From contig NZ_JAVDDV010000016.1 of assembly GCF_030848565.1 (NCBI RefSeq), forward strand, positions 1-64,000: a stretch of 64,000 bases of DNA. The letters run 5' to 3'. Made by a program: the position numbers and the translations under genes. A model generated the notes under the pieces. That model made no database searches. It saw nothing but the letters and a program-made list of their open reading frames with translations, and was not told where the DNA came from. Within the stretch, counting starts at the first letter, position 1. Each line of letters starts with the position of its first letter. Below are positions 1-64,000 of the stretch, one piece after another. Source of the DNA: Natronolimnohabitans sp. A-GB9 (GTDB taxonomy: Archaea > Halobacteriota > Halobacteria > Halobacteriales > Natrialbaceae).

Positions 1-650
1 GATCCGCTCGTCTACGGTCTTGTTACTGACCGCAACAAGACCGGTGACGTAGGTTTTCGCGTGGTGTTTCTGATGATACGGGCCTTGTTTAGACACGCGA
101 AATCATCCAATTCAGGTCGTGATCGACTGTTCAATGTTTCTGACAGCGGCCTTAAGGACGAGTTCTCAGTACTGTCCAAACCATATTCTTGGCTTAAGTG
201 TTGAACCGAAACGTCCGCGGAACGCGAAAAACATCGATTCCACGACAGACCATTGATGATAGATTTCATCATCAATCCGAACATTATGTGCGACGTCGAG
301 CGAGTAGAACTCACGATGCTTGATTACCGGTCCAATTCCCTCGTTCCGCAGCATCTACCGGAGGTCGTCCCAATCAAACTCTTTGTCAGCGATGACAGTT
401 TTCACGTTGTCGATATTTCTTTCAGTAACCACATACAATTTTTATATCATGTGGTAGTAATCGAGCAGTGTAAATCGAGAACAAGAATAGTGGCTTTGAC
501 CGACCCAAACGTCCCTTTGACGCGCTTTGCGTAGTTATGACTTGACGAACGATGCTGGTCGAGCCGATCGCCTGTACCTTTCCAGTATCGAATAGTTCTG
601 CAGACAACTGCAACAGCGTTCGCCATACAGACACCTTGATCCTTCATTTT
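1..650 (-). pseudogene. Decayed IS5-type transposase (3' part)
   Basis: The minus strand carries broken pieces of a haloarchaeal IS5-family DDE transposase. Near 600-450 are fragments resembling ELFDTGKVQAI, then in another frame YAKRV..SVKATILVLDLHCSI. Near 420-360 there is VTERNIDNVKTVIADKEF, followed by an in-frame TAG near 357 and then IKHREFYSLDVAHN and WFGQY down to about 166. These follow the order of the catalytic core and C-terminal part of ISH transposases, but at least one frameshift and one stop break it. No terminal inverted repeats are visible and the element runs off the window start. It is dead and marks the glycan locus edge as a site of past transposition. Confidence 0.75.
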
Positions 651-1105
651 GGAGTTAATAATAAATTTTATATGTATATATTTACTGGAAATAAGGTTTA
701 GCGACGGTAGCAGGTATTTCCCGAATCACATCTAGCAATTGTCGGTAGGGATGGTCGAGGTATTCTCGAAGGCCGTGAATCGCCACAATCAGCGTAACTC
801 ATTTTCCTTTGCTGATAGGTTCGTTCGGATCACTTCTAGCAGATTTTTGATATAGCTCGGCGCATCGTTCGATGAAGCGAGCCAGTTCGGAGTGCACATC
901 CACCTGTGCTCGGTTCACTTCCTAGAAATCCCGACATAGAGGTAATATTACTAGATCTAAATACGACCGATGATATGAGAATGCATCAAACTCGTCGATC
1001 GGATCGGTGCGGGAGAGAAACGACGTAATCGGGAGAATTAGGATATAAACGAGAGATATGCGGTGAACAAAGATAAACGTGCGAAGTGAAGAAACTAGGC
1101 AGTGC
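651..1105. other. Gene-free AT-rich stretch
   Basis: About 455 bases between the transposase remnant and the membrane-protein gene. No frame shows haloarchaeal codon use. Base composition is clearly more AT-rich than the chromosome average, which fits decayed mobile DNA. No repeat or RNA gene was recognised. Confidence 0.5.
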
Positions 1106-2917
1106 CTATGTTGAGGTTGTTTCAGCATTCACATAATACAGTTCGAACTCACCGTTCGATTGAATTCGATCGACAGTAGGATGTACGCTAAGAGAATCTA
1201 GTTCATCTTCAGTGTACCGGAGTTCATTATATGCATGTATCTCACGTTCGTAATCAGATTGTGTGAGAGCGAGATAACGATCGTTCTCGAGTTGCGTAGC
1301 AAGTCTCTCATCAAGCATTGACTCGTCAATATTGAGGTGCAGTCTCATACGCTCTTCGTTACCGTTAACCGCGTCATCATGACGGTTCGGTCCGTTTCGC
1401 AATCCAACAAAGTCAATGTTGTCGTCTCGGGTGTCGAACGCAGTTTCGTACCCTTCTAGTTGCATTTCACTAACGTGGGGCGACTCGTTGTATGTATATG
1501 GCGATGGAAATACTGCCATAAGAGAAAGTACGAGTAGCAGCGCGAATCCAGCAGCAAATACAGTCTGAGTTGATATGGAGAAAAACCTATCCGCTTCGGA
1601 ACATCGGTCTGCAGTAAGGCAATGAAGGGAGATCGAACCAAGAATGGTTCCAAACAACATCATTAATCCGAAAACACGGAAATACATCAGTGATCCGGAT
1701 GCAACGAAATAGATTGCGAACAACAGTGAAAGGCCGACAAGTCCCACCGTAAAGTAGATTATTTCGTATCGGGAATTCTTGAATCTATCCCAATTGATGA
1801 GTACCCCGAATACGGCCATCATTATAAGCAGCGTAAATATTAGATGTGGGAAGAACAATTTAAAGAAAATCTCCATTAGACTGCCGCCCGCTCCGTCCAA
1901 TGACGCTCCTTGTGTGGCTACAGAGTCACCAGCTTCACCACCGATGAAAAGGAATTCAACAGCAGATCTGAAAAAGTATGCTGCAATGTCGGCGAAGAAT
2001 CCGTGGTTTGAGGTCCAGAGGACAAAGATTCCGATTAAAAACAATGTTTGACCATACATCGGAGTATGAGTTATGATCTGATTTTCAGTTGATACGCGAT
2101 TAGCAATATACTGTACACCGGAAATCCCCAGAAGTACGACAGTCAGATGGGCAACAAGTTGCGGATGGTAGATGACAAGTGAGATCGAAGCGAGAAATAA
2201 AACCATCCCACCTGCGGTGGCCGAAACATTATCGCGGTCGACACGGAGATATTTTACAGTCAGGTAAAGAAACATCGACGACAGCAAGACGGTTTGTGTC
2301 ATCGCGTGGGCGTTCATATACATAGAAATCGTTGTTATCGGCAACAAGAGGAATCCAGAGAATGTGGCAATCGTAACAGCTCGCTGCTCTTGAATAATTG
2401 CTCCAACACAGAGTGGCACAAAGATGAAAAAAACCAGAACAGGAACGAGGACAACGATGAGCATCGACTGAGACATCGAAAAGCCAAATACTGAGTTAAT
2501 AATTGCTGTGACTGTGTGGATACCAGGATAATACAGATCAAATGGTAGTATCGTTCCTTCACTAATCGCTCGAGCCCAACCGAGATGTGTCAAGGCGTCA
2601 TGGTGTCCGTAGAAACGATATCCTCGAATAATTGGTAATCCAGCGAAAACAGCCATCACAAGTCCGCCAAGTACGAGCGCAATCGAAGTTCGTCCAGACT
2701 TGCGTTCTGAGGGAGGAACAAATGCAACAGCGAGCGCGGTGCTCATCGCAAGCAGCAGTCCCACCCAGACTAATGGGGGAGTCATCGTGTATATTGATAT
2801 CTCGTATCCGGCCGCGGGATTGGAGTGCGCGATAAGTACACTCACCCCGACCGCAAGAAATCCGATAGCGAGGATGAGTTTACGGAACAGGTCGTCGGAA
2901 GTTGGCAATGGTGACAT
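1106..2917 (-). CDS. Large polytopic membrane protein, glycan locus (paralogue A)
   Basis: 603 residues when started at the ATG at 2917; an in-frame TTG at 2947 would add ten polar residues. About a dozen hydrophobic segments cover roughly residues 10-470, followed by a soluble acidic C-terminal tail of about 130 residues with many Asp, Glu, Arg and Tyr. A hydrophilic loop after the second or third segment holds GHHDALTHLGWARAI, the kind of acidic first loop seen in GT-C fold glycosyltransferases; assigning that fold is inference. The protein is a clear paralogue of the one encoded at 14435-16237 (shared LAIGFLAV, NPA..YE.SIYT.TP, DALTHLGW.R). Base use is more AT-rich than in the second copy. 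Function unknown, probably in lipid-linked glycan or polysaccharide handling. Confidence 0.8.
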   Translation of the reverse strand: MSPLPTSDDLFRKLILAIGFLAVGVSVLIAHSNPAAGYEISIYTMTPPLVWVGLLLAMSTALAVAFVPPSERKSGRTSIALVLGGLVMAVFAGLPIIRGYRFYGHHDALTHLGWARAISEGTILPFDLYYPGIHTVTAIINSVFGFSMSQSMLIVVLVPVLVFFIFVPLCVGAIIQEQRAVTIATFSGFLLLPITTISMYMNAHAMTQTVLLSSMFLYLTVKYLRVDRDNVSATAGGMVLFLASISLVIYHPQLVAHLTVVLLGISGVQYIANRVSTENQIITHTPMYGQTLFLIGIFVLWTSNHGFFADIAAYFFRSAVEFLFIGGEAGDSVATQGASLDGAGGSLMEIFFKLFFPHLIFTLLIMMAVFGVLINWDRFKNSRYEIIYFTVGLVGLSLLFAIYFVASGSLMYFRVFGLMMLFGTILGSISLHCLTADRCSEADRFFSISTQTVFAAGFALLLVLSLMAVFPSPYTYNESPHVSEMQLEGYETAFDTRDDNIDFVGLRNGPNRHDDAVNGNEERMRLHLNIDESMLDERLATQLENDRYLALTQSDYEREIHAYNELRYTEDELDSLSVHPTVDRIQSNGEFELYYVNAETTST

Positions 2918-3199
2918 TCGGACTGATTCGTGATTTTCCGATAACAATCCTTGTTATTCACCGATTTCTGTATGTATATCAGTCAATACTATCGAGATTC
3001 AAAGTACGTGTACTAGACTGAACATAGTATAAGACGATATTGGACAGGTATACAATCTATATTCACATTACTCATAGCCAGTAGTTGATGAAGACGGAAA
3101 CAGGTTGCTTACAAAGTAACTGTAAAGCGATCTGTCCCACATGGTATATCGAACGGCCGTTCGAGACGACCAGCAGTTCGATTGTCAGGAGGGATATAA

Positions 3200-4210
3200 A
3201 TGAGCATTGAGGTCCACATTGCAACAGATGACGACCTCGAGAAGTGGAACAGCTACGTCAGCCAGTCGCCACAGGGGACGCTGTGTCACGAACTCGAGGC
3301 ACTCGAGGTCCAGGCTGACTACTCGAACGCAACCCTCCATCCGTTAATCGGGTTCAAGGGACAGGAGCCGGTCGGACTCTTTCCCGTCTTCGAGATCAAA
3401 AAGCAGTTCGTCACGACGGCGTTTTCGCCGCCACCACACCTCCGGGTGCCGTATCTCGGGCCGGCCTTCCTGAACATGGGGAAGCTGAAACAGCGAAAGC
3501 GCGAGCGGCGACGCCAGCGGTTCATGGACGGCTGTTTCGAGTGGATCCAGGACGAACTTTCGCCGAAGTACGGGCACGTCCGGACGTCGACGGCCTTCGA
3601 GGACTCGCGGCCGTTCAAGTGGAACGAGTACGACGCGACGCCGGAGTACACCTACGCGGTCGATCTCACGCTCGAGGAATCGGACCTGCTGATGACGTTC
3701 AGCAGCGACGCGCGAAGCAATATCCGAAACACCGACGACGAGGCCTACGAGGTCGACGTCGGCGGACCTGAGGAGATCCGACTGATCCACGAACAGGTGA
3801 AAAATCGCTACGAGTCCCAGGATATCGGCTTCGGCGTCCCAGACGAGTTCGTCCTCGACCTCGCCGAACGCTCACAGAACGGCCACGTCAGACCCTACAC
3901 GCTCCGGGTAGACGGGGAGTTCGTCGGCGGCATTCTGGCACTCGAGTACGGCGACACCACGGGACGGTGGATGGGCGGTGTCCGGACCGACGCCGACGTC
4001 GACGTGCCGACGAACGATCTGCTCGACTGGGCAATCATGAAAGACGGTCTCGAGCGCGGCCTCGAGACGTACGACCTCGTCGGCGCCGACACGCGTCGGA
4101 TCAACCGCTACAAGGCGAAGTTCAACCCGGAGCTGCAGACGTACTACAGCCTCGAGTACGGGAAGTGGGGGATGCGACAGCTCGCCTCGCTCTACGATTC
4201 GGTGAAGTAG
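3200..4210 (+). CDS. FemAB/BioF2-like GNAT-fold acyltransferase
   Basis: 336 residues with the layout of the Acetyltransf_6 (BioF2-like/FemAB) family: an N-terminal GNAT half ending near residue 150 and a second half with YRVDGEFVGGILALEYGD-type strands and a final DLVGADTRRINRYKAKFNPEL segment. Members of this family transfer acyl or aminoacyl groups to surface sugars or lipids in bacteria and are common in archaeal polysaccharide loci. The start is fixed by a strong Shine-Dalgarno sequence (aggaggga at 3187-3194) six bases before the ATG. The gene is divergent from the membrane protein at 1106-2917 across a 280-bp AT-rich spacer. Substrate unknown. Confidence 0.8.
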   Translation: MSIEVHIATDDDLEKWNSYVSQSPQGTLCHELEALEVQADYSNATLHPLIGFKGQEPVGLFPVFEIKKQFVTTAFSPPPHLRVPYLGPAFLNMGKLKQRKRERRRQRFMDGCFEWIQDELSPKYGHVRTSTAFEDSRPFKWNEYDATPEYTYAVDLTLEESDLLMTFSSDARSNIRNTDDEAYEVDVGGPEEIRLIHEQVKNRYESQDIGFGVPDEFVLDLAERSQNGHVRPYTLRVDGEFVGGILALEYGDTTGRWMGGVRTDADVDVPTNDLLDWAIMKDGLERGLETYDLVGADTRRINRYKAKFNPELQTYYSLEYGKWGMRQLASLYDSVK

Positions 4211-4334
4211 TTCGCGACTTCCGTTTCGGTTTCAGTTACGATTTTTCTTTTCGGTCGTCGATCAGGCTGGCATCCTGGGGGACGTTCGAAAACCGAGCCA
4301 CGACGCCGACGCGACGACGGGTCGCGCCGCGCCG

Positions 4335-5483
4335 TCAATCCGTATCATGACTGACGAACGTCGTCTTCCAGTTTTGCGGCTCGTCGATCGCCCGTCCGTC
4401 GAGCGTCCACGCGTCACGGACCTCGTTGTCGTTATCGCCCTCGATGTCTTCGGCGCCCTCGTCTCCGGCGAGCGACCGAACCATCAACGTCGTCGTCTCC
4501 GTGACCGGGTCAAGCGGCGGCCTGCTGTCAGGAAGGAAACCTCGGTTCAGCAACGTCTCGCGCCGGATCGAACTGGTCATCGCGACGATCAGGTCCGTCG
4601 ATCGATTGTCTGACAGCACAGTCGTGAGCAGCCGATCGATTTCGGCCGCGCGATCGCCGTCGGCGGACAGCACGTCGACAACGGTCGTCTTCGTCAGTCC
4701 GTTACCGAGGGTTCGCGTTCCGGTAACGATTGCGGCGACGTCGTCGCCGCCCGAGGACGCGACGTACGTCCTGTACGCCCAGTCGGGATTCCGGAAGCGC
4801 CACCGGAGGAACCCGTCGTCGCGTGGGACGTGGAACGCGTCCGGGGACGACCGCTGATAGAGCGCTGCAAGTCGTTCAGCGGGAACTTTTTCGCAGCGTT
4901 CGATCGCGATTCCGTCCGCCGACGCACCGGGGTGTGTCGCGAGGGCGCCGCGAGCGGCTCCGTACCCCTTTATTGCCGGGCCGGCGGCAGTCGCGGCGAG
5001 TCTGATCACGTCGTTGTCGGTCATCGATTGGGCGACCGCGGCCGGGTCCTGCAGCCGGTACCACAGTTCCTTTTCCCGCACGATCCGCCAGCCGAGTTTC
5101 CGGTTTCCGGCGCGGGTTCTGCTGTTCGGGAAGTTGAAAAAGAGCGCGGGCTCTCCGTCGCGGTAGCCGTCGATCGCGGCCTCGGTCATGCGCGTGAACA
5201 GTCCTCGGCGGCGATGGTCCTCGTGGACCATCGTGTCGCAGGGCTGGAACGCGAGGACGTCATCCCGCGCCGTTCGGAGCGGCAGAGCGAAGAACGATCG
5301 TGCGCCGACGATTTCGCCGTCCGTTTCGGCAACGTAGATCGGAACGTGATCGGCATAGGGATTGTCTCGATACTTCCATTGGAACCAGTCGTCAGCCGGC
5401 TGCGATCCAAACACGTCGCGGTAGAGCGATCGGTACCCCTCGAAATCGCCGTCTCGGAACCGTCGGATCGTGTACTCAGGCAT
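4335..5483 (-). CDS. GNAT-family N-acetyltransferase (paralogue A)
   Basis: 382 residues. The N-terminal GNAT domain (residues 1-150) has the usual order: IRRFRDGDFEGYRSLYRDVF, WFQWKYRDNPYADHVPIYVAE, then the acetyl-CoA loop region DTMVHEDHRRRGLFTRM. A second domain of about 200 residues follows. The enzyme is a clear paralogue of the protein at 10799-11995 and probably acetylates an amino sugar or other small group of the glycan made here; the substrate is inference. I chose the ATG at 5483, which overlaps the end of the upstream deacetylase gene by eight bases (atgcctga); a longer frame upstream only mirrors the deacetylase. Translational coupling with the deacetylase is likely. Confidence 0.82.
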   Translation of the reverse strand: MPEYTIRRFRDGDFEGYRSLYRDVFGSQPADDWFQWKYRDNPYADHVPIYVAETDGEIVGARSFFALPLRTARDDVLAFQPCDTMVHEDHRRRGLFTRMTEAAIDGYRDGEPALFFNFPNSRTRAGNRKLGWRIVREKELWYRLQDPAAVAQSMTDNDVIRLAATAAGPAIKGYGAARGALATHPGASADGIAIERCEKVPAERLAALYQRSSPDAFHVPRDDGFLRWRFRNPDWAYRTYVASSGGDDVAAIVTGTRTLGNGLTKTTVVDVLSADGDRAAEIDRLLTTVLSDNRSTDLIVAMTSSIRRETLLNRGFLPDSRPPLDPVTETTTLMVRSLAGDEGAEDIEGDNDNEVRDAWTLDGRAIDEPQNWKTTFVSHDTD

Positions 5484-6417
5484 GGAGGTCTCGGTGTTTG
5501 GCCAGCGTTCGTTCCGCGACGTCAGCCATCGTTTCAACGGAGAGTCGCCCCTCGTCGCGCCGCTCGGCGACGTACGAGAGGACGCGCCGAAGGCGATCAA
5601 CGTCGGCTTGGTCGACGAGATTGTTCGGATGGAGCCAGATGTGAAAGACGCCGGGCGACTCCGCCGCCGCATCGATTCCCATCTTGGCCTGTCGCACGAT
5701 CGGGTCTTCTCCGAAGGGGCGGGCGGCCGTTCGGGCGGGCCCCTCAAACGAGTAGAGATCGAGCGACGCCGGGATGTTGACGAGGCCGTGCTCGTCGATT
5801 TCCGGCTTCACGAGGGGCGGGCCCTCGGTGCCGACGGTGTAGCTCACGAACTTCGCGAGCGGGTAGAGCTTTGAGTCGTCGTACCACCGCGGCGGCGCCC
5901 GGCCCCGGTAGGCTTCGAAGCCGTATTTGGGGAGGAGTTCACGGAAGCCGACGATGTTTCGCGGGAATACGAACGAAGAGACGGACAGATCCCGCTCGCG
6001 GGCGACGGCGGCGCTCCGCCGGAACTCGGCGGCCGCGATCTCGGGCGTGATCCGGTCGCGATCGAAGATGACGTGCGAAAACGAGTGACTCCCGACCTCG
6101 TGATCGGCGTCAGCCTCCCTGATCGCGTCGACGAGATTCGTCCCGAACCACAGATCATTTTCGGTCCCGTCGCCGCCCGGATCGGCGTCGAACCAGCCGG
6201 AGGTCGCCGCGGGGTGGTCGGCGTGCTCGCCGTTGCACTCCTCGAGCAGCAGGTGTCCGACGACGGCCCAGGTCGCCGGTATCAAGTACTCGTCGAACAG
6301 GTCGACAGTTTCCACCCACGCCGACCGAGCACGGCGGATCCTCGGTTCGGGCGGATCCGGAAGATCGTGAAAGCCCCATGCGAGCTCGGCATCAATCGAA
6401 ATAACGACGCTTCCCAT
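5476..6417 (-). CDS. Polysaccharide deacetylase family protein
   Basis: 313 residues from the ATG at 6417. It begins MGSVVISIDAELAWGF, the first NodB motif with the metal-binding Asp-Ala-Glu variant seen in archaeal members. The histidine motif is GSHSFSH near residue 120, and further NodB signatures are SFVFPRN and FHIWLHPNNL. Such enzymes remove N- or O-acetyl groups from polysaccharide. A TATA-like acttaacta about 30 bases before this ATG fits a leaderless transcript; an ATG at 6429 is an alternative and still longer starts look like leader. Its 3' end overlaps the GNAT gene, so the deacetylase and the acetyltransferase form a two-gene operon with opposing chemistry. Confidence 0.85.
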   Translation of the reverse strand: MGSVVISIDAELAWGFHDLPDPPEPRIRRARSAWVETVDLFDEYLIPATWAVVGHLLLEECNGEHADHPAATSGWFDADPGGDGTENDLWFGTNLVDAIREADADHEVGSHSFSHVIFDRDRITPEIAAAEFRRSAAVARERDLSVSSFVFPRNIVGFRELLPKYGFEAYRGRAPPRWYDDSKLYPLAKFVSYTVGTEGPPLVKPEIDEHGLVNIPASLDLYSFEGPARTAARPFGEDPIVRQAKMGIDAAAESPGVFHIWLHPNNLVDQADVDRLRRVLSYVAERRDEGRLSVETMADVAERTLAKHRDLHA

Positions 6418-6597
6418 ATCGCAGCTCATCCCGTCCGAGAAGTTAGTTAAGTAGAGATTTCTGGTAACACGAGAGTCACGAGTGTCTAGTCGATCGCCCG
6501 TCCGTTCGCGACCCTCGAGTGCGGCGTTCGGGGTGGTCGCGGTTTCGTTCGGTAATCGCGACCATAACGAAAGGGAGCGGGATGGGATCCGTGATCG

Positions 6598-8211
6598 ATG
6601 GATGACAGAACCTCCCTCCAAACGCTGCTAGTCGGTATCGACGCGGCCTGTGATCGGGTGCTCGAACCGTTGTTCGAAGACGACGAGGTACCGACCCTCG
6701 AGTCGATCTATCGGGATGGGACGAGTGGCCCTCTCGAGTCCCAGATTCCGCCCTGGACGGCAAGCGCCTGGCCGTCGATGTATACGGGAAAGAACCCGGG
6801 CAAACACGGCGTCTACGGCTTTCTCTCCTTCGACGGCTACGACTGGGACGTCGTCAACGCAACTGACGTCCGCGAGCGGACGCTGTGGGAACTGCTTGAC
6901 ACGCACGGAATCTCGAGTGTCGTCGTCAACGTCCCGGTTACACACCCACCGCGTGAGTTCGACGGGGCGTTGATACCGGGCTACACCGCACCGGAGGATC
7001 CGGACTGTCACCCCGCGGGACTGCTCGAGGACGTCCGGGCGGAAATCGGGGAGTATCGCGTCTATCCCGACGAGGACGCGGACGACCTCGGGCGAGCATA
7101 CAGTGACTGCGCGCGTATGCGCGGGGAAGCGTTTCGCTACCTCGCCGACCGATTCGAACCCGAGTTCGGCTTCGTCGAGTTCCAGGGGACAGACTCGATC
7201 TTCCACGAGCAGCCGGAAAACGACGCGGCGATCCGTGCGATCTATCGCGAGGTCGATCGACAGCTTCGCGAGATTCTCGAGGAACACGACCCGGAGAACG
7301 TGATCGTCGCCAGCGATCACGGGATGGGTCCCTACGACGGCCACGAGTTCCGTGTCAACGACTACCTCCGCGAGGAGGGATACGTCGCGACCGAAAACGG
7401 CGGAGACGGAATGCCGACCTGGGCGACGGTCCGCGACGGCAATCTCAAAGAGGGGCAAGCGGACACGAGTTACGACCCCGGCATCGCCGAACGGGCGATG
7501 GCGACCGCCGCCGGGTTCGGACTTACCAGCCAGCGAATCGGCGCCGTCCTCGAGCGACTCGGGATCGACGATCTGGTCGCGGCGTACGCTCCCGCGGGGG
7601 TCGTCAACGCGGGGGCGACACAGGTCGACTTCCCGCAGTCGACCGCCTACGTGCGCTCGCGGATCGAACTCGGGATCCGTCTCAACCTCGAGGGACGCGA
7701 CCCCGACGGCGTCGTCTCGCCCGAAGAGTACGAGGCGGTACGTCGACAACTCATCGATGCGTTACGGTCGATCACGACACCCGACGGCGATCCCGTCTTC
7801 GAGTCCGTCCGTCCTCGAGAGGAGTACTTCCACGGGCCCGAGAGCGAACACGCAGTCGATATCGTGACCGTGCCGGCCGACTTCGACCACTTCCTGTCGG
7901 CGACACTGCGAGACGAGCAGTTCGGCCCACCGAGCGAGCCGTGGAACCACAAACTCGAGGGGACGGTCGCAGTCCGCGGCGAGGCCTTCGATCACGGCTC
8001 TGGCGTCGGGAACGCGCACCTCTTCGATATCGCACCGACCGTATTATCGGCACTCGACGTGCCGTTCGACGAGCGGATGGACGGCGAACCGCTTCCCTGC
8101 GTCGAATCAGCCGGGACGCAAGAGTACCCACGGTTGGGCGAAACGGAGTCAGTCGAAACGGCCGACGAGGGAGTCGAGAAACGACTCGCGGATCTCGGCT
8201 ATCTCGAGTGA
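6598..8211 (+). CDS. Alkaline-phosphatase-superfamily phosphodiesterase/nucleotide pyrophosphatase
   Basis: 537 residues of the type I phosphodiesterase/nucleotide pyrophosphatase group. Metal and nucleophile motifs are in the expected order: LLVGIDAACDRVLEPL at the start, PPWTASAWPSMYTGKNPGKHG with the likely Thr/Ser nucleophile near residue 55, FQGTDSIFHEQ near 210, VIVASDHGMGPYDGHEF near 240, and a late DHGSGVGNAH with the last metal-binding His. No signal peptide is seen, so it is probably cytoplasmic. Related genes sit in many haloarchaeal glycosylation loci, where they may hydrolyse or transfer phospho-sugar groups; that role is inference. It is divergent from the deacetylase gene. Confidence 0.85.
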   Translation: MDDRTSLQTLLVGIDAACDRVLEPLFEDDEVPTLESIYRDGTSGPLESQIPPWTASAWPSMYTGKNPGKHGVYGFLSFDGYDWDVVNATDVRERTLWELLDTHGISSVVVNVPVTHPPREFDGALIPGYTAPEDPDCHPAGLLEDVRAEIGEYRVYPDEDADDLGRAYSDCARMRGEAFRYLADRFEPEFGFVEFQGTDSIFHEQPENDAAIRAIYREVDRQLREILEEHDPENVIVASDHGMGPYDGHEFRVNDYLREEGYVATENGGDGMPTWATVRDGNLKEGQADTSYDPGIAERAMATAAGFGLTSQRIGAVLERLGIDDLVAAYAPAGVVNAGATQVDFPQSTAYVRSRIELGIRLNLEGRDPDGVVSPEEYEAVRRQLIDALRSITTPDGDPVFESVRPREEYFHGPESEHAVDIVTVPADFDHFLSATLRDEQFGPPSEPWNHKLEGTVAVRGEAFDHGSGVGNAHLFDIAPTVLSALDVPFDERMDGEPLPCVESAGTQEYPRLGETESVETADEGVEKRLADLGYLE

Positions 8212-8473
8212 AGAAAACCGCTCGGTCGGGACTTGATTCGAAACTATTGCAGGTGTTTTCGAGTCGGTCCAAATCACCGCAGTCAAACGAGCATGCTACT
8301 ACAGCAACGTTTCAGAACGACTACTCCGTCGGGAATGGTTATTTCAAGAGTACAGATACCATATATAATATTGAAAATTCATACAATATTTACTATGATA
8401 GGGGGTGTTACAGGTGGTGGATATTAGATAGTGAGTAACGATGTGTGTTCAATTCTGAATCAGCTATAGATCT
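8212..8473. other. AT-rich spacer ahead of the Asp-box gene
   Basis: The 262-bp gap is strongly AT-rich between 8340 and 8450 and likely holds the promoter of the next two genes. No repeat or small gene recognised. Confidence 0.4.
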
Positions 8474-9697
8474 ATGAAAATCGGTTCGAGTTATGAAGGA
8501 ACACTCTACGCGACACGGGGACTCAAGGTCGGTACCTGGGCCCCTCGGACGGGTTTCAAACCGCAGGGGATGCTACCGAACCCAGATATCCCGTTCAAAG
8601 ACAAGCAACGAGTTAATTTCGGTCCGCTGAACCGACATTGGTTTAAACGTCTCCTCAGCCCCCTGACCGGCTGGTACACGACGACAAACATCTGGCCAAT
8701 CGACGACGAGACGCTTCTTGCAACTGTCGGGCATCTATTATTTCGATCCGTCGATGGGGGCGACTCGTGGCAGCAAGTGTACGAACTTCCGCTGGCGTCA
8801 GGACCAATGGGCACATTACCGACGTCGCTCTGTACGTACGATGGCCGGGTATTCCTCGGGGAGTACACCTTCGGCGACGAACCGGCGAGAGTTCTAGTCA
8901 GCGACGATTCCGGTCGAACGTGGTCCACGTATTTCGAAGACTCAGGCTATCGTCACTTCCACGGCATCTTTCACGATCCGTACGGAGACAGTCTCTGGGG
9001 AACAACCGGTGACACCGACGACGAAAGTGCAATCGGAACGTTCGACGATGGACAGTTCAAGGAAATCGGAGCCGGAAGTCAGCAGTGGCGAACGGTCGGC
9101 TTGGCGTTTACGCCGGACTCGATCGTCTGGGGGATGGACTGTTCGTACGCCGACCGCGTCCGCGTTCTTCGATTGCCTCGAGATGAACTGTGGACCGCTG
9201 ATCCACAGCCCGAAACCGTTCGCGTCGTCGACTCCTCCGTTTTTTATCTAGAAACACTGGAAATTGATGACACGGTCTGGGTCATCGTCTCGACTGCTGC
9301 AGAGGCTGGAACCGACACTACGGCGCCAGCTAACGCTCGAAACTCGTGTAGTCGATCGGCCAGCGTGTTCGCCGCATCGTCACAGTCGAACTATCAAACA
9401 TGGTACGAACTGTTCTCGTTCGAACGTCGTCGGACTGTCAGCGAGCAGGTATCGGCGCTCCCGTCGACGAGCGCATACGCGTTCCTCGAAACTGACGACG
9501 AGTTTGGACTTGCCGTCAATCCATTCAATATGGCAGATTGCCACGGCAAAATCCACTCGGTTCCTCTGGAGTGGTTCGTCGGGAAGAGCCGTCTCGAGCA
9601 AATCGACGACAGTGAACGATCAGCCGAGAGGAGTAATGGGAACGTCTGTGACGACATCGACGGTCGCGATCAATCCGTTACTCGAGAGGTGATGTAA
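8474..9697 (+). CDS. Asp-box (BNR repeat) sialidase-fold protein
   Basis: 407 residues, no signal peptide. Two good Asp-boxes, SVDGGDSW (around residue 96) and SDDSGRTW (around 144), with beta-rich sequence between them, indicate a six-bladed propeller of the sialidase/BNR type. The catalytic arginine triad of true sialidases is not evident, so I would not call it a sialidase. A low-complexity insert around residues 275-300 is rich in Ala, Thr and Ser. Its stop codon is directly followed by the GTG of the formyltransferase gene, so the two are one transcription unit. Likely role is binding or processing a glycan or glycolipid in the same pathway. Confidence 0.7.
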   Translation: MKIGSSYEGTLYATRGLKVGTWAPRTGFKPQGMLPNPDIPFKDKQRVNFGPLNRHWFKRLLSPLTGWYTTTNIWPIDDETLLATVGHLLFRSVDGGDSWQQVYELPLASGPMGTLPTSLCTYDGRVFLGEYTFGDEPARVLVSDDSGRTWSTYFEDSGYRHFHGIFHDPYGDSLWGTTGDTDDESAIGTFDDGQFKEIGAGSQQWRTVGLAFTPDSIVWGMDCSYADRVRVLRLPRDELWTADPQPETVRVVDSSVFYLETLEIDDTVWVIVSTAAEAGTDTTAPANARNSCSRSASVFAASSQSNYQTWYELFSFERRRTVSEQVSALPSTSAYAFLETDDEFGLAVNPFNMADCHGKIHSVPLEWFVGKSRLEQIDDSERSAERSNGNVCDDIDGRDQSVTREVM

Positions 9698-10567
9698 GTG
9701 CAGGTCGGAATATTGGTCGATCCACGGATCCCGTCGTGGCACGAGGAAGCGATAAAGAACGTCGCCGAACTCGAGGACGTAGATATTACATACGTCGTCG
9801 TCGATGCCAGCAGCCGGAACGATACGACGACGAAATCTGGTGCGGAAGCGATCGATCGAGACGCACTCGTCACCGTCGACGATCTTAAATTGTTCTACGA
9901 CGTGCTCCGTGAGGACGGTCTGAAGGCATTCCTATACGCGGATCAGAAATTCGGTTGGCACTATTTCGGTGAAACAAAGCGAAGAGATTGGCTTCGTACC
10001 AAGGAAGTATCCGACGTCGACTGTCTCACGGAGACGACCGTCAAAGAATGCGAACCGAACTCAGACGGTGTCTGGAACACGCTTCCCCCTGCTGTCGTGT
10101 CGGAGATCGAAGAGAGGTGTGACGTCGTTCTTCGATTCGGATTCGGTCTTATCAAAGGCGACGTACTCACTGCTCCCGAACACGGAGTGTTGAGTGTTCA
10201 CGGAAGTGATATTCGCGAGTACCGTGGGATGGGGCCGAAGCTTTCGTTCCTGAATGGTGATGATACCGTTACTGTGACGCTCCAACGACTGACCGAAGAT
10301 ATCGACGGCGGCGCGATCGTCAGCACGAAGTCCGCACCAGTATCGGACACCGCGACGCTGGACGAAGTCGGCGGCACAGTCTACCAACTCTCGACGGAGA
10401 TCTACGCGGACGGGGTCCGAAAACTTCGAGACGGCGGTTCAGCGCAGCGAGCGGAGACGCTCGGCGAGTATTATTCTCACGACCTTCAAAAAAGGGATCC
10501 GCGATTCGTAGGTAAAATTGTTTTAAAAAACAACTACTATCGCATGAAGTCAGCTCTAGGCACGTAG
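9698..10567 (+). CDS. Formyltransferase-fold protein, sugar formylation likely
   Basis: 289 residues starting with GTG at 9698, supported by gaggtgat at 9686-9693. The N-terminal half has a nucleotide-like fold; the signature region is GVLSVHGSDIREYRGMGP (about residues 164-181) and the later DIDGGAIV supplies the conserved Asp. In methionyl-tRNA and sugar formyltransferases the signature is N-x-H; here Ser replaces the Asn (S-V-H). Some family members that act on nucleotide amino sugars or of unknown activity show this change. It follows the Asp-box gene without a gap. Given the deacetylase and GNATs nearby, a role in N-formylating an amino sugar is plausible but not shown. Confidence 0.75.
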   Translation: MQVGILVDPRIPSWHEEAIKNVAELEDVDITYVVVDASSRNDTTTKSGAEAIDRDALVTVDDLKLFYDVLREDGLKAFLYADQKFGWHYFGETKRRDWLRTKEVSDVDCLTETTVKECEPNSDGVWNTLPPAVVSEIEERCDVVLRFGFGLIKGDVLTAPEHGVLSVHGSDIREYRGMGPKLSFLNGDDTVTVTLQRLTEDIDGGAIVSTKSAPVSDTATLDEVGGTVYQLSTEIYADGVRKLRDGGSAQRAETLGEYYSHDLQKRDPRFVGKIVLKNNYYRMKSALGT

Positions 10568-10798
10568 CCAATCGGCAGGAACTATTTCGTTTCGACCAAC
10601 CTCCAATAAAGAGATACAGGTGAGCGGTATCAAAGATCGTAAATTAGAGTGACAAAGCTGATGACTGAAACGGGAATAAGATCGTCTACCGGACATATAC
10701 AGCGTATTCAGGCTCAATGACTTTTTGTTTGTGGACTGAAAACGGAACGTCGAGTCGATCGAAGCCATAGCCGAAGTCGCAGTCACCCGTCGCCGATT

Positions 10799-11995
10799 AT
10801 GAGTGAATCCATCCCAATGCGAGCGTCGGCCACGATCCGACCGTTCGAACCCGACGATAGACGCGCGTTTCTCTCGCTGTACGAGACCGTCTTCGACCGC
10901 GAGCGAAGCGTCGACTGGTTCCAGTGGCGATACGAGGACAACCCCTACGTGGACCACGTTCCGATCGTCGTTGCCGAAGACGACGGTGACGTCGTCGGCT
11001 GTCGAGCGTTTTTCGCCCTCGAGGCACACGTCGAGGGCACCGAGCAACTCGCGTTCCAGCCCTGCGATACGATGGTCCACCCCGACTACCGGGGGCAGGG
11101 GCTGTTCAGTCGGATGAACGCCTTCGCCGTCGACCGATACACGGACGGCGAGCCGGCGTTTTGTTTCAACTTCCCGAACGAAAACTCCAAGCCTGGTAAT
11201 CTCAAACACGGCTGGAAAGAGATCGGGACGTTCCCGGTCTACTACCGGCCACAGGATCCCGTCGGAAGCGTCGCAAAGTTGACGAACGACGATCACGACG
11301 CCGACGAAACGAGAGCCGACGGCGACGAATGGGTTGACGGCGATACCGGTCTCGGGGTCGATCGCGATTTACCCGCAGACATCGACGCGAGCGTCGGCGA
11401 CGAGGACGGCGTCGTGGATACGCTCGCGAGTCTCGTGACCAGTTCACAGCAGGCCGGCGATCGACTCGTCACCGACTCGACCGACGAGTTCGCCGTCGTC
11501 CGGTTCGAGACGCCGCCAGCGGAGCTGCTCGAGTCGGTCTACCGACGGTCGGTACCCGACGGGATCCATACCAACCGGACCGCTGAGTTCTACCGGTGGC
11601 GCTTTGGGAACCCGGCGCGGTCGTATACGGCGTACGTCGTGACGCGTGACGGCGAGACGCCGGTCGCCGCGCTGGTTACCTCGCGGGTCGACGACTACCT
11701 GCGGATCGTCGAGACGCTGCCACGCGAGATCGATGCCGAGGCGGAAGCGATCGATCGATTGCTCGCGACGGCGCTGGCCGACCGCGGAAACCGAAACTAC
11801 GTGACCGCGTTCGGGGAGACGCTTCCCTCGCCGATCCAGTATCGGTTTTACCCCGACACACGGTTCCCGCTCTCGACGCTGATCCAGCCGACTGCGCGGA
11901 CGCTACTGGCCCGCGACCTCGGCGATGGGGTCGGTGTCGAGAGGACGGACGCGGACGACTGGTCACTCTCACGACTCGATCTGGACACGACCTGA
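10799..11995 (+). CDS. GNAT-family N-acetyltransferase (paralogue B)
   Basis: 398 residues, paralogue of the GNAT at 4335-5483: both share WFQWRY.DNPY.DHVPI, AFQPCDTMVH.DYRGQGLFSRM, and PAF.FNFPN around residues 38-130. An acidic insertion of about 60 residues (roughly 160-220) separates the GNAT domain from the second domain, which again contains FYRWRFGNP. The acetyl-CoA loop motif YRGQGLF is intact. The first ATG at 10799 is used; the in-frame ATG seven codons on is also possible. It stands alone with 230 bp upstream. It probably acetylates an amino sugar or amine of the surface glycan. Confidence 0.82.
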   Translation: MSESIPMRASATIRPFEPDDRRAFLSLYETVFDRERSVDWFQWRYEDNPYVDHVPIVVAEDDGDVVGCRAFFALEAHVEGTEQLAFQPCDTMVHPDYRGQGLFSRMNAFAVDRYTDGEPAFCFNFPNENSKPGNLKHGWKEIGTFPVYYRPQDPVGSVAKLTNDDHDADETRADGDEWVDGDTGLGVDRDLPADIDASVGDEDGVVDTLASLVTSSQQAGDRLVTDSTDEFAVVRFETPPAELLESVYRRSVPDGIHTNRTAEFYRWRFGNPARSYTAYVVTRDGETPVAALVTSRVDDYLRIVETLPREIDAEAEAIDRLLATALADRGNRNYVTAFGETLPSPIQYRFYPDTRFPLSTLIQPTARTLLARDLGDGVGVERTDADDWSLSRLDLDTT

Positions 11996-12203
11996 CCGAC
12001 CAGTTCCGATGGGCGTCGAGTGCGGCGAATCACGTTCGACTATCGCCGTAGGCCGCCCAACGACACTCCGTGATTCGCAAGACGGAGCGGCGGTCGCTCG
12101 GAAAGCTGTGTGAAAGTTATCAAAACGTCGACGACGATTCGCTGGTCGATCAGTATTCGGACGGCTGTATTTCTCGAACATCTACCATTCTTTCGACAAG
12201 AAA

Positions 12204-12229
12204 GCTTATACCGTAAAAGTCGGGTTAAC
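12204..12229 (+). promoter_or_regulatory. Shared promoter type, gene at 12235
   Basis: GAAAGCTTAT with the TATA hexamer at 12204-12209, then GGGTTAAC starting 18 bases after the TATA start (12222-12229), and the ATG at 12235. The same arrangement precedes the three beta-helix genes at 16733, 18114 and 23423. The short distance predicts a nearly leaderless transcript. Confidence 0.6.
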
Positions 12230-12234
12230 CAAGT

Positions 12235-12555
12235 ATGGCACGTGACACTCCGGTACAGCAAGGTGCCGAAACAGAACAGCTTCCAAACTGCGTGACGATC
12301 GTCGGCCGTGGGGTCCCCTCGAGTTTCGAGATCACCGTCGACGGCGAGATCGAGATGGACGCAGACGATCCCGTCGCGGAAGGGACCGTCGTCTCGGGCA
12401 GCGTCGCGGAGGGATCGATCGAGGTCGGCGTCCAGCGGTTCCGGTTCGACGGCCAGGTGACCAACGTCCGCGTCGTCGACTGGAACGGAAACACGGTTCC
12501 CGAATCGGCGAGCGTCCCCGACGTCCACGTCGATTACGGCGTTCCCGGGCGGTAG
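12235..12555 (+). CDS. Stand-alone beta-repeat module
   Basis: 106 residues that consist almost entirely of one copy of the roughly 85-residue module repeated in the C-terminal parts of the beta-helix proteins at 18114-19895 and 21306-23423. Shared positions include LP..V.I.G.G.P.SFE.TVDG.IE, VSGSV..G.I, and FRFDG.VT.V.V.D. No signal peptide or membrane segment is visible, so unlike its relatives it should stay in the cytoplasm unless exported by other means. It shares the promoter design of the beta-helix genes. Predicted all-beta; function unknown. Its presence as a single domain suggests the module folds independently. Confidence 0.75.
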   Translation: MARDTPVQQGAETEQLPNCVTIVGRGVPSSFEITVDGEIEMDADDPVAEGTVVSGSVAEGSIEVGVQRFRFDGQVTNVRVVDWNGNTVPESASVPDVHVDYGVPGR

Positions 12556-12621
12556 GGACGACGATCACGGATAGCGGGACGAGTTACGATTTCTGCGGTT
12601 CAATACAACTCGAGAGCAGTG

Positions 12622-13923
12622 TTACCGGCCGACCCGTCGTAGTCCCGACTTCGCGGTCGTCCAGGCGGGATAGACGACGTTGTAGACGCTGGCCGGTGCG
12701 TTTCGGGCGCCGGCCCGCAGGAGCCGATGGGACAGCGGCGGACCGGACTCGGAGACGAGGTCGCCGAGGTCGGTCTCGTCGAGCCACTCGAAAAAGGCGG
12801 CCTCCGCGGACGAGGAGGGATCCGTGGTACGCGCGCGCTCACGGATATCGGCCCACATGTAGCGTTCGTCCTGACCGAGCACCCATCGTCCGTCTTCCAG
12901 GGCCGTCCGGATCTCGCGGTAGTCCTCGTCGGCGAAGGGGTAGCCGTGGTCCGTCGGGTCCAGTCCCGCCAGACGCAGTCCAACTGCAGTGCGATAACAC
13001 TTTTCACACTCACCACAGTTGCCGTCCATCCGGTCGTTACAGGTCTGGAGTTGCAGCCCTGGCTCCTCCTCACGAACGAAGTCGGCGATGACGTCGAGAC
13101 GCTCCTGGCGCGTCAGATCGTAGGAGTCGTGGTGACACTGGGTCCCGGCCCACCGGACGTGGTCGTCGATATCGGGACGAGAGCCCCACTCGAGGTCGAT
13201 TCCCTCCCAGTGGGTTGCAGCGACGTAGAGATCGTCCATGCCGCGTGCGTAGGCCATCGGTGCACAGAGTCCGAGCAGGCCGAGCCCGTGGCCGACCGAG
13301 CTGTACCAGGCGCCGTCGACGTAGCGCTTGTAGTGGGCCAACAGCATGGCGTGATCGAGAAAAGAGAGCATGTTCGACTCGAGAAACGCCGTCTCGAGGT
13401 CGTGGTCGTCGGCGAACGCGGAGACGCGCTCGCGGAGGTGGGCCCAGTCCTCGTCGTCAGCGGGGTCGGGAGTGATCGTCCAGCCGCGGATGCTGATCAG
13501 CGTCGGCGACTCCTCGCGGTGGCGGACGTACGAACACGTCGAGTCGACGCCGCCGGTAAAGAGCAGGCCGCTCTCGCCGCCGGCGTCGGGATCCGGATCG
13601 ATCGTTTCCTTCGCGTAGAGTGTGCCGCCCTCGAGGAAGTCGTGCATCCGACACAGCGATTCCTCGACGTCCGCGAGAGCGCTGGCAAACGTCGCGTCGA
13701 CCTCGTCGACGTAGACGTCGGCCCCGTTGGCCCAGGCGACGGGACAGACCTGAGCGAGGACGGGAATCACGAGTACCCCGTCGGGGACGTCCTCGATCGG
13801 GACGTCGTAGTCGGTTCGGAACGGTTCGTCGGTCACGAATCGCTCGAGATCCGCGGACGTGGTGACGTCCGCCTCGAGAGTCGTGCCGTCGGCGCTGACG
13901 TAGTCGATGACGATGGATGACAT
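12622..13923 (-). CDS. PP-loop ATP pyrophosphatase-like protein
   Basis: 433 residues from the ATG at 13923. LLFTGGVDSTCSY (TGGVDS at residues 123-128) is a PP-loop motif of the ATP pyrophosphatase superfamily, which activates a carbonyl by adenylation, as in QueC, asparagine synthetase or the LPS amidotransferase WbpG. A later cysteine cluster, C295 and C303-GE-C306-EK-C309, resembles a zinc site as in QueC. The first 110 residues are a separate acidic domain. It is longer than QueC and has no QueC-type partner genes nearby, so an amidation step on a glycan precursor is a fair guess only. A frame starting further upstream at 14004 adds only low-complexity residues. Confidence 0.7.
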   Translation of the reverse strand: MSSIVIDYVSADGTTLEADVTTSADLERFVTDEPFRTDYDVPIEDVPDGVLVIPVLAQVCPVAWANGADVYVDEVDATFASALADVEESLCRMHDFLEGGTLYAKETIDPDPDAGGESGLLFTGGVDSTCSYVRHREESPTLISIRGWTITPDPADDEDWAHLRERVSAFADDHDLETAFLESNMLSFLDHAMLLAHYKRYVDGAWYSSVGHGLGLLGLCAPMAYARGMDDLYVAATHWEGIDLEWGSRPDIDDHVRWAGTQCHHDSYDLTRQERLDVIADFVREEEPGLQLQTCNDRMDGNCGECEKCYRTAVGLRLAGLDPTDHGYPFADEDYREIRTALEDGRWVLGQDERYMWADIRERARTTDPSSSAEAAFFEWLDETDLGDLVSESGPPLSHRLLRAGARNAPASVYNVVYPAWTTAKSGLRRVGR

Positions 13924-14434
13924 AGGTGTGGTCGAAACGGCTGTGGACACTGAGCGCGCTGTTCGCTGTTGGCCCGACGAACCACGAACGGGTACAAAAA
14001 CCATCAGAACCGTTGATCGTACGGAAATCGAGAACGCGATGCATTATCACTAGCCGAGAACGATCGGCGAACCCTCGAACTCGAGGCCGCGACCCCGGAG
14101 GGTCTGTCGGACGTGATAAGCCCGGCCTACACTCGGCCGAGTGATGCGACCGACACACCGCTCGACGGCGACCTGCGTTTCGAAGACGTGATTCGACGGA
14201 CGGAACGGTCACTCGGTTCGATCGACGGACTGTCGGGCGAGACGGGCGGTTCGGTACCGGGACGTTTCCGTCCAGTGTTGGCGACGAGCGAGAGCGTATC
14301 GGCGTCACTGGAAGTGTGATCCGCCGTGTGAACTCGTCGCGATAGGAGCCGTATAACAAACGTCGCTATCGATGTCGCTCCTCTCAATACATGCGTATCG
14401 CTATTGGATCGACCGAATTCCGTTTCGAGAGAGT
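13924..14434. other. Divergent intergenic region
   Basis: About 510 bases between the PP-loop gene and the second large membrane protein. It must hold both promoters. An in-frame ATG at 14372 could extend the membrane protein. No convincing extra gene, repeat or RNA was seen. Confidence 0.4.
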
Positions 14435-16237
14435 ATGAAACGGTCGACACTCAATATCACGCTGGCGATCGGGTTTCTCGCGGTTGCGACCGGAATCCTC
14501 GTCGCGAGAGCGAACCCCGCGACCAGTTACGAGTCGTCGATCTACACAGGCACACCGACGATCACGTGGCTCGGATTCGGACTCGCTCTCGCCGTCGCCG
14601 TCAGCACAGCACTCGTCTGTCGCGGCCGCGAGCAGGCGTTCGGAATCGCACTCGGCGGGACGACGGTAACGTCGATCGTCAGTCTCCCGATACTCAGAAA
14701 CTATCGATTCTCCGGGATGGGCGACGCGCTCACCCACCTTGGCTGGACGCGAGATATCGTCAACGGCGAGATGGCACCCCACGAACTGTTCTACCCGGCC
14801 GTCCACACGCTCGCGTCCGTCCTGCACTACGTCGGCGGCGTGCCGATCGAACGCGGGCTCCTGTTCAGTATGGTCGTCCTGTTCGTGCCGTTTCTGGTGT
14901 TCGTTCCGCTGATCGTCCGCGAGATCGGCGGAAGCGGGATGGCGATCGGCGTCGCGGCGATCGTTTCCTGGATGGTGTTACCGATCAACAACGTCGCGAC
15001 CCACATGGGCGTACATACGAACTCGAACGCTCTCTTTCTGGTTCCGGTCGTTCTCTTCGCGTTCGTGGCCTATCTCCGCCGGCGGGCGACGATCGAACGG
15101 CTGCCCTTCGGCCTCTCGCCGTTTAGCCTCCTCATCTTCCTCACGGGGATCGGACTCCTGCTCGTACACCCACAACACATGATCGGCGTGCTCGTCCTCG
15201 TCGGATCGATCGCCGGCGTGCAGTTCCTCGCTCGGCGGCGGTTCGACGATCACCCGATGCTCGATCATCCCACGATGTACGCCCACACGGCCGTCCTGGG
15301 GATCATCTTCTCTCTGTGGGCCGTAAGCAACGACCGATTCCGAAACGCAGTCACCGGAACCATCGAAGGGCTGTTCGAAGAGGACGTCGGTGGCGGCGCC
15401 GAAGTCGAGCAACGCGATTCGTCGCTCGAGGCGATCGGCGGCAGCATCGCCGAGCTATTCGTGACGATGTTCTTAGAGCTCGCGATCGTCTCGCTCGTCG
15501 TCGGCTTCTTCGTGTTGCTGGTGTGGCTCGGGCGAAGCAAACTCGATCCCGAGACGAAGTCGTTCGTCAACTACCTCGCGCTCGCGCTCGTCCCACTGTC
15601 CGGGCTGTTTCTCGTCTACTTCCTCGGGACGCCGACGATGGCGTTCCGCCAGATCGGCTTCATCGCCGTCATCCTGACGGTACTGGCCGGAGTCGCACTG
15701 GCCCAGGCCATCGGCGCGCTCTCGAATGTGATCACGCAACCGGGCGGGACCGCCGTCGGTGCGTTGCTCCTCAGTGCCTGTCTCGTTCTCGGCCTGCTGA
15801 CGGTCTTTTCCTCGCCGATCATCTACAATCCCGGCCAACACGTAACCGACGAGAAGTTCAGCGGGTACGAGACCGCACTCGACGACGCCGACTCGGAGAC
15901 GGCCATCGCGGGAATGGGATACGATCCGTACCGGTACGATCACGGCATTAACGGCCTCGGCGGTGAAGAGACACTAAGCGGTGGGACAGCCGACAGCGGG
16001 ATGGTAAACAGCGACGAGTTCGAGGCCGGAAACTACAGCGGCGCGTACGACGGCGCCGACTACAACTTCCTCGTCAGCGAGTACGAAGTCACGCGCGAGA
16101 TCGAGGTCTACCAGGAACTCTACCACAGTGAGGACGCACTCGCGGATCTCGAGACGGATCCGAGCGCCGACAAACTGATCTCGAACGACGAGTTCCGGAT
16201 GTACGCCGTGGAGGGTGAAGCGGACGAAGAAGCGTAA
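14435..16237 (+). CDS. Large polytopic membrane protein (paralogue B)
   Basis: 600 residues from the ATG at 14435. I prefer this start because MKRSTLNITLAIGFLAV lines up with the beginning of the paralogue at 1106-2917; an ATG at 14372 would add 21 residues. About a dozen hydrophobic segments are followed by an acidic soluble tail of roughly 120 residues ending near EGEADEEA. The conserved loop GMGDALTHLGWTRDI and the start of the tail (PIIYNPGQHVTDEKFSGYETA, compare PYTYNESPHVSEMQLEGYETA in the other copy) are shared. The two copies bracket the enzymatic part of the locus. Role unknown; a GT-C-like or polymer-handling integral membrane protein is a guess from topology. Confidence 0.8.
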   Translation: MKRSTLNITLAIGFLAVATGILVARANPATSYESSIYTGTPTITWLGFGLALAVAVSTALVCRGREQAFGIALGGTTVTSIVSLPILRNYRFSGMGDALTHLGWTRDIVNGEMAPHELFYPAVHTLASVLHYVGGVPIERGLLFSMVVLFVPFLVFVPLIVREIGGSGMAIGVAAIVSWMVLPINNVATHMGVHTNSNALFLVPVVLFAFVAYLRRRATIERLPFGLSPFSLLIFLTGIGLLLVHPQHMIGVLVLVGSIAGVQFLARRRFDDHPMLDHPTMYAHTAVLGIIFSLWAVSNDRFRNAVTGTIEGLFEEDVGGGAEVEQRDSSLEAIGGSIAELFVTMFLELAIVSLVVGFFVLLVWLGRSKLDPETKSFVNYLALALVPLSGLFLVYFLGTPTMAFRQIGFIAVILTVLAGVALAQAIGALSNVITQPGGTAVGALLLSACLVLGLLTVFSSPIIYNPGQHVTDEKFSGYETALDDADSETAIAGMGYDPYRYDHGINGLGGEETLSGGTADSGMVNSDEFEAGNYSGAYDGADYNFLVSEYEVTREIEVYQELYHSEDALADLETDPSADKLISNDEFRMYAVEGEADEEA

Positions 16238-16732
16238 CAACAGGGATACTGTCGGGCACCAGTCGTACGGATCGGTGTCCGTCAGTGGCGGTGGCCAACG
16301 AGCAACGTCACGTTACTCACCGACAGCCGCCGAGACACCAAACCGTGTCGTCGAGTTATCGGCTCGGACTCGAGTGAGTGATCGACGATCGTGCCGATGG
16401 GCTCGTCGACCACACTGAGCGGCGTCCGGATCGGATCGTAACCTGAAGATACTGAGACAGTCACGGCGACGTCGAATCGAACCGTCGCAGCGATCGCCGT
16501 CTCGGGTACGTCCGAGAATCAGCCCGGAGACAGCCACTCGCGGCCGGTAATCGATGATTTCCGCAGCAAAGATCGATTACCCTCCCGTCTATTAGCCACC
16601 GAACGTTCATAATATCTTGTCCGAACCACCATAGATTGTGTCTCGTTCCATAGAGTTATAAATATATTCAGTAAATTTAAGCCATCCCTCCAAAGAAAAG
16701 TTTATGAGTATAAGGCCAGGTTACGCAAGTGT
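16238..16732. other. Intergenic region with promoter and palindromic core
   Basis: Immediately after the stop lies gatactgtcgggcac (16245-16259), one copy of a dispersed intergenic core (reverse: gtgcccgacagtatc). The last 130 bases become AT-rich and contain the promoter of the next gene. No additional gene recognised. Confidence 0.45.
16700..16724 (+). promoter_or_regulatory. Shared promoter type, gene at 16733
   Basis: AAGAAAAGTTTATG with TATA hexamer at 16700-16705 and AGGTTAC at 16718-16724, spaced 18 bases start to start, and ATG 33 bases after the TATA start. Same design as at 12204, 18081 and 23456. Confidence 0.6.
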
Positions 16733-17662
16733 ATGGCGCAGAACTCCCGTACGTCCGAAACGGACTCGACGCCGAACACAGGCCGTAACGATGGATTAAG
16801 CCGCCGCAACTACGTGCGATCGCTCGCTGCAGTTGCGACCGCGGCAACCTCCCTCGGTGTGGCCGGGACGGCGACCGCCGAAGACGAGTACGAGGTTATC
16901 GAAGCCAACGGTCAAATCGTCACCATCGGTGACGAGACGTTCGAGAACAAACTCATCGACGTCTCGAACGGTAACGATATCCAGTTCAACGTCGACGGTG
17001 CGGCGACGATCCGTAACATTGGCGTCCACGGCCTCTTCCAGGGCGACGGGTTCATCTTCTCGATTACCGCGCCGAGCGGGACCGTCGAGTTCGAGAACAT
17101 CTACATCGGCGACGGCGCTAACAAGGCAGGCTCGGGTTTCACCCACGGCCCCGGTGGAATCTTCTACCACAACGATGCAAGCGCCGACGTCGTCTTCAAG
17201 GAGTGTAACGTGCAGGGATTCCCGAACAACGGCTGGTACTGTTCCAACACCGCAAACAGCGGCTCGATCACGTGGGAACGGTGCTTCGGGAAGAACAACG
17301 GCGTTGCAACGTTCCGTGCCGCCAACCAGGACGACACCCTCCGTGAGTGTGTCGCCTACAACGACGACACCGACTACTCCACCGAAAACGGCAGCTGGGG
17401 TGGCTACAACGAAACCTCCGGCCGCCCGCTGTGGGTATGGGAACCCGGCGGCATCACCGTCGAGGACTGCCATTTCGACGCCGGGAACTACAACTCGGCC
17501 GTGGTCGCCCACCAGGGTGCCTCGATCACTCTCGACGGCGGTGCCGTCGCCGGCAGTACCCAGGGTAACGTCGACGCCTCCGACGCCGGCAGCGACCCCG
17601 ATCTCTCCCTCCCCGACGGCGTCCCCGAAAGCGCCGAAGCCGCCGCGACCGGCGACGACTGA
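16733..17662 (+). CDS. Tat-exported parallel beta-helix protein, short form
   Basis: 309 residues. A Tat signal is present (LSRRNYVRSLAAVATAAT, cleavage probably after GTATA). The mature protein is Gly-, Asn- and Asp-rich with regular turns such as ATIRNIGVHG, VEFENIYIGDGAN, VVFKECNVQGFPNNGW and ITVEDCHF, as expected for a right-handed parallel beta-helix like pectate lyase or the NosD/CASH groups. Six or so conserved cysteines occur in the helix. It ends after a short DLSLPDGVPESAEAA tail and lacks the C-terminal modules of its neighbour at 18114, with which the helix part is close to identical at protein and DNA level. Likely secreted polysaccharide-binding or -cleaving protein. Confidence 0.85.
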   Translation: MAQNSRTSETDSTPNTGRNDGLSRRNYVRSLAAVATAATSLGVAGTATAEDEYEVIEANGQIVTIGDETFENKLIDVSNGNDIQFNVDGAATIRNIGVHGLFQGDGFIFSITAPSGTVEFENIYIGDGANKAGSGFTHGPGGIFYHNDASADVVFKECNVQGFPNNGWYCSNTANSGSITWERCFGKNNGVATFRAANQDDTLRECVAYNDDTDYSTENGSWGGYNETSGRPLWVWEPGGITVEDCHFDAGNYNSAVVAHQGASITLDGGAVAGSTQGNVDASDAGSDPDLSLPDGVPESAEAAATGDD

Positions 17663-17686
17663 TCCGGTACGATAACGCCCCTCGCA

Positions 17687-17770
17687 CCTCCACTCCGCTG
17701 ACGGTTCCCCTCCCCCGCTGACGCTCGCCCTCCACTCCGCTGACGGTTCCCCTCCCCCCGCTGACGCTTT
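17687..17770 (+). repeat. C-rich 42-bp tandem repeat (two units)
   Basis: Two near-perfect copies of a C-rich unit containing ctccactccgctgacggttc and cccctgacgct-like ends lie 25 bases after the stop of the short beta-helix gene. They could arise from slippage or act in transcription termination. Confidence 0.6.
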
Positions 17771-18113
17771 CCGCCGTTCGTTTTTCGTTTTCGTTCTCAT
17801 CGATTGGAACGATCGTCGCCCAACTGTAACGAGATTCGCTACGCGACAGGGTCAATCGATTTTTCAGGTGGTAATACGCTATTACTCGACAGTTACTGGG
17901 CATCCCGAAGTCCCGGGATAGCCACTATGCCCCCATCCAGCCGTACACAATATACTATTACTCGCAGTTCGAACGGTGCTCCTGGAGTGTAATATTTCGT
18001 GTGTATTTTGGCATATTCTTGTATCAATACCCTCACTATATAGAGGAAGTCTGTAAATTTTAAGTAAATTAGAGGAGAAAGTTTATGGTAGTAGTGTTGG
18101 ATTACCCGATTGC
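17771..18113. other. AT-rich spacer between tandem beta-helix genes
   Basis: No gene seen. The last 60 bases hold the promoter of the next gene. The spacer separates two paralogues that look like a tandem duplication. Confidence 0.4.
18081..18105 (+). promoter_or_regulatory. Shared promoter type, gene at 18114
   Basis: GGAGAAAGTTTATG with TATA hexamer at 18081-18086 and GGATTAC at 18099-18105, 18 bases start to start; ATG at 18114, 33 bases after the TATA start. Confidence 0.6.
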
Positions 18114-19895
18114 ATGAAACACGACGCTTCGGAACTGGATGACGGTCGAGACGTCGACGGTGAAGGACAATCGACGTTTACCGACAGTAACGACGGATTA
18201 CTCGATCGACGATCGTACATGAAACTGGCTGGTGCGACAGCAGCCGCGACGGCGTTTACTATGGGCGCAAGCGCCGACAGCGACGACTACGAGGTCATCG
18301 AAGCCCGCGGCCAAGTGATCAACATCGGCAACGAAACGTTCGAGAACAAACTCGTCGACGTCTCGAACGGCAACGACATCACGTTCGTCGTCGACGGCGC
18401 AGCGACGATCCGTAACATCGGCGTCCACGGTCTCTACCAGGGCGACGGGTTCATCTTCTCTATTACCGCGCCACGTGGGACCGTCGAGTTCGAAAACATC
18501 TACATCGGCGACGGCGCCAACAAGTCGGGCTCGAGTTTCACTCACGGTCCCGGTGGAATCTTCTACCACGCAAGCGCCAGTGCGAACGTCGTCTTCCGCG
18601 AGTGTAACGTCCAGGGCTTCCCGAACAACGGCTGGTACTGTTCGAACAGCGCCAGCGGCGGCTCGATCACGTGGGAACGGTGCTTCGGGAAGAACAACGG
18701 CGTCTCGACGTTCCGCGCCGCCAACCGAAACGACACTCTCCGCGAGTGTGTCGCTTACAACGACGACACCGACTACTCCACCGAAAACGGCAGCTGGGGT
18801 GGCTACACGGAAGACTCCGGTCGCCCGCTGTGGGTCTGGCAGCCTGGCGGCATTACTGTCGAGGACTGCCATTTCGCCGCTGGAAACTACAACTCGGCCG
18901 TAATCACCCACCAGGGCGCCTCGGTCAGGCTCGACGGCGGCGCCGTCGCCGGCGGTACCCAGGGCAGTGTCGACACCTCGAGTGCCGGTACCGATCCCGA
19001 CCTCTCGCTTCCCGAGGGCGTCCCCGAAAGCGCCGAAGCCGCCGCAGCCGGCGGCTCCGGCAGCGCCTCGAGCGGGTCGAGCGACGAAGACGACGAGGAG
19101 GACGCCGACGAACTCCCCCACCTCCTCCGATTCGATGGCGATACGTCGGACGTGAGTCGATACGAGTTCGTCGTCGACGGCGACGTCGAACCGGCAGACT
19201 ACGAGGGAGCGATCGACGACTCGACCGAGATCGACGGCAGCCAGGTCCACGGTGTCGTCGCAGACTGGCGCGACGTGTTCCGCTTCGACGGCGACCTCGA
19301 GGAGCTCACCGTCGACGGTCCGGCAACCGTGCTGGTCGACGGCGAGGAGATCGACCCCGACGACGTCGGCGCGGAACTCCCCCACGTCCTCGAGGTCGAG
19401 GGCCAGGGCGAGCCGACGAGCTTCGAGCTCACCGTCGACGGAACGATCGAACTCGACGAAGCGGACGACGATGAGGCGACGACGGTTTCGGGCTCGACGG
19501 TCCAGAGTTCGGTTACCGACGAGACCCTGGCGTTCCGGTTCTCGGGTGCGCTGACCGACGTCACGATCATCGACGGCGAGGCCGACGTCAGTCTCGACGG
19601 CGAGGAGATCGATCCCGACGAGTACGGCGACCACGAACTGCTCCCCCACGCGATCGTCTTCGACGGCACGGAGACCGACGAACCGAGTTCGTACGCCTTC
19701 GAAACCGGCGGTGAAGTCTACAAGGCGACCTATCAGGACGCCACGATCGATAGCGACGACGTGATCGACGACGGAACCGTCCGCGGCGTCGTCGACGACG
19801 GCCTCGACGCCTACTGGTTCGACGGCGATCTCGAGGAGTTCCGACTGGCTGGCGAGGCGACCGTCGACATCCAGTACAACGCTCGCGACCAGTAG
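18114..19895 (+). CDS. Tat-exported beta-helix protein with three C-terminal modules
   Basis: 593 residues. Tat signal LDRRSYMKLAGATAAATAF, then a beta-helix domain (about residues 55-300) nearly identical to that of the protein at 16733, a Gly/Ser and Asp/Glu linker (about 310-335), and three copies of a roughly 85-residue beta module. Each module starts near LPH.L...G, continues with SYEF.VDG.VE, then G.V.D...FRFDGDLEE, and ends with VDGEEIDPD. The last copy ends with WFDGDLEEF and ATVDIQYNARDQ at the C terminus. The acidic modules probably bind something on the cell surface or calcium; that is inference. Compare the single module at 12235 and four modules at 21306. Confidence 0.85.
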   Translation: MKHDASELDDGRDVDGEGQSTFTDSNDGLLDRRSYMKLAGATAAATAFTMGASADSDDYEVIEARGQVINIGNETFENKLVDVSNGNDITFVVDGAATIRNIGVHGLYQGDGFIFSITAPRGTVEFENIYIGDGANKSGSSFTHGPGGIFYHASASANVVFRECNVQGFPNNGWYCSNSASGGSITWERCFGKNNGVSTFRAANRNDTLRECVAYNDDTDYSTENGSWGGYTEDSGRPLWVWQPGGITVEDCHFAAGNYNSAVITHQGASVRLDGGAVAGGTQGSVDTSSAGTDPDLSLPEGVPESAEAAAAGGSGSASSGSSDEDDEEDADELPHLLRFDGDTSDVSRYEFVVDGDVEPADYEGAIDDSTEIDGSQVHGVVADWRDVFRFDGDLEELTVDGPATVLVDGEEIDPDDVGAELPHVLEVEGQGEPTSFELTVDGTIELDEADDDEATTVSGSTVQSSVTDETLAFRFSGALTDVTIIDGEADVSLDGEEIDPDEYGDHELLPHAIVFDGTETDEPSSYAFETGGEVYKATYQDATIDSDDVIDDGTVRGVVDDGLDAYWFDGDLEEFRLAGEATVDIQYNARDQ

Positions 19896-20019
19896 TCAGA
19901 GCGAAGCCGACGACGACGGCCGACGCGATCGGTAATTCGTACTGTAGGTGACGGCGCGATTTCGCGACCGACCGGTGAATAGTTCTGTCCGACAATATAA
20001 CCAATCTCGACAACCCACC

Positions 20020-20042
20020 CACCCCACTACTTCCGCTGTTAG
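20020..20042 (-). repeat. ORB-like repeat, class 1, inverted copy
   Basis: Read on the minus strand this is ctaacagcggaagtagtggg followed by gtg. It is inverted relative to the copies at 20201 and 20249, an arrangement typical of Orc-binding repeats around an unwinding element. Confidence 0.55.
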
Positions 20043-20200
20043 TGAGTGTAACAGTGCCATCACCCTCCATGTGAGGAGGGTGATTTAGTTTAGTAATGAA
20101 CAGCGTGCGGTTACTGTTTTTTCTAATTCTACTTAACATTAATCTAGCTCACTAGAAAGGTATCTCCAAACTGCGTCGGTGAGTGCAGAGGCGTTTCACT

Positions 20201-20271
20201 CTAACAGCGGAACTGGTGGGGTGGGTGTCTTGGAGAAAACTTCTAGCCGTAACAGCGGAAGTGGTGGTGTG
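20201..20271 (+). repeat. ORB-like repeats, class 1, two direct copies
   Basis: ctaacagcggaactggtggg at 20201-20220 (continuing gtggg) and gtaacagcggaagtggtggt at 20249-20268. The shared AACAGCGGAA.TGGTGG core differs from the other two origin-type repeat classes in the window but has the same general form as haloarchaeal ORBs, including the flanking G run. Confidence 0.55.
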
Positions 20272-20314
20272 AGAGGGAAACGTCTCCTTCTACCGATAGA
20301 AGCAGTAAATGAGG

Positions 20315-20818
20315 CTATAGTGAGGTTCCGACCAACTCTTCCAACCCGGCTTTCACACTCGAGACGGACTGGTTCAATTCGTGTTCTTTGAACTTCCCGC
20401 CGCCTTTCCCTTGGTTGCGCCAATCCGAATGTATAATTCCGAGTGTCTCCAATTCAGCGAGATACTCTCGTACTGCCCGATCGGACACTGGATCAGTGGC
20501 CCGCTGATCACACAATTTCTCGTATGGTGGACGGATCTCCCGCGTTCGAGCCGGAGTCTCCCCTCGTTCTTCTAGCAAACACAGCGCCCAGAGCACAAGT
20601 TGCCCATGTAACGAGTAATTGCTGATCCCTTCGATCACTTGATTCGTCTGAAGTCGTTTTCGGGCCCTTCGGACATGATCCTCGGTCACGTGATCGGTAT
20701 TTTCCTCTCGCGCAATATCTCCGCTCTCGAGCAGCAAGTCGAGTGCCTGTCGAGCGTCACCGGAGTCTTTCGCCCCATATGCCGCACACATTTCGATGGC
20801 CCCATTTTCAAGACTCTG
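20315..20818 (-). pseudogene. Truncated Orc1/Cdc6, lid and winged-helix part only
   Basis: About 165 residues corresponding to the C-terminal half of Orc1/Cdc6. DSGDARQALDLLLESGDIA is the AAA+ sensor-2/lid helix, and RPPYEKLCDQRATDPVSDRAV, YLAELETLGII and GKGGGKF form the winged helix. No Walker A or B is encoded upstream; similarity stops near 20810. The fragment keeps an open frame and the DNA-binding domain, so it could still bind DNA, but a complete initiator is missing. Adjacent class 1 repeats are probably its former binding sites. Confidence 0.8.
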
Positions 20819-20965
20819 AGCTTCCTGGGTGACTCAGGAAATTCGGTGTGGGAAGGGCCGTTTGTGGCGTAACTCTCGGGAAACGCGGTGTGTGGCCTGT
20901 ATCAGATGATAGCCTTTCGTCGATGCTCGAGGTGGACACGTCGAGAACAATGCGACGATCAGATA

Positions 20966-21036
20966 CGCTCGTACTGCCCGATCGGACACCGGATCGGTGG
21001 CCCGCCGATCACACGATTTCTCGTATGGTGGACGGT
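20966..21036 (-). pseudogene. Duplicated winged-helix fragment of the same cdc6
   Basis: About 67 bases repeat 20470-20537 with only a few changes (for example cgtactgcccgatcggacac in both). On the minus strand it reads RPPYEKSCDRRATDPVSDRAV, the same winged-helix stretch as in the fragment at 20315-20818. It shows a local duplication or the remnant of a second cdc6 copy. Confidence 0.75.
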
Positions 21037-21305
21037 AGATGAATGAAAGCGGCTCCCGCGCCTGAAACGGGAACAGATGCTGGCACGCGAACTGCTCCGG
21101 TACTGGATGACGGTCGTCGGGAGCCAGCCGTTACTTCGAGAGCCGTGAATAAAAGTCCTTCCTCCACGAGTGGTCACGAAATCGACAGTCGACGGCCCGA
21201 ACGAAAGTCGACCGTCGGCCGACGCACACGAACTGTCGGCACCGAAATAGAACGTCACGAGAACGTGGTCGGGTACCGTCGACCGGCAGCGAAAAAGCAG
21301 CGACG
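21037..21305. other. Spacer after the beta-helix gene
   Basis: No supported gene. Open frames here lack haloarchaeal codon bias or similarity to anything I recognise. Confidence 0.35.
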
Positions 21306-23423
21306 TTACTGGCTGTGGACGTTGTACTCGACGTCGACGGTCGCGTCGCCGGCTAACTGGAAGTCGACGATATCGCCGTCGAACCAGTAGGCGTCGAGGC
21401 CGTCCCCGACGCTCCCAGTGACGGACGTCCCTTCGATGACGTCGTCTTCGTCGGCCGAGGCGTCGCGGTAGTTCGACGCGATCACGTCACCGTCGATATC
21501 GAACGAGTACGTCGACTCACCGTCCGTATCGGTACCGTCGATGACGACCGCGTGGGGGAGCAGTTCCGTCTCGCCGATCTCGTCGGGGTCGACGCGTTCC
21601 TCGTCGACGTAGACGCGTGCGTCCCCGTCGATGAGCGTGATATCGCTGATCGCACCGGAAAACCGGAAGCGCTGGACGTCACGTTCGATCGATCCCTCGA
21701 GTGTGCTCTCGGCGATCGTCGAGTCCGTCGCATCGTCACCCGGCATTCGGTCGACCGTCCCGTCGACGCTGACTTCGTAGCTCGCGGGCGACCCATCGCC
21801 GACGATCGTCAGCACGTGTGGGAGTTCCGCGCCGTAGTCGGCGGGATCGACTTCCTCGCCGTCGACGTAGACGCGTGCGTTCCCATCGACGGTGAGCTCC
21901 TCGAGGTCGCCGTCGAACAGGAAGGCGTCGCGCCAGCCGGCGACCGAGCCCGTGACGGTGCCGCTGTCGATGACGTCCGCTTCGTCGATAGTAGCGCCGT
22001 GTTCGTTCGATTTCTCGACGGCACCACTGACGGTAAACTCATAGCGCGTACCGCCGGCGGTTCCGACGCCGTCGATCAGGATCGTGTGCTCGTAGTCGGT
22101 GTCGTGCCACGGCATGTCACCTTTCCAGTCGTCGCCAGTCGCCCCCTCCAGTGGGTAGCGCTCGAGGTGAGATTCGACGTCGTTGACGACCGGTTCGGCC
22201 GGTCCCTCGACGGTAACGTCGATCAGGTTCGTATCGAACTCCCAGGCGTGGCGGCCATCAGCGACACGTCCCGCGGCGCGAGTGCCGTCGTCGCTGATCC
22301 ACATGAGCTCCTCCTCGATCGTCGCGTCGTTGTACGTCGAGGGCTCGATCGGTCCCGCTTCGATCTCGAAGTAGTAGTCGGTCGGCTCGTCCTCGTCCTC
22401 GGCGACGAACTCGTAGGTGTGCTGGAGATCCTCGTGGTCGCCTCGAGAGTCGTCTGTGTCGGGTTCCGAAGTGCCACCGGTCGATCCGGCGGTGCCCGAC
22501 ACGGCCTCCTCGGGTGAGGTGGGGACGCCCTCCGGGACGGAGAGATCGGCACTGCCGTTCTCGACGCCGCTTCCCTCGGAGTAGCTGCCCGAACCCGACA
22601 TACTGTAGCCGCTGTGGCGCGTGTCCTCGACGTAGGTATTGGAGCCGTCGCGGCCGAAGATCGACGCGCCGTTACCGTACGGACCGCCGTCGAAGTCACA
22701 GCCGACGACCTCCTGGTCGCCCCAGCCCCAGAACGGCCGACCCACGTACCGGCCGGTTCCGTCGTTGTACGCGACGCAGTCGACCACTTCGCCGCCGTCG
22801 GAGACGCGCATCGAGGCGACGTAGTTGTTCTTCCCGAAGCAGTTTTCGATCCTGACGGTTCCCGGCGTATCGTAGGCGGCCGGGCTGGCGTAGATACCGT
22901 TGTTCGGCCAGTCCTCGAGGTAGACGTTCCGAATGTCGAGATGGCCGGAGTGGTCACGGTGGACGAAGATGCCGACCTGACCGTGAGAGCTGTAGGAACT
23001 CGGCCGGACACAGCCATCGCCGAGGTACACGTTCTCGATCGTAGACGTGTTCCCGCCGTCGTCGAGCGCGACGATCGCGTTGTGATCGTGGTTGTGAGTC
23101 CCACGGAACCCGACGTTCCGGATCGTCCAGTTCGTCGCGTCCGCGACGATGGTAAACCAGTTCCCGTTCGAGAAGTCGATAATCTTGTTCTCGAAGACCT
23201 CACCGTCGTCGAGAATGTAGTTGCTGTTGTCCGCTTCGATGACGTCGTACTCCTCGTCGGAGGCACCCACCGCACCGGACGCAGCGACAGCGGCGGTCGC
23301 AGCGCCGGCGAGTTTCAGATACGACCGACGGTCAATTAATCCGTTATTACCGCTGTTATCGCCGCTTACAGGCCGCTTCTGGCCCGATTCGCTATCATCC
23401 AGTTCCGAAATATCGCGTGCCAT
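21306..23423 (-). CDS. Tat-exported beta-helix protein with four C-terminal modules
   Basis: 705 residues from the ATG at 23423 (a GTG/ATG nine codons upstream lies inside the promoter element and is rejected). Tat signal LIDRRSYLKLAGAATAAVAA, then a beta-helix (about residues 60-300) with turns like NWTIRNVGFRGT, STIENVYLGDG, HLDIRNVYLEDWPNNGIY, VRIENCFGKNN. It is homologous to but clearly diverged from the helix domains at 16733 and 18114. After an Asp/Gly/Ser linker come four modules of the same family, the first (near residue 340) most diverged, the last ending YWFDGDIVDFQ and VDVEYNVHSQ. It lies convergent to the 18114 gene across the broken cdc6 region. Confidence 0.85.
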   Translation of the reverse strand: MARDISELDDSESGQKRPVSGDNSGNNGLIDRRSYLKLAGAATAAVAASGAVGASDEEYDVIEADNSNYILDDGEVFENKIIDFSNGNWFTIVADATNWTIRNVGFRGTHNHDHNAIVALDDGGNTSTIENVYLGDGCVRPSSYSSHGQVGIFVHRDHSGHLDIRNVYLEDWPNNGIYASPAAYDTPGTVRIENCFGKNNYVASMRVSDGGEVVDCVAYNDGTGRYVGRPFWGWGDQEVVGCDFDGGPYGNGASIFGRDGSNTYVEDTRHSGYSMSGSGSYSEGSGVENGSADLSVPEGVPTSPEEAVSGTAGSTGGTSEPDTDDSRGDHEDLQHTYEFVAEDEDEPTDYYFEIEAGPIEPSTYNDATIEEELMWISDDGTRAAGRVADGRHAWEFDTNLIDVTVEGPAEPVVNDVESHLERYPLEGATGDDWKGDMPWHDTDYEHTILIDGVGTAGGTRYEFTVSGAVEKSNEHGATIDEADVIDSGTVTGSVAGWRDAFLFDGDLEELTVDGNARVYVDGEEVDPADYGAELPHVLTIVGDGSPASYEVSVDGTVDRMPGDDATDSTIAESTLEGSIERDVQRFRFSGAISDITLIDGDARVYVDEERVDPDEIGETELLPHAVVIDGTDTDGESTYSFDIDGDVIASNYRDASADEDDVIEGTSVTGSVGDGLDAYWFDGDIVDFQLAGDATVDVEYNVHSQ

Positions 23424-23431
23424 ACGACAAT

Positions 23432-23456
23432 GTAATTCGCGATTACCCACATAAGC
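23432..23456 (-). promoter_or_regulatory. Shared promoter type, gene at 23423
   Basis: On the minus strand GAAGGCTTATG with TATA hexamer from 23456 to 23451 and GAATTAC from 23438 to 23432, again exactly 18 bases start to start, and ATG 33 bases after the TATA start. Confidence 0.6.
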
Positions 23457-23616
23457 CTTCTGAATATGTTGAATAACAGCCCAAAATAGTCATCATATCT
23501 TGAAAGTACAGAGCTAGATAACATCGTTTGTTCAATTATTATGGTTTCAGAGACATTCACGAAGATCGTACGGTCGGCGAAGCGTAGAGAAACGATACCG
23601 GTAGTACGAGCCGGTG

Positions 23617-25536
23617 TCACTCGAGAGAAACGTCGTCTAAATTATCGAAGACGAACTCGACGGCGCGTGAGCGAATCTCCACCAGTTCCGTATACGTACT
23701 CACGGCGTCGAACTGTCGGTCGAGTTCGAGGCGGTGGAGATAGACACTCGGGAGGTACAGTTCGAACGTCCGGGTCGGGATTCCAAGCGCCTGGCAGTAG
23801 CTGCGGATCGTCGACCGGGTGAGACGCGCATATTCGTTGTCCTCACAGAATGCGGTTCGGAAGCCGTCTTCGATACCGCCGAACACCTGCATCGCTGTTT
23901 CCAGCACAAGAAATCCGGCGTCGATGATCGGCGACGCCTCGAGGGCACCGTACTCCCAGTCGATGACGGTCGTCACTTCGTCGTCGGCGACGTGAATGTT
24001 TCCAGTGAGGTAATCCCCATGAACGGGTGTAAAGAAGGTCGTGACCGGCTCGTCGATCGCGGGCGGTTCGATACCAGTGGGTTCGAACCGGAGATCGTCG
24101 CGTACCTCGGCCGGGGAGCGGGTCACCGTCGGTCCGCGAAACGTCTGCTGGAACTCGACGAGCCAGTCGAAGCCAAGTTGAAGCACTCGCTCGTAAGACC
24201 GGAGGTCACTCGAGAGATCGTCCTCGAGCGACGAGCCGGCGACGGGATCTTCCGCTCTGGCCTCGCCGAGCGGTGACGCGGCACCGACCCCCTCCGGAAG
24301 CGTCTCGACGATCGGCTCGTCGGTCGCGTGCAGCGACGACAGCACCGCGTTCTCCCGTTCGGTAAACGGCGCGTGAGCCGGCCGGTTCGGATACTTCCAC
24401 ACTCGGTCGACGCCCGTCTCGCCGATGTCGAGGACGACCGATCGGGTCCGTCCGGAGACCAGCAACGGCTCGCCGAACTCGGGCGACGATCGAACCTCCT
24501 CGGCACCGTTCGTACACACCGCGAGAACGCTCGGATACCATCGTCTCAGGAGGTCCATTCGGTTGCCAAGCGAGACCAGTGGCTTTCCCATCCCTGCGAG
24601 CTGCCCGCGCTCGGCGAGGACGAACTCGGCGACCGTCTCGACGGCCCGATCGTCCTCGATGTCGAAGACGAACAACGGACGGCTCGCGGTCGGAAACAGC
24701 GAATACAGCGAGACCGTCTCGAATCCGGCCTCGGTCGCCATCGACCGATACGCGGACGGCGTTCCGGCCGTCAGCGATAGCGTGGCCTCCGATCCGGGCG
24801 CGTCCATCCCGAGAAGGTCCGTCACACCTGTCTGGCGCGGCCAGCCGTCGGCGGTGAAGACGATCGTTCCCTCGTCGTCGAGGTACTCGGACAGCCGGGC
24901 AAGTCGAGTCCGTACCTCGGTCATGCTCGAGCCGGTGAAGTCGGCGACGATCGTATCGAACGACTCCGGACCGAACGGCAGCCGATCCTCGGTCGTGTGG
25001 ATCGGAAGCAGTCGATCGGCGTTGTCGTAATCGTCTCGCTCCGTCGCCACACGGAGTTTCGAGAGGTTCGAATCGACAGCGACCACAGGCTCACCGAGTT
25101 CGGCGAGGATATGTGCCCGCCGTCCGAACCCGGCACCGACGTCGAGACAGCGCCCGGTGATCTCGTCGGCGAGGAGTGACAGCCACGCCTCCCGGTTGAC
25201 GTCGTATATCGCGTCTAGCGCGTCGGTCCGGTTCTCGTGGCCCTCGAGGACCGTCGCCGTCGCATCACGGATCGACCCCTCTTCGGTGTCCGTCGCGAGC
25301 GACCGGAGCACGTCGGTCTCGAGCAAGCGCGGACTCGAGGCATCGTCACGTGACGGGTGACGGGCACCCGACTCGGGAACCAGAGAGGGGATCCCGTGTC
25401 TGAACTCGCCCTCGAATCCACAGTGGCGACAGGTCAGGGACTCGAGCGTGATCGGTTCCTCACAGTCGGGACAGGCTGGTCGAAGTCTGTCGAGCAGCGG
25501 CGATTCGATCGTTTCGTGGTTCGGATTCAGTGACAT
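23617..25536 (-). CDS. Zinc-ribbon, methyltransferase and phosphotransferase fusion
   Basis: 639 residues in three parts. Residues 19-42 form a CPDC...CRHC zinc ribbon. A Rossmann methyltransferase follows with motif I CLDVGAGFGRR at about 130-140 and motif II VVAVDSN. The C-terminal part is an aminoglycoside/choline-kinase-like domain with VHGDYLTGN (HGD near 506) and VIDWEYG (near 525), though the expected first catalytic Asn and Asp spacing is slightly altered (HGDYLTGN). The stop of the flippase gene lies three bases before this start, so they are co-transcribed. Likely it methylates and phosphorylates, or binds, a lipid-linked sugar carried by the flippase pathway. That substrate link is inference. 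Confidence 0.8.
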   Translation of the reverse strand: MSLNPNHETIESPLLDRLRPACPDCEEPITLESLTCRHCGFEGEFRHGIPSLVPESGARHPSRDDASSPRLLETDVLRSLATDTEEGSIRDATATVLEGHENRTDALDAIYDVNREAWLSLLADEITGRCLDVGAGFGRRAHILAELGEPVVAVDSNLSKLRVATERDDYDNADRLLPIHTTEDRLPFGPESFDTIVADFTGSSMTEVRTRLARLSEYLDDEGTIVFTADGWPRQTGVTDLLGMDAPGSEATLSLTAGTPSAYRSMATEAGFETVSLYSLFPTASRPLFVFDIEDDRAVETVAEFVLAERGQLAGMGKPLVSLGNRMDLLRRWYPSVLAVCTNGAEEVRSSPEFGEPLLVSGRTRSVVLDIGETGVDRVWKYPNRPAHAPFTERENAVLSSLHATDEPIVETLPEGVGAASPLGEARAEDPVAGSSLEDDLSSDLRSYERVLQLGFDWLVEFQQTFRGPTVTRSPAEVRDDLRFEPTGIEPPAIDEPVTTFFTPVHGDYLTGNIHVADDEVTTVIDWEYGALEASPIIDAGFLVLETAMQVFGGIEDGFRTAFCEDNEYARLTRSTIRSYCQALGIPTRTFELYLPSVYLHRLELDRQFDAVSTYTELVEIRSRAVEFVFDNLDDVSLE

Positions 25537-25539
25537 GGG

Positions 25540-27003
25540 TTACAGTGCGTTGGCGAGTTGTTGGAGGTCGAGCAGTCCGGTGAGAACGGAGAGGGTGCTC
25601 CAGACCGCGACACCCAGTGCGATAACGAAAGCAAGCGAGAGGAATCCCTCGACGAAGGAGACGGCGAAGAAGACGACGACCGCCATCACGCCGGTGACAG
25701 CCGTGATAAGCGCGATACGGCGGACGAGATACCCGACCCGAAGATCGAACTCCAGGTGAATGATGTACACGTTCGCGAGCGTGTACAGCGAGTAGGTAAC
25801 GACCGTCGCGACTGCGGCGCCGACGACGCCGATCGTCGGAATGAGAACGATATTCAGGCCAACGTTCATGACCGCCGTCGTCCCCTTGACGATCGCACGC
25901 TCGCGGGCCCGTCCCAGGAAATCCAGCCCGTTGCTGGTGAGTTTCGTGATCGACTGTAAGACGGCGTAGAACGCGAGGACCTGGAGCACGGGGACCGCGT
26001 TCAGGTATTCGTCGCCGAAGACCAACTTGAGGGCCGGTTCGGCGACGAGAGCGAGACCCGCTGCGATCGGAATGTACAACAACAGCGTATTCGAGAGCGC
26101 AGTTTCGTAGATCCGTGCAGCACCGTCGACGTTTCCATTCGCTTTCTGTGCGCCGTAGGTCGGTGAGAGTGTGAACCCGAGTGCCGTCGCCGGCGTCTCG
26201 ACGAACTGGATGACCTGTTTGCTGATGACGTAGTACGACACCGCCACCGGATTTAAGAAGAAGCCGACGAGGACGGTGTCGACTTCCTTGTCCAGGACGT
26301 TTGCCGTGCTCGTCGCGGTCAACGGAACCGAGTACTCGCCGATCCGGCGTGGCAGTCCGTCCTCGATCGACGGCGCAGCCGCGTGATCGCGGTAGTACCG
26401 GACGTAGATCGTGCCGAGTCCGATGACGGTTACGAGCGCGAACGCGAGAATGTAACCCACGAGCGCGCCGATGGCCCCGAATCCGAGAACGACGAACCCG
26501 ATCGCGAACACGAATCGACAGCCGCGATCGATCGCGTGGACCGTCGCGCTGAACTTGATCTCCTCGAGTCCCTGCAACATCAATCGAACGTAGGTCGCAA
26601 GCGCCTCGAACGCCAGATACAGGGCCCCCAACAGGAGAAGCGGCGTCAAATCGGGCTCTTCGAGGATGGTGGCGATCTGTCGATGCCCGACGGCCATGAC
26701 GACCGCGACGATCACGATCGCCGCCACGTTGAACGCCAGCACCGTCCGGAAGATATGTGGCAGTTGATCCGGTCGTTGCTCCTTGTACTCCGAGACGTAT
26801 CGCGCTCCGGACTTGGCGATGCCGAGCTTGCTGAAGATGCCGACCGTCGAAAACACCGAGATCGCGAGAAACAACAGCCCGTACTCGTCGGGGCCGAGCA
26901 ACCGAGCCAGCAGGACCATCAGCAAGCCGCTCGAGACGATCGCGACGATCCGACCCAGGAATTCGGCCTTGAATCGACCCGTAAGTTGCTCCGTGAGATC
27001 CAT
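25540..27003 (-). CDS. Wzx-type polysaccharide/oligosaccharide flippase
   Basis: 487 residues with 12-14 hydrophobic segments. The start, AEFLGRIVAIVSSGLLMVLLARLLGPDEYGLLFLA, is the signature opening of the MVF/MATE-like RfbX/Wzx (Polysacc_synt) family; later RVGYLVRRIALITAV also fits. Members move lipid-linked oligosaccharides across the membrane; haloarchaeal AglR is a relative. First gene of a two-gene operon with the methyltransferase/kinase fusion. It supports reading the whole 1-28 kb region as a surface glycan locus. Confidence 0.9.
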   Translation of the reverse strand: MDLTEQLTGRFKAEFLGRIVAIVSSGLLMVLLARLLGPDEYGLLFLAISVFSTVGIFSKLGIAKSGARYVSEYKEQRPDQLPHIFRTVLAFNVAAIVIVAVVMAVGHRQIATILEEPDLTPLLLLGALYLAFEALATYVRLMLQGLEEIKFSATVHAIDRGCRFVFAIGFVVLGFGAIGALVGYILAFALVTVIGLGTIYVRYYRDHAAAPSIEDGLPRRIGEYSVPLTATSTANVLDKEVDTVLVGFFLNPVAVSYYVISKQVIQFVETPATALGFTLSPTYGAQKANGNVDGAARIYETALSNTLLLYIPIAAGLALVAEPALKLVFGDEYLNAVPVLQVLAFYAVLQSITKLTSNGLDFLGRARERAIVKGTTAVMNVGLNIVLIPTIGVVGAAVATVVTYSLYTLANVYIIHLEFDLRVGYLVRRIALITAVTGVMAVVVFFAVSFVEGFLSLAFVIALGVAVWSTLSVLTGLLDLQQLANAL

Positions 27004-27448
27004 ACAGAGATAGTGACGAACAGAAGCGGTGTCTCACACGAGCGTCGAAACGTCGATCGTCGGTTCAGTTCGGCTACGACCGGATACCGGTGGAGTGGCC
27101 TTTCGATCCATGAACACGAACTGTCAGGCAACATCGAGAGATCACTAATTGGTTATTTCACTCCTACCCGGAAGTCGGGTATACAGACCAGTAGTTCAAC
27201 GGAGACATACCGCGGACCGCGGTAGGTGAGCGAGACGCCGCGGTGCGTAGCGTTTCGATTCGAAAGCGTGACTGTCGATGTCGGTCGAAAGTCGGTTCCG
27301 GCAATTTCCGGCTTCGACGCTCCGCGGACGTCTCGAGTGGACATGGCGGTCCGAGTAGCCAGACGTTATGTCGGTGTGCACTACCGCTACGCGGCGGGTG
27401 GCGGGTTCAAAAGTGCCGTCCGAGTCGTCGATCCGTATCCGGGATCGA
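27004..27448. other. Gene-free spacer
   Basis: 445 bases between the flippase operon promoter and the end of the DUF7344-type gene. AT-rich near 27130-27200, which probably contains the flippase promoter. No repeat or RNA gene recognised. Confidence 0.4.
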
Positions 27449-28042
27449 TCACTCGATCCGTGAGAGTTTGCCGTCGACGTTTTGCTCGCGTTGCCGGTTC
27501 GTAACGAAGTGAGCGATCGAGAGGACGAAGAAGGCGCCGACGACGAGTCCGGCGAGTCCGAGCGGCGCGGCCGACAGCAACGGGACGCCCAGGAAGGCCC
27601 CAGCAACGAGCGCCGCCCCGACGACGCTTACGGCCGCATACCAGCGGTCCCAGCGGTCCTGTTGCTCCGAATCCGTATCGAGGTACATCATCAACAGGTC
27701 GGCGTTGTCCGCAAGCGAGATCAGTCCTCGGTCCTGGTCGTACTCGACGATGCCAGCGTCGTCCATCTTCGGGAGATGCGTCTGGTAAAGCGCGACGTAC
27801 ACCCGTTTTCGCTGGTCGGAGCTGAGGGCACTGACGTCGGTGTCGTTCTCCCAGGCGGCGATCTGTTCGGCGAGTTCACCGAGCGTTACGGTGTCGTCGG
27901 CCTCGAGTAAGTAGGCGAGTACCTCTCTCCGGCGCCGATTTTTCAGCAGTTCGAAAATGACGTCTTTCGATAATCGTTGTTCCTCGTCCGAATCGGCGAC
28001 CGATGCGATCTCGTCTGGAAGCGAGGTATCGATCGACGACAT
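27449..28042 (-). CDS. DUF7344-type winged helix membrane protein
   Basis: 197 residues. Residues 25-110 form a winged helix (IFELLKNRRRREVLAYLLEADDTVTLGELAEQIAAWEND and VALYQTHLPKMDDAGIVEYD), the pattern of haloarchaeal DUF7344 proteins. Two hydrophobic segments follow (about 135-180: VSVVGAALVAGAFLGV and GLAGLVVGAFFVLSIAHF), so the regulator is probably membrane-anchored. A repressor or sensor near the glycan locus edge; target unknown. Conserved across haloarchaea, often in several paralogues. Confidence 0.8.
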   Translation of the reverse strand: MSSIDTSLPDEIASVADSDEEQRLSKDVIFELLKNRRRREVLAYLLEADDTVTLGELAEQIAAWENDTDVSALSSDQRKRVYVALYQTHLPKMDDAGIVEYDQDRGLISLADNADLLMMYLDTDSEQQDRWDRWYAAVSVVGAALVAGAFLGVPLLSAAPLGLAGLVVGAFFVLSIAHFVTNRQREQNVDGKLSRIE

Positions 28043-28778
28043 TACGCTCGACCTCCGGACGCTGGCGCCGAAGACCAGCCTGATCGGGACGGGTTACGGT
28101 ACACGAAACCACTGCCAAACTGTCGAGTCGACGGGAGCCGCCGTCTGCTCGATCCGCAAGTCGCAGTCACGATTGACACACCAGGTTGTACACCAATATT
28201 GACGCTCTTAAGGACGGCCACGTTTCGCACCGGCTGCAAAGCAGGTATGGATCGACTTCTCGAGAGCGTTCGCGGCGAGACAGACCGACGACTCGAGGAG
28301 CGCTCGCGGAACTCGACGGACGGGATCAGTATCGATCGGTTGCGGGGCCGTACCGATCGCGTACAGCCAGTTCCAGCGCCAGAACGACGTGGCAAGCGTA
28401 GTCGACGGAACACGACACTGGTACGGAACGTTTGGTGCCAGCGACATAAAGGCGAGCGACAGTTCGCAGGTGAAAGCCGTATTTACGCGATGAATCCGTG
28501 GTTTACGTCACGCTCACGATGAAACAATGGCCGCATTTCATGTGCCTCGTTCACGTCTAGCGCACTAGGGCGAGACGCCGATAACGGCGCATCGCCCGTA
28601 ACGGACCGATGGGACACGGTTTCGGCACGGTTTGGTCGCCCCTGAATCGGGGACGGCGACGACCTGTCGATCTCTTTGCTTCTCCGTTTCGACTCGGCTA
28701 TATTCGAGACGTAAGTGAGAGTTTCCCCCGAAACCATGTTAACCCCTTACAGTGCCGGCACCTCTTCAGTAGGTACTG
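28043..28778. other. Long gene-poor spacer, possible small reading frame
   Basis: About 735 bases. A frame from an ATG near 28247 (starting MDRLLESVRGETDRR) has fair codon use for about 50 codons and then loses it, which would suit a frameshifted remnant or a small gene; the opposite strand of the same stretch is equally open, so I do not call a gene. The last 60 bases hold the TFB promoter. Confidence 0.3.
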
Positions 28779-29735
28779 ATGACGCGGTCCATCATCGATC
28801 AAACCACGAGCGAGTCAGAGCAGACGGAAGCCGAGCGGTGTCCGGACTGCGAAACGGCGACGATCATCCACGATCCGGACCGTGGCGAGCGGGTCTGCGA
28901 AGAGTGTGGACTCGTCCTCACCGAGGATCCCATCGACTACGGCCCCGAATGGCGTGCGTTCAACGCCCAGGAACACGACGAACTCTCCCGCGTCGGCGCG
29001 CCGCTTACCCAGTCGATGCACGACCGGGGGCTGACGACGACAATCGACTGGCGGAACAAAGACGCCAACGGCCACTCGATGTCGGCCGACAAACACGGCC
29101 AGCTCCATCGGCTCCGCATCTGGCAAGAACGCATTCGAACGAAAAACGCCGGCGAGCGCAATCTCAAATACGCCCTCTCGGAGATCGACCGAATGGTCAG
29201 CGCACTGGGCGTCCCCAAACCCGTCAAGGAGACTGCAAGCGTCATCTATCGACGAGCGCTCGAGCAGGACCTCATTCGGGGGCGCTCGATCGAAGGCGTC
29301 GCCACCAGCGCCCTCTATACGGCCTGCCGGAAGGAGGACATTCCCCGCAGCTTAGAGGAAGTCACCGCCGTCTCACGGGTCGACCAACGGGAGATCGGCC
29401 GTACCTACCGCTACATCGCCGACGAACTCGACATCAACCTCGAGCCGACGAATCCGCGTCAGTTCGTGCCACGGTTCTGTTCGGAACTCGACGTCGGCAA
29501 GGACGTCGAGACGAAAGCCGTCGAGATCATCGATCGAACGACCGAACAGGGCCTGCACTCGGGGAAGTCACCGACCGGCTTCGCCGCCGCGGCGATCTAC
29601 GCCGCCGGCCTGCTCTGTGACGAGACGATCCCCCAGCGAGCCGTCGCCGACACCGCACAGACGACCGTCGTCACCGTCCGCAACCGCTACCGCGAGCAAC
29701 TCGAGGCGATCGACCAAGAGCCGGCGACTACATGA
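28779..29735 (+). CDS. tfb: Transcription initiation factor TFB
   Basis: 318 residues, usual TFB length. N-terminal zinc ribbon C21-PD-C24 and C40-EE-C43, then the B-finger/reader region with YGPEWRAFNAQEHDE, then two cyclin repeats (about 120-205 and 215-305) including DVETKAVEI and AAAIYAAGLL. It recruits RNA polymerase to TATA/TBP. Haloarchaea have many TFB paralogues giving promoter selectivity; this one sits beside the glycan locus and far from other transcription genes. The SIID.TTS.S N terminus is shared by several paralogues. Single gene, convergent with the small gene at 29728. Confidence 0.95.
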   Translation: MTRSIIDQTTSESEQTEAERCPDCETATIIHDPDRGERVCEECGLVLTEDPIDYGPEWRAFNAQEHDELSRVGAPLTQSMHDRGLTTTIDWRNKDANGHSMSADKHGQLHRLRIWQERIRTKNAGERNLKYALSEIDRMVSALGVPKPVKETASVIYRRALEQDLIRGRSIEGVATSALYTACRKEDIPRSLEEVTAVSRVDQREIGRTYRYIADELDINLEPTNPRQFVPRFCSELDVGKDVETKAVEIIDRTTEQGLHSGKSPTGFAAAAIYAAGLLCDETIPQRAVADTAQTTVVTVRNRYREQLEAIDQEPATT

Positions 29736-29904
29736 TCGACCGTTCGTCTTCCGTGTAGATGGACGCATCGGCAAGCGCCCGGAGGTTCTCGTACGGAACG
29801 AACGCGATGAACTCGTCGTCGTCATCGTACAGTTCGACGCCGTTCTCGGTGTGGTCGTACCGCTCGCACTCGATCTGGCCTTCCGGCAGGATTGCACGGT
29901 ACAT
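29728..29904 (-). CDS. Conserved small haloarchaeal protein, 58 aa
   Basis: 58 residues from the ATG at 29904, MYRAILPEGQIECERYD, then ELYDDDDEFIAFVPYENL. It looks like a compact beta protein that recurs in haloarchaea next to various genes; I know no function. A longer frame upstream has poor codon use. Its stop overlaps the last eight bases of the TFB gene tail to tail. Confidence 0.7.
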   Translation of the reverse strand: MYRAILPEGQIECERYDHTENGVELYDDDDEFIAFVPYENLRALADASIYTEDERSIM

Positions 29905-30198
29905 ACGAGAGACAACGCTCGCCGACCTGATATAAGTAATCGCACACCACACCAACAGCGTCGAACACGTGGTGTTCGAGTGGTCAGGGTCGTCCGTGGA
30001 CAGCTGTCGTCACCGGACAGTGCAGTCTCGAGTGTCCTCGATCCCGACCGCCGACGACCGCTCGAGCGAGAGCCGCACAGCTACCCGACCGCATCGAACA
30101 CCCGCACGCGACTGTATGATGGGCCAGTGAGTCGGACGTGGACCGGTGAGACGGACGCTCACACGCACTCGAGGGCGTGACCGACGACGTGGACGATC
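29905..30198. other. Spacer
   Basis: 294 bases, no feature recognised except the likely promoter of the 58-aa gene near 29930. Confidence 0.35.
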
Positions 30199-31254
30199 CT
30201 ACCCGTGGACACCAGCTGTCTCCGGCTCCGTCGAGTCACGCGCTTCGTCTCGGCTCGTCGCCCCGGGTATCGACGCGTCCGCGGGAAGGACGAGCCGTCG
30301 TTCGGTGTACTCGAGTCCGTTCTTGCGTTCGGTTCGCCGACGTACCGCGAGCCGGTTCTTCGAGAGGTCCAACGCGGCGTCGATCGTTCGCGACACCAGC
30401 TTCTTCGCGTAGCTCTCGCTGATTCCCGGTTCCTGTCGCCGGATCCAGTGTTTCAGATCGCTCGCTTTGACGTACTCGTCGACGTCCTTGCAGCCACGCG
30501 CCCACGGATCGTCGCCGACACTCGAGTCGGTGCGAGCCTGCCAGAGCTGTGCGGCCAGTCTGGTCGGCAGCGAGTTCGCCGCCGACCGACGCATCTCCTC
30601 GTCCATCCGGGCGAGTTGCTGAATCGGGAGCAAGTCGCCGTAGGCGAGGGACACGTCCCCGCCGCGCTCGAGTGGATCGGCGTGCTCCGGGAGGCGGTAG
30701 TAGGCGTCGCCGTCGTCCTTCTCGATCCGCTCGAGGCGGCCGTTCGCGACGGTGACCGCGTGCTCGTCGACGGTCTCCGTCCGGAGGTGGGCCCCTTTCT
30801 CGAGTTCGCGGGACTGCAGTTCCGTGACGCGCTCTTTGTTCGCGGTGGCCTTGTTGAGCCCAGCCTCGGCGACGCCCTCGAGTCGCGTGGTCTCGGCCTT
30901 GAGGTCGTCAGTGCAGTCCTCGAGGTCGTCGGTTCGAGTCTCGAGGTCGTCAGTGCAGTCCTCGAGGTCGTCGGTTCGAGTCTCGAGGTCGTCAGTGCAG
31001 TCCTCGAGGTCGTCGGTTCGAGTCTCGAGGTCGTCAGTGCAGTCCTCGAGGTCGTCGATGTGGTCCGCGAGTCGGTCGACGGTCTCCGCGAGTCGATCGC
31101 GGTCGCGTTCGAGTCGTTCGATACGTTCGTCCTTACACTCGAGTTCGGCCTCGAGGGTCGCGAGGCGGTCGCGAAGGCGATCGAACTCACTTTGCGTGGG
31201 CCGTTCGGACTGGTTCGCGGGCGATGCTTCCGTATCGGCTGGTGACGATGGCAT
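30199..31254 (-). CDS. Coiled-coil DNA-associated protein with 14-residue repeats
   Basis: 351 residues. Residues 20-165 are a long coiled coil with LEAELECKDERIERLERD, then DLEDCTDDLETRTD repeated about four times (14 residues, 42 bp, two heptads each). The C-terminal half is globular: QQLARMDEEMRRSAANSLPTR and SDLKHWIRRQ, SESYAKKLVSRTIDAAL suggest a small helical DNA-binding domain. The type occurs on haloarchaeal plasmids and proviral regions in my recollection, but I cannot name the family. A small helical gene lies just upstream (31325-31576) and is probably in the same operon. Confidence 0.75.
   Translation of the reverse strand: MPSSPADTEASPANQSERPTQSEFDRLRDRLATLEAELECKDERIERLERDRDRLAETVDRLADHIDDLEDCTDDLETRTDDLEDCTDDLETRTDDLEDCTDDLETRTDDLEDCTDDLKAETTRLEGVAEAGLNKATANKERVTELQSRELEKGAHLRTETVDEHAVTVANGRLERIEKDDGDAYYRLPEHADPLERGGDVSLAYGDLLPIQQLARMDEEMRRSAANSLPTRLAAQLWQARTDSSVGDDPWARGCKDVDEYVKASDLKHWIRRQEPGISESYAKKLVSRTIDAALDLSKNRLAVRRRTERKNGLEYTERRLVLPADASIPGATSRDEARDSTEPETAGVHG
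30899..31058 (-). repeat. Intragenic 42-bp tandem repeats
   Basis: Units with gaggtcgtcagtgcagtcct begin at 30901, 30943, 30985 and 31027; period exactly 42. They encode a 14-residue coiled-coil unit. Identity between units is nearly complete, so copy number is probably variable among strains. Confidence 0.9.
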
Positions 31255-31324
31255 TGGAATGTGGTGTCCTACCGGACGACAGGTGGTCGGAAGCGATACG
31301 ACGGGCCGAAGACGGGAGCCGGGC

Positions 31325-31576
31325 TCAGGTCGACGCCCGCGGATCGTCGGTCAGGTAGCGATCGCGAAGCCAGAGCACCAGCGCGTGGATCTGGGCTCGG
31401 ACCTCGCGCAGGTGTCGCCTCACCCGCGTGCGCGTCGGCTCGTCGATCACGTCCGCCGTCCCGAGCGACTCGAGGAGGCGTTCGGCGTCGTCGTCGACGG
31501 CCTCGAGTTGCTGGACGTACTGGCGGACGAGTTCCGCCTCGAGGGCGGCACCGTCCGCGGCAGGCTCGTCGCTCAT
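31325..31576 (-). CDS. Small helical protein, 83 aa
   Basis: 83 residues, all-helical by sequence, Arg/Asp/Glu-rich: ELVRQYVQQLEAVDDDAERLLESL and RVRRHLREVRAQIHALVLWLRD. No motif known. It lies 70 bases upstream of the coiled-coil gene on the same strand and probably pairs with it. Confidence 0.65.
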   Translation of the reverse strand: MSDEPAADGAALEAELVRQYVQQLEAVDDDAERLLESLGTADVIDEPTRTRVRRHLREVRAQIHALVLWLRDRYLTDDPRAST

Positions 31577-31985
31577 CGTGTCCCCCCGGCAGTGTGTTCG
31601 TCCCCAGTCACGGCTCGCGACTCGAGGGTGGCTCCTCGAGGACGGTGTGTGCTCGCGCGTGCGTTCGTGACTAAATATCGAGCGTCGATCGCGCGACCAT
31701 CGTCGTGCTGGACAGCAACTACTCCGAACTCGTGAGCCCTACAGTTATGGGCTCTGAGGCTAACTTGTCGCATGGCTTCTGAATTCCCTGGTGTGGGATC
31801 GGAAGCCGCGTCCGACGTGCGCCAACACGTCGGGCAGTTCTCGATGAGTGCCCGGTGGACCGGCTTCCATACGTTTCATTATACTATAATAGTAAATAGT
31901 TTACTCATCATCTCTGAGTGGCACTGCAGTATCGCTGACTGAAAGGTAGAGAGTAGTGAGCATCCTCTCACACATCGCAGGGAAT
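31577..31985. other. Divergent intergenic region, AT-rich at the right
   Basis: 409 bases. The composition drops from chromosomal GC to AT-rich at about 31870, where the accessory island begins. No supported gene. Confidence 0.4.
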
Positions 31986-32282
31986 ATGAACACAGTCAGA
32001 GATACTGCGTTCGTGGTTCGACAACCTGCGGAGTGGATGCAGCCCGTCGACGACCGGATCCTCGAGATTTTCCGCGAGCACGGAAATCTCACCCCAGCAG
32101 CGGTCGAGGAGTTCGGTGGCCCCTCGAGTAGCCACGCCAGCCGCAGGTGCAAACAACTCGCCCAGTACGGCCTGCTCGAGCAGATCGTTACCGGCCTCTA
32201 TACGATCACCGATGAGGGCGAAGCGTATCTGGACGAGAAGTTGGACGCGAGCGAACTCGAGGAAACAACTGACATGTCGTAA
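31986..32282 (+). CDS. PhiH1-repressor-like winged helix regulator
   Basis: 98 residues from the ATG at 31986. The pattern WMQPVDDRILEIFREHGNLTPAAV, then RRCKQLAQYGLLEQIVTGLYTITDEGEAYLDEKLDAS is the typical haloarchaeal winged helix related to the phage PhiH repressor. It directly precedes the AT-rich DUF262 gene and may control it or an adjacent provirus-like segment. An ATG further upstream (31956) is less likely because similarity begins after MNTV. Confidence 0.8.
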   Translation: MNTVRDTAFVVRQPAEWMQPVDDRILEIFREHGNLTPAAVEEFGGPSSSHASRRCKQLAQYGLLEQIVTGLYTITDEGEAYLDEKLDASELEETTDMS

Positions 32283-32558
32283 CGGTTGTGTGATAACTAA
32301 ATAGATATTTTACCAACACAGATTACCCCATATCTGTGTGGATTGAATATATGTAGAAAACTCCCAGCAGTACCGACAGTAGCAGTTAGTGAATATAAAC
32401 ACGAATACGGGATTTTTCGTGTTCATATTCGGGATATCAAACTATTTCAGCGGCAACCGCTGATAGTGGGACAAACTGACATAACTCCCTTGACCTACGA
32501 AGGTCCGAAAATATGTCGAAGAATAAATTTATATGTGAAAAATCGTTTTCCCTAATCA
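32283..32558. other. AT-rich promoter region of the DUF262 gene
   Basis: 275 bases, markedly AT-rich, no coding frame with halophilic features. A TATA-like aataaatttatatg ends about 25 bases before the ATG at 32559. Confidence 0.45.
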
Positions 32559-34424
32559 ATGGGATATCAGTCAACAACAATTGATAGCATTATCAAAGAC
32601 ATCAATCACAGCTATCTCATTCCGGCAATTCAACGGGAGTTTGTTTGGGAGAAGACACAAATATTGGACCTATTTGACTCTGTTCTTCGAGGATATCCAA
32701 TTGGATCATTCCTGTTTTGGAAGGTTAGTGATGAGTATGCACAGGAGAGAGTGAAATACAAATTTGTGGAAAATTATATTGAAGATCCTATATATCCCGA
32801 TGAGTTTAGTGATGTGAACTACCATAATATTAGATATCATGACGAGTTTGGAGAACGACTGCCAAAACGTGTCAATTTAGTACTTGATGGTCAGCAGCGT
32901 CTAACCTCATTTTATATCGGCTTGAAGGGCACCTACACCGAAAAAAAGCCGAATAAGCGTCGTAAGAGGAAGGAATCTTGGGATCGGAAACAACTTTACC
33001 TCAATGTTCTTTCACCAACTAATGAGGAAGAGAACGATCGTCGGTATCAATTTGAATTCAAGAAGCCGAATCCCGAAATTAGCAAGGGTGAATACTGGTA
33101 CCGGGTAGGAGATATCTTGAATGTGAACGATTCTACGGAAGAAGCGGAGCGAATCTTAAGCGAGATTGAAGAAACTGACAAAATCAATACGGAAACTGCC
33201 CGCGGACCAGTTACAAAAAACATCCATCACCTCTACAGAGCTATACGTGAACGAGATGCTATTTCATACTTCGAAGAAGATGAAGAAAACCAAAATAAAG
33301 TATTGGATATATTTATTAGAGCTAATGAAGGTGGAACCCAATTAAAGAAGTCTGACATTTTGCTTTCTATCGCTACTGCTCACTGGCGAGATGAAGAATC
33401 TAATAGAGATATTGTGGCTAGGGAAGAAATCCAAGAGTTAGTTGACCGTATGAACGAGCACGATGCTCGAGGCGGAACTGAGTTTGATTCGAACTTCGTT
33501 TTGAGGGCTCTCATGCTCACCGGGGAAGTTTCCAACTTATCCTTCTCCCTGTCAAACTTCAACAAAACGACACTGAGTAAAATGAAGGACGCATGGACAG
33601 ATCCAAAGTTCGAAACTTCGATATTCAGGACCCTTGACCTAATGAATAGCTTCGGATTCACCACCAGCCATGTCCGGAGCAAGATGATATTGCTTCCGAT
33701 AATATATTACTTCTATCATAATAATAATCCAACATTATCATTTAATTCCAACATGGGGAAAGAAAATAGAAAGAAGCTACTCTATTGGACTAGCTCTATG
33801 GTTACTACTGGTGACTTAACTACAGCTGGAACCACACAAACGGTTCAAGGAGTACGGAAAGTTATCAAAGGGACACCTGGTAATGAATTCCCATTGCAAG
33901 AAGTTGAGAGTAAGTTGAACGATTATAATAAGTCAATGGGTGTTGATGAAGAAACAATTGAGCGGTGGTTCAGGGAAGGTAACAATAGCAATCGAGTTCT
34001 TCAAGTCGTGCTTTCATTATTATACTTCCCTGATGTTGCTAATGAAAATTATAACTATGAGTTAGATCATATCTTCCCGAAGTCTAAACTTGAGAAGGAA
34101 TATCTTCTCAGTGAAACTGACCTTAGCCGGGAAAAGGTAGAACGCTTAGACGAATTCCGTGACAGTCTTGCGAATTTACAGCTTCTACGAAAAGGTGAGA
34201 ATCGGACTAAATCCAGTAAACTACCGGAAGAGTGGCTTCCGACAAGGACTAGGGACTATCTCACCAGACACTGTATCCCAAAAGATCCTGATCTCTATAA
34301 ACTAGAAAACGCGGACCAGTTCTTCGAAAGGCGTAAAGAACTAATAGTAAAAGATCTGTTAGAGAAATCACCTAATAGAAGCACTATAAGTCCTGATTCA
34401 GCTAAGACAGAAATCAGTCGTTAA
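32559..34424 (+). CDS. DUF262/DUF1524 GmrSD-like probable defence protein
   Basis: 621 residues. N-terminal DUF262 (ParB/sulfiredoxin-like): LIPAIQREFVWEKTQI near residue 18, GYPIGSFLFWKV, VNLVLDGQQRLTSFYIGL with the DGQQR motif near 110, and RANEGGTQLKKSDIL near 250. C-terminal DUF1524 HNH nuclease: ELDHIFPKSKL near 508 and NLQLLRKGENRTKSSKLPEEW near 550. The same domain pair makes the modification-dependent GmrSD and related anti-phage proteins; single-gene forms exist. Codon use is AT-rich and lysine/asparagine-rich, unlike every neighbour, showing recent transfer. Confidence 0.88.
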   Translation: MGYQSTTIDSIIKDINHSYLIPAIQREFVWEKTQILDLFDSVLRGYPIGSFLFWKVSDEYAQERVKYKFVENYIEDPIYPDEFSDVNYHNIRYHDEFGERLPKRVNLVLDGQQRLTSFYIGLKGTYTEKKPNKRRKRKESWDRKQLYLNVLSPTNEEENDRRYQFEFKKPNPEISKGEYWYRVGDILNVNDSTEEAERILSEIEETDKINTETARGPVTKNIHHLYRAIRERDAISYFEEDEENQNKVLDIFIRANEGGTQLKKSDILLSIATAHWRDEESNRDIVAREEIQELVDRMNEHDARGGTEFDSNFVLRALMLTGEVSNLSFSLSNFNKTTLSKMKDAWTDPKFETSIFRTLDLMNSFGFTTSHVRSKMILLPIIYYFYHNNNPTLSFNSNMGKENRKKLLYWTSSMVTTGDLTTAGTTQTVQGVRKVIKGTPGNEFPLQEVESKLNDYNKSMGVDEETIERWFREGNNSNRVLQVVLSLLYFPDVANENYNYELDHIFPKSKLEKEYLLSETDLSREKVERLDEFRDSLANLQLLRKGENRTKSSKLPEEWLPTRTRDYLTRHCIPKDPDLYKLENADQFFERRKELIVKDLLEKSPNRSTISPDSAKTEISR

Positions 34425-34926
34425 TATTCTCAATCTCTTCTCACACATTCCACTGAAGATTCTGGTGTAACGGACGGAGGTTTGATTCCAGTACCTTCGT
34501 TTGCTTCAACTGGAGATCTGCGTGCGGAGGTGGGGGTAGGATGCTGTGATTTTTTGCGCTTGTCCCCTTGGCGACACAAGAATCGAAACATCCGAACTCG
34601 TCGTGACCGACGAAAGGAGAGTACGTTTCGTCTGTTCTCGAGTTCGAGTCACACGCGAGAGAGTTCGAAACTGACAAACGGGGAGTGGTCGCTGATACTG
34701 TCGGGCAGCCGTCAGTGCGCAGTCGGTCGCGAGATCGCGGCCGTCACCCTCGAGACGGTCACAGTAGCGCGACCGATCGCCGACTCGTGCTGTCCGACAG
34801 TATGACTGTCACTTCGACCGAGAACGTGTGAGTACATCCGACGATCAAACACGGAATCGTGCTACTAGCTACTGATACGACACCTGAATGGAGGGTATGG
34901 GAACGCTTCGATGGCACCCGTCGAAC
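34425..34926. other. Spacer with a class 2 repeat and a degenerate palindromic element
   Basis: Contains one class 2 origin-type repeat (34616-34639) within about 95 bases that also occur at 36425-36520, and gatactgtcgggcagc (34693) facing tgctgtccgacagtatgac (34788), the two ends of a dispersed palindrome. No protein gene. Confidence 0.5.
34616..34639 (-). repeat. Origin-type repeat, class 2 (outlying copy)
   Basis: gagagtacgtttcgtctgtt followed by ctc, the reverse form of GAACACACGAAACGTACTCTC. It lies 2 kb from the cdc6 gene at 36753 and within a longer duplicated segment. Confidence 0.6.
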
Positions 34927-35667
34927 TCAGATGTCAGCGAGCATCCCCCCGTCTACGTTGATCGCTTCGCCGTGGATGAAGGATGCCTTATCACTCGCAA
35001 GGAAGACGGCGACAGAAGCGATCTCTGCAGGTTCTGCAGGTTCATCTGCCGGCGTCTCCGCTGCCAACTCGGTTAACTGACCGAGCATGTCTTCGGTCAT
35101 GCCTGTCTCGACGGCACCCGGACAGATCGCATTGGCTCGGATATCGGGTGCATACGCTGTCGCCAGATGCTTTGTGAGCCCAATCACACCGTGTTTCGAG
35201 ACAGTGTATGCTGCCCCACCGCCATCACCTGCTTTGCCCGCAACCGACGCCGTGTTGATCACGACGCCTTCTTCGTCGCCGGACTCGAGTTCGGGGAGAG
35301 CGGCGCGTGTGAGGTAGAATGGCCCGTCGAGGTTCACTCCGAGAACCCCATCCCAGAGGTCATCAGACGTCTCATCAACAGGCGCGTACTCATCGAGAAC
35401 GCCTGCATTGTTACAGAGTACGTCAATCGTCCCAAATTCATCGACGGCTGTGTCGACGACCGATTCCATGCTCTCAGTATCGCTGACGTCACCGTAGACA
35501 CCAATCGCGTTCTCACCGATAGCCGCTGCAACATCGTCGACGCCAGCTTCGTCAACGTCAACGGCAACGACGTTCGCTCCGTTGTCAGCGAACTCGTGTG
35601 CCATTGCTTTCCCCATTCCTGATGCAGCGCCTGTAATCACAACGACGGAGTGTTGGAGAGTAACCAT
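34927..35667 (-). CDS. SDR family oxidoreductase
   Basis: 246 residues from the ATG at 35667 (two codons downstream of an in-frame GTG). Classical short-chain dehydrogenase: TGAASGMG at about 12-19, DVDEAGVD marking an NAD-preferring Asp, NNAG near 88, and YTVSKHG giving the catalytic Tyr and Lys near 155-159, with Ser in NTASVAG near 142. C-terminal INVDGGM. About the usual 250 residues. Substrate unknown; related to 3-oxoacyl-ACP reductase/glucose-dehydrogenase-like proteins. It stands alone between repeats and probably is accessory. Confidence 0.9.
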   Translation of the reverse strand: MVTLQHSVVVITGAASGMGKAMAHEFADNGANVVAVDVDEAGVDDVAAAIGENAIGVYGDVSDTESMESVVDTAVDEFGTIDVLCNNAGVLDEYAPVDETSDDLWDGVLGVNLDGPFYLTRAALPELESGDEEGVVINTASVAGKAGDGGGAAYTVSKHGVIGLTKHLATAYAPDIRANAICPGAVETGMTEDMLGQLTELAAETPADEPAEPAEIASVAVFLASDKASFIHGEAINVDGGMLADI

Positions 35668-35922
35668 ACGCACTAATTTGTAGCCAGTGTATAATTATCG
35701 TTTTGAGAATTCCAGATATATTGGTCAGCTCGCCATCTATTTAGTTAACACGCGGTGGCCAGACTCTACCGCAACATACCCTCAAACGCCATTCTGGCAG
35801 TAGTCACGTTAAATGGACCATGACCAGGAGTATATACTGGCAGTATGATCCAGACGGTCTACTGTCGTCACGTACCGCCGATCGGCCGGACGGACGATAG
35901 GAGACCATATCAACGGAGGCGA

Positions 35923-36183
35923 TTACTCGATGAGTTTGACGCTGACCAGAACGGTCGGGATAAGAATCGGAATCGTCAGTATTGCACCACTAATGACAAC
36001 AAACGGTGCCACAGGTTGAACGGGATACATGAGGACGTCGATTGTTATCCAGTTGACGACGTTTACGATTACAGAGTACGATACGGCTGCGAGCAGCACT
36101 ACCACGCCAAACGTCGCTGAAACGACTTCGACAGCGCGCCGGGTGGACCGACTGGCGGCTTCTGTCTCTCCTTTTACACTCAT
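35923..36183 (-). CDS. Small membrane protein, 86 aa
   Basis: 86 residues with a short Arg-rich cytoplasmic N terminus and two or three hydrophobic segments (VVSATFGVVVLLAAVSYSVI and VAPFVVISGAILTIPILIPT). No family recognised; similar small membrane proteins are common in haloarchaeal accessory regions. Codon use suits coding. Confidence 0.65.
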   Translation of the reverse strand: MSVKGETEAASRSTRRAVEVVSATFGVVVLLAAVSYSVIVNVVNWITIDVLMYPVQPVAPFVVISGAILTIPILIPTVLVSVKLIE

Positions 36184-36224
36184 AGGGTTTTCCCTGTAGT
36201 ATTGTGTGATCCGGGCATGTTTAA

Positions 36225-36413
36225 ATGACTCGAAAGCATATACACGGGGAATATATGACTACGAGGAATATACCTGCCGCAAGCAGGTGGAATACGTGCA
36301 GAACTCGAGGAAAGACCGAGAAGGCGGACGAGTTGATCGACGAGATCGTGTACGAGCTACACGGGCTAACTGACGAGGAGATCGAGATCGTCGAAGAGGC
36401 CATCGAGGAGTAG
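36225..36413 (+). pseudogene. C-terminal tail of a restriction/methylase-like protein
   Basis: The last 33 residues, KADELIDEIVYELHGLTDEEI, then EIVEEAIEE, match the typical C terminus of Eco57I/PglX-like class I DNA methyltransferases (DELVYELYGLTDEE pattern). The 25 or so residues before show no similarity. It is probably a remnant left by deletion of a restriction-modification or BREX-type gene; expression as a small protein cannot be excluded. Confidence 0.6.
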
Positions 36414-36752
36414 GACCAGTACGGTGGCGACACAGGACTGCGGAACTCCGAACTGGTCGTGACCGTCGGAAGAGAGAGTACATTTCGTGTGTTCTCGAGT
36501 TCGAGACACACAGGAGAGTGCTTGTAAAGAGCGAAAGCGGGGGTATCTCTGATCTACCAGTAACAGACGAAACAGACAAACTGCGGTTTTAAGTGTGATA
36601 CTCACACTCCGTTCAGCGCTTTCTGCTACTACCGGACAACACACTGTACACACCGATCGCACTCGAGACGCGATCAGATGTGTACTGACTGTTGTCCAGA
36701 CGTATGTATCAGTATCTCGTAACCGTGAGAAGAGAGTAGATTTCGTGTGTTC
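36414..36752. other. Downstream flank of cdc6 with class 2 repeats
   Basis: Contains a class 2 repeat at 36474-36496, the longer duplicate of 34570-34660, and a degenerate palindromic core near 36687 (gactgttgtccagacgtatg). A second class 2 repeat (36732-36754) overlaps the cdc6 stop codon. No gene. Confidence 0.5.
36474..36496 (-). repeat. Origin-type repeat, class 2
   Basis: gagagtacatttcgtgtgtt followed by ctc; reverse-oriented relative to copies beyond the other end of cdc6. Confidence 0.7.
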
Positions 36753-36754
36753 TC
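36732..36754 (-). repeat. Origin-type repeat, class 2, at cdc6 stop
   Basis: gagagtagatttcgtgtgtt followed by ctc; overlaps the last codon and stop of the cdc6 gene. Confidence 0.7.
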
Positions 36755-37949
36755 ACTCGGATGCCTGGACGATTTCTTCTCTCGTCTCGAGGACGATCAT
36801 CGGATCAAGATCGAGTTCGTACTCGTAGTACTGGCCGCCGCTACGGCCCTGATTGCGCTCGTGTTTGAGCAAGAATCCTAACATGTGAAGATCAGAAAGG
36901 TGATCTTGAACGCTTTTTAGAGTCGTCAGCGGCGTTGATCCATACGAATCCGCAACTCGTTCGTATCCTTCCTGAATCGTCTTAGAGCGGGCAGGCACCT
37001 CGCCGCGTTCGTGGAGTTTCGCAAGTGTTTCCAAGATATACTGTGCGTGTTCAGTCTGGTCACGGATCTTATTCTGCAATCGTCCTCGCTGAACACGCGT
37101 TCGTGCCGCTTCGATATGCGTATCGGTGATCGTATCCGCCTGCTCTCGCTCAGCGACTTCGGCACCGACACGAAGGAGATCAATTGCTTGACGAGCGTTC
37201 CCCATATCTTGCGCTGAAAGCGCCGCCGCTTTCGCTATCGCCGATTTGTCACAGACATCATCGACGAACGCACGCTCGGCTCGATAGCGGAGTATCGTTC
37301 GTAACTCGCCAGCATCGTAGGGACTGAACGAGATTTCCGTTTCCATGAGCGTGTCTTTTACTTTTGCTGAAAGCTCCTGACGGAACGTGTAATTGTTACT
37401 GATCCCAATAATCCCAACCATCGAATCCGTAATATAGTCGTTCGATCTCGCTCGAGGGAGTTCGTAAAGAAGTGTATCAGCGTCATCTAGATGGTCAATC
37501 TCGTCGAAGACCATAAGATGGGTACCACCGATTCGGTCGAGTTGACGATAGAGTTCGTCGAACGCATCTCCAGTACCTAACCCACGCTTTGGAAACGGAC
37601 TAGCTCCTTCTGGAAGAAGTTCGTTCACGAGATGTCTGACGACCATGAATAGTGTCTTCCCGTTACAGTTTATCTCGTGAATGTGAAGATCGTCCGTTTC
37701 GTCACGGACTGTAACTTCTGCACGCAATTCGTCCATCATATACCTCGCAACCGCAGTCTTTCCGAGACCAGCCTTTCCGTAAAGAAAGATGTTCTCCGGT
37801 TCGTACCCGAAGAGGACATCCTGAAGAGCATGGCTAAAAGCGTCGATTTCTTCGTCTCGCTCGAGTATCTCATCTGGCTGATAACTCTCCTGAAGTACTG
37901 ACTTATCAGCAAATATCGTTTCCGTAATATCACTGAACGGTCCGGACAT
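36753..37949 (-). CDS. cdc6: Orc1/Cdc6 family replication initiator (class 2 locus)
   Basis: 398 residues. AAA+ with Walker A GKAGLGKT near residue 58, Walker B HLMVFDEIDHL near 145, sensor-1 GIIGISNN, sensor-2/lid QDMGNARQAIDLLRVGAEVA near 260, and a winged helix ending GRSGGQYYEYELD. It binds origin repeats and loads the MCM helicase. It is divergent in sequence from the Orc1 at 50590 and is less GC-rich. It lies between two sets of a repeat not found near the other initiators: three copies beyond its start and three (one outlying) beyond its stop, inverted. It may drive a secondary origin of plasmid descent integrated here. Confidence 0.9.
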   Translation of the reverse strand: MSGPFSDITETIFADKSVLQESYQPDEILERDEEIDAFSHALQDVLFGYEPENIFLYGKAGLGKTAVARYMMDELRAEVTVRDETDDLHIHEINCNGKTLFMVVRHLVNELLPEGASPFPKRGLGTGDAFDELYRQLDRIGGTHLMVFDEIDHLDDADTLLYELPRARSNDYITDSMVGIIGISNNYTFRQELSAKVKDTLMETEISFSPYDAGELRTILRYRAERAFVDDVCDKSAIAKAAALSAQDMGNARQAIDLLRVGAEVAEREQADTITDTHIEAARTRVQRGRLQNKIRDQTEHAQYILETLAKLHERGEVPARSKTIQEGYERVADSYGSTPLTTLKSVQDHLSDLHMLGFLLKHERNQGRSGGQYYEYELDLDPMIVLETREEIVQASE

Positions 37950-38080
37950 CTTCTGTTACCATAACATCATCCTATACGTACTTAAAACCCCACTTCGTCT
38001 GTTTCGTATGTTTTCCGTATCTCGAGTTAGTGACTATATTTCCGCGCCTTCGCCGACTCTATCGCGGAATTTGAATATAG

Positions 38081-38103
38081 GAACACACGAAACGTACTCT
38101 CTC
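38081..38103 (+). repeat. Origin-type repeat, class 2
   Basis: gaacacacgaaacgtactct followed by ctc; first of three same-direction copies upstream of cdc6. Confidence 0.75.
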
Positions 38104-38140
38104 ACTATCGACACTCCAGCACAGCACTTACTCTGCATAA

Positions 38141-38162
38141 GAACACACGAAATCCACTCTCC
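38141..38162 (+). repeat. Origin-type repeat, class 2
   Basis: gaacacacgaaatccactct followed by cc; second copy. Confidence 0.75.
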
Positions 38163-38234
38163 CCTCGCTTTCGTAGATAACACTCTCGTTGATAATTGGA
38201 CGTCAAACCAATTATAACGCCACTATTTTCACAA

Positions 38235-38257
38235 GAACACACGAAACGTACTCTCGA
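38235..38257 (+). repeat. Origin-type repeat, class 2
   Basis: gaacacacgaaacgtactct followed by cga; third copy, 75 bases before the stop of the decarboxylase gene. Confidence 0.75.
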
Positions 38258-38309
38258 GACGGCACACGCGAACCCCCCTCGAGACGAACCCTCGCTTCGA
38301 ACCGGACGA

Positions 38310-39068
38310 TTAGGCGGGCGACTCGTCGCCGTCGTCCTCGAGATCCACGTCCGAGCCGATCCCGAGATCGATCGTCCCGTCCACGGGAGCCTCGAGGACG
38401 ACCGTCTCGCCGGCGGTCATCGAGTCCCCGACGTCGACGGCGACGTCCTCGAGGGCCACCTCGGGCGGGAACAGGAGGTCGACCCGGCTGCCGAAGGCGA
38501 TGTGGCCCAGTCGCTCGCCACGCTCGAGGTCGTCGCCGGGCTCAGCGTAGGGGTGGATGCGCCGGGCGAAGGCACCGGCGATCAGCGTCACCTCGGCGTC
38601 GCGAGTCGGTTCGTCGGGTCTCGAGTGGGGGTCCGCCGCTTCGGCGTCGACGGCGTCGCCCGAGCCGTCGGCCGACGGCAGGTTCGGCGAGTCGGTCTCG
38701 AGGCGGACGTGGACCCGTTCGTTCCGGTCGGATTCCTTCGAGAACGCGGGTCGGTTCGCTCCCGAGATGTGTTCGACGTCCGTCACCGACCCCGAAAACG
38801 GCGCGCGGACGACGTGGACGTGCCAGACGTTCATGAAGACGCCCAGTCGGACTCGGTTGCCCTCCTCGCGGAGAACGGAGACGTTGCCGTCGGCCGGCGA
38901 GACGACGCCGGTCGGCGGCGGGTTGCGGTCCGGATCGCGGAAAAAGGCGAGGGTTCCAGCACCGACTGCGACGGCGACGAGACTCATCGTCACGCTGAAC
39001 AGCAGCGCGAACGGCGCGGCGAGCAGGGGCGGGATCGCGTACTTCCAGGCCCCCGGCGCGAAGTTCAT
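38310..39068 (-). CDS. Archaetidylserine/phosphatidylserine decarboxylase
   Basis: 252 residues from the ATG at 39068 (an in-frame GTG is four codons upstream). Two membrane-near hydrophobic segments at the start (PPLLAAPFALLFSVTMSLVAVAV), then FFRDPDRNPP, VVSPADGNV, MNVWHVHVVRAPFSG (catalytic His), and a late GHIAFGSRVDLLFP: the Gly-Ser after AF is the self-cleavage site that makes the pyruvoyl group. It converts archaetidylserine to archaetidylethanolamine. In haloarchaea this enzyme is needed for lipid attachment of PGF-CTERM proteins, one of which is encoded at 44969. An internal acidic insert near residues 130-165 is unusual. Confidence 0.92.
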   Translation of the reverse strand: MNFAPGAWKYAIPPLLAAPFALLFSVTMSLVAVAVGAGTLAFFRDPDRNPPPTGVVSPADGNVSVLREEGNRVRLGVFMNVWHVHVVRAPFSGSVTDVEHISGANRPAFSKESDRNERVHVRLETDSPNLPSADGSGDAVDAEAADPHSRPDEPTRDAEVTLIAGAFARRIHPYAEPGDDLERGERLGHIAFGSRVDLLFPPEVALEDVAVDVGDSMTAGETVVLEAPVDGTIDLGIGSDVDLEDDGDESPA

Positions 39069-39134
39069 GTCGAAACGCACGGTACCGACCCGTATGGCCG
39101 TTACGATGGTGGGTGGGATGTGTGTGCGGTCCGA

Positions 39135-41222
39135 CTACGTGTTCCCGTCGCCGTCGTCCCCGCCGACCGACGCTCGCGCCCACGGGAGGGTAAACGAGAA
39201 CGTCGACCCCTCGCCGGGTTCGGCGTCGACCCAGATCTCGCCGCCGTGGCGCTCGACGATCCGCCGGGAGAGCGCGAGCCCGATTCCAGTGCCGTCGTAC
39301 TCCTCGCGACCGTGGAGGCGCTCGAAGACCTGGAAGACCCGGTCTGCGTCGTCTGGATCGATGCCGATCCCGGCGTCGTGAATCGAGACGCGCCACATCC
39401 GACCGTCGCGTTCGGCCTCGACGTGGACCTGTGGCGGTTCGTCACCGCTGTACTCGATCGCGTTCGACAGCAGGTTCTGGAACAGCTGGCGGAGTTGCCG
39501 GGAATCGCCCCAAACGGTCGGCAGCGACTCACTCGTAATCTCGGCGTCGGAGTCCTCGATCACCACCTGCAGGTCCGTCCGAACGTCCTCGAGAACGGCC
39601 TCGAGGTCGACGGGCTCGAACGGTTCGCCCTGGGTCTCGACCCGGGAGTACTCGAGGAGACCGTCGATCATCTCGCGCATGCGGTCGGCGCCGTCGACGG
39701 CGTACGCGATGAACTCCTCGGCGTCGGAATCGAGGTCGTCGATGTACCGGCGCTCGATGAGCGAGAGATAACTCGAGACCATCCGGAGTGGCTCCTGGAG
39801 ATCGTGGCTGGCCGCGTACGCGAACTGTTCGAGCCGCTCGTTCGAGGCCTCGAGTTCGTCGACTGTCTCGTTCAGACGGCGTTCGTAGCGCTGGCGTTCG
39901 AGCGCCGTCGCGATGATCGTCGCGATACTCTCGAGGAAGTCGACGTCGTGGTCGGCAAACTCCCGTCGCTCGTCGTCGTAGACGAGGAGCACGCCCCACG
40001 GATCGTCCAGCGGACCGATCGTGACACCCATTCCGCTCCGAATATCGCAGTCAGCGAGCCCGTTCGACGTCGAAAACCGGGCATCGGTTTCGAGGTCCTC
40101 GACGACGAGCGGATCGTCGGACTCGAGGGTGGCGTCGGCAAGCGAGACCGAATCGGCCGTCGTCGACCGCTGCGTTTCGTACTCCAGGAGGTCGTCGCCA
40201 CAGCCCACGGCGGACCGAACCCGAAACGCCGTCTCGTTTGCGCCGGCGTCGCCAGGTACGTCCGGTGTCGTCGTCTCGTAGACGGCACAGCAGTCGACAT
40301 TCAGGGCTGCGGCGAGCAGATCGGTCGCCTTCTCGAGGAGGTCGTCCGGCGCTGGATTCTCGAGGGCGCGACGACCGAGGTACGCGACCGACTCGAGCTG
40401 TGAAACTTTCGCCGTCAACGTTCGTTCGGCCTCCTTTCGCGGCGTAATGTCACGGAAGAGGCCGACGAAGTAGCGCTCGCCGTCGTGGACGAAGTCGTTG
40501 AGCGAGACGCCCAGTGGGACCTCGTGACCGGCTTTGTGTTGGCCCGGCAGTTCGACGTAGGTCCAGTTCAGGTTCCGCTCGCCGGTCTCGAGATAGCGCT
40601 GGAGCGAATCGAGGTGTGCCTGTCGGAGCCGCGGGGGAATAATAGTGACTTTGCTCGAGCCGACGAGTTCGTCGGGCGTGTAGCCGAGGATCCGTTCGAC
40701 GGCGGGGTTTGCATACTTGATATCGCTGTCGGAGTCCAGTACGATGATCCCGTCGGGGAGCGCGTCGGCCAGTGCCTGAAACGTCCGACCGTAGGTGAGA
40801 TCGGACGCCTCGACGGCCTCCGTCGAGGGCGGTCGTCGGTCGACGAGGCCGACGATCCGTGGCTCCGTGCCATCGGTACCGATGGTATCGAGGTGAACGT
40901 CGGCGGGAAGTTGCGTCTCGGCTCGCGTCCGGATCGACACTGACGTCGAAACCGGACCCGACTCGGCGTCGGCGACTGCCGCCTCGAGCGACGGCGCCTC
41001 GGAGGCGAGAAGCGCCGAAATGTCCGTCTCGAGCAGTTCGGAACGACCGTATCCGACCAGTGACGTGAACGCGTCGTTGACGTCGGTGATCGTCCCATCA
41101 GTACGCATACAAAAACTGGCGATATCCGCTGCCGAGAGGAGCGAGCCGATGCCGTGGCTGCTCGATCCGTCGTGAGAACCCGGATCGCTAGAGGACGGCG
41201 TCGAAGGAGGACCAGAACCCAT
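39135..41222 (-). CDS. PAS-PAS-GAF sensor histidine kinase
   Basis: 695 residues from the ATG at 41222 (a TTG 14 codons upstream is weaker). Domains in order: PAS at about 40-140 (FCMRTDGTITDVNDAFTSLVGY), PAS at 150-270 (GIIVLDSDSDIKYANPAVERILGY and FVGLFRDITPRKEAE), GAF at 300-450, HisKA with H-box AYAASHDLQEPLRMVSSY near 475, and HATPase with NLLSNAIEYSG, DAGIGIDP, GTGIGLALSR. No membrane segment, so cytosolic. No response regulator adjoins, normal for haloarchaea. Signal unknown; GAF and PAS could bind haem, flavin or a small ligand. Confidence 0.92.
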   Translation of the reverse strand: MGSGPPSTPSSSDPGSHDGSSSHGIGSLLSAADIASFCMRTDGTITDVNDAFTSLVGYGRSELLETDISALLASEAPSLEAAVADAESGPVSTSVSIRTRAETQLPADVHLDTIGTDGTEPRIVGLVDRRPPSTEAVEASDLTYGRTFQALADALPDGIIVLDSDSDIKYANPAVERILGYTPDELVGSSKVTIIPPRLRQAHLDSLQRYLETGERNLNWTYVELPGQHKAGHEVPLGVSLNDFVHDGERYFVGLFRDITPRKEAERTLTAKVSQLESVAYLGRRALENPAPDDLLEKATDLLAAALNVDCCAVYETTTPDVPGDAGANETAFRVRSAVGCGDDLLEYETQRSTTADSVSLADATLESDDPLVVEDLETDARFSTSNGLADCDIRSGMGVTIGPLDDPWGVLLVYDDERREFADHDVDFLESIATIIATALERQRYERRLNETVDELEASNERLEQFAYAASHDLQEPLRMVSSYLSLIERRYIDDLDSDAEEFIAYAVDGADRMREMIDGLLEYSRVETQGEPFEPVDLEAVLEDVRTDLQVVIEDSDAEITSESLPTVWGDSRQLRQLFQNLLSNAIEYSGDEPPQVHVEAERDGRMWRVSIHDAGIGIDPDDADRVFQVFERLHGREEYDGTGIGLALSRRIVERHGGEIWVDAEPGEGSTFSFTLPWARASVGGDDGDGNT

Positions 41223-41496
41223 TAGCTGGACTTCGATAGTCGCGATGATAAGGTCTTGGTTCAAAACCCCGTATACGACGGGTACCGAGTGTCAAATTCA
41301 GTAGATTTTGAGTGTGGCAGTCGGCTCTCAGTCGTGTCCAGTTATTGTCAGTTGTAGTGACCGTCAGACAATCGGAAAGCAGCGGGAATCAACTGCGGGG
41401 GTTCCTGCACCGACGTCTCGGCACCCCCGCGACCCGCTGATACCACTGACTGCTGTCCGGGAGTATGAGACGTGCGTCGATCGACAGCGGTCCGTC
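41223..41496. other. Spacer with palindromic core
   Basis: Contains gactgctgtccgggagtatg at 41448-41467 followed by agac and, 20 bases on, acagcggtccgtctcag in the opposite sense. This is one of the dispersed elements, lying just after the Lhr gene stop. Confidence 0.5.
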
Positions 41497-44337
41497 TCAG
41501 TCCCAGAACGACTGCGTACGCGCGTACTCCCGTTCCTTCGAGAGGATATCGCGGTAGAACTCGTCTTCGTCCTCGCGGAGCTTGTTGATGATCCGGGCGG
41601 CGTTGTGCGGCCCGACGCCGCGGGCGGCCATCGCGACGACGGCCTGTTTCCCGTGACTCTGGACGAGGCTCGCGCTTCGGAAGGCCCGTTCGGTCATCTC
41701 TTCTTGCTCCTCGTCTTTCTCTGCGGCCCGGACTGCCTGGACAACCTCGTCAGCCCACGGGTTCAGCGAGGCGATACGGGTCGAGCCACAGTTGGGACAC
41801 TCGGGCTGGTCGGCGACCCGTTTGACCTTCGTTTTGACCTTCCACTCCTTGCAGTGCGTACAGAGCAGGATCACCCGATCGCCCTGGAGCCGTTCTCGCA
41901 CCGTGTCGATCACGCTCGCGTCGGCGTTTTCGGGCGCCAGTAGCTCCTTCCCACTCGAGGAGCGGCCGCCCTGACCGACCGGCGTCCGACCTCGATAGGT
42001 GACGAGTTCGATCTCGTCCGACTGGATGTCCGAAAGAACGGCACTCGCCCGCTCGACGTCTACGTCCTCGTGGAACACCTCACGGATCGCCTCCTCGTAC
42101 ATCGGGGTATCTTCGAGGGCCGCGAGCAGCCGATCGTTCGAGAGTCGGCCCGAACCCTCCCCTTGCCAGCGTTTGAGCGCGCCGAACTTCGCAGAGACCT
42201 GTGCAAGACGGAACGCGAGCGCGTCGGAGTTTTTCAGGCCAAGTTCGACGATCGCCTCGACGTGGTCGGGGTCGGTCTCCTCCAGTACCTCGAGGACGTC
42301 GCTGGTCGCAATCGAGTTCGGAACCTCGAGTTCGATTCGGTAGGGATCGGTCTCGAGACCGACCGACGAGCCGGCGCGTTGGCCCAACAGCGCCGAGAGG
42401 ATCCGGCCGAGCGTTTCGTTCGCTTTGTGTCCAAACGGCGCGTTCAGAACGACCGTCCGACCCTGGCGCTCGAGGACGAGTCGGTCGGCCGTCGGCATCG
42501 GCGCCTCGGCTTCGACCTGGCGCTCGAGTTGGTCACAGGCTTCGGTGAGCGTGTACTCGTCGCCAGGGTACCGGACGGCGAGGTCCCGACCGACCGCGGC
42601 GGAATCCGCTCCGGACGCGAGCTGTGGCTCAGCGACTGATCTGATCTCGCCGACCTCGCCAGCCACGGCGGCGGGGACGGGGATCTCCTGGCCGGTCCAC
42701 GACGGGACTTCGCCGGCAGGGTCTTCGATCGGGCTGACCTTGACGCGGCCGTCCTCGTCGTCGATCTCGGCGATGCGCCACATCTCCCCCCGCTGGATGA
42801 ACACCTCGCCCGGCTGGGCGAAATTGACGACGAACCGCTCGTCTAAGGTCCCGATCTGTTGTCCGGAGGCGATGTCGTGGACCTCGTAGGTCTCCTCGTC
42901 GGGGATCATCGAGAGGTTCGAGTAGACGTACTGCCAGGTGCCGCCGGTCGTCTCGAGGCGGTCCTCGCTCTCGTCGAACCAGAGGATCCGGTTGCGATGC
43001 AGTTCCGAGGCGATCTCGCGGACCGTCTCCTCGGGGAGCTCCCGGTACGGATACGCACGCGTAATAGTGTCGTACGCGTCCCGAAGATGGACGTCCCCTC
43101 GGCTCTGGACGATCCCCGGGAGCTGGTTGGCGACGACGTCGAGACTCCCCTCGTGGATCGCGGCCGGTTCGACCTCGCCGTCGCGGGCGCGTCGAGCGAT
43201 CGCGATCGCCTCGAAGGTGTCGTCGGGTCGAGTCGTGATAATCGTCCCACTCGAGACCTCGTCCTGGCGGTGGCCGGCCCGGCCGATCCGCTGGAGCAGC
43301 CGGGTGACCTGCCGGGGGCTCTTGTACTGGACGACGTGGTCGACGCGGCCGACGTCGATCCCAAGCTCCATCGAGGACGTACAGAGCAGTCCGTCGAGTT
43401 CGCCGGCCTTGAACTGCTCTTCGACCTCGATGCGGGCCTCCTTCGAGAGCGAACCGTGGTGGATCCCGATCGGGAGGCCGAGTTCGGTAACGCGCGAACC
43501 CAGTGCCTCGGCCGTCTGGCGTGTGTTGACGAAGATCAGCGTCGACTCGTGTTCGGCGACCAGATCACGAATCAACCGGACGTGACTGGCCGTATCGGGT
43601 TCGGTCATCAACTCGCCGGCCAGTCGTTCGTCCGCTTCGGTTACCGTCGGCTGGCGGACGCTCACGTCGACGTTGCTGCCGACGTCGATCTCCCGAATCT
43701 CGCAGGGCCGGCCACCGGTGAGGAAGCTACCGACCTCGCCCGGATCGCCGACGGTCGCCGAGAGCCCGATCCGTTGCATCTCGCCCGCGAGGTCGTGGAG
43801 CCGCTCGAGGCCGATCGCAAGCTGTGCGCCGCGTTTCGACGCCGCGAGCTCGTGGACCTCGTCGATCACGACGTGTGAGACGTCAGCAAGCGCCTCCCGG
43901 AGTCGTTCCCCGGTGAGCATCGCCTGGACCGTTTCGGGGGTCGTAACCAGGACGTCCGGCGGGTTCTCGGCCTGTTTCCCCCGCTGGTACTGGGTCGTAT
44001 CGCCGTGGCGGACGTCCACCTCGAGATCGAGATAGTCACCCCACCACTCGAGGCGTTCGCGCATGTCGCGGTTGAGTGCTCGCAACGGCGTGATATAGAG
44101 GGCACCGAACCCCTCGGGTGGCCCGTCGTCGGCGACAAGGTGGTCGAAGACCGGCAACATCGCCGTCTCGGTCTTGCCACTCCCTGTGGGTGCGATCACG
44201 AGCGTGTGCTGGCCCGCCGACAGCGGCGGAATCGCCAGTCGTTGCGGTGCCGTCGGCGTCGAGAAGCCGCGTTCGGAGAGCGCGGTTCGGACCGTCGGCC
44301 CGAGGTGTGTAAACGCCGCGACGTCCCCGTCAGTCAT
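41497..44337 (-). CDS. lhr: Lhr-family DEAD/DEAH helicase
   Basis: 946 residues. RecA1 with FSTPTAPQRLAIPPL (Q-like motif), Walker A APTGSGKTETA near 52, DEVH in HVVIDEVHEL near 165; RecA2 with VNTRQTAEALG and LLQRIGRAGHR near 360; then winged helix and the Lhr-specific core, and a C-terminal CTHC...CPNC zinc-finger and helix-hairpin-helix tail that many haloarchaeal members have. 3'-5' ATP-dependent helicase of DNA or RNA-DNA hybrids involved in repair. Single gene. Tail difference from the shorter Lhr-core suggests the Lhr2-like group; subgroup is inference. Confidence 0.93.
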   Translation of the reverse strand: MTDGDVAAFTHLGPTVRTALSERGFSTPTAPQRLAIPPLSAGQHTLVIAPTGSGKTETAMLPVFDHLVADDGPPEGFGALYITPLRALNRDMRERLEWWGDYLDLEVDVRHGDTTQYQRGKQAENPPDVLVTTPETVQAMLTGERLREALADVSHVVIDEVHELAASKRGAQLAIGLERLHDLAGEMQRIGLSATVGDPGEVGSFLTGGRPCEIREIDVGSNVDVSVRQPTVTEADERLAGELMTEPDTASHVRLIRDLVAEHESTLIFVNTRQTAEALGSRVTELGLPIGIHHGSLSKEARIEVEEQFKAGELDGLLCTSSMELGIDVGRVDHVVQYKSPRQVTRLLQRIGRAGHRQDEVSSGTIITTRPDDTFEAIAIARRARDGEVEPAAIHEGSLDVVANQLPGIVQSRGDVHLRDAYDTITRAYPYRELPEETVREIASELHRNRILWFDESEDRLETTGGTWQYVYSNLSMIPDEETYEVHDIASGQQIGTLDERFVVNFAQPGEVFIQRGEMWRIAEIDDEDGRVKVSPIEDPAGEVPSWTGQEIPVPAAVAGEVGEIRSVAEPQLASGADSAAVGRDLAVRYPGDEYTLTEACDQLERQVEAEAPMPTADRLVLERQGRTVVLNAPFGHKANETLGRILSALLGQRAGSSVGLETDPYRIELEVPNSIATSDVLEVLEETDPDHVEAIVELGLKNSDALAFRLAQVSAKFGALKRWQGEGSGRLSNDRLLAALEDTPMYEEAIREVFHEDVDVERASAVLSDIQSDEIELVTYRGRTPVGQGGRSSSGKELLAPENADASVIDTVRERLQGDRVILLCTHCKEWKVKTKVKRVADQPECPNCGSTRIASLNPWADEVVQAVRAAEKDEEQEEMTERAFRSASLVQSHGKQAVVAMAARGVGPHNAARIINKLREDEDEFYRDILSKEREYARTQSFWD

Positions 44338-44511
44338 CGGTCCGGTGTACGGTCGAGCGGCGGATAAGCGCCACGTTCCCGGCGGAATCGTTCCTGGCGG
44401 AATCGACTCGAGGCTGATCGCGTATCGGTCGATACAGTCCGCTGGCCGTCAGTGCCGGCGCGACTGCAGGCCGGACCGCGTCGCACTGGGACATCAATAC
44501 AGCAGTCCGTC

Positions 44512-44748
44512 TCACTCCTCGTCGACGTCCGATTCGGAATCGCTCGGTTCGGAATCGTCCTCGAGCGACCCATCGAGATCGTCCTCGGAAGAGCGGACGT
44601 ATCTCGAGACGACGTACGCGACAACGGCGGTGCCGAGGGCGACGAGAAACAGCGTTCGGAGGATCGCTGTGTCGGCGGTATCGGCCGCGTCACGAGACGG
44701 CGCGGCTCTCGATTCGGCGTGATCGCCAGTGGATGGAAGAACGGACAT
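44512..44748 (-). CDS. Small single-pass membrane protein
   Basis: 78 residues from the ATG at 44748. A polar N terminus, one membrane helix (TLFLVALGTAVVAYVVSRYV), and an acidic C-terminal tail (DLDGSLEDDSEPSDSESDVDEE pattern). Longer frame upstream has poor codon use. No family recognised. Between the gene and Lhr lies another palindromic repeat half (tacagcagtccgtctcac at 44498-44515) overlapping the stop. Confidence 0.6.
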   Translation of the reverse strand: MSVLPSTGDHAESRAAPSRDAADTADTAILRTLFLVALGTAVVAYVVSRYVRSSEDDLDGSLEDDSEPSDSESDVDEE

Positions 44749-44968
44749 CAGGTGTGTTATTTCGGACTGTCGGAAGTCCGTTCGGGATGCCAACGCAAAC
44801 ACCCAGTCACCCACCACGACGATCTCTAGGCTTCGGTTACTGTATAGTAGGCTGTTCATACATAATATCGTAACCGTACCTGGTTAGTTCGATGACACGA
44901 CACTCGTCGAAACGACGACTTACCGAGCGATTCGCCGACCGACTGACCGCCCCTAACAGACAGTACCG

Positions 44969-45892
44969 ATGACATACTCACGCACGCCCCTCCTGGTTGG
45001 AGTGATCGCGCTATGTCTGATCGGCGTAGTCGGCGTCGGCCTCATCGGCGGAGTCGGTGCCGACACCGGCACAACACCGACGGACGACACGGACGTCCCC
45101 GTTAGCGAGGACGCCTACGTCGAGCCAGTGCCCGAAGAGGGAGACGCATACTTCGAGATGGAGGACCCCGATGGGAACTGGATCAGCTACGTCAACCCGC
45201 GCGACGAGTACCGATCGCCGTATCTCGGCGATGGATCTGGGAAGATTTGCGTTACGCTACTCAACGAGGCCGGTGAGCCGGTCGTCGGCGAGAGCGTCCC
45301 GGACACGACCGTCACCGTGCCGACCGGCGAATCGCTGTCGTGGCACCCTGATGCGGATCCGATGACCGTCGAGTACCCGCTGACCGACAACTACGAGCGC
45401 CCACTCGATGCCGACCAGTTCGGCACGACGTCGGACTTGCCACAGGGTGACGGCTACCTGGACTCCCACTGCATCGAGATGCACGGTCTCGCCGAGGATG
45501 CGACGGTCGAGTACGGCGAAGCCCAGATCGACGGCGAGCACGCGGACGATATCGAAGTCGTCGGCTACATTCAGCGGGCCCACGACTCGTGGGACAGCAG
45601 CATAGATCCGATCGAAGACGCCGAGTCCTACGAGGAAGCCGGTGGCGGCTGGACCAAATACGGGGACGGATCGCACGGTCAGGCCGTCGTCGTCCTCCAA
45701 CTCGACGGTGAGGAACGACTCGACGACGGCGACGGAGCGGACGACTCCACAACCGGAGACGACACCGAATCGGAGACTACTGACGAAACGACCGACGACG
45801 CGAGTGACGACGAAATGCCCGGTTTCGGCATTGTCGCTGTGATCGCTGCGCTGGCAGCAGCGACACTCCTCGCCGCTCGACGATCGAACTGA
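44969..45892 (+). CDS. Secreted PGF-CTERM protein
   Basis: 307 residues. Sec signal peptide (MTYSRTPLLVGVIALCLIGVVGVGLIGGVGA), a mature acidic domain of about 220 residues with one internal disulfide candidate (C near 93 and C168), an Asp/Thr-rich linker, and a C-terminal tripartite tail: MPGFGIVAVIAALAAATLLAARRSN. That tail is the archaeosortase A sorting signal PGF-CTERM, so the protein is cleaved and linked to an archaeol lipid at the cell surface. The ethanolamine-lipid enzyme required for this in haloarchaea is encoded at 38310. Function of the mature domain is unknown. Confidence 0.85.
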   Translation: MTYSRTPLLVGVIALCLIGVVGVGLIGGVGADTGTTPTDDTDVPVSEDAYVEPVPEEGDAYFEMEDPDGNWISYVNPRDEYRSPYLGDGSGKICVTLLNEAGEPVVGESVPDTTVTVPTGESLSWHPDADPMTVEYPLTDNYERPLDADQFGTTSDLPQGDGYLDSHCIEMHGLAEDATVEYGEAQIDGEHADDIEVVGYIQRAHDSWDSSIDPIEDAESYEEAGGGWTKYGDGSHGQAVVVLQLDGEERLDDGDGADDSTTGDDTESETTDETTDDASDDEMPGFGIVAVIAALAAATLLAARRSN

Positions 45893-45971
45893 CGGAGTCA
45901 CTCGAGCGAGCGACAGCAGCGATCGATCCCAATCAGTGTGATTTTGACGGTTCGCTCGAGAGAGACGGACG

Positions 45972-46193
45972 ATGACAGCCACGAGCGATTCGGACGAGCC
46001 GCAGGTACCGATCGTCTGTCCCGAGTGTGAGACGACCTCCCGCGTTCCGCTCTCGGAGGTCGCCGAGACGATCGAGCGACACAACGGAGGACTCCACGAC
46101 GGAAACGACGTCGCCGCCGTCGATCCCGACGTCGCAGACCGAATCGCCGATCTCGCCGCTGACGAACTCGGTTTACTCGAGGAGTCGGCATAA
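45972..46193 (+). CDS. Small conserved haloarchaeal protein, 73 aa
   Basis: 73 residues; VCPECETTSRVPLSEVAETIERHN near the start contains one CPEC pair, then an acidic helical part (DVADRIADLAADELGLLEE). Probably a small metal- or nucleic-acid-related protein; the second Cys pair of a zinc ribbon is missing, so zinc binding would need a dimer. Family known as hypothetical in haloarchaea. Confidence 0.7.
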   Translation: MTATSDSDEPQVPIVCPECETTSRVPLSEVAETIERHNGGLHDGNDVAAVDPDVADRIADLAADELGLLEESA

Positions 46194-46624
46194 GCGACGC
46201 GAGCCAGAGTCCGAAGCGATAGCGGCGAGAACGGATCTCGGTATCGGTCCGTCCGAGAGCCAAGTAGCGGTCGGCGCTACCGACGGAGAGACGCTCGAAT
46301 CGTCTCGAGTAAGGACCGAAGGGTGCCGGACTCGTCGTCCGAGCGATCGCGTTTCGTTACGATTCCGTCTTCGTCGGGCGAGTCGTCCAATCGGACGTCC
46401 GGTCGTTTCGAGTCCATCTTTCCTACGTACTCTTGCCGACGAGACAAGCGGTATCCTTGCAAGCGAAACCACCGCCCTGGAGGAGACAACAGCGGACAGT
46501 CCACTACTGCCGGACTGGACTAATGAGAATTCGCCGCTTCCGTCCGGCGAACCCGCTGCAATGACTGCTGTCCGGCGGTAACGCACGAACGCGAGTCCAT
46601 GTCGTCGGGACGAAAACGGAAACG
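46194..46624. other. Spacer with doubtful small frame
   Basis: A 46-residue minus-strand frame (46277-46417, MDSKRPDVRLDDSPDEDG) has plausible codon use and ends in a basic helix TLRSLLETIRASLRR; it may be a small gene but there is no independent support. A palindromic repeat half (gactgctgtccggcggta) is at 46563-46580. Confidence 0.35.
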
Positions 46625-47308
46625 CTACACGGGACTCGAGACGGCAAACGCGATGTAGAGTTGACCCAATCCAGCGAGGATCATAACGACGCCTGCGAGT
46701 TGTTCGAGACGATGGCTGTAGGCGGTGAGTCCGCCAGCGCTCGCGACGTCGGACCCGACGAGCATTCCCATCCCCGTTACGACGGTCAGCGAGAGCATCA
46801 ACAGTGCGATCACGCCGACGTACGATCCGAGAACGACCGCAGCGCCGCCAGGGGAAAACGACAGCGCCTGGACGATCACCGACAGGAAGACCGGCGCGAC
46901 ACAGCCGGCAGCAGCGACGGCATAGCCCGCGCCGAACACGCCGAATCCGAGCACGCTCGAGCGTCGCTGCGGGAGGGTAACCGACAGGGATGGCGCACGG
47001 CCGGAGAGGACGAGCACCCCGAACACCAGAAGGGCGACTCCGACGATCGGCTCGAGAACGAGGAGATCGGCAAAGGCCTGGTGGCCGATCCAGAAGGTGA
47101 CCCCGAGTAATGCGGCGAGAGTCACGATGGCCCCGATGGCGGCCACGAGCCCGCGAGCGACGGTTCCTCCGAGCGTCGGATCGTCGGTCTGGCTCGCGTA
47201 GAAGCCGACGTACCCGGGAAGGAGTGCAGCAGCACACGGAGAGAAAAACGTCGCAACCCCCGCAGTGATCGCGAAGGTGACGGCGGTGACGATTTCTATT
47301 TCGACCAT
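46625..47308 (-). CDS. ccdA: CcdA-type cytochrome c biogenesis protein
   Basis: 227 residues with six to seven membrane segments. Start FAITAGVATFFSPCAAALLPGYVGFY contains the conserved SPC and the Pro-rich turn; a second cysteine region is AAAGCVAPVFLSV near residue 125. It carries reducing power from the cytoplasm across the membrane to extracytoplasmic thioredoxins, here probably the TlpA-like protein encoded just upstream. Last gene of the operon, three bases after the previous stop. Confidence 0.9.
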   Translation of the reverse strand: MVEIEIVTAVTFAITAGVATFFSPCAAALLPGYVGFYASQTDDPTLGGTVARGLVAAIGAIVTLAALLGVTFWIGHQAFADLLVLEPIVGVALLVFGVLVLSGRAPSLSVTLPQRRSSVLGFGVFGAGYAVAAAGCVAPVFLSVIVQALSFSPGGAAVVLGSYVGVIALLMLSLTVVTGMGMLVGSDVASAGGLTAYSHRLEQLAGVVMILAGLGQLYIAFAVSSPV

Positions 47309-47311
47309 CGG

Positions 47312-47878
47312 TCAGCTGTCAATGTGTTCGGACGCGTCCTCGAGTGCTCCTTCGATGCCGGCGACCAGGTCATCCGTCGACGTGTAGCCGGTGTGTTCCC
47401 ACCAGATCCGCCCGTCCGGATCGACAGCCGCGGTCTTCGGGTAGGGGATCCCGTCGTAGGTGACTGTCAGGTCCGAATTCGGGTCGTGAGCGAGCGTCCA
47501 GTCGCCGCCACGGGATTCGAACCACTCGACGACCTCCGACTCCGAGACGCCGCGTCCGATGGGTTCGGCCGTGACCGAGACGAACTGTACTGGTTCGGCC
47601 GACAGTTCCGATTGGGTGTCGACGAGGTTCGGCATCTTCTCCGCACAGCTTTCACAGGTCGTCGCGAAGAACGTCAGGACGGTCAGTTGTTCGTCGTAGG
47701 GGACCGTCGTCGATCCGGGATCACTGCCGCGGGCCTCAAGGGCGTCGACTTCGACTGAGTCGTTGGATTCGGGGAGCTCTTCGGACGTGATCGACGGAAC
47801 GCCAGTCATGACGATCGCACCGCCACCGAGGAGTGCGCCACCGCCGAGTAGCCCTGCGAGGAGTTCCCGTCGTCGCAT
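47312..47878 (-). CDS. TlpA/ResA-like redoxin, exported
   Basis: 188 residues. Signal MRRRELLAGLLGGGALLGGG is a twin-arginine leader; then a thioredoxin fold with TFFATTCESCAEKMPNL (CESC active site near residue 77). Reduces disulfides in exported cytochrome c or copper-site proteins. Start at the ATG at 47878, two bases after the SCO1 stop. The set SCO1-TlpA-CcdA suggests haem or copper centre assembly for a terminal oxidase, though no oxidase is in the window. Confidence 0.88.
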   Translation of the reverse strand: MRRRELLAGLLGGGALLGGGAIVMTGVPSITSEELPESNDSVEVDALEARGSDPGSTTVPYDEQLTVLTFFATTCESCAEKMPNLVDTQSELSAEPVQFVSVTAEPIGRGVSESEVVEWFESRGGDWTLAHDPNSDLTVTYDGIPYPKTAAVDPDGRIWWEHTGYTSTDDLVAGIEGALEDASEHIDS

Positions 47879-47880
47879 GG

Positions 47881-48666
47881 TTATCCCTCCACGACCGCTT
47901 GGAGATCGTCGATAATATCGCTAACTGAATGCTGGGTCGCTCCGGGGTAGGCGCGCTCGACGATCCCGTTCTCGTTGACGAGGAGGATGATGTAGACGTG
48001 GGTTCCGTCGGTTCGTTCCTCCTCTTCGTTATCGTGTTGGTCGTGTCCGTCGCCGTGGTCGGTTTCGTTGTGACCGTGTCCGTCGTCGTGACTGTCGTCG
48101 TGGTGGTCCTCTTCGCCGTGCTCGTCGTCGTGGTCGTGATCTTCTAGGTGAACGGGCGTGCCGAAGTCTTCGGCGACGAGTTCGTACGCCTCGTCGTTGT
48201 CCTCCGGACGGAGGAAATGCCAGTTGTCCGCGTACGGATCGATACCGATGTTCTCCGCTTCGTCCTCGAGGACGTCCGGTGTATCGTATTCAGGATCGAA
48301 GGTGACCGCCAAAAACGAGACGTCGCCGTCGTAGCCTTCTTCCCGGGCGTCCTCTTGGCCGGTCTTGAGCATCTGAAGCAAGGCAGGACAGAGATTGTCC
48401 GGACAAGAGGTGAAAAAGAACGTCATCAACAGTGCCCGCTCACCGCGGAACTGATCATCGGTGATTGTCTCTTCGGCGAACGGATCGTGGACGCTGAACG
48501 ACGGGATCTCGTCGCCGTACGTCGGATGTGACGACTCACTCAGGTCCTGTTCTGGTGGTCCGAGAACGGCGCCGTCCGCACTGCTCTCGAGTACTCCGTC
48601 GAGACAGCCCGCAGCAGTCGCGAGTCCAGCAGCCCCAGCCGCCTGTAGATACGTTCGCCTGTCCAT
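47881..48666 (-). CDS. SCO1/SenC/PrrC family protein, Tat lipoprotein
   Basis: 261 residues. Tat lipobox signal MDRRTYLQAAGAAGLATAAGC (lipid Cys 21). SCO fold with FFFTSCPDNLCPALLQ near 85: the metal-binding cysteines are separated by four residues (CPDNLC) where SCO proteins have CxxxC. The late metal His is probably in ATQHSV near 247. A His/Asp-rich segment (HDHDDEHGEEDHHDDSHDD region, about 175-215) is inserted before the last strands and may hold copper. First gene of the three-gene operon. Role in copper delivery to cytochrome oxidase CuA site is inferred from family. Confidence 0.88.
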   Translation of the reverse strand: MDRRTYLQAAGAAGLATAAGCLDGVLESSADGAVLGPPEQDLSESSHPTYGDEIPSFSVHDPFAEETITDDQFRGERALLMTFFFTSCPDNLCPALLQMLKTGQEDAREEGYDGDVSFLAVTFDPEYDTPDVLEDEAENIGIDPYADNWHFLRPEDNDEAYELVAEDFGTPVHLEDHDHDDEHGEEDHHDDSHDDGHGHNETDHGDGHDQHDNEEEERTDGTHVYIILLVNENGIVERAYPGATQHSVSDIIDDLQAVVEG

Positions 48667-48926
48667 GTATGCCCGTTTGGCTCGACGACGAAATGAGCAT
48701 TGGTTTGATCTTCAAAACAGGAACGTATGGGGGAGCGTGATCAGGAAAACCGGGACGCAGCATCGCAGTTTTAGTATTCACGGTCGGTGCAGTGTTGGAA
48801 ACGACACACATCACTCTCGGGTCCTCGGTCACGACGTCGTCACTTCGTAAATCGCTGTCCGAACGGCGCGGTCGATCGTCGTCGCAGTCCACGGGGATTA
48901 GTATACGGAAGGTACAACACGCGCGA

Positions 48927-49103
48927 TCAATAGTAGTAGAGTTCCAGTTCGTGGCCGCAGTTCTGACAGGTCGTTTCGGTTCCCTGGAGTCGGTCCGACG
49001 CACTCTCCTCGTGAATACCTGGCCCCGGCGGTACGGACGTGTTGACCGTCGAGTTACACTCCGGGCAACCGATGTGCATATCGGGGCGATTCGACTGAGA
49101 CAT
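48927..49103 (-). CDS. 58-aa double CxxC zinc-finger microprotein
   Basis: 58 residues, start ATG at 49103, stop TGA at 48927. MSQSNRPDMHIGCPECNSTV opens it and CQNCGHELELYYY closes it; the two CPEC/CQNC pairs (residues 13, 16 and 46, 49) should bind one zinc. Haloarchaea make many such micro zinc-finger proteins, some affecting biofilm or motility. It lies at the left edge of the origin region. Conserved residues and haloarchaeal codon use support it despite the length. Confidence 0.75.
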   Translation of the reverse strand: MSQSNRPDMHIGCPECNSTVNTSVPPGPGIHEESASDRLQGTETTCQNCGHELELYYY

Positions 49104-49267
49104 GCCTAGAGTGTAGTCCGAAATACAGGATAGTTATACCAGTCGTACGTTCATCCCAACCCAGTCGTTCCGGCGTTTCGATGTCGTAAGATGCAATTTA
49201 TAGACGTCTTCGTCCGAAGGACTCGGCACGCTCGAGCGAAGCGACACAGCCGGGAGTCGGTCGGACA

Positions 49268-49711
49268 CACACCACGTTTCCGGTGAAATTCAAACAACAG
49301 CGACTATACAGTTCGACGAACAGGGTCGCCGGAATAGACGCACACACCGTGTTTCCGGTGAAGCGTGTTCACGTGGGCGGGTGGGAGCGGACGGTCGTAC
49401 CGACACACCGTGTTTCCGGTGAACGGCTGTTATCGGACGCTGGATCAGCGACCGAACACTGACTCGAGACGTATCGATCGCGCGCACACACCACGTTTCC
49501 GGTGAAACGGGGTGAACGGGGGGTGGGGTGGAGCGGAGTGGAGTAAAGTAGAACTGGATGAGGAGATAGGAGGAGAAGTAAATGAGAAGGTAGGGAGATC
49601 GATCAGGAAACGGTGGTCGTTCAGGAAACGGAACTGTAGGAGATCGAGACGATCGAATGTAGAGATCACGTGGCCAAACAGCGAAGACACACACACCACG
49701 TTTCCGGTGAA
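49268..49711 (-). repeat. ORB array, left arm, five copies
   Basis: cacaccacgtttccggtgaa or cacaccgtgtttccggtgaa at 49268-49287, 49343-49362, 49404-49423, 49487-49506 and 49692-49711, all in the same orientation. Read on the other strand they are TTCACCGGAAACGTGGTGTG. Confidence 0.85.
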
Positions 49712-49887
49712 ACGGGGTGAACAGGGGGGAGGTGGATCACTCGAGTCGATAGAGAACAACGGGATATCAATGAAACCTGACCTCCAAGCAGATAGAACGG
49801 TATTCCTGGATCAAAATCTTCCTTGCAAGATAAATCTAGCTTGAACGTGTGTCCGAATGGCCTACAATAGATGAGACTAGATATTAT

Positions 49888-49920
49888 ATTTATAGTGGAT
49901 TTATAGTAGATTTATAGTGG
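49888..49920 (+). repeat. AT-rich tandem repeats, candidate unwinding element
   Basis: Three consecutive 11-base units, atttatagtgg, atttatagtag, atttatagtgg, in the most AT-rich part of the origin. The position between the two ORB arms suits a DNA unwinding element. Confidence 0.65.
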
Positions 49921-50355
49921 GTTTGAGTGGTAAATCTATCAGCCGATTCATCTAGCCTTCGCAGGTAATAGTTAGCTATATTAATCTGCAGGACAAAAAG
50001 TCCATTGGGTCAAAAAGTAGTAATAAATGTCGACGTGAGTCGACAACATCAGTTTCACCGGAAACGCTTTTATCGTTCTACATCAGTTCGGTATCACTGT
50101 CGACGTAATCGAGTCGGGATTTCTTCATACAGAGCGTCTATCCGTCTTTTTCTGCTGTTTTCCCATCTCTTTCTGACGTATCCGTTCTCGAGGTCCGTAA
50201 TCTCTCGATTCTTCTCGAGTCGGTTTCTTCGAGGTCGGCTACGCTCCCCGCCGCGATCGCTGTCCAAAGCGAGAGATAGCGAAACTTCCGTTAATGGCCA
50301 TTATACGGGCTAATTCGATCACTTTCGATCTCGAGGGAAACTACGAACGCACCCC

Positions 50356-50582
50356 CACACCGGGTTTCCGGTGAATCTCAACCCCCGTTTCAACTGGACC
50401 CCCTCCCCCCGTTTACCCCGTTTCACCGGAAACGTGGTGTGTGTGTGTTCAATTCTGACCTCTGACTCAGAACACATTATCCGACCGTCTTAGAGCCGTT
50501 CTTCCCAGCGAATTTTCCTTCGTGAGCGGTTTTCGGTCATCGAGTCCAAACAGTAAAGACATTTCACCGGAAACGTGGTGTT
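50356..50582 (+). repeat. ORB array, right arm, three copies
   Basis: cacaccgggtttccggtgaa (50356-50375, same direction as left arm), and ttcaccggaaacgtggtgtg (50422-50441) and ttcaccggaaacgtggtgtt (50563-50582) in the opposite direction. A weaker partial copy is at 50054-50068. The last ORB ends eight bases before the orc1 ATG. Confidence 0.85.
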
Positions 50583-50589
50583 ACCCATC

Positions 50590-51795
50590 ATGTCGAGTTC
50601 CGGCGACGACCTGTTTACTCGCGACGACCCGATCTTCGAGAACAAGGAGCTACTCGAGATCAACCATCTTCCCGAAGAGGGACGGATCGTCGGCCGGGAC
50701 GACGAGATCGCCGACCTGGCCAACGCGGTCAACCCGGCGATCTTCGGACAGAGCCCGAGCAATCTGTTGATCTACGGAAAGACTGGCACCGGGAAATCCC
50801 TCTGTGCGAAACACATCTCCGAACGGCTCGTTCGGGTCGCGAAAGAAGAGGGCGTCACCGCGGAGTTCGCCTACGTCGACTGTGCCCAAGACAGCACGGA
50901 GACACAGGCGGTCCAGACGATCGCCCACTCGTTGAACGATCCCGAACTGACCGACATCAAGATCCCAGACAAAGGATTGAGTACGTCGACGTACTACAAA
51001 CGCCTCTGGACTGTCCTCGACTCTCAGTACGAGGTCGTTCTCATCATTCTCGACGAGGTCGACAAACTCGACGACGACGATATCCTGATGCAACTCTCGC
51101 GGGCCGGCGAAGCCGGAAAACTCGAGTCGTGCAAGATCGGTGTCATCGGAATCAGTAACAAGATCAAGTACAAGGATCGGATGGACGAGCGGGTCAAATC
51201 CAGCCTCTGTGAACGGGAGTTCGTTTTTCCGCCCTACGACGCAAACCAGTTGCGCGAGATCATGCAGGCTCGCAGCGACGCGTTCAAAGACGGCGTCCTC
51301 GAGCCGTCGGTCATTCCCCGAGCGGCGGCACTGGCGGCCAGGGAACACGGCGATGCACGGAAGGCGATCGACATTCTCCGTTATGCCGGCGAGATCGCTC
51401 AGTCGAACGGCAGCGAGACGGTCCGGGAAGAGTACGTCGTCCAGGCCCGCGAACGGGCCGAGACCGACCGGTTCCGGGAACTCATCCGTGGTTCGACACC
51501 CCATTCCCGGTACGTCCTCCAGGCGCTTGCGGTGCTCGCACTCAACACGCCCGACGAGGACGGGTTCCGGACCACCCGAATCTACGACGTCTACGAGGAA
51601 ATCTGCCGACAGGAAGGTTCGGATACGCTTTCGCTCCGCCGCGTGCGGGACTTGTTGAAAGAACACGCGTTCCTCGATATCATCGAGCAATCCCGCCAGA
51701 GCGGCGGCAGCGCGGAGGGAAGCTATACCGAACACCAGTTGCTCGAGGATCCAGACGTCGTACGGAAGGTGCTCGTCGAGACCGACGAGACATAG
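50590..51795 (+). CDS. orc1: Orc1/Cdc6 replication initiator (main origin)
   Basis: 401 residues from the ATG at 50590; a GTG five codons upstream overlaps the ORB and is less likely. Walker A GKTGTGKSLC near residue 63, Walker B VLIILDEVDKL near 155, sensor-1 GVIGISNK, lid HGDARKAIDILRYAGEIA near 258, winged helix at the C terminus with YEEICRQEGSDTLSLRRVRD. Closely follows the conserved start of haloarchaeal Orc1 (FENKELLEINHLPEEGRIVGRD). It binds the ORBs around it and starts chromosome replication. The ORB beside the start predicts autoregulation. Confidence 0.95.
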   Translation: MSSSGDDLFTRDDPIFENKELLEINHLPEEGRIVGRDDEIADLANAVNPAIFGQSPSNLLIYGKTGTGKSLCAKHISERLVRVAKEEGVTAEFAYVDCAQDSTETQAVQTIAHSLNDPELTDIKIPDKGLSTSTYYKRLWTVLDSQYEVVLIILDEVDKLDDDDILMQLSRAGEAGKLESCKIGVIGISNKIKYKDRMDERVKSSLCEREFVFPPYDANQLREIMQARSDAFKDGVLEPSVIPRAAALAAREHGDARKAIDILRYAGEIAQSNGSETVREEYVVQARERAETDRFRELIRGSTPHSRYVLQALAVLALNTPDEDGFRTTRIYDVYEEICRQEGSDTLSLRRVRDLLKEHAFLDIIEQSRQSGGSAEGSYTEHQLLEDPDVVRKVLVETDET

Positions 51796-51930
51796 TGGCT
51801 GTTCGATAGCGTGTGGTCTCGGTCAAGTATAGTAGCCACTGAAAGTCAATGCACACCCGATCGCACGACGGCTGTGCGATCGGTGTGTGAATCGTTTCAG
51901 TTGTTACTATAGAACGTGTTCCGTCGCCGG

Positions 51931-52019
51931 TTCCACCGGAAACCCGGTGTCCGGTCGTCTGCGACCCGATGTCTGTCTCACCGGAAATCCGGTGTTCGTT
52001 CCACCGGAAACCTGGTGTC
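51931..52019 (+). repeat. ORB-like repeats downstream of orc1, three copies
   Basis: ttccaccggaaacccggtgt (51931-51950), ctcaccggaaatccggtgtt (51978-51997) and ttccaccggaaacctggtgt (52000-52019). They share CACCGGAAA but have a more symmetrical right half than the upstream ORBs. Confidence 0.8.
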
Positions 52020-52024
52020 TACCG

Positions 52025-53242
52025 TTACTGATGGTGTTTACTGCCGGTCTTCCACGTGCGTGGCGAATCGTTCAGCCGCTCGGCACCGGTTTCGGTGACG
52101 ACGACGAGGTCTTCGATCCGGACGCCGAACCGTCCGTCGAGATAAATCCCTGGCTCGACGGAAAACACCATTCCCGGTTCGAGTTCGCGGTCGCTGTCTC
52201 CGACGATGTATGGCGGTTCGTGGACCTCGAGGCCGACCCCGTGGCCCGTTCGATGAACGAACGCGTCGCCGTATCCCGCCGCTTCGATGACGCTTCGCGC
52301 AGCGCGATCGATCGCGCCCGCGGTCGCCCCGGGCTCGACCGTCTCGACTGCAACTCGTTGGGCCTCGAGAACGGTGTCGTGTACGCGTTCGTACTCGTCC
52401 GGTGGCTCACCGATGACCATCGTTCGGGTCTGATCGCCGGGGTAGCGTCCCGTTCCACCGTCGAGATCGGCCGCCACGAACGCGCCGAAATCGAGCACGA
52501 TCGGGTCTCCAGACTCGATCTTGCGGTCTCCGCTGTGATGGTGTGGGCGTGCGCCGTTCGGGCCCGACGCGACGATCGTCTCGAACGCCGACTCGCCGCC
52601 GCCTTCGGCTGTGAGCAGCCGGTCGATCTCGTCGGCCAGTTCTGCTTCGGTCGTTCCGACGAGGTCGGTCCCACGCGAGCGAATCTCGAGCGAGACGCGA
52701 TCGGCGATCCGCCCGGCCCGCCGGAGCGCCTCGAGTTCGACGTCGTCTTTTCGAATCCGTAACTCCTCGAGGACGGTACTCGCGAGTCCGTACGTCGCGT
52801 CGGGCGCACACGCCCGGAGATCCTGACTGAATGTGGCCCACAGGCGATCGTCGACGAGAATCGTCAGCGACTCGGCCGCTGTCACGTCGCTTTCGGCCGT
52901 CCCGTCCGCCAAATGGTGTGTCCCGTCGGCTCGTGGGAGCAGTTCCGCGAGCACGTCGTCGACGAGTTCGACGGGGTCGTCCGCGTCGTCCCAGAGACGC
53001 ACCTCCAGCGTGGGTTCGTCGATCGGAAGCGCTTCGAGCTGTTGGTCGTACATCGCCGGCGCGACGACGACGGGATCGCCGACCTGCGGCACGAACAGCA
53101 AGAGGTGTCGTTCGGACGGCGACTCCTCGAAACCGGTGAGATAGGTGAAGTTCGGACTCGGAAAACAGACGACCAGCGACGCATCGACGCGCTCGAGGCG
53201 GCGCCGGCAGGCCGCGATGCGGCGTTCGAAGACGGATGCCAT
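52025..53242 (-). CDS. M24 family metallopeptidase (Xaa-Pro aminopeptidase-like)
   Basis: 405 residues. N-terminal creatinase-like domain (about 1-170, with NFTYLTGFEESPSERHLLL) and a pita-bread catalytic domain. Metal ligands appear in order: VLDFGAF, GDQTRTMVIG, HRTGHGVGLEVHEPP, VFSVEPGIYL and GVRIEDLVVV, so it should be active. Cleaves N-terminal Xaa-Pro bonds or dipeptides. It ends only five bases from the last ORB and is convergent to orc1. Confidence 0.92.
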   Translation of the reverse strand: MASVFERRIAACRRRLERVDASLVVCFPSPNFTYLTGFEESPSERHLLLFVPQVGDPVVVAPAMYDQQLEALPIDEPTLEVRLWDDADDPVELVDDVLAELLPRADGTHHLADGTAESDVTAAESLTILVDDRLWATFSQDLRACAPDATYGLASTVLEELRIRKDDVELEALRRAGRIADRVSLEIRSRGTDLVGTTEAELADEIDRLLTAEGGGESAFETIVASGPNGARPHHHSGDRKIESGDPIVLDFGAFVAADLDGGTGRYPGDQTRTMVIGEPPDEYERVHDTVLEAQRVAVETVEPGATAGAIDRAARSVIEAAGYGDAFVHRTGHGVGLEVHEPPYIVGDSDRELEPGMVFSVEPGIYLDGRFGVRIEDLVVVTETGAERLNDSPRTWKTGSKHHQ

Positions 53243-53453
53243 CGGTAGTTCGTCGTTCGGCCGAGAGCGAAAAGAAGGTTGGTTCGCTCGGACGACCTCG
53301 AGGGGGAACGTCTCTGTCTCTCTTTCGACGTGTGGCCTCGTCAGTCCGATCGGCCTGACAGTCCGTCGGATTTCGTTCGTACTGGGACGGTATTAGATCC
53401 CATGCGGATGCAGGCCGCGAATCAACCCGCGATGAGGCTGTCACTTGCAGCGA
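53243..53453. other. Divergent promoter region of M24 peptidase and otsA
   Basis: 211 bases, probably two promoters. No repeat recognised. Confidence 0.35.
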
Positions 53454-55223
53454 ATGCGATTTACTGACGAGCGGTTATCGTCGACGCATCCGAATAATCG
53501 ACAGTTACGGGCCGACGGATACGGTCGTGGGACAGCCGACGAGGAGATCGGTGCCACGAGCTGTCCCGGCTCGTTGATCGTCGTCTCGAATCGACAGCCG
53601 TACCGCCACGAGTACGCGGAGGCGGCAGGCGAGTCCGACGACGAGACAGCGATGGGTGACGGCGACGAACCGATCGATAGCTCCGACGAGCGATCTATCA
53701 CCGTCGACGAACCGACCGGCGGACTGACCGCCGGCCTCGATCCCGTCGTCCAGGCGACCGACGGAACCTGGATCGCCTGGGGCGACGGAGAAGCCGACTT
53801 CGCGGTCGCCGACGACCAAAACTGTGTGGCCGTCCCGCCCGACGAGGCGGCCTACACCCTCCAGCGGATCGACCTCTCGGAGGAAGCGGTCGAATCCTAC
53901 TACTACGGGTTCAGTAACCGCGTGCTCTGGCCGCTGTGTCACGGCTTTACCGACCTCGTTTCGAACCGCTCGAACGATTTCGAGTGGTACCGGACGGTCA
54001 ACGAGCGCTTCGCTGACGCGGTCGAAGCGCACGCGACGGCCGACTCGGTCGTCTGGCTCCAGGACTATCACTTCGCGCTCGCACCGCGGATGATCCGCGA
54101 GTCGGTACCGCCATCGACGACTGTCGCCCAGTTCTGGCACATCCCGTGGCCGACGGCACGGACGTTCCAGTACTGCCCGGCCGGTGGCGCGATCCTCGAG
54201 GGCCTACTCGGGAACGATCTGCTTGGCTTTCATATCGACCGGTACGTCGAGCAGTTCCTCGACTGTGTGAGCCGGTATCTCCCCGCTGCCAGCGTCGACC
54301 GAGAACGGCGGGTCGTCACCTACGAGGGAACGACGACGCGCATCGTCGCGACGCCGATGGGTATCGATGCGGCCTCCTACGACGCCGACGCGCGGTCGGA
54401 ATCGGCCGGCTGCTCGTCGCTGTTCGACCGGTACGATATCGACGCCGGGAACGTCATCGGGCTCGGCGTCGACCGGCTCGATTACTCGAAAGGGATCCCG
54501 GAACGGCTGGCGGCGATCGAACGCTTCCTCGAGCGAAATCCCGGGTGGCACGGTGAGTTTACGTTCGTCCAGACGGCGACACCCTCGCGGACCGATATTG
54601 AGGCCTACCAGCGCCACGGCGACCTCGTCCGGAGCGAAGCGATACGGATCAACCGTCGGTTCGGGACCGACGACTGGAACCCGATCGTCTACACCGAGGA
54701 TTATCTCTCGGATGCGGAGCTGTGTGGACTCTATCGCCGGGCGGACGTGATGGTCGTCAGTCCGCTGGTCGACGGCATGAACCTGGTCGCCCAGGAGTAC
54801 GTCGCCTCGAGCGTCGACGGCGATGGGACGCTCGTCCTAAGCGAGGGAACCGGCGCCCACGAGACGCTGGGATCACACGCGCTCTCGATCGATCCGACCG
54901 ACACGGAGGGATTCGCCATGCAACTCGAGGTGGCAACGTCGATGCCGTCCGCCGAACGTCAACACCGAATGCAGACGCTTCGCAACCGGGTCTTCGATCG
55001 CGACCTCGAGTGGTGGATGACCAGCCAGTTCGACTGGATCCGCCGCGTTCACAGCGAGAGACGGCAAGCGAGAGCGACTCGTGACGACGATCGGGATCCA
55101 AACACGGGTCAGCGGCTTCATCCTGCGTCGGAGCGGGACGTCGACCCCGATCTCCGGACGGAGTCGGAGGAGTCCGAATCGGACTCCGATCGCGACTCAC
55201 ACGAACGGACGTCGACGGTATAA
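53454..55223 (+). CDS. otsA: Trehalose-6-phosphate synthase (GT20)
   Basis: 589 residues from the ATG at 53454 (a TTG three codons upstream is possible). The core from about 40 on has LIVVSNRQPY, TGGLTAGLDP, YYGFSNRVLWPLCHG, VWLQDYHFALAPRMI, FWHIPWPTARTFQ, LLGFHIDRYVEQFL, LGVDRLDYSKGIPERL (donor site) and DGMNLVAQEYVA. It joins UDP/GDP-glucose to glucose-6-phosphate. N-terminal 35 residues and an acidic insert between 50 and 75 are extra; the C-terminal 35 residues are a Glu/Arg/Ser tail. It is followed by otsB after one base. Trehalose serves as compatible solute in this clade. Confidence 0.93.
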   Translation: MRFTDERLSSTHPNNRQLRADGYGRGTADEEIGATSCPGSLIVVSNRQPYRHEYAEAAGESDDETAMGDGDEPIDSSDERSITVDEPTGGLTAGLDPVVQATDGTWIAWGDGEADFAVADDQNCVAVPPDEAAYTLQRIDLSEEAVESYYYGFSNRVLWPLCHGFTDLVSNRSNDFEWYRTVNERFADAVEAHATADSVVWLQDYHFALAPRMIRESVPPSTTVAQFWHIPWPTARTFQYCPAGGAILEGLLGNDLLGFHIDRYVEQFLDCVSRYLPAASVDRERRVVTYEGTTTRIVATPMGIDAASYDADARSESAGCSSLFDRYDIDAGNVIGLGVDRLDYSKGIPERLAAIERFLERNPGWHGEFTFVQTATPSRTDIEAYQRHGDLVRSEAIRINRRFGTDDWNPIVYTEDYLSDAELCGLYRRADVMVVSPLVDGMNLVAQEYVASSVDGDGTLVLSEGTGAHETLGSHALSIDPTDTEGFAMQLEVATSMPSAERQHRMQTLRNRVFDRDLEWWMTSQFDWIRRVHSERRQARATRDDDRDPNTGQRLHPASERDVDPDLRTESEESESDSDRDSHERTSTV

Positions 55224-55224
55224 G

Positions 55225-56031
55225 ATGACGAGCGAGACTCCTCCCAGTCCGATCGACGAACAGCGGTCGCGAATCCGATCGCGTCTCGCCGAGGGCTCAC
55301 GGCTGCTGTGCTGTCTTGACTTCGACGGGACACTCGCGCCGATCGTCGAGGATCCCGACGCGGCGGCGCCGACGGCCGCCAACGAGGCGGCAGTAGCGAC
55401 GCTTTCAGCCGAGCCAGCGGTGATGACGGCGATCGTCAGCGGTCGTGCGCTGTCCGACGTTCGCGATCGCATCGACGGGCCGAGCACGTACGCCGGCAAT
55501 CACGGGCTCGAACTCCAGCGCGATGGGTCGGTCGCCGTCCACCCGGTCGCCAGAAAGCGAGCGGCGCACGTCCGTGCGGTGTGTGCAACTCTCGAGCGAG
55601 TGTTGAACCCCGTTCCAAACGCCCGGGTCGAGAACAAGCGCTTGACGGGGACGGTCCACTTCAGGACCGTTCCCTCGGCTGCACGCCCGCTCGTCCGCCG
55701 ACGGACACACGCGATCGTCGACCGATTCGGCGGCGACGGACTCGAGGTGTCGTCCGGAAAGTGTATCCTCGAGATCGAGCCGTCGATCTCGTGGGGGAAA
55801 GGGAATGCGGTCGAACTGATCACGGCGGAGATGCCCGACGAAACGATTCCGATCTACATCGGCGACGACGTGACTGACGAGTCGGCGTTTCAGGTCGTCG
55901 AACCCGACGGGTTCGGAATCCGTGTCGGCGGTGATGACCCGTCCGCGGCCTCCTGTCGTCTCGATTCGCCGAAGGAGGTCGCGTCGTTTCTCGAGTGGCT
56001 CGGTACGACTGGCGTCGATATGCTCGAGTGA
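55225..56031 (+). CDS. otsB: Trehalose-6-phosphate phosphatase
   Basis: 268 residues, ATG at 55225, directly after the otsA stop. HAD phosphatase: CLDFDGTLAPIVEDP near residue 31 (nucleophile Asp), IVSGRALSDVRDR near 73, NHGLELQ near 92, and IGDDVTDESAF near 213. Removes phosphate from trehalose-6-phosphate. With otsA it forms the complete two-step trehalose pathway, probably co-translated. Confidence 0.93.
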   Translation: MTSETPPSPIDEQRSRIRSRLAEGSRLLCCLDFDGTLAPIVEDPDAAAPTAANEAAVATLSAEPAVMTAIVSGRALSDVRDRIDGPSTYAGNHGLELQRDGSVAVHPVARKRAAHVRAVCATLERVLNPVPNARVENKRLTGTVHFRTVPSAARPLVRRRTHAIVDRFGGDGLEVSSGKCILEIEPSISWGKGNAVELITAEMPDETIPIYIGDDVTDESAFQVVEPDGFGIRVGGDDPSAASCRLDSPKEVASFLEWLGTTGVDMLE

Positions 56032-56404
56032 GACGGCCTCTGTCGTCGACTTCGTCGACGAGTCAACCCAGCGTTTCGAGCGGCGGAAACGTCGCGAACT
56101 ACGTTCGGTCTCGAGTCTGTGGCGTCTCCGGTTCGGGGCCGCCGAACTGCTTCGGGGGCGATGTCCGTTTCGTCGTCCGCCGCAACCGACCTCGCTGAAA
56201 CGATTTTCTACTCGATATCTAGCTCATCCTACGAATTCGACAAATGTCGGTATCGAGACGCTAACTCCGATTCCGTCGTCCGAGCGATCGATTACTAATT
56301 TCTACAGTATATTTCTGACTTTCATTACTATCTATGAGGGAACCGATAAAGCCGGAACTATTAGTTACCACTGGAAATATAGTGCCTACTGAGAGTGAAC
56401 GATA
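56032..56404. other. AT-rich upstream region
   Basis: 373 bases, becoming AT-rich from 56200 to 56400, where the promoter of the regulator at 56405 lies. No repeat or RNA gene seen. Confidence 0.4.
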
Positions 56405-56755
56405 GTGAAGCTCCGCCAACCTACTGATTTCCTGATCCTCGAGGCGCTCGACGAGAAGGGGCGAAACGTCGCGACGAATCTCGCCGAACACACCGGGAAG
56501 AGCCGCAAGAACATCAACACCCGACTCCCAGTACTGGATGATTACGGACTCGTTCGGAAGATCGGGCCTGCCGAGCGATCCGGTCTGTACGAGATTACCC
56601 CCGAGGGGAAAGCCGCGATCGTGTACCGCGACCAGTACGACGAGGTTGACGATTTCGAATCGCTTATTGAAGGGCCCAGTGCGGAGATAAACGGGGATGG
56701 CGACGCACAGGCCAGTTTCGTTCGCGGCGAAGACGAAACCGACGACGACGAGTAG
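56405..56755 (+). CDS. PhiH1-repressor-like winged helix regulator
   Basis: 116 residues starting with GTG at 56405. MKLRQPTDFLILEALDEKGRN, NINTRLPVLDDYGLVRKIGPAERSGLYEITPEGKAA are the typical haloarchaeal winged helix domain; a 30-residue acidic tail follows. Members are transcription regulators of unknown targets. Stands alone downstream of the trehalose operon. Confidence 0.8.
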   Translation: MKLRQPTDFLILEALDEKGRNVATNLAEHTGKSRKNINTRLPVLDDYGLVRKIGPAERSGLYEITPEGKAAIVYRDQYDEVDDFESLIEGPSAEINGDGDAQASFVRGEDETDDDE

Positions 56756-56913
56756 TCCGACCGAGGGAAAACGTCGCCGTTGACCGCTCCGGCAGTCACC
56801 GTCGGCGGTCGCTCGCTGGGGCTAGTATCCGAGTTCCTCGATTACAACGTGACCATCTATCCACCGAGAGCCAGCCGCCACTATCGAGGGAATCGACGGG
56901 TTTTTCGAGTCCG

Positions 56914-57300
56914 CTACTCCGGCCTCGAGTCGCCGGGAACTGGCCGCCGCGTGTCGACGACACGGGTGCCGCGATCGTCGATCCGGAGCTCTGCCCAGGC
57001 GGGCAGGTCGTCGGTCGGCCACAGCAGTAGCAGACGTCCGTCGTCCGTTTCGATTAGCCGCCGATCCGGGTTTCGCTGCCGAAGACACGGCGTCCAGCGA
57101 CCGGTTCGGAGGTTTCTGTCGACCTGACAGTCACTGTAGTATCGACCGTTCGACCCTTCGTAGAGGCGATCGATCGGTGTGTCTGGAATCACGCTTGCTG
57201 CGCCCCCGTCGTATGACCCGCGGTGGCCGTCACCGGGAGTCCCGTCGTACCCATTTCGTTCGGACGACGTCGTGGCTCCTGCATCGAGGCTTGGGTTCAC
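56914..57300 (-). CDS. Hypothetical haloarchaeal protein, 128 aa
   Basis: 128 residues if started at the GTG at 57300, which follows a TATA-like tattttaaaaa about 20 bases upstream. N-terminal half low-complexity (Gly, Ser, Asp); C-terminal half ordered: IDRLYEGSNGRYYSDCQVDRN, then LRQRNPDRRLIETDDGRLLLLW. Two cysteines could pair. Codon use fits a gene, but family and function are unknown. Confidence 0.55.
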   Translation of the reverse strand: MNPSLDAGATTSSERNGYDGTPGDGHRGSYDGGAASVIPDTPIDRLYEGSNGRYYSDCQVDRNLRTGRWTPCLRQRNPDRRLIETDDGRLLLLWPTDDLPAWAELRIDDRGTRVVDTRRPVPGDSRPE

Positions 57301-57572
57301 ATGGATGATTTTTAAAATACAATGACTATCACGATCCTCCGACTGTCGTGGGGCGACGAATACCGAAACCGATTCGGTCGACGTTACGTCGAATCGGCCA
57401 CCAGTCACTGGACGCTTGTTCGCTGCCTACGAACGCGGGGTTATCCAACCCATACCGGTCAGTGAAGGCGCCGATTCACCTGTCTAACCGAGGGTGGAGT
57501 GGGGGAGCCGTTCGCTCGAGCCGTGGCTCGGGACCGAGTCGACTGGTAGTTCGGTCAGTGGTCCGGCTCCAA

Positions 57573-57592
57573 CACACCGGATTTCCGGTGAA
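57573..57592 (-). repeat. Outlying ORB element
   Basis: cacaccggatttccggtgaa, same class as the main origin, 5.5 kb away from it. Confidence 0.75.
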
Positions 57593-57621
57593 CGGACGGT
57601 CTAGTGGCGGTCCAAGCCTGA

Positions 57622-57667
57622 ACTGATGGGTCGAATCCTGCGGTGTCGTCCGATTCGACCCATCAGT
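57622..57667. repeat. Perfect 16-bp inverted repeat, 14-base loop
   Basis: actgatgggtcgaatc at 57622-57637 pairs completely with gattcgacccatcagt at 57652-57667. It could form a stable hairpin in RNA or act as a protein-binding palindrome. Confidence 0.85.
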
Positions 57668-57800
57668 CGACGGTTGGAACGGTACTAGTCCGATCAAACG
57701 GCCGGCTGTATCTGCTTCAGGAGCGACTGCAGAACGGCTCACGGTCGTGTGGGCACACCGGTCCAGGACCAGGGTCAGGGGGATCGATACGGATCGGTGT

Positions 57801-57892
57801 CGGTCTCATACGGACTGCTGTACCGATTTACCGGCGCAACCGCAGCCCGGGTCGCGGTTGCGCCGGTAACGACTTACAGTAGTCCGTCTCAG
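57801..57892. repeat. Palindromic intergenic element with 16-bp hairpin
   Basis: Outer arms ctcatacggactgctgta and, inverted, tacagtagtccgtctcag enclose ttaccggcgcaaccgc (57828-57843) and its perfect complement gcggttgcgccggtaa (57854-57869). It overlaps the stop of the Bat-type gene and may act as its terminator. Confidence 0.75.
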
Positions 57893-59970
57893 TCTGCGTC
57901 CGTTCCGTCGCCGAGCTCGAAGAACTCACAGAGTACCGTTTTCAGTCCCTTGCGAAGGTGTTGGTGCATCGTCGGTGGTGAGACACCCATGGTTTCGGCG
58001 ATCTCCTCACCGGTGCTCTCGCGTGGCCATTCGAAGAACCCGCTGTAGTAGGCGAGTCGCAACGTCGTGAGCTGTCTATCGGTCAACTGATCGAGGATCC
58101 GGTTTCGTCGATCGGCCGCCGTTCGGACCGGCCGGTCGATCTCACGGCGGGCGACGAGTTCGGTGTTCTCGTAGATGACCGTCAGTGCGTCGGCGATCTC
58201 TCTGACGTTTGCGTCCTGTGAGACCTCGATCAGACAGGTCCCGACGCCGTCCGTGACGGTGACGTCCCGAACTGTCGCCCCGTGGTTCGCAAGCGTCCGG
58301 ACGCCCGATTCGGCCAGTCGCATCTCGATCGTACAGCTGTCGCCGCTGTCGTGGATGACCCGACACTCTTCGATCGAGGAATGGTCGGTGGCCTCCTCGA
58401 GGACGGTCTCGCCGTCGAGCCCCTCGACTCTGACGTACTGGACGGTCCGCCCTTTCGCTGTCGTCCCGGCCCACTCCAGTGAGATCGTACAGTCGTATTT
58501 CTCCGAGAGGTCGAACGAGAACGTCTCGCCGCCGTCGATGCGGAACTCGAGTTCGACGACGGTGTCGGCAAACAGCAGCTGTCGGCTTTTTACAGCCATG
58601 ATCGTAAAGCCGATCGTCTCACCGAGCAGATTGAACCCGGCCTCTTCGCTGTCGCTGACGGCGTCTTCGGTGCTTGCGAGGACGGTCACTGCTCCGTAGA
58701 CTGATTTCCCGTGGGTGATCGGGACGGCGACCGCCGACTGGACGTCGTTCTCGCGTGCGGCCGCACGCAGTTGTGCCGGACATTGGTCGCTCTCGGGAAC
58801 CGCCGTCTCCATCTGGATTTCGCCCGTCCGGACGGCCCGGTGGGCGAGCAACTCGTCTTCGTCGATCCGTTCCGCGACACACTCGAGATACGTCTCCGAC
58901 TCGCCGGCACCGGTGCGGTACGCGAGCGTTCCTTCACCCGTTCGTTCGCCGATCCACGCACCACAGTACAGTTTCGAATCGACTAACTGTTCACAGACCT
59001 CTTGCTCGATGACGTCACGGGACGGTGCCTCGACCAGGGTTTCGATCACTTGCCCGACGACGGCGCTGATCCGGTTGAGCGTCTCGAGTTGGTTCTGTCG
59101 CGATCGAAGCTCCCGTTCGCGTCTCGCTCGCTCAGTGATGTCCCTGGCAAGCCAGACGACGGCTCGTTGTCCGTCGATCCGTTCGTCGATCGGGACCACT
59201 CGAGCCTCGAAGCGCCGTTGCCCTTCGGTCGTCTCTGCGGTGTACTCGATCGACTGGACCTCTTCGGTCCGAAGCGTCCGATCGATACACGCCTGTAACT
59301 CGGCGGCGACGTCGTCCGGGAACACCTCTTCGATCCGTTTTCCCGGCAGTTCGTCGGGCGACGCGGTGTAGAGTTCACCGCTCTCGGGCCGGACGTTCGC
59401 CTCGTAGTAGGTCCCGTCTGCACCGATGACGAACGCCTCGTCGGGTAACTCGCTCGCGATGATTCGCTGATAATCGTCGTCCGCTGTCACCGAATCGCCA
59501 GTTTTCGTTGTCTCATTTTCCGAGCCGGATGCGATTACGCCTGCGTCTACCGACCCGACTTCGGTGTCGGTATTCGTATCGATGGTCTCGACGATCCGCT
59601 CGATGCGGTCCCCGTCCGTGTCCGGCGAGACGTACTCGTCGGCGTTTCCCCGTACTGCCGCCGCGGCGATCGTCTCACTTCCCGTTGGCGGAGCGACGAT
59701 CGTCGGCGTGGTCGGTACGGTGTCCTCGAGTCGCTCGAGGACGTCCGTCGTTCGGTCCGGCTCTTCGAGTTCGAGGACGATGCCGCTAGGACTGGAGTTC
59801 CGTCCGTCGCGAGCGCCGCTTTGCAGAACGCCTTCGGATTCTTCCTCGAGCGTGGCGGGTGAGACCGAACGGATGTCGAACGGCGTCGCATCACGAAGGT
59901 GCGCTCGCAGCGAACTCGATTCGACCGCCGTGATGAGAACGATCGGCCCGGAACTGGTCTGAGTGGACAT
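57889..59970 (-). CDS. Bat-type regulator: receiver-like, PAS, GAF, HTH-10
   Basis: 693 residues. N-terminal receiver-like fold lacking clear phospho-Asp context (1-150), PAS about 165-290 (IIASELPDEAFVIGADGTYYEAN), GAF about 300-455, a Bat-specific beta domain about 465-600 (VVELEFRIDGGETFSFDLS), and a C-terminal HTH-10 (LTDRQLTTLRLAYYSGFFEWPR, GEEIAETMGVSPPTMHQHLRKGL). This is the bacterio-opsin activator-like family, abundant in haloarchaea and responsive to oxygen, light or other cues. No opsin gene is near; target unknown. Confidence 0.9.
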   Translation of the reverse strand: MSTQTSSGPIVLITAVESSSLRAHLRDATPFDIRSVSPATLEEESEGVLQSGARDGRNSSPSGIVLELEEPDRTTDVLERLEDTVPTTPTIVAPPTGSETIAAAAVRGNADEYVSPDTDGDRIERIVETIDTNTDTEVGSVDAGVIASGSENETTKTGDSVTADDDYQRIIASELPDEAFVIGADGTYYEANVRPESGELYTASPDELPGKRIEEVFPDDVAAELQACIDRTLRTEEVQSIEYTAETTEGQRRFEARVVPIDERIDGQRAVVWLARDITERARRERELRSRQNQLETLNRISAVVGQVIETLVEAPSRDVIEQEVCEQLVDSKLYCGAWIGERTGEGTLAYRTGAGESETYLECVAERIDEDELLAHRAVRTGEIQMETAVPESDQCPAQLRAAARENDVQSAVAVPITHGKSVYGAVTVLASTEDAVSDSEEAGFNLLGETIGFTIMAVKSRQLLFADTVVELEFRIDGGETFSFDLSEKYDCTISLEWAGTTAKGRTVQYVRVEGLDGETVLEEATDHSSIEECRVIHDSGDSCTIEMRLAESGVRTLANHGATVRDVTVTDGVGTCLIEVSQDANVREIADALTVIYENTELVARREIDRPVRTAADRRNRILDQLTDRQLTTLRLAYYSGFFEWPRESTGEEIAETMGVSPPTMHQHLRKGLKTVLCEFFELGDGTDAD

Positions 59971-60366
59971 ACGATAGCGAGGACGACGCTGGACTGTTCG
60001 ACCGCGTCTCTTTGAGGGAACATCCTGTCGGAAGAAAAGCGTACTGGTAGCGTTGCAGGTCTTGCTGGCACGTCACTGGATCGTCCGATTCGAACTGACA
60101 CTTACGACAATGTTTACACATTGTACACAGTGTGGACTGTGTAATCGGCTGTAGTGCAGTCGAAGCTACCGGACGAACTGTCGGAGAAGTGAGTACGACG
60201 TCCGTACTTGCTTTCGGCTGTGCTTACAGTGGAGCAAGGCGAAAGCCCACCCGCTTTAGCGGTGGGATGAAGCCGACACAGGATTTACTAATCACCCACT
60301 GACTGCTGAGTGGATATTCACTGAGAAATACAACTCTTCACAAGAATCGTCGTACACGACCCAGGT
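59971..60366. other. Spacer: Bat promoter and TnpB left end
   Basis: Contains an imperfect palindrome ttacaca (60114-60120) facing tgtgtaa (60138-60144) near the Bat promoter, and from about 60222 the left end of the TnpB element with a hairpin (60246-60266). Confidence 0.5.
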
Positions 60367-61629
60367 ATGGCGGATCGGGTCGTGACGCGCACCTTCAAAG
60401 CGAGCATCCGCAATCAGACACAGGTGCGTCCCGATCTCGATTCGCTCGCGTTTGCTGCCTCCAAGCTCTGGAATGTTGGACGCTGGCACATTCAACGCAT
60501 CTGGGATGCAATCGGTCATATCCCAAATCACAACGAGCTCACATCGTACCTCAAACGCCACGAACGCTACAGGGATCTGCATTCGCAATCCAGTCAGCGA
60601 GTTCTCCAAGAGCTCGCTGAAGCGTTCAACGGCTGGTACGCCAGCGACGATCCAGATGATAACCCGCCGGGTTATCGCAAACGAGGCGACGAACATCCGC
60701 GGTCCACGGTCACATTCAAGCAGAAGGGCTTCAAACTCGACGCTGAACACGGTTACGTCCGCCTCAGCAAAGGCCGGAATCTCAAAGAACATCGGAGCGA
60801 TTTCGTTCTGTGTTCGTACGAAACACGGCCGGACGTTGATCTTGCAGAGGTGGGAAGCGTTCAGCAGGTCAGAGCCGTCTGGAACGGCGATGACTGGGAA
60901 CTCCACTTCGTCTGCAATGTCGAAATCGAACACTCAGACGCCCCGGGAGAGAAGACAGCTGGCATCGATCTCGGCATCAGCAACGTGGCTGCCGTGTCGA
61001 TCGGTGATGAAACGTTGCTCTACCCGGGGAACGCTGTGAAAGAGGATGTCCACTACTTCCGTCACGTCGAATACGGCACGGAAGGTGATAATGGCCCATC
61101 GAAGAAAGCTGAGTGGGCGCGCCAGAAGAAGGATCGGCGTCGGAAGCATTCGCTTCACGCGTTGACGCGAGACATCGTCGAGCAATGTGCCGATCACGAT
61201 ATTGGTGAAATCGCTGTCGGGCACCCGAAAGACATCCGTGATGATGCTGAGTGGGGTCGCCACGGGAACAAGAAAATCCACGACTGGCCGTTCGACACGA
61301 TCATCGACATGATCGAGTACAAAGCCGCGGAACGCGGGATCAGCGTCCAGCGGGTTGATGAAGCTGGGCTCCGAACGTCGAAGACATGCTGTGCATGCGG
61401 AACGAAAGCCTCACCAAACCGTGTGGAACGCGGGTTGTACGTCTGTGGTGAGTGCGGGTTGGTGGCGAACGCGGATCTGAACGCCGCGGAAAACATGCGA
61501 GCGACGGTAACTCCGAATCCTGAAGAGGATAGGAGTAACGGCTGTTTGGCGCAGCCAGCAGTCCGCCTGTTCGACAAACACACCGGCGTAGTAGCCGGCC
61601 GAGAACAGGTCGCTGACTGCAAACCATAA
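60367..61629 (+). CDS. tnpB: TnpB, RNA-guided nuclease-like protein
   Basis: 420 residues. WED/REC-like N-terminal half (1-190), then RuvC-I in AGIDLGISNVAAVS near 201, RuvC-II region GEIAVGHPKDIRDD near 280, zinc finger CCAC...CGEC near 340-370, and RuvC-III NADLNAAENM near 372. RuvC-I Asp and RuvC-III Asp are present; the canonical RuvC-II Glu (as in VxxED) is Gly here (IAVGHPKD). Solo TnpBs cut DNA guided by an RNA made from the right end of the element; an altered RuvC-II needs a substitute Glu, as seen in rearranged members. Confidence 0.88.
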   Translation: MADRVVTRTFKASIRNQTQVRPDLDSLAFAASKLWNVGRWHIQRIWDAIGHIPNHNELTSYLKRHERYRDLHSQSSQRVLQELAEAFNGWYASDDPDDNPPGYRKRGDEHPRSTVTFKQKGFKLDAEHGYVRLSKGRNLKEHRSDFVLCSYETRPDVDLAEVGSVQQVRAVWNGDDWELHFVCNVEIEHSDAPGEKTAGIDLGISNVAAVSIGDETLLYPGNAVKEDVHYFRHVEYGTEGDNGPSKKAEWARQKKDRRRKHSLHALTRDIVEQCADHDIGEIAVGHPKDIRDDAEWGRHGNKKIHDWPFDTIIDMIEYKAAERGISVQRVDEAGLRTSKTCCACGTKASPNRVERGLYVCGECGLVANADLNAAENMRATVTPNPEEDRSNGCLAQPAVRLFDKHTGVVAGREQVADCKP

Positions 61630-61677
61630 TATCCCAACGCCCGGGAATCCTACGGCTTCAGCCGGAGGAGGGCGTCA
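61520..61677 (+). ncRNA. Putative omega (guide) RNA at TnpB right end
   Basis: The end of tnpB and the following 48 bases form nested hairpins (61637-61675) like those of omega RNAs; the scaffold would end near gcgtca at 61672-61677, and the guide would be the flanking chromosomal bases after it. The 5' border is unknown. Confidence 0.5.
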
Positions 61678-61926
61678 AAGTTCGCCCTGTTCTTTCAGGT
61701 CTTCGATGATGTCGTCGACGAACGTCTCGGGGTCGTCGTACGGGAAGTCCCCGCTCGAGGTCTTCGTGTTCAGTTCCATGGCGGTCATCGAGAAGTCACC
61801 GGACTCGAACTTCGTGCCAGGTCCGTCGGGGAGTGCCGGAACGAGGTCCATCGGACTCGAGATCGGATAGTCTGCGCCTTCGAACGCGTCGATCATCTGC
61901 TCGCGGATTTCGTCTTCGTCTGCCAT
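61675..61926 (-). CDS. MTH865-family protein
   Basis: 83 residues, ATG at 61926 with a purine-rich ggagagcg just before. IREQMIDAFEGADYPISSPMDL, then FVDDIIEDLKEQGEL matches the small archaeal MTH865 family (PF07747), of unknown function, a compact helical fold. Its stop codon (tca on the plus strand, 61675-61677) coincides with the TnpB element border, so the C terminus could have been altered by insertion, but the length is normal. Confidence 0.8.
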   Translation of the reverse strand: MADEDEIREQMIDAFEGADYPISSPMDLVPALPDGPGTKFESGDFSMTAMELNTKTSSGDFPYDDPETFVDDIIEDLKEQGEL

Positions 61927-62159
61927 AGCGCTCTCCAATTACAGCCGATAAATAATAAATTTGCAGGTAGTTGCTACCTGCGATGCTTCCGCTCGAGCGT
62001 TCGTTCCGACGGCGCTTGACTCCCGCCGTCGGTCCGGTTCCCGCTGGTATCGACTCCCTTGCCTTCGACCGCGAACGACCGGTCTCTCGGTGCCGAAACT
62101 GTATCCCGAGAAACAGTTCTTCGAAACAATAATGAGTCCGTAGCGAAGACGTTGTGAGT

Positions 62160-62549
62160 ATGGCCAAAGATACCGTCAGGTACCCCGACGAGGTCGTCGA
62201 TGCGATCGACGAACTGGTCGACGACGGTATGTTCGAGAGCAAATCCGAGTTCTATCGCTTCTCCGCGGAGTACGTCCTTACGCTGATCAGAGACGATCAC
62301 GAGGTGGAGACGTTCAACTTCGACGAGATCAAATCGGAACTCGATATCACCGAAGAAGATCACGCGAAGGCCCTGGGTACCGACGGTGGAACTTTTTTCC
62401 TCGATGCCGTGATCACGGTCCGGAAACACGGCCTCCGTGGCGATTACGAGGCCGCGGAACGATACATCGATACCCACTACGAGTCGACCGATCAGGAGTG
62501 TATCATCCTCGAGGAACTGCTCGGCACGTATCGGTCCGATCCGAACTGA
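62160..62549 (+). CDS. Ribbon-helix-helix transcription regulator
   Basis: 129 residues from the ATG at 62160 (in-frame GTG two codons upstream). VRYPDEVVDAIDELVDDGMF and ESKSEFYRFSAEYVLTLI form the RHH domain (1-48), as in haloarchaeal CopG-like and CdrS-like regulators; the rest is an acidic helical extension. DNA-binding as dimer; target unknown. Not certain whether it is the cell-division regulator type. Confidence 0.75.
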   Translation: MAKDTVRYPDEVVDAIDELVDDGMFESKSEFYRFSAEYVLTLIRDDHEVETFNFDEIKSELDITEEDHAKALGTDGGTFFLDAVITVRKHGLRGDYEAAERYIDTHYESTDQECIILEELLGTYRSDPN

Positions 62550-62560
62550 GTTCTCACAGT

Positions 62561-62610
62561 CGGTCTCATACGGACTGCTGTCCGGCAGTCTGACGACAGG
62601 AGACCGTATC
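62561..62610. repeat. Palindromic intergenic element
   Basis: cggtctcatacggactgctg, tccggcagtctgacgacagg and agaccgtatc in sequence; left (ggtctcatacgg) and right (ggagaccgtatc) arms are partly inverted. Sits between the RHH stop and the cobQ stop, so it may end both transcripts. Confidence 0.7.
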
Positions 62611-64000
62611 AGTGCTCGTTCGTTCGTTCGTCGAACGGATCGCCCAGCGCCTCGAGATCGACGTGTTCGCGAACGAGCGTTGCGGCGCGATCGTACGGCG
62701 TCGCTTCGACCCCGTCGCTCGCGTCGGCTCCATTGGGCCCGACGGGCCACTCGAGCCCTGCCTCGTCGGCGACGGCCTCGAGAAACGCCGCTCGGACCGA
62801 CTCGTTGTCGAACAGACCGTGAAGATAGGTCCCCAACACGCCGTCGTACGCTGCACTCGAGTCGCCCAGTGGCCGACGGACGTCCTCGAGGGCACGCGTT
62901 CGGCCGGCGTGGATCTCGTAGCCCGACGCCGTTCCGTCGGCGCCCTCGAGCAGCGGTGTCGCCGAGCCGTCGACGGGAACTGTCGTCTGCTCGAGTCGCT
63001 TGGATTCTGCAAACCGAGTCTCGACGGGAAGCAGCCCGAGTCCCTCGACGACGTCGTCCGTGCCGGTGCCCTCGAGCGTGGCGTTCGTGATCCGTTCGCC
63101 GAGGAGTTGATAGCCGCCACAGACGCCGACGATCGGACCGTCGAACGCTTCGAGCGCCTCGGCGAAGCCGGCCTCCCGAAGTGCCAGCAGGTCGTCGACC
63201 GTGTTCTTCGTTCCCGGGAGCACGACCGCGTCGGCGTCGACGTCCTCGAGGGCCTCGCGAGCCGACGGCCCGCCCTCGGCTGTTGGCCCGCCTTCGACTG
63301 GCACGAACGCGACCGAGACGCCGGGTTCGGCCGCCAGCGCCTCGAGGTCCGTTGCGTTCGAGATCCGCGGCAGCCGGGGAACCGCGATCGTAAGCCGTCG
63401 CTCGTCGGGGACGCCATCGTCCCCGCCCAGTACGCCTCGCTCGCCCGTTCCGGGGAGACCGACGCTGTCCTCCTCGGGGAGGCCGGGGTCGTCGTAGGGG
63501 AGTACGCCGAGGATCGGTACGCCGGTCTTCGATTCGATCTCCTCGATGCCGGGCTCGAGCAACGTCGGATCGCCCCGGAACTTCGTGATGATTGCGCCGA
63601 CGACGCGCTCGCGAAGCGAGTCGGGGAGCAGTTCGATCGTCCCATAGAGGCTAGCGAAGGCACCGCCGCGTTCGATATCGACCAACAGGAGGATATCGGC
63701 GTCGGCGAACGCGGCGGTCTCGACGTTCGCGAGGTCGCGGTCGTGGAGGTTGATCTCGCCGATGCTGCCGGCACCTTCTGCGATCACGACGTCGTGTTCG
63801 GCCGCGAGCCGGCGGTAGGACTGCTCGGCCGCGACGCGGGCCTCCTCCCAGTACTCCTCGTAGTAGGTGCCGGCCGGAACGTGGTCGTGGGCCCGTCCCT
63901 GGACGACGAGCTGGCTTTCCCCGTCGCCGCGGGGTTTGAGCAACACGGGGTTGCAGTCGGTCGTGGGCGTGGTCCGGGCCGCTCGAGCCTGGACGAACTG
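62609..64000 (-). CDS. cbiP: Cobyric acid synthase, 3' part
   Basis: 464 residues visible; the gene runs out of the window at its 5' side, so the P-loop-containing start is missing. Visible are [52 protein letters not shown], then the glutamine amidotransferase part with [25 protein letters not shown] (catalytic Cys) and [10 protein letters not shown] (catalytic His). It amidates the side chains of adenosylcobyrinic a,c-diamide in cobalamin synthesis. Confidence 0.95.

What the first reader, a model, noticed from the sequence alone, without database searches (positions are those of the whole stretch)
60367..61629. TnpB with Gly at the RuvC-II catalytic Glu
RuvC-I and RuvC-III Asp are intact but RuvC-II reads IAVGHPKD. 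Either the nuclease is dead and may act as an RNA-guided DNA binder, or a nearby Glu, for example in IDMIEYKAAERG about 32 residues on, takes over as described for rearranged TnpB and Fanzor proteins.
Basis: partly seen in the sequence, partly recalled or inferred. Interest (0 to 1): 0.6.

Follow-up and report, generated by a model that had tools for sequence, protein, structure and literature searches.

The report
TnpB with relocated catalytic glutamate
This is an ordinary haloarchaeal jumping-element gene for an RNA-guided DNA cutter whose third catalytic acid sits at a different, already described place in the sequence, so the enzyme that looked broken most likely is not.

Summary
In detail: a 420-aa TnpB at 60367-61629 (+) has Asp201 (RuvC-I), Gly285 where canonical TnpBs have the RuvC-II Glu, and Asp370 (RuvC-III). 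It is not a lone mutation. In 164 aligned haloarchaeal TnpBs, 116 have Gly/Ser at this column and all 116 have Glu at column 332, just before the zinc ribbon. All 44 with the canonical Glu lack Glu at 332 (40 have Pro). The two placements never co-occur, and they fall on the two sides of one branch of a tree built without those columns. Glu332 is the published 'Ealt' (alternative, Fanzor-like) RuvC-II glutamate. Glu332 follows beta-5 directly in an AlphaFold2 model. The gene is under purifying selection (dN/dS about 0.1) and overlaps an omega RNA (Rfam sot0042). It lies in a complete mobile element (TTAC | 60228-61678 ending TCAA | guide), and a sister species holds the empty site. The dead-nuclease reading is unsupported. 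The one small variation is two extra residues between Glu332 and the first zinc Cys, fixed in one haloarchaeal clade. Activity was not tested.

The parts
60224..60227 (+). TTAC left-end cleavage site / presumed TAM, outside the element
   Evidence: TTAC precedes the left end in L001, L002, L016, L017, L018, L021, L030; the empty site in sister-species locus L171 reads CTTAC|AGTTCGCCC
60228..61678 (+). the whole tnpB-only IS200/IS605-type (IS1341-like) element, 1451 bp, right end TCAA at 61675-61678
   Evidence: homology between independent copies L001/L002/L016/L032 stops at or within a few bases of these ends; empty site in L171 fixes them
60367..61629 (+). tnpB, 420 aa, Ealt type
60967..60969 (+). 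RuvC-I catalytic Asp201 (IDLG)
   Evidence: 115/116 D, 1 E
61219..61221 (+). Gly285 at the canonical RuvC-II Glu column
   Evidence: G 114, S 2, E 0 of 116
61315..61317 (+).
   Evidence: 98/116 only
61360..61362 (+). Glu332, alternative RuvC-II glutamate (Ealt)
   Evidence: 116/116 E, codons GAG and GAA both used; follows strand 326-331 in the model
61387..61455 (+). zinc ribbon Cys341, Cys344, Cys360, Cys363
   Evidence: invariant in A1 and A3
61474..61476 (+). RuvC-III catalytic Asp370 (NADLN)
   Evidence: 116/116 D
61505..61678 (+). omega RNA scaffold (Rfam RF02656 sot0042, matched 61505-61669), overlapping the end of tnpB and running to the right end
   Evidence: 97.4 bits, gathering 88, E 1.5e-25; suppressed dS over codons 380-420 in the close pairs
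61679..61698 (+). presumed guide (first about 20 nt of the right flank, AGTTCGCCCTGTTCTTTCAG)
   Evidence: directly follows TCAA; TTAC plus the first 14 guide bases is intact at the homologous site of G052 and, with one mismatch, of G379 and G077

Best explanation
The gene encodes an RNA-guided DNA endonuclease (TnpB) of the 'Ealt' (RuvC-II-rearranged, D-Phi-G) class. Its RuvC triad is D201 - E332 - D370: the metal-binding Glu has moved from strand beta-4 (now G285) to the residue directly after beta-5, just before the zinc ribbon, as in Fanzors. With the omega RNA overlapping the end of its own gene (sot0042), and a guide read from the right flank, it should recognise TTAC followed by the guide sequence and cut unoccupied target sites, so keeping the tnpB-only element in the genome. 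Shown here: sequence, alignment, tree, selection, element ends, omega RNA match and empty site. Inferred: metal binding by E332, DNA cleavage, TAM function of TTAC.
For: Complete mutual exclusion of Glu at columns 285 and 332 (116 against 44 proteins). One change of state on a tree built without those columns. Mixed GAG/GAA codons at 332 show the residue, not the DNA, is kept. dN/dS 0.10-0.14. AlphaFold2 model (pLDDT 80.7) with beta-5 at 326-331 and E332 next; it matches TnpB, Cas12f and mimivirus Fanzor2 structures. The published definition of Ealt in Fanzors and TnpBs is a Glu six residues before the zinc motif (PMC10711439). In Fanzor structures the catalytic Glu lies on the loop between beta-5 and the TNB domain (PMC11423790), and E541 of SpuFz1 binds the metal (PMC10432273). 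One RuvC-II-rearranged TnpB cut DNA in vitro (PMC10278001). Omega RNA and empty site.
Against: No activity data for this protein or clade. The spacing from E332 to the first Cys is 8 residues rather than the published 6. No coordinates were available to measure the D201-E332-D370 geometry, and pTM is only 0.63. No Y1 TnpA was found in this draft genome, so present mobility is uncertain.
Confidence: 0.9

Rival explanations
1. The nuclease is dead and the protein acts as an RNA-guided DNA binder or repressor, like TldR or Cas12m.
For: The canonical RuvC-II Glu is absent.
Against: All other acids are kept, and a Glu at the Fanzor Ealt position is invariant in 116/116. The gene sits in a mobile-type element with omega RNA, defined ends and an empty site, and copies sit at unrelated sites, which gives no sign of domestication.
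Confidence: 0.05
2. Glu317 (IEYKA) replaces the RuvC-II Glu.
For: It is common in the family (98/116) and lies in the helix between beta-4 and beta-5.
Against: It is replaced by T, A, D, R or I in 18 of 116 relatives whose other catalytic residues are intact, and is also common in canonical TnpBs (32/44).
Confidence: 0.02
3. A recently decayed copy of a canonical TnpB, with Glu to Gly as a disabling mutation.
For: Some broken copies of the family exist (C26 in this genome has an in-frame TGA; L032 has a stop).
Against: The Gly is shared by the whole clade with all four Gly codons; the ORF is intact and dN/dS is about 0.1.
Confidence: 0.01

Closest known systems
Ealt D-Phi-G TnpBs (RuvC-II-rearranged TnpBs; Yoon et al. 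2023 PMC10711439; the RII-r clades of PMC10278001)
   Same: D-Phi-G RuvC-I motif, no Glu at the canonical RuvC-II column, invariant Glu just before the zinc ribbon
   Different: 8 rather than 6 residues between Ealt and the first Cys in this clade (52 of the 116 aligned Ealt sequences); the published search pattern finds only 15 of those 52. Which RII-r clade it is was not determined.
Fanzor / pro-Fanzor
   Same: the alternative Glu position
   Different: D-Phi-G, not DPG, in RuvC-I; archaeal tnpB-only element with TTAC/TCAA ends, not IS607
Canonical (Ecan) TnpB, e.g. ISDra2, and AsCas12f1
   Same: fold, zinc ribbon, RNA-guided logic, RuvC-I and RuvC-III Asp
   Different: canonical haloarchaeal TnpBs have Glu at the 285 column and usually Pro at the 332 column; AsCas12f1 aligns the same way
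Haloarchaeal IS200/IS605 elements carrying sot0042 (RF02656) RNA
   Same: the omega RNA family, position and strand; the Rfam family also matches several other members of this tnpB clade
   Different: nothing of note

Membership tests
TnpB (guided_TnpB) | family profile above the curated cut-off | tested here: met
   NF040570 187.3 bits, cut-off 100
Ealt (RuvC-II-rearranged) TnpB | no Glu at the canonical RuvC-II column | tested here: met
   G285; 0/116 Glu
Ealt (RuvC-II-rearranged) TnpB | conserved Glu shortly before the first zinc-ribbon CxxC | tested here: met
   E332 116/116; spacing 8, published 6
Ealt (RuvC-II-rearranged) TnpB | one clade apart from Ecan proteins | tested here: met
   1 change on the tree, SH-aLRT 84, trait columns left out; haloarchaeal sample only, unrooted
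Ealt (RuvC-II-rearranged) TnpB | Glu332 completes the metal site and the protein cuts DNA | not testable with these tools
   needs biochemistry or a solved structure; the model gives topology only
Fanzor / pro-Fanzor | DPG motif in RuvC-I | tested here: not met
   IDLG
IS200/IS605-type element | TTAC/TCAA-type ends, no target duplication, omega RNA at the right end | tested here: met
IS200/IS605-type element | Y1 TnpA in the element | tested here: not met
   the element holds tnpB only; no PF01797 match in the draft genome. tnpB-only elements of this family are known, so this bears on autonomy rather than kinship.
TldR / nuclease-dead TnpB | loss of RuvC catalytic residues with no substitute | tested here: not met
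   Ealt present and invariant

The most novel reading that the evidence does not exclude
The haloarchaeal clade with two extra residues between Ealt and the zinc ribbon has a distinct active-site loop that changes cleavage (for example nicking, or altered collateral activity), making it a subtype of rearranged TnpB that published pattern searches largely missed.
Probability: 0.12. Interest if true: 0.35.

Novelty: new member of a known kind. Interest (0 to 1): 0.15.

Why it matters
Checking only the canonical RuvC-II column would wrongly label this whole haloarchaeal clade as nuclease-dead. The clade is common: 271 of 392 Halobacteria-class genomes searched hold a relative at E <= 1e-60. The case mainly guards against false claims of dead TnpBs. 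The eight-residue spacing is a small addition to the motif definition.

Tried and rejected
A first AlphaFold2 run on close homologues only gave pLDDT 67 and was replaced by a more diverse alignment. A residue-by-residue alignment to a Fanzor structure could not be shown because Cas12f entries filled the printed places; a typed consensus-like probe peptide was no better. The two primary papers on rearranged TnpB/Fanzor that I know of (Altae-Tran 2023 PNAS; Jiang 2023 Sci Adv) are not held, so I rely on PMC10711439, PMC10278001, PMC10432273 and PMC11423790. In part of the 8-spaced clade a second Glu stands at 334 (DEYELATS), exactly six residues before the Cys; it was rejected as the catalytic residue because 334 varies while 332 never does.

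Full report
What was checked. The ORF at 60367-61629 (+) is 420 aa and intact. It is a TnpB by curated models (NF040570 187 bits against a cut-off of 100; PF01385; PF07282). RuvC-I IDLG (D201) and RuvC-III NADLN (D370) are present, and RuvC-II reads IAVGHPKD with G285.

Relatives. The same genome has a second copy at 95% identity (L002) and more distant TnpBs. Of 392 genomes of the class, 271 hold a relative at E <= 1e-60, and 80 more loci came from named haloarchaeal records. An alignment of 164 proteins splits cleanly. In 116 proteins the 285 column is G (114) or S (2) and column 332 is E in all 116. In 44 proteins column 285 is E in all 44 and column 332 is never E (40 P, 2 A, 1 S, 1 gap). 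No protein has both. The remaining four rows are truncated or broken in this region.

Within the Ealt set, E332 is encoded by both GAG (69) and GAA (44) after removal of duplicate rows, so it is kept at the protein level. A tree of 33 representatives, with the RuvC-II and Ealt columns removed, places all Ealt proteins on one side of a branch (SH-aLRT 84; one change). It also needs only one change for the 6- against 8-residue spacing.

Identity of the feature. Yoon et al. (PMC10711439) describe TnpB-family proteins in which the RuvC-II glutamate sits six residues before the zinc motif (Ealt) instead of about 50 upstream (Ecan), with a D-Phi-G clade of TnpBs and a DPG clade holding the Fanzors. 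In SpuFz1, E541 with D383, N385 and D606 binds the metals (PMC10432273), and Fanzor structures place the catalytic Glu on the loop between beta-5 and the TNB domain (PMC11423790). A survey of 59 TnpBs found an active enzyme in a RuvC-II-rearranged clade (PMC10278001). The window protein fits the D-Phi-G Ealt class. Its only departure is 8 residues instead of 6 between E332 and the first Cys, shared by 52 aligned sequences; the published motif pattern catches 62 of 64 six-spaced but only 15 of 52 eight-spaced sequences.

Structure. AlphaFold2 with a 58-row mixed alignment gave pLDDT 80.7 and pTM 0.63. Strand 279-286 holds G285, helix 309-322 holds E317, strand 326-331 is followed directly by E332, and helix 369-379 holds D370. 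Foldseek matches are Cas12f, ISFba1 and ISDra2 TnpB, and mimivirus Fanzor2 (9b0l, E 4.4e-15).

Function and surroundings. dN/dS against L002, L016, L017 and L018 is 0.10-0.14, so the gene has been under purifying selection. Over codons 380-420 dS falls to 0.00-0.07 for the two closest pairs (0.15-0.47 gene-wide), as expected where a second, RNA function overlaps; the counts there are small. That RNA is Rfam RF02656 sot0042 at 61505-61669, 97.4 bits, and several other clade members carry it too. Sense-overlapping RNAs of this kind in Halobacterium are regarded as omega RNAs (PMC12558985).

Independent copies share sequence between the TTAC-flanked left end and the TCAA right end. A sister species has the empty site CTTAC|AGTTCGCCC at the same locus, so the element is 60228-61678 and the guide starts at 61679. 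The intact target (TTAC plus guide start) is absent from this genome, where the site is occupied, but present without mismatch in G052 and with one mismatch in G379 and G077. No Y1 TnpA was found in the draft genome, so the element is tnpB-only and would need a transposase in trans.

Conclusion. The 'missing' catalytic Glu is explained by a known rearrangement, with E332, not E317, as the replacement. The dead-nuclease reading has no support. Cleavage itself, and metal binding by E332 in this clade, remain inferred. Interest is low; the spacing variant is a minor novelty.

Noticed in passing
61675-61938 (-): The element sits exactly at the stop codon of an MTH865-family gene. The empty allele ends CTG TAA; after insertion it reads CTT TGA, with the TGA supplied by the element's right end, so the protein's end (GEL) is unchanged.
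   Followed up: partly
61505-61629 (+): Synonymous change is suppressed in close pairs where the omega RNA overlaps the tnpB coding end.
   Followed up: partly
L007:895-2130 (+) and L013:1459-2709 (-): Two far-diverged TnpBs of the same genome also lack the canonical Glu and have Glu at the alternative position (spacing 6); they form a second Ealt lineage.
   Followed up: partly
L003 / L160 (contig C26 of the genome): A broken Ealt tnpB copy with an in-frame TGA in the same genome.
   Followed up: no
57889-59970 (-): Neighbouring gene is a PAS-GAF-BAT-HTH_10 (bacterio-opsin activator type) regulator; the element lies between it and the MTH865-like gene.
   Followed up: no
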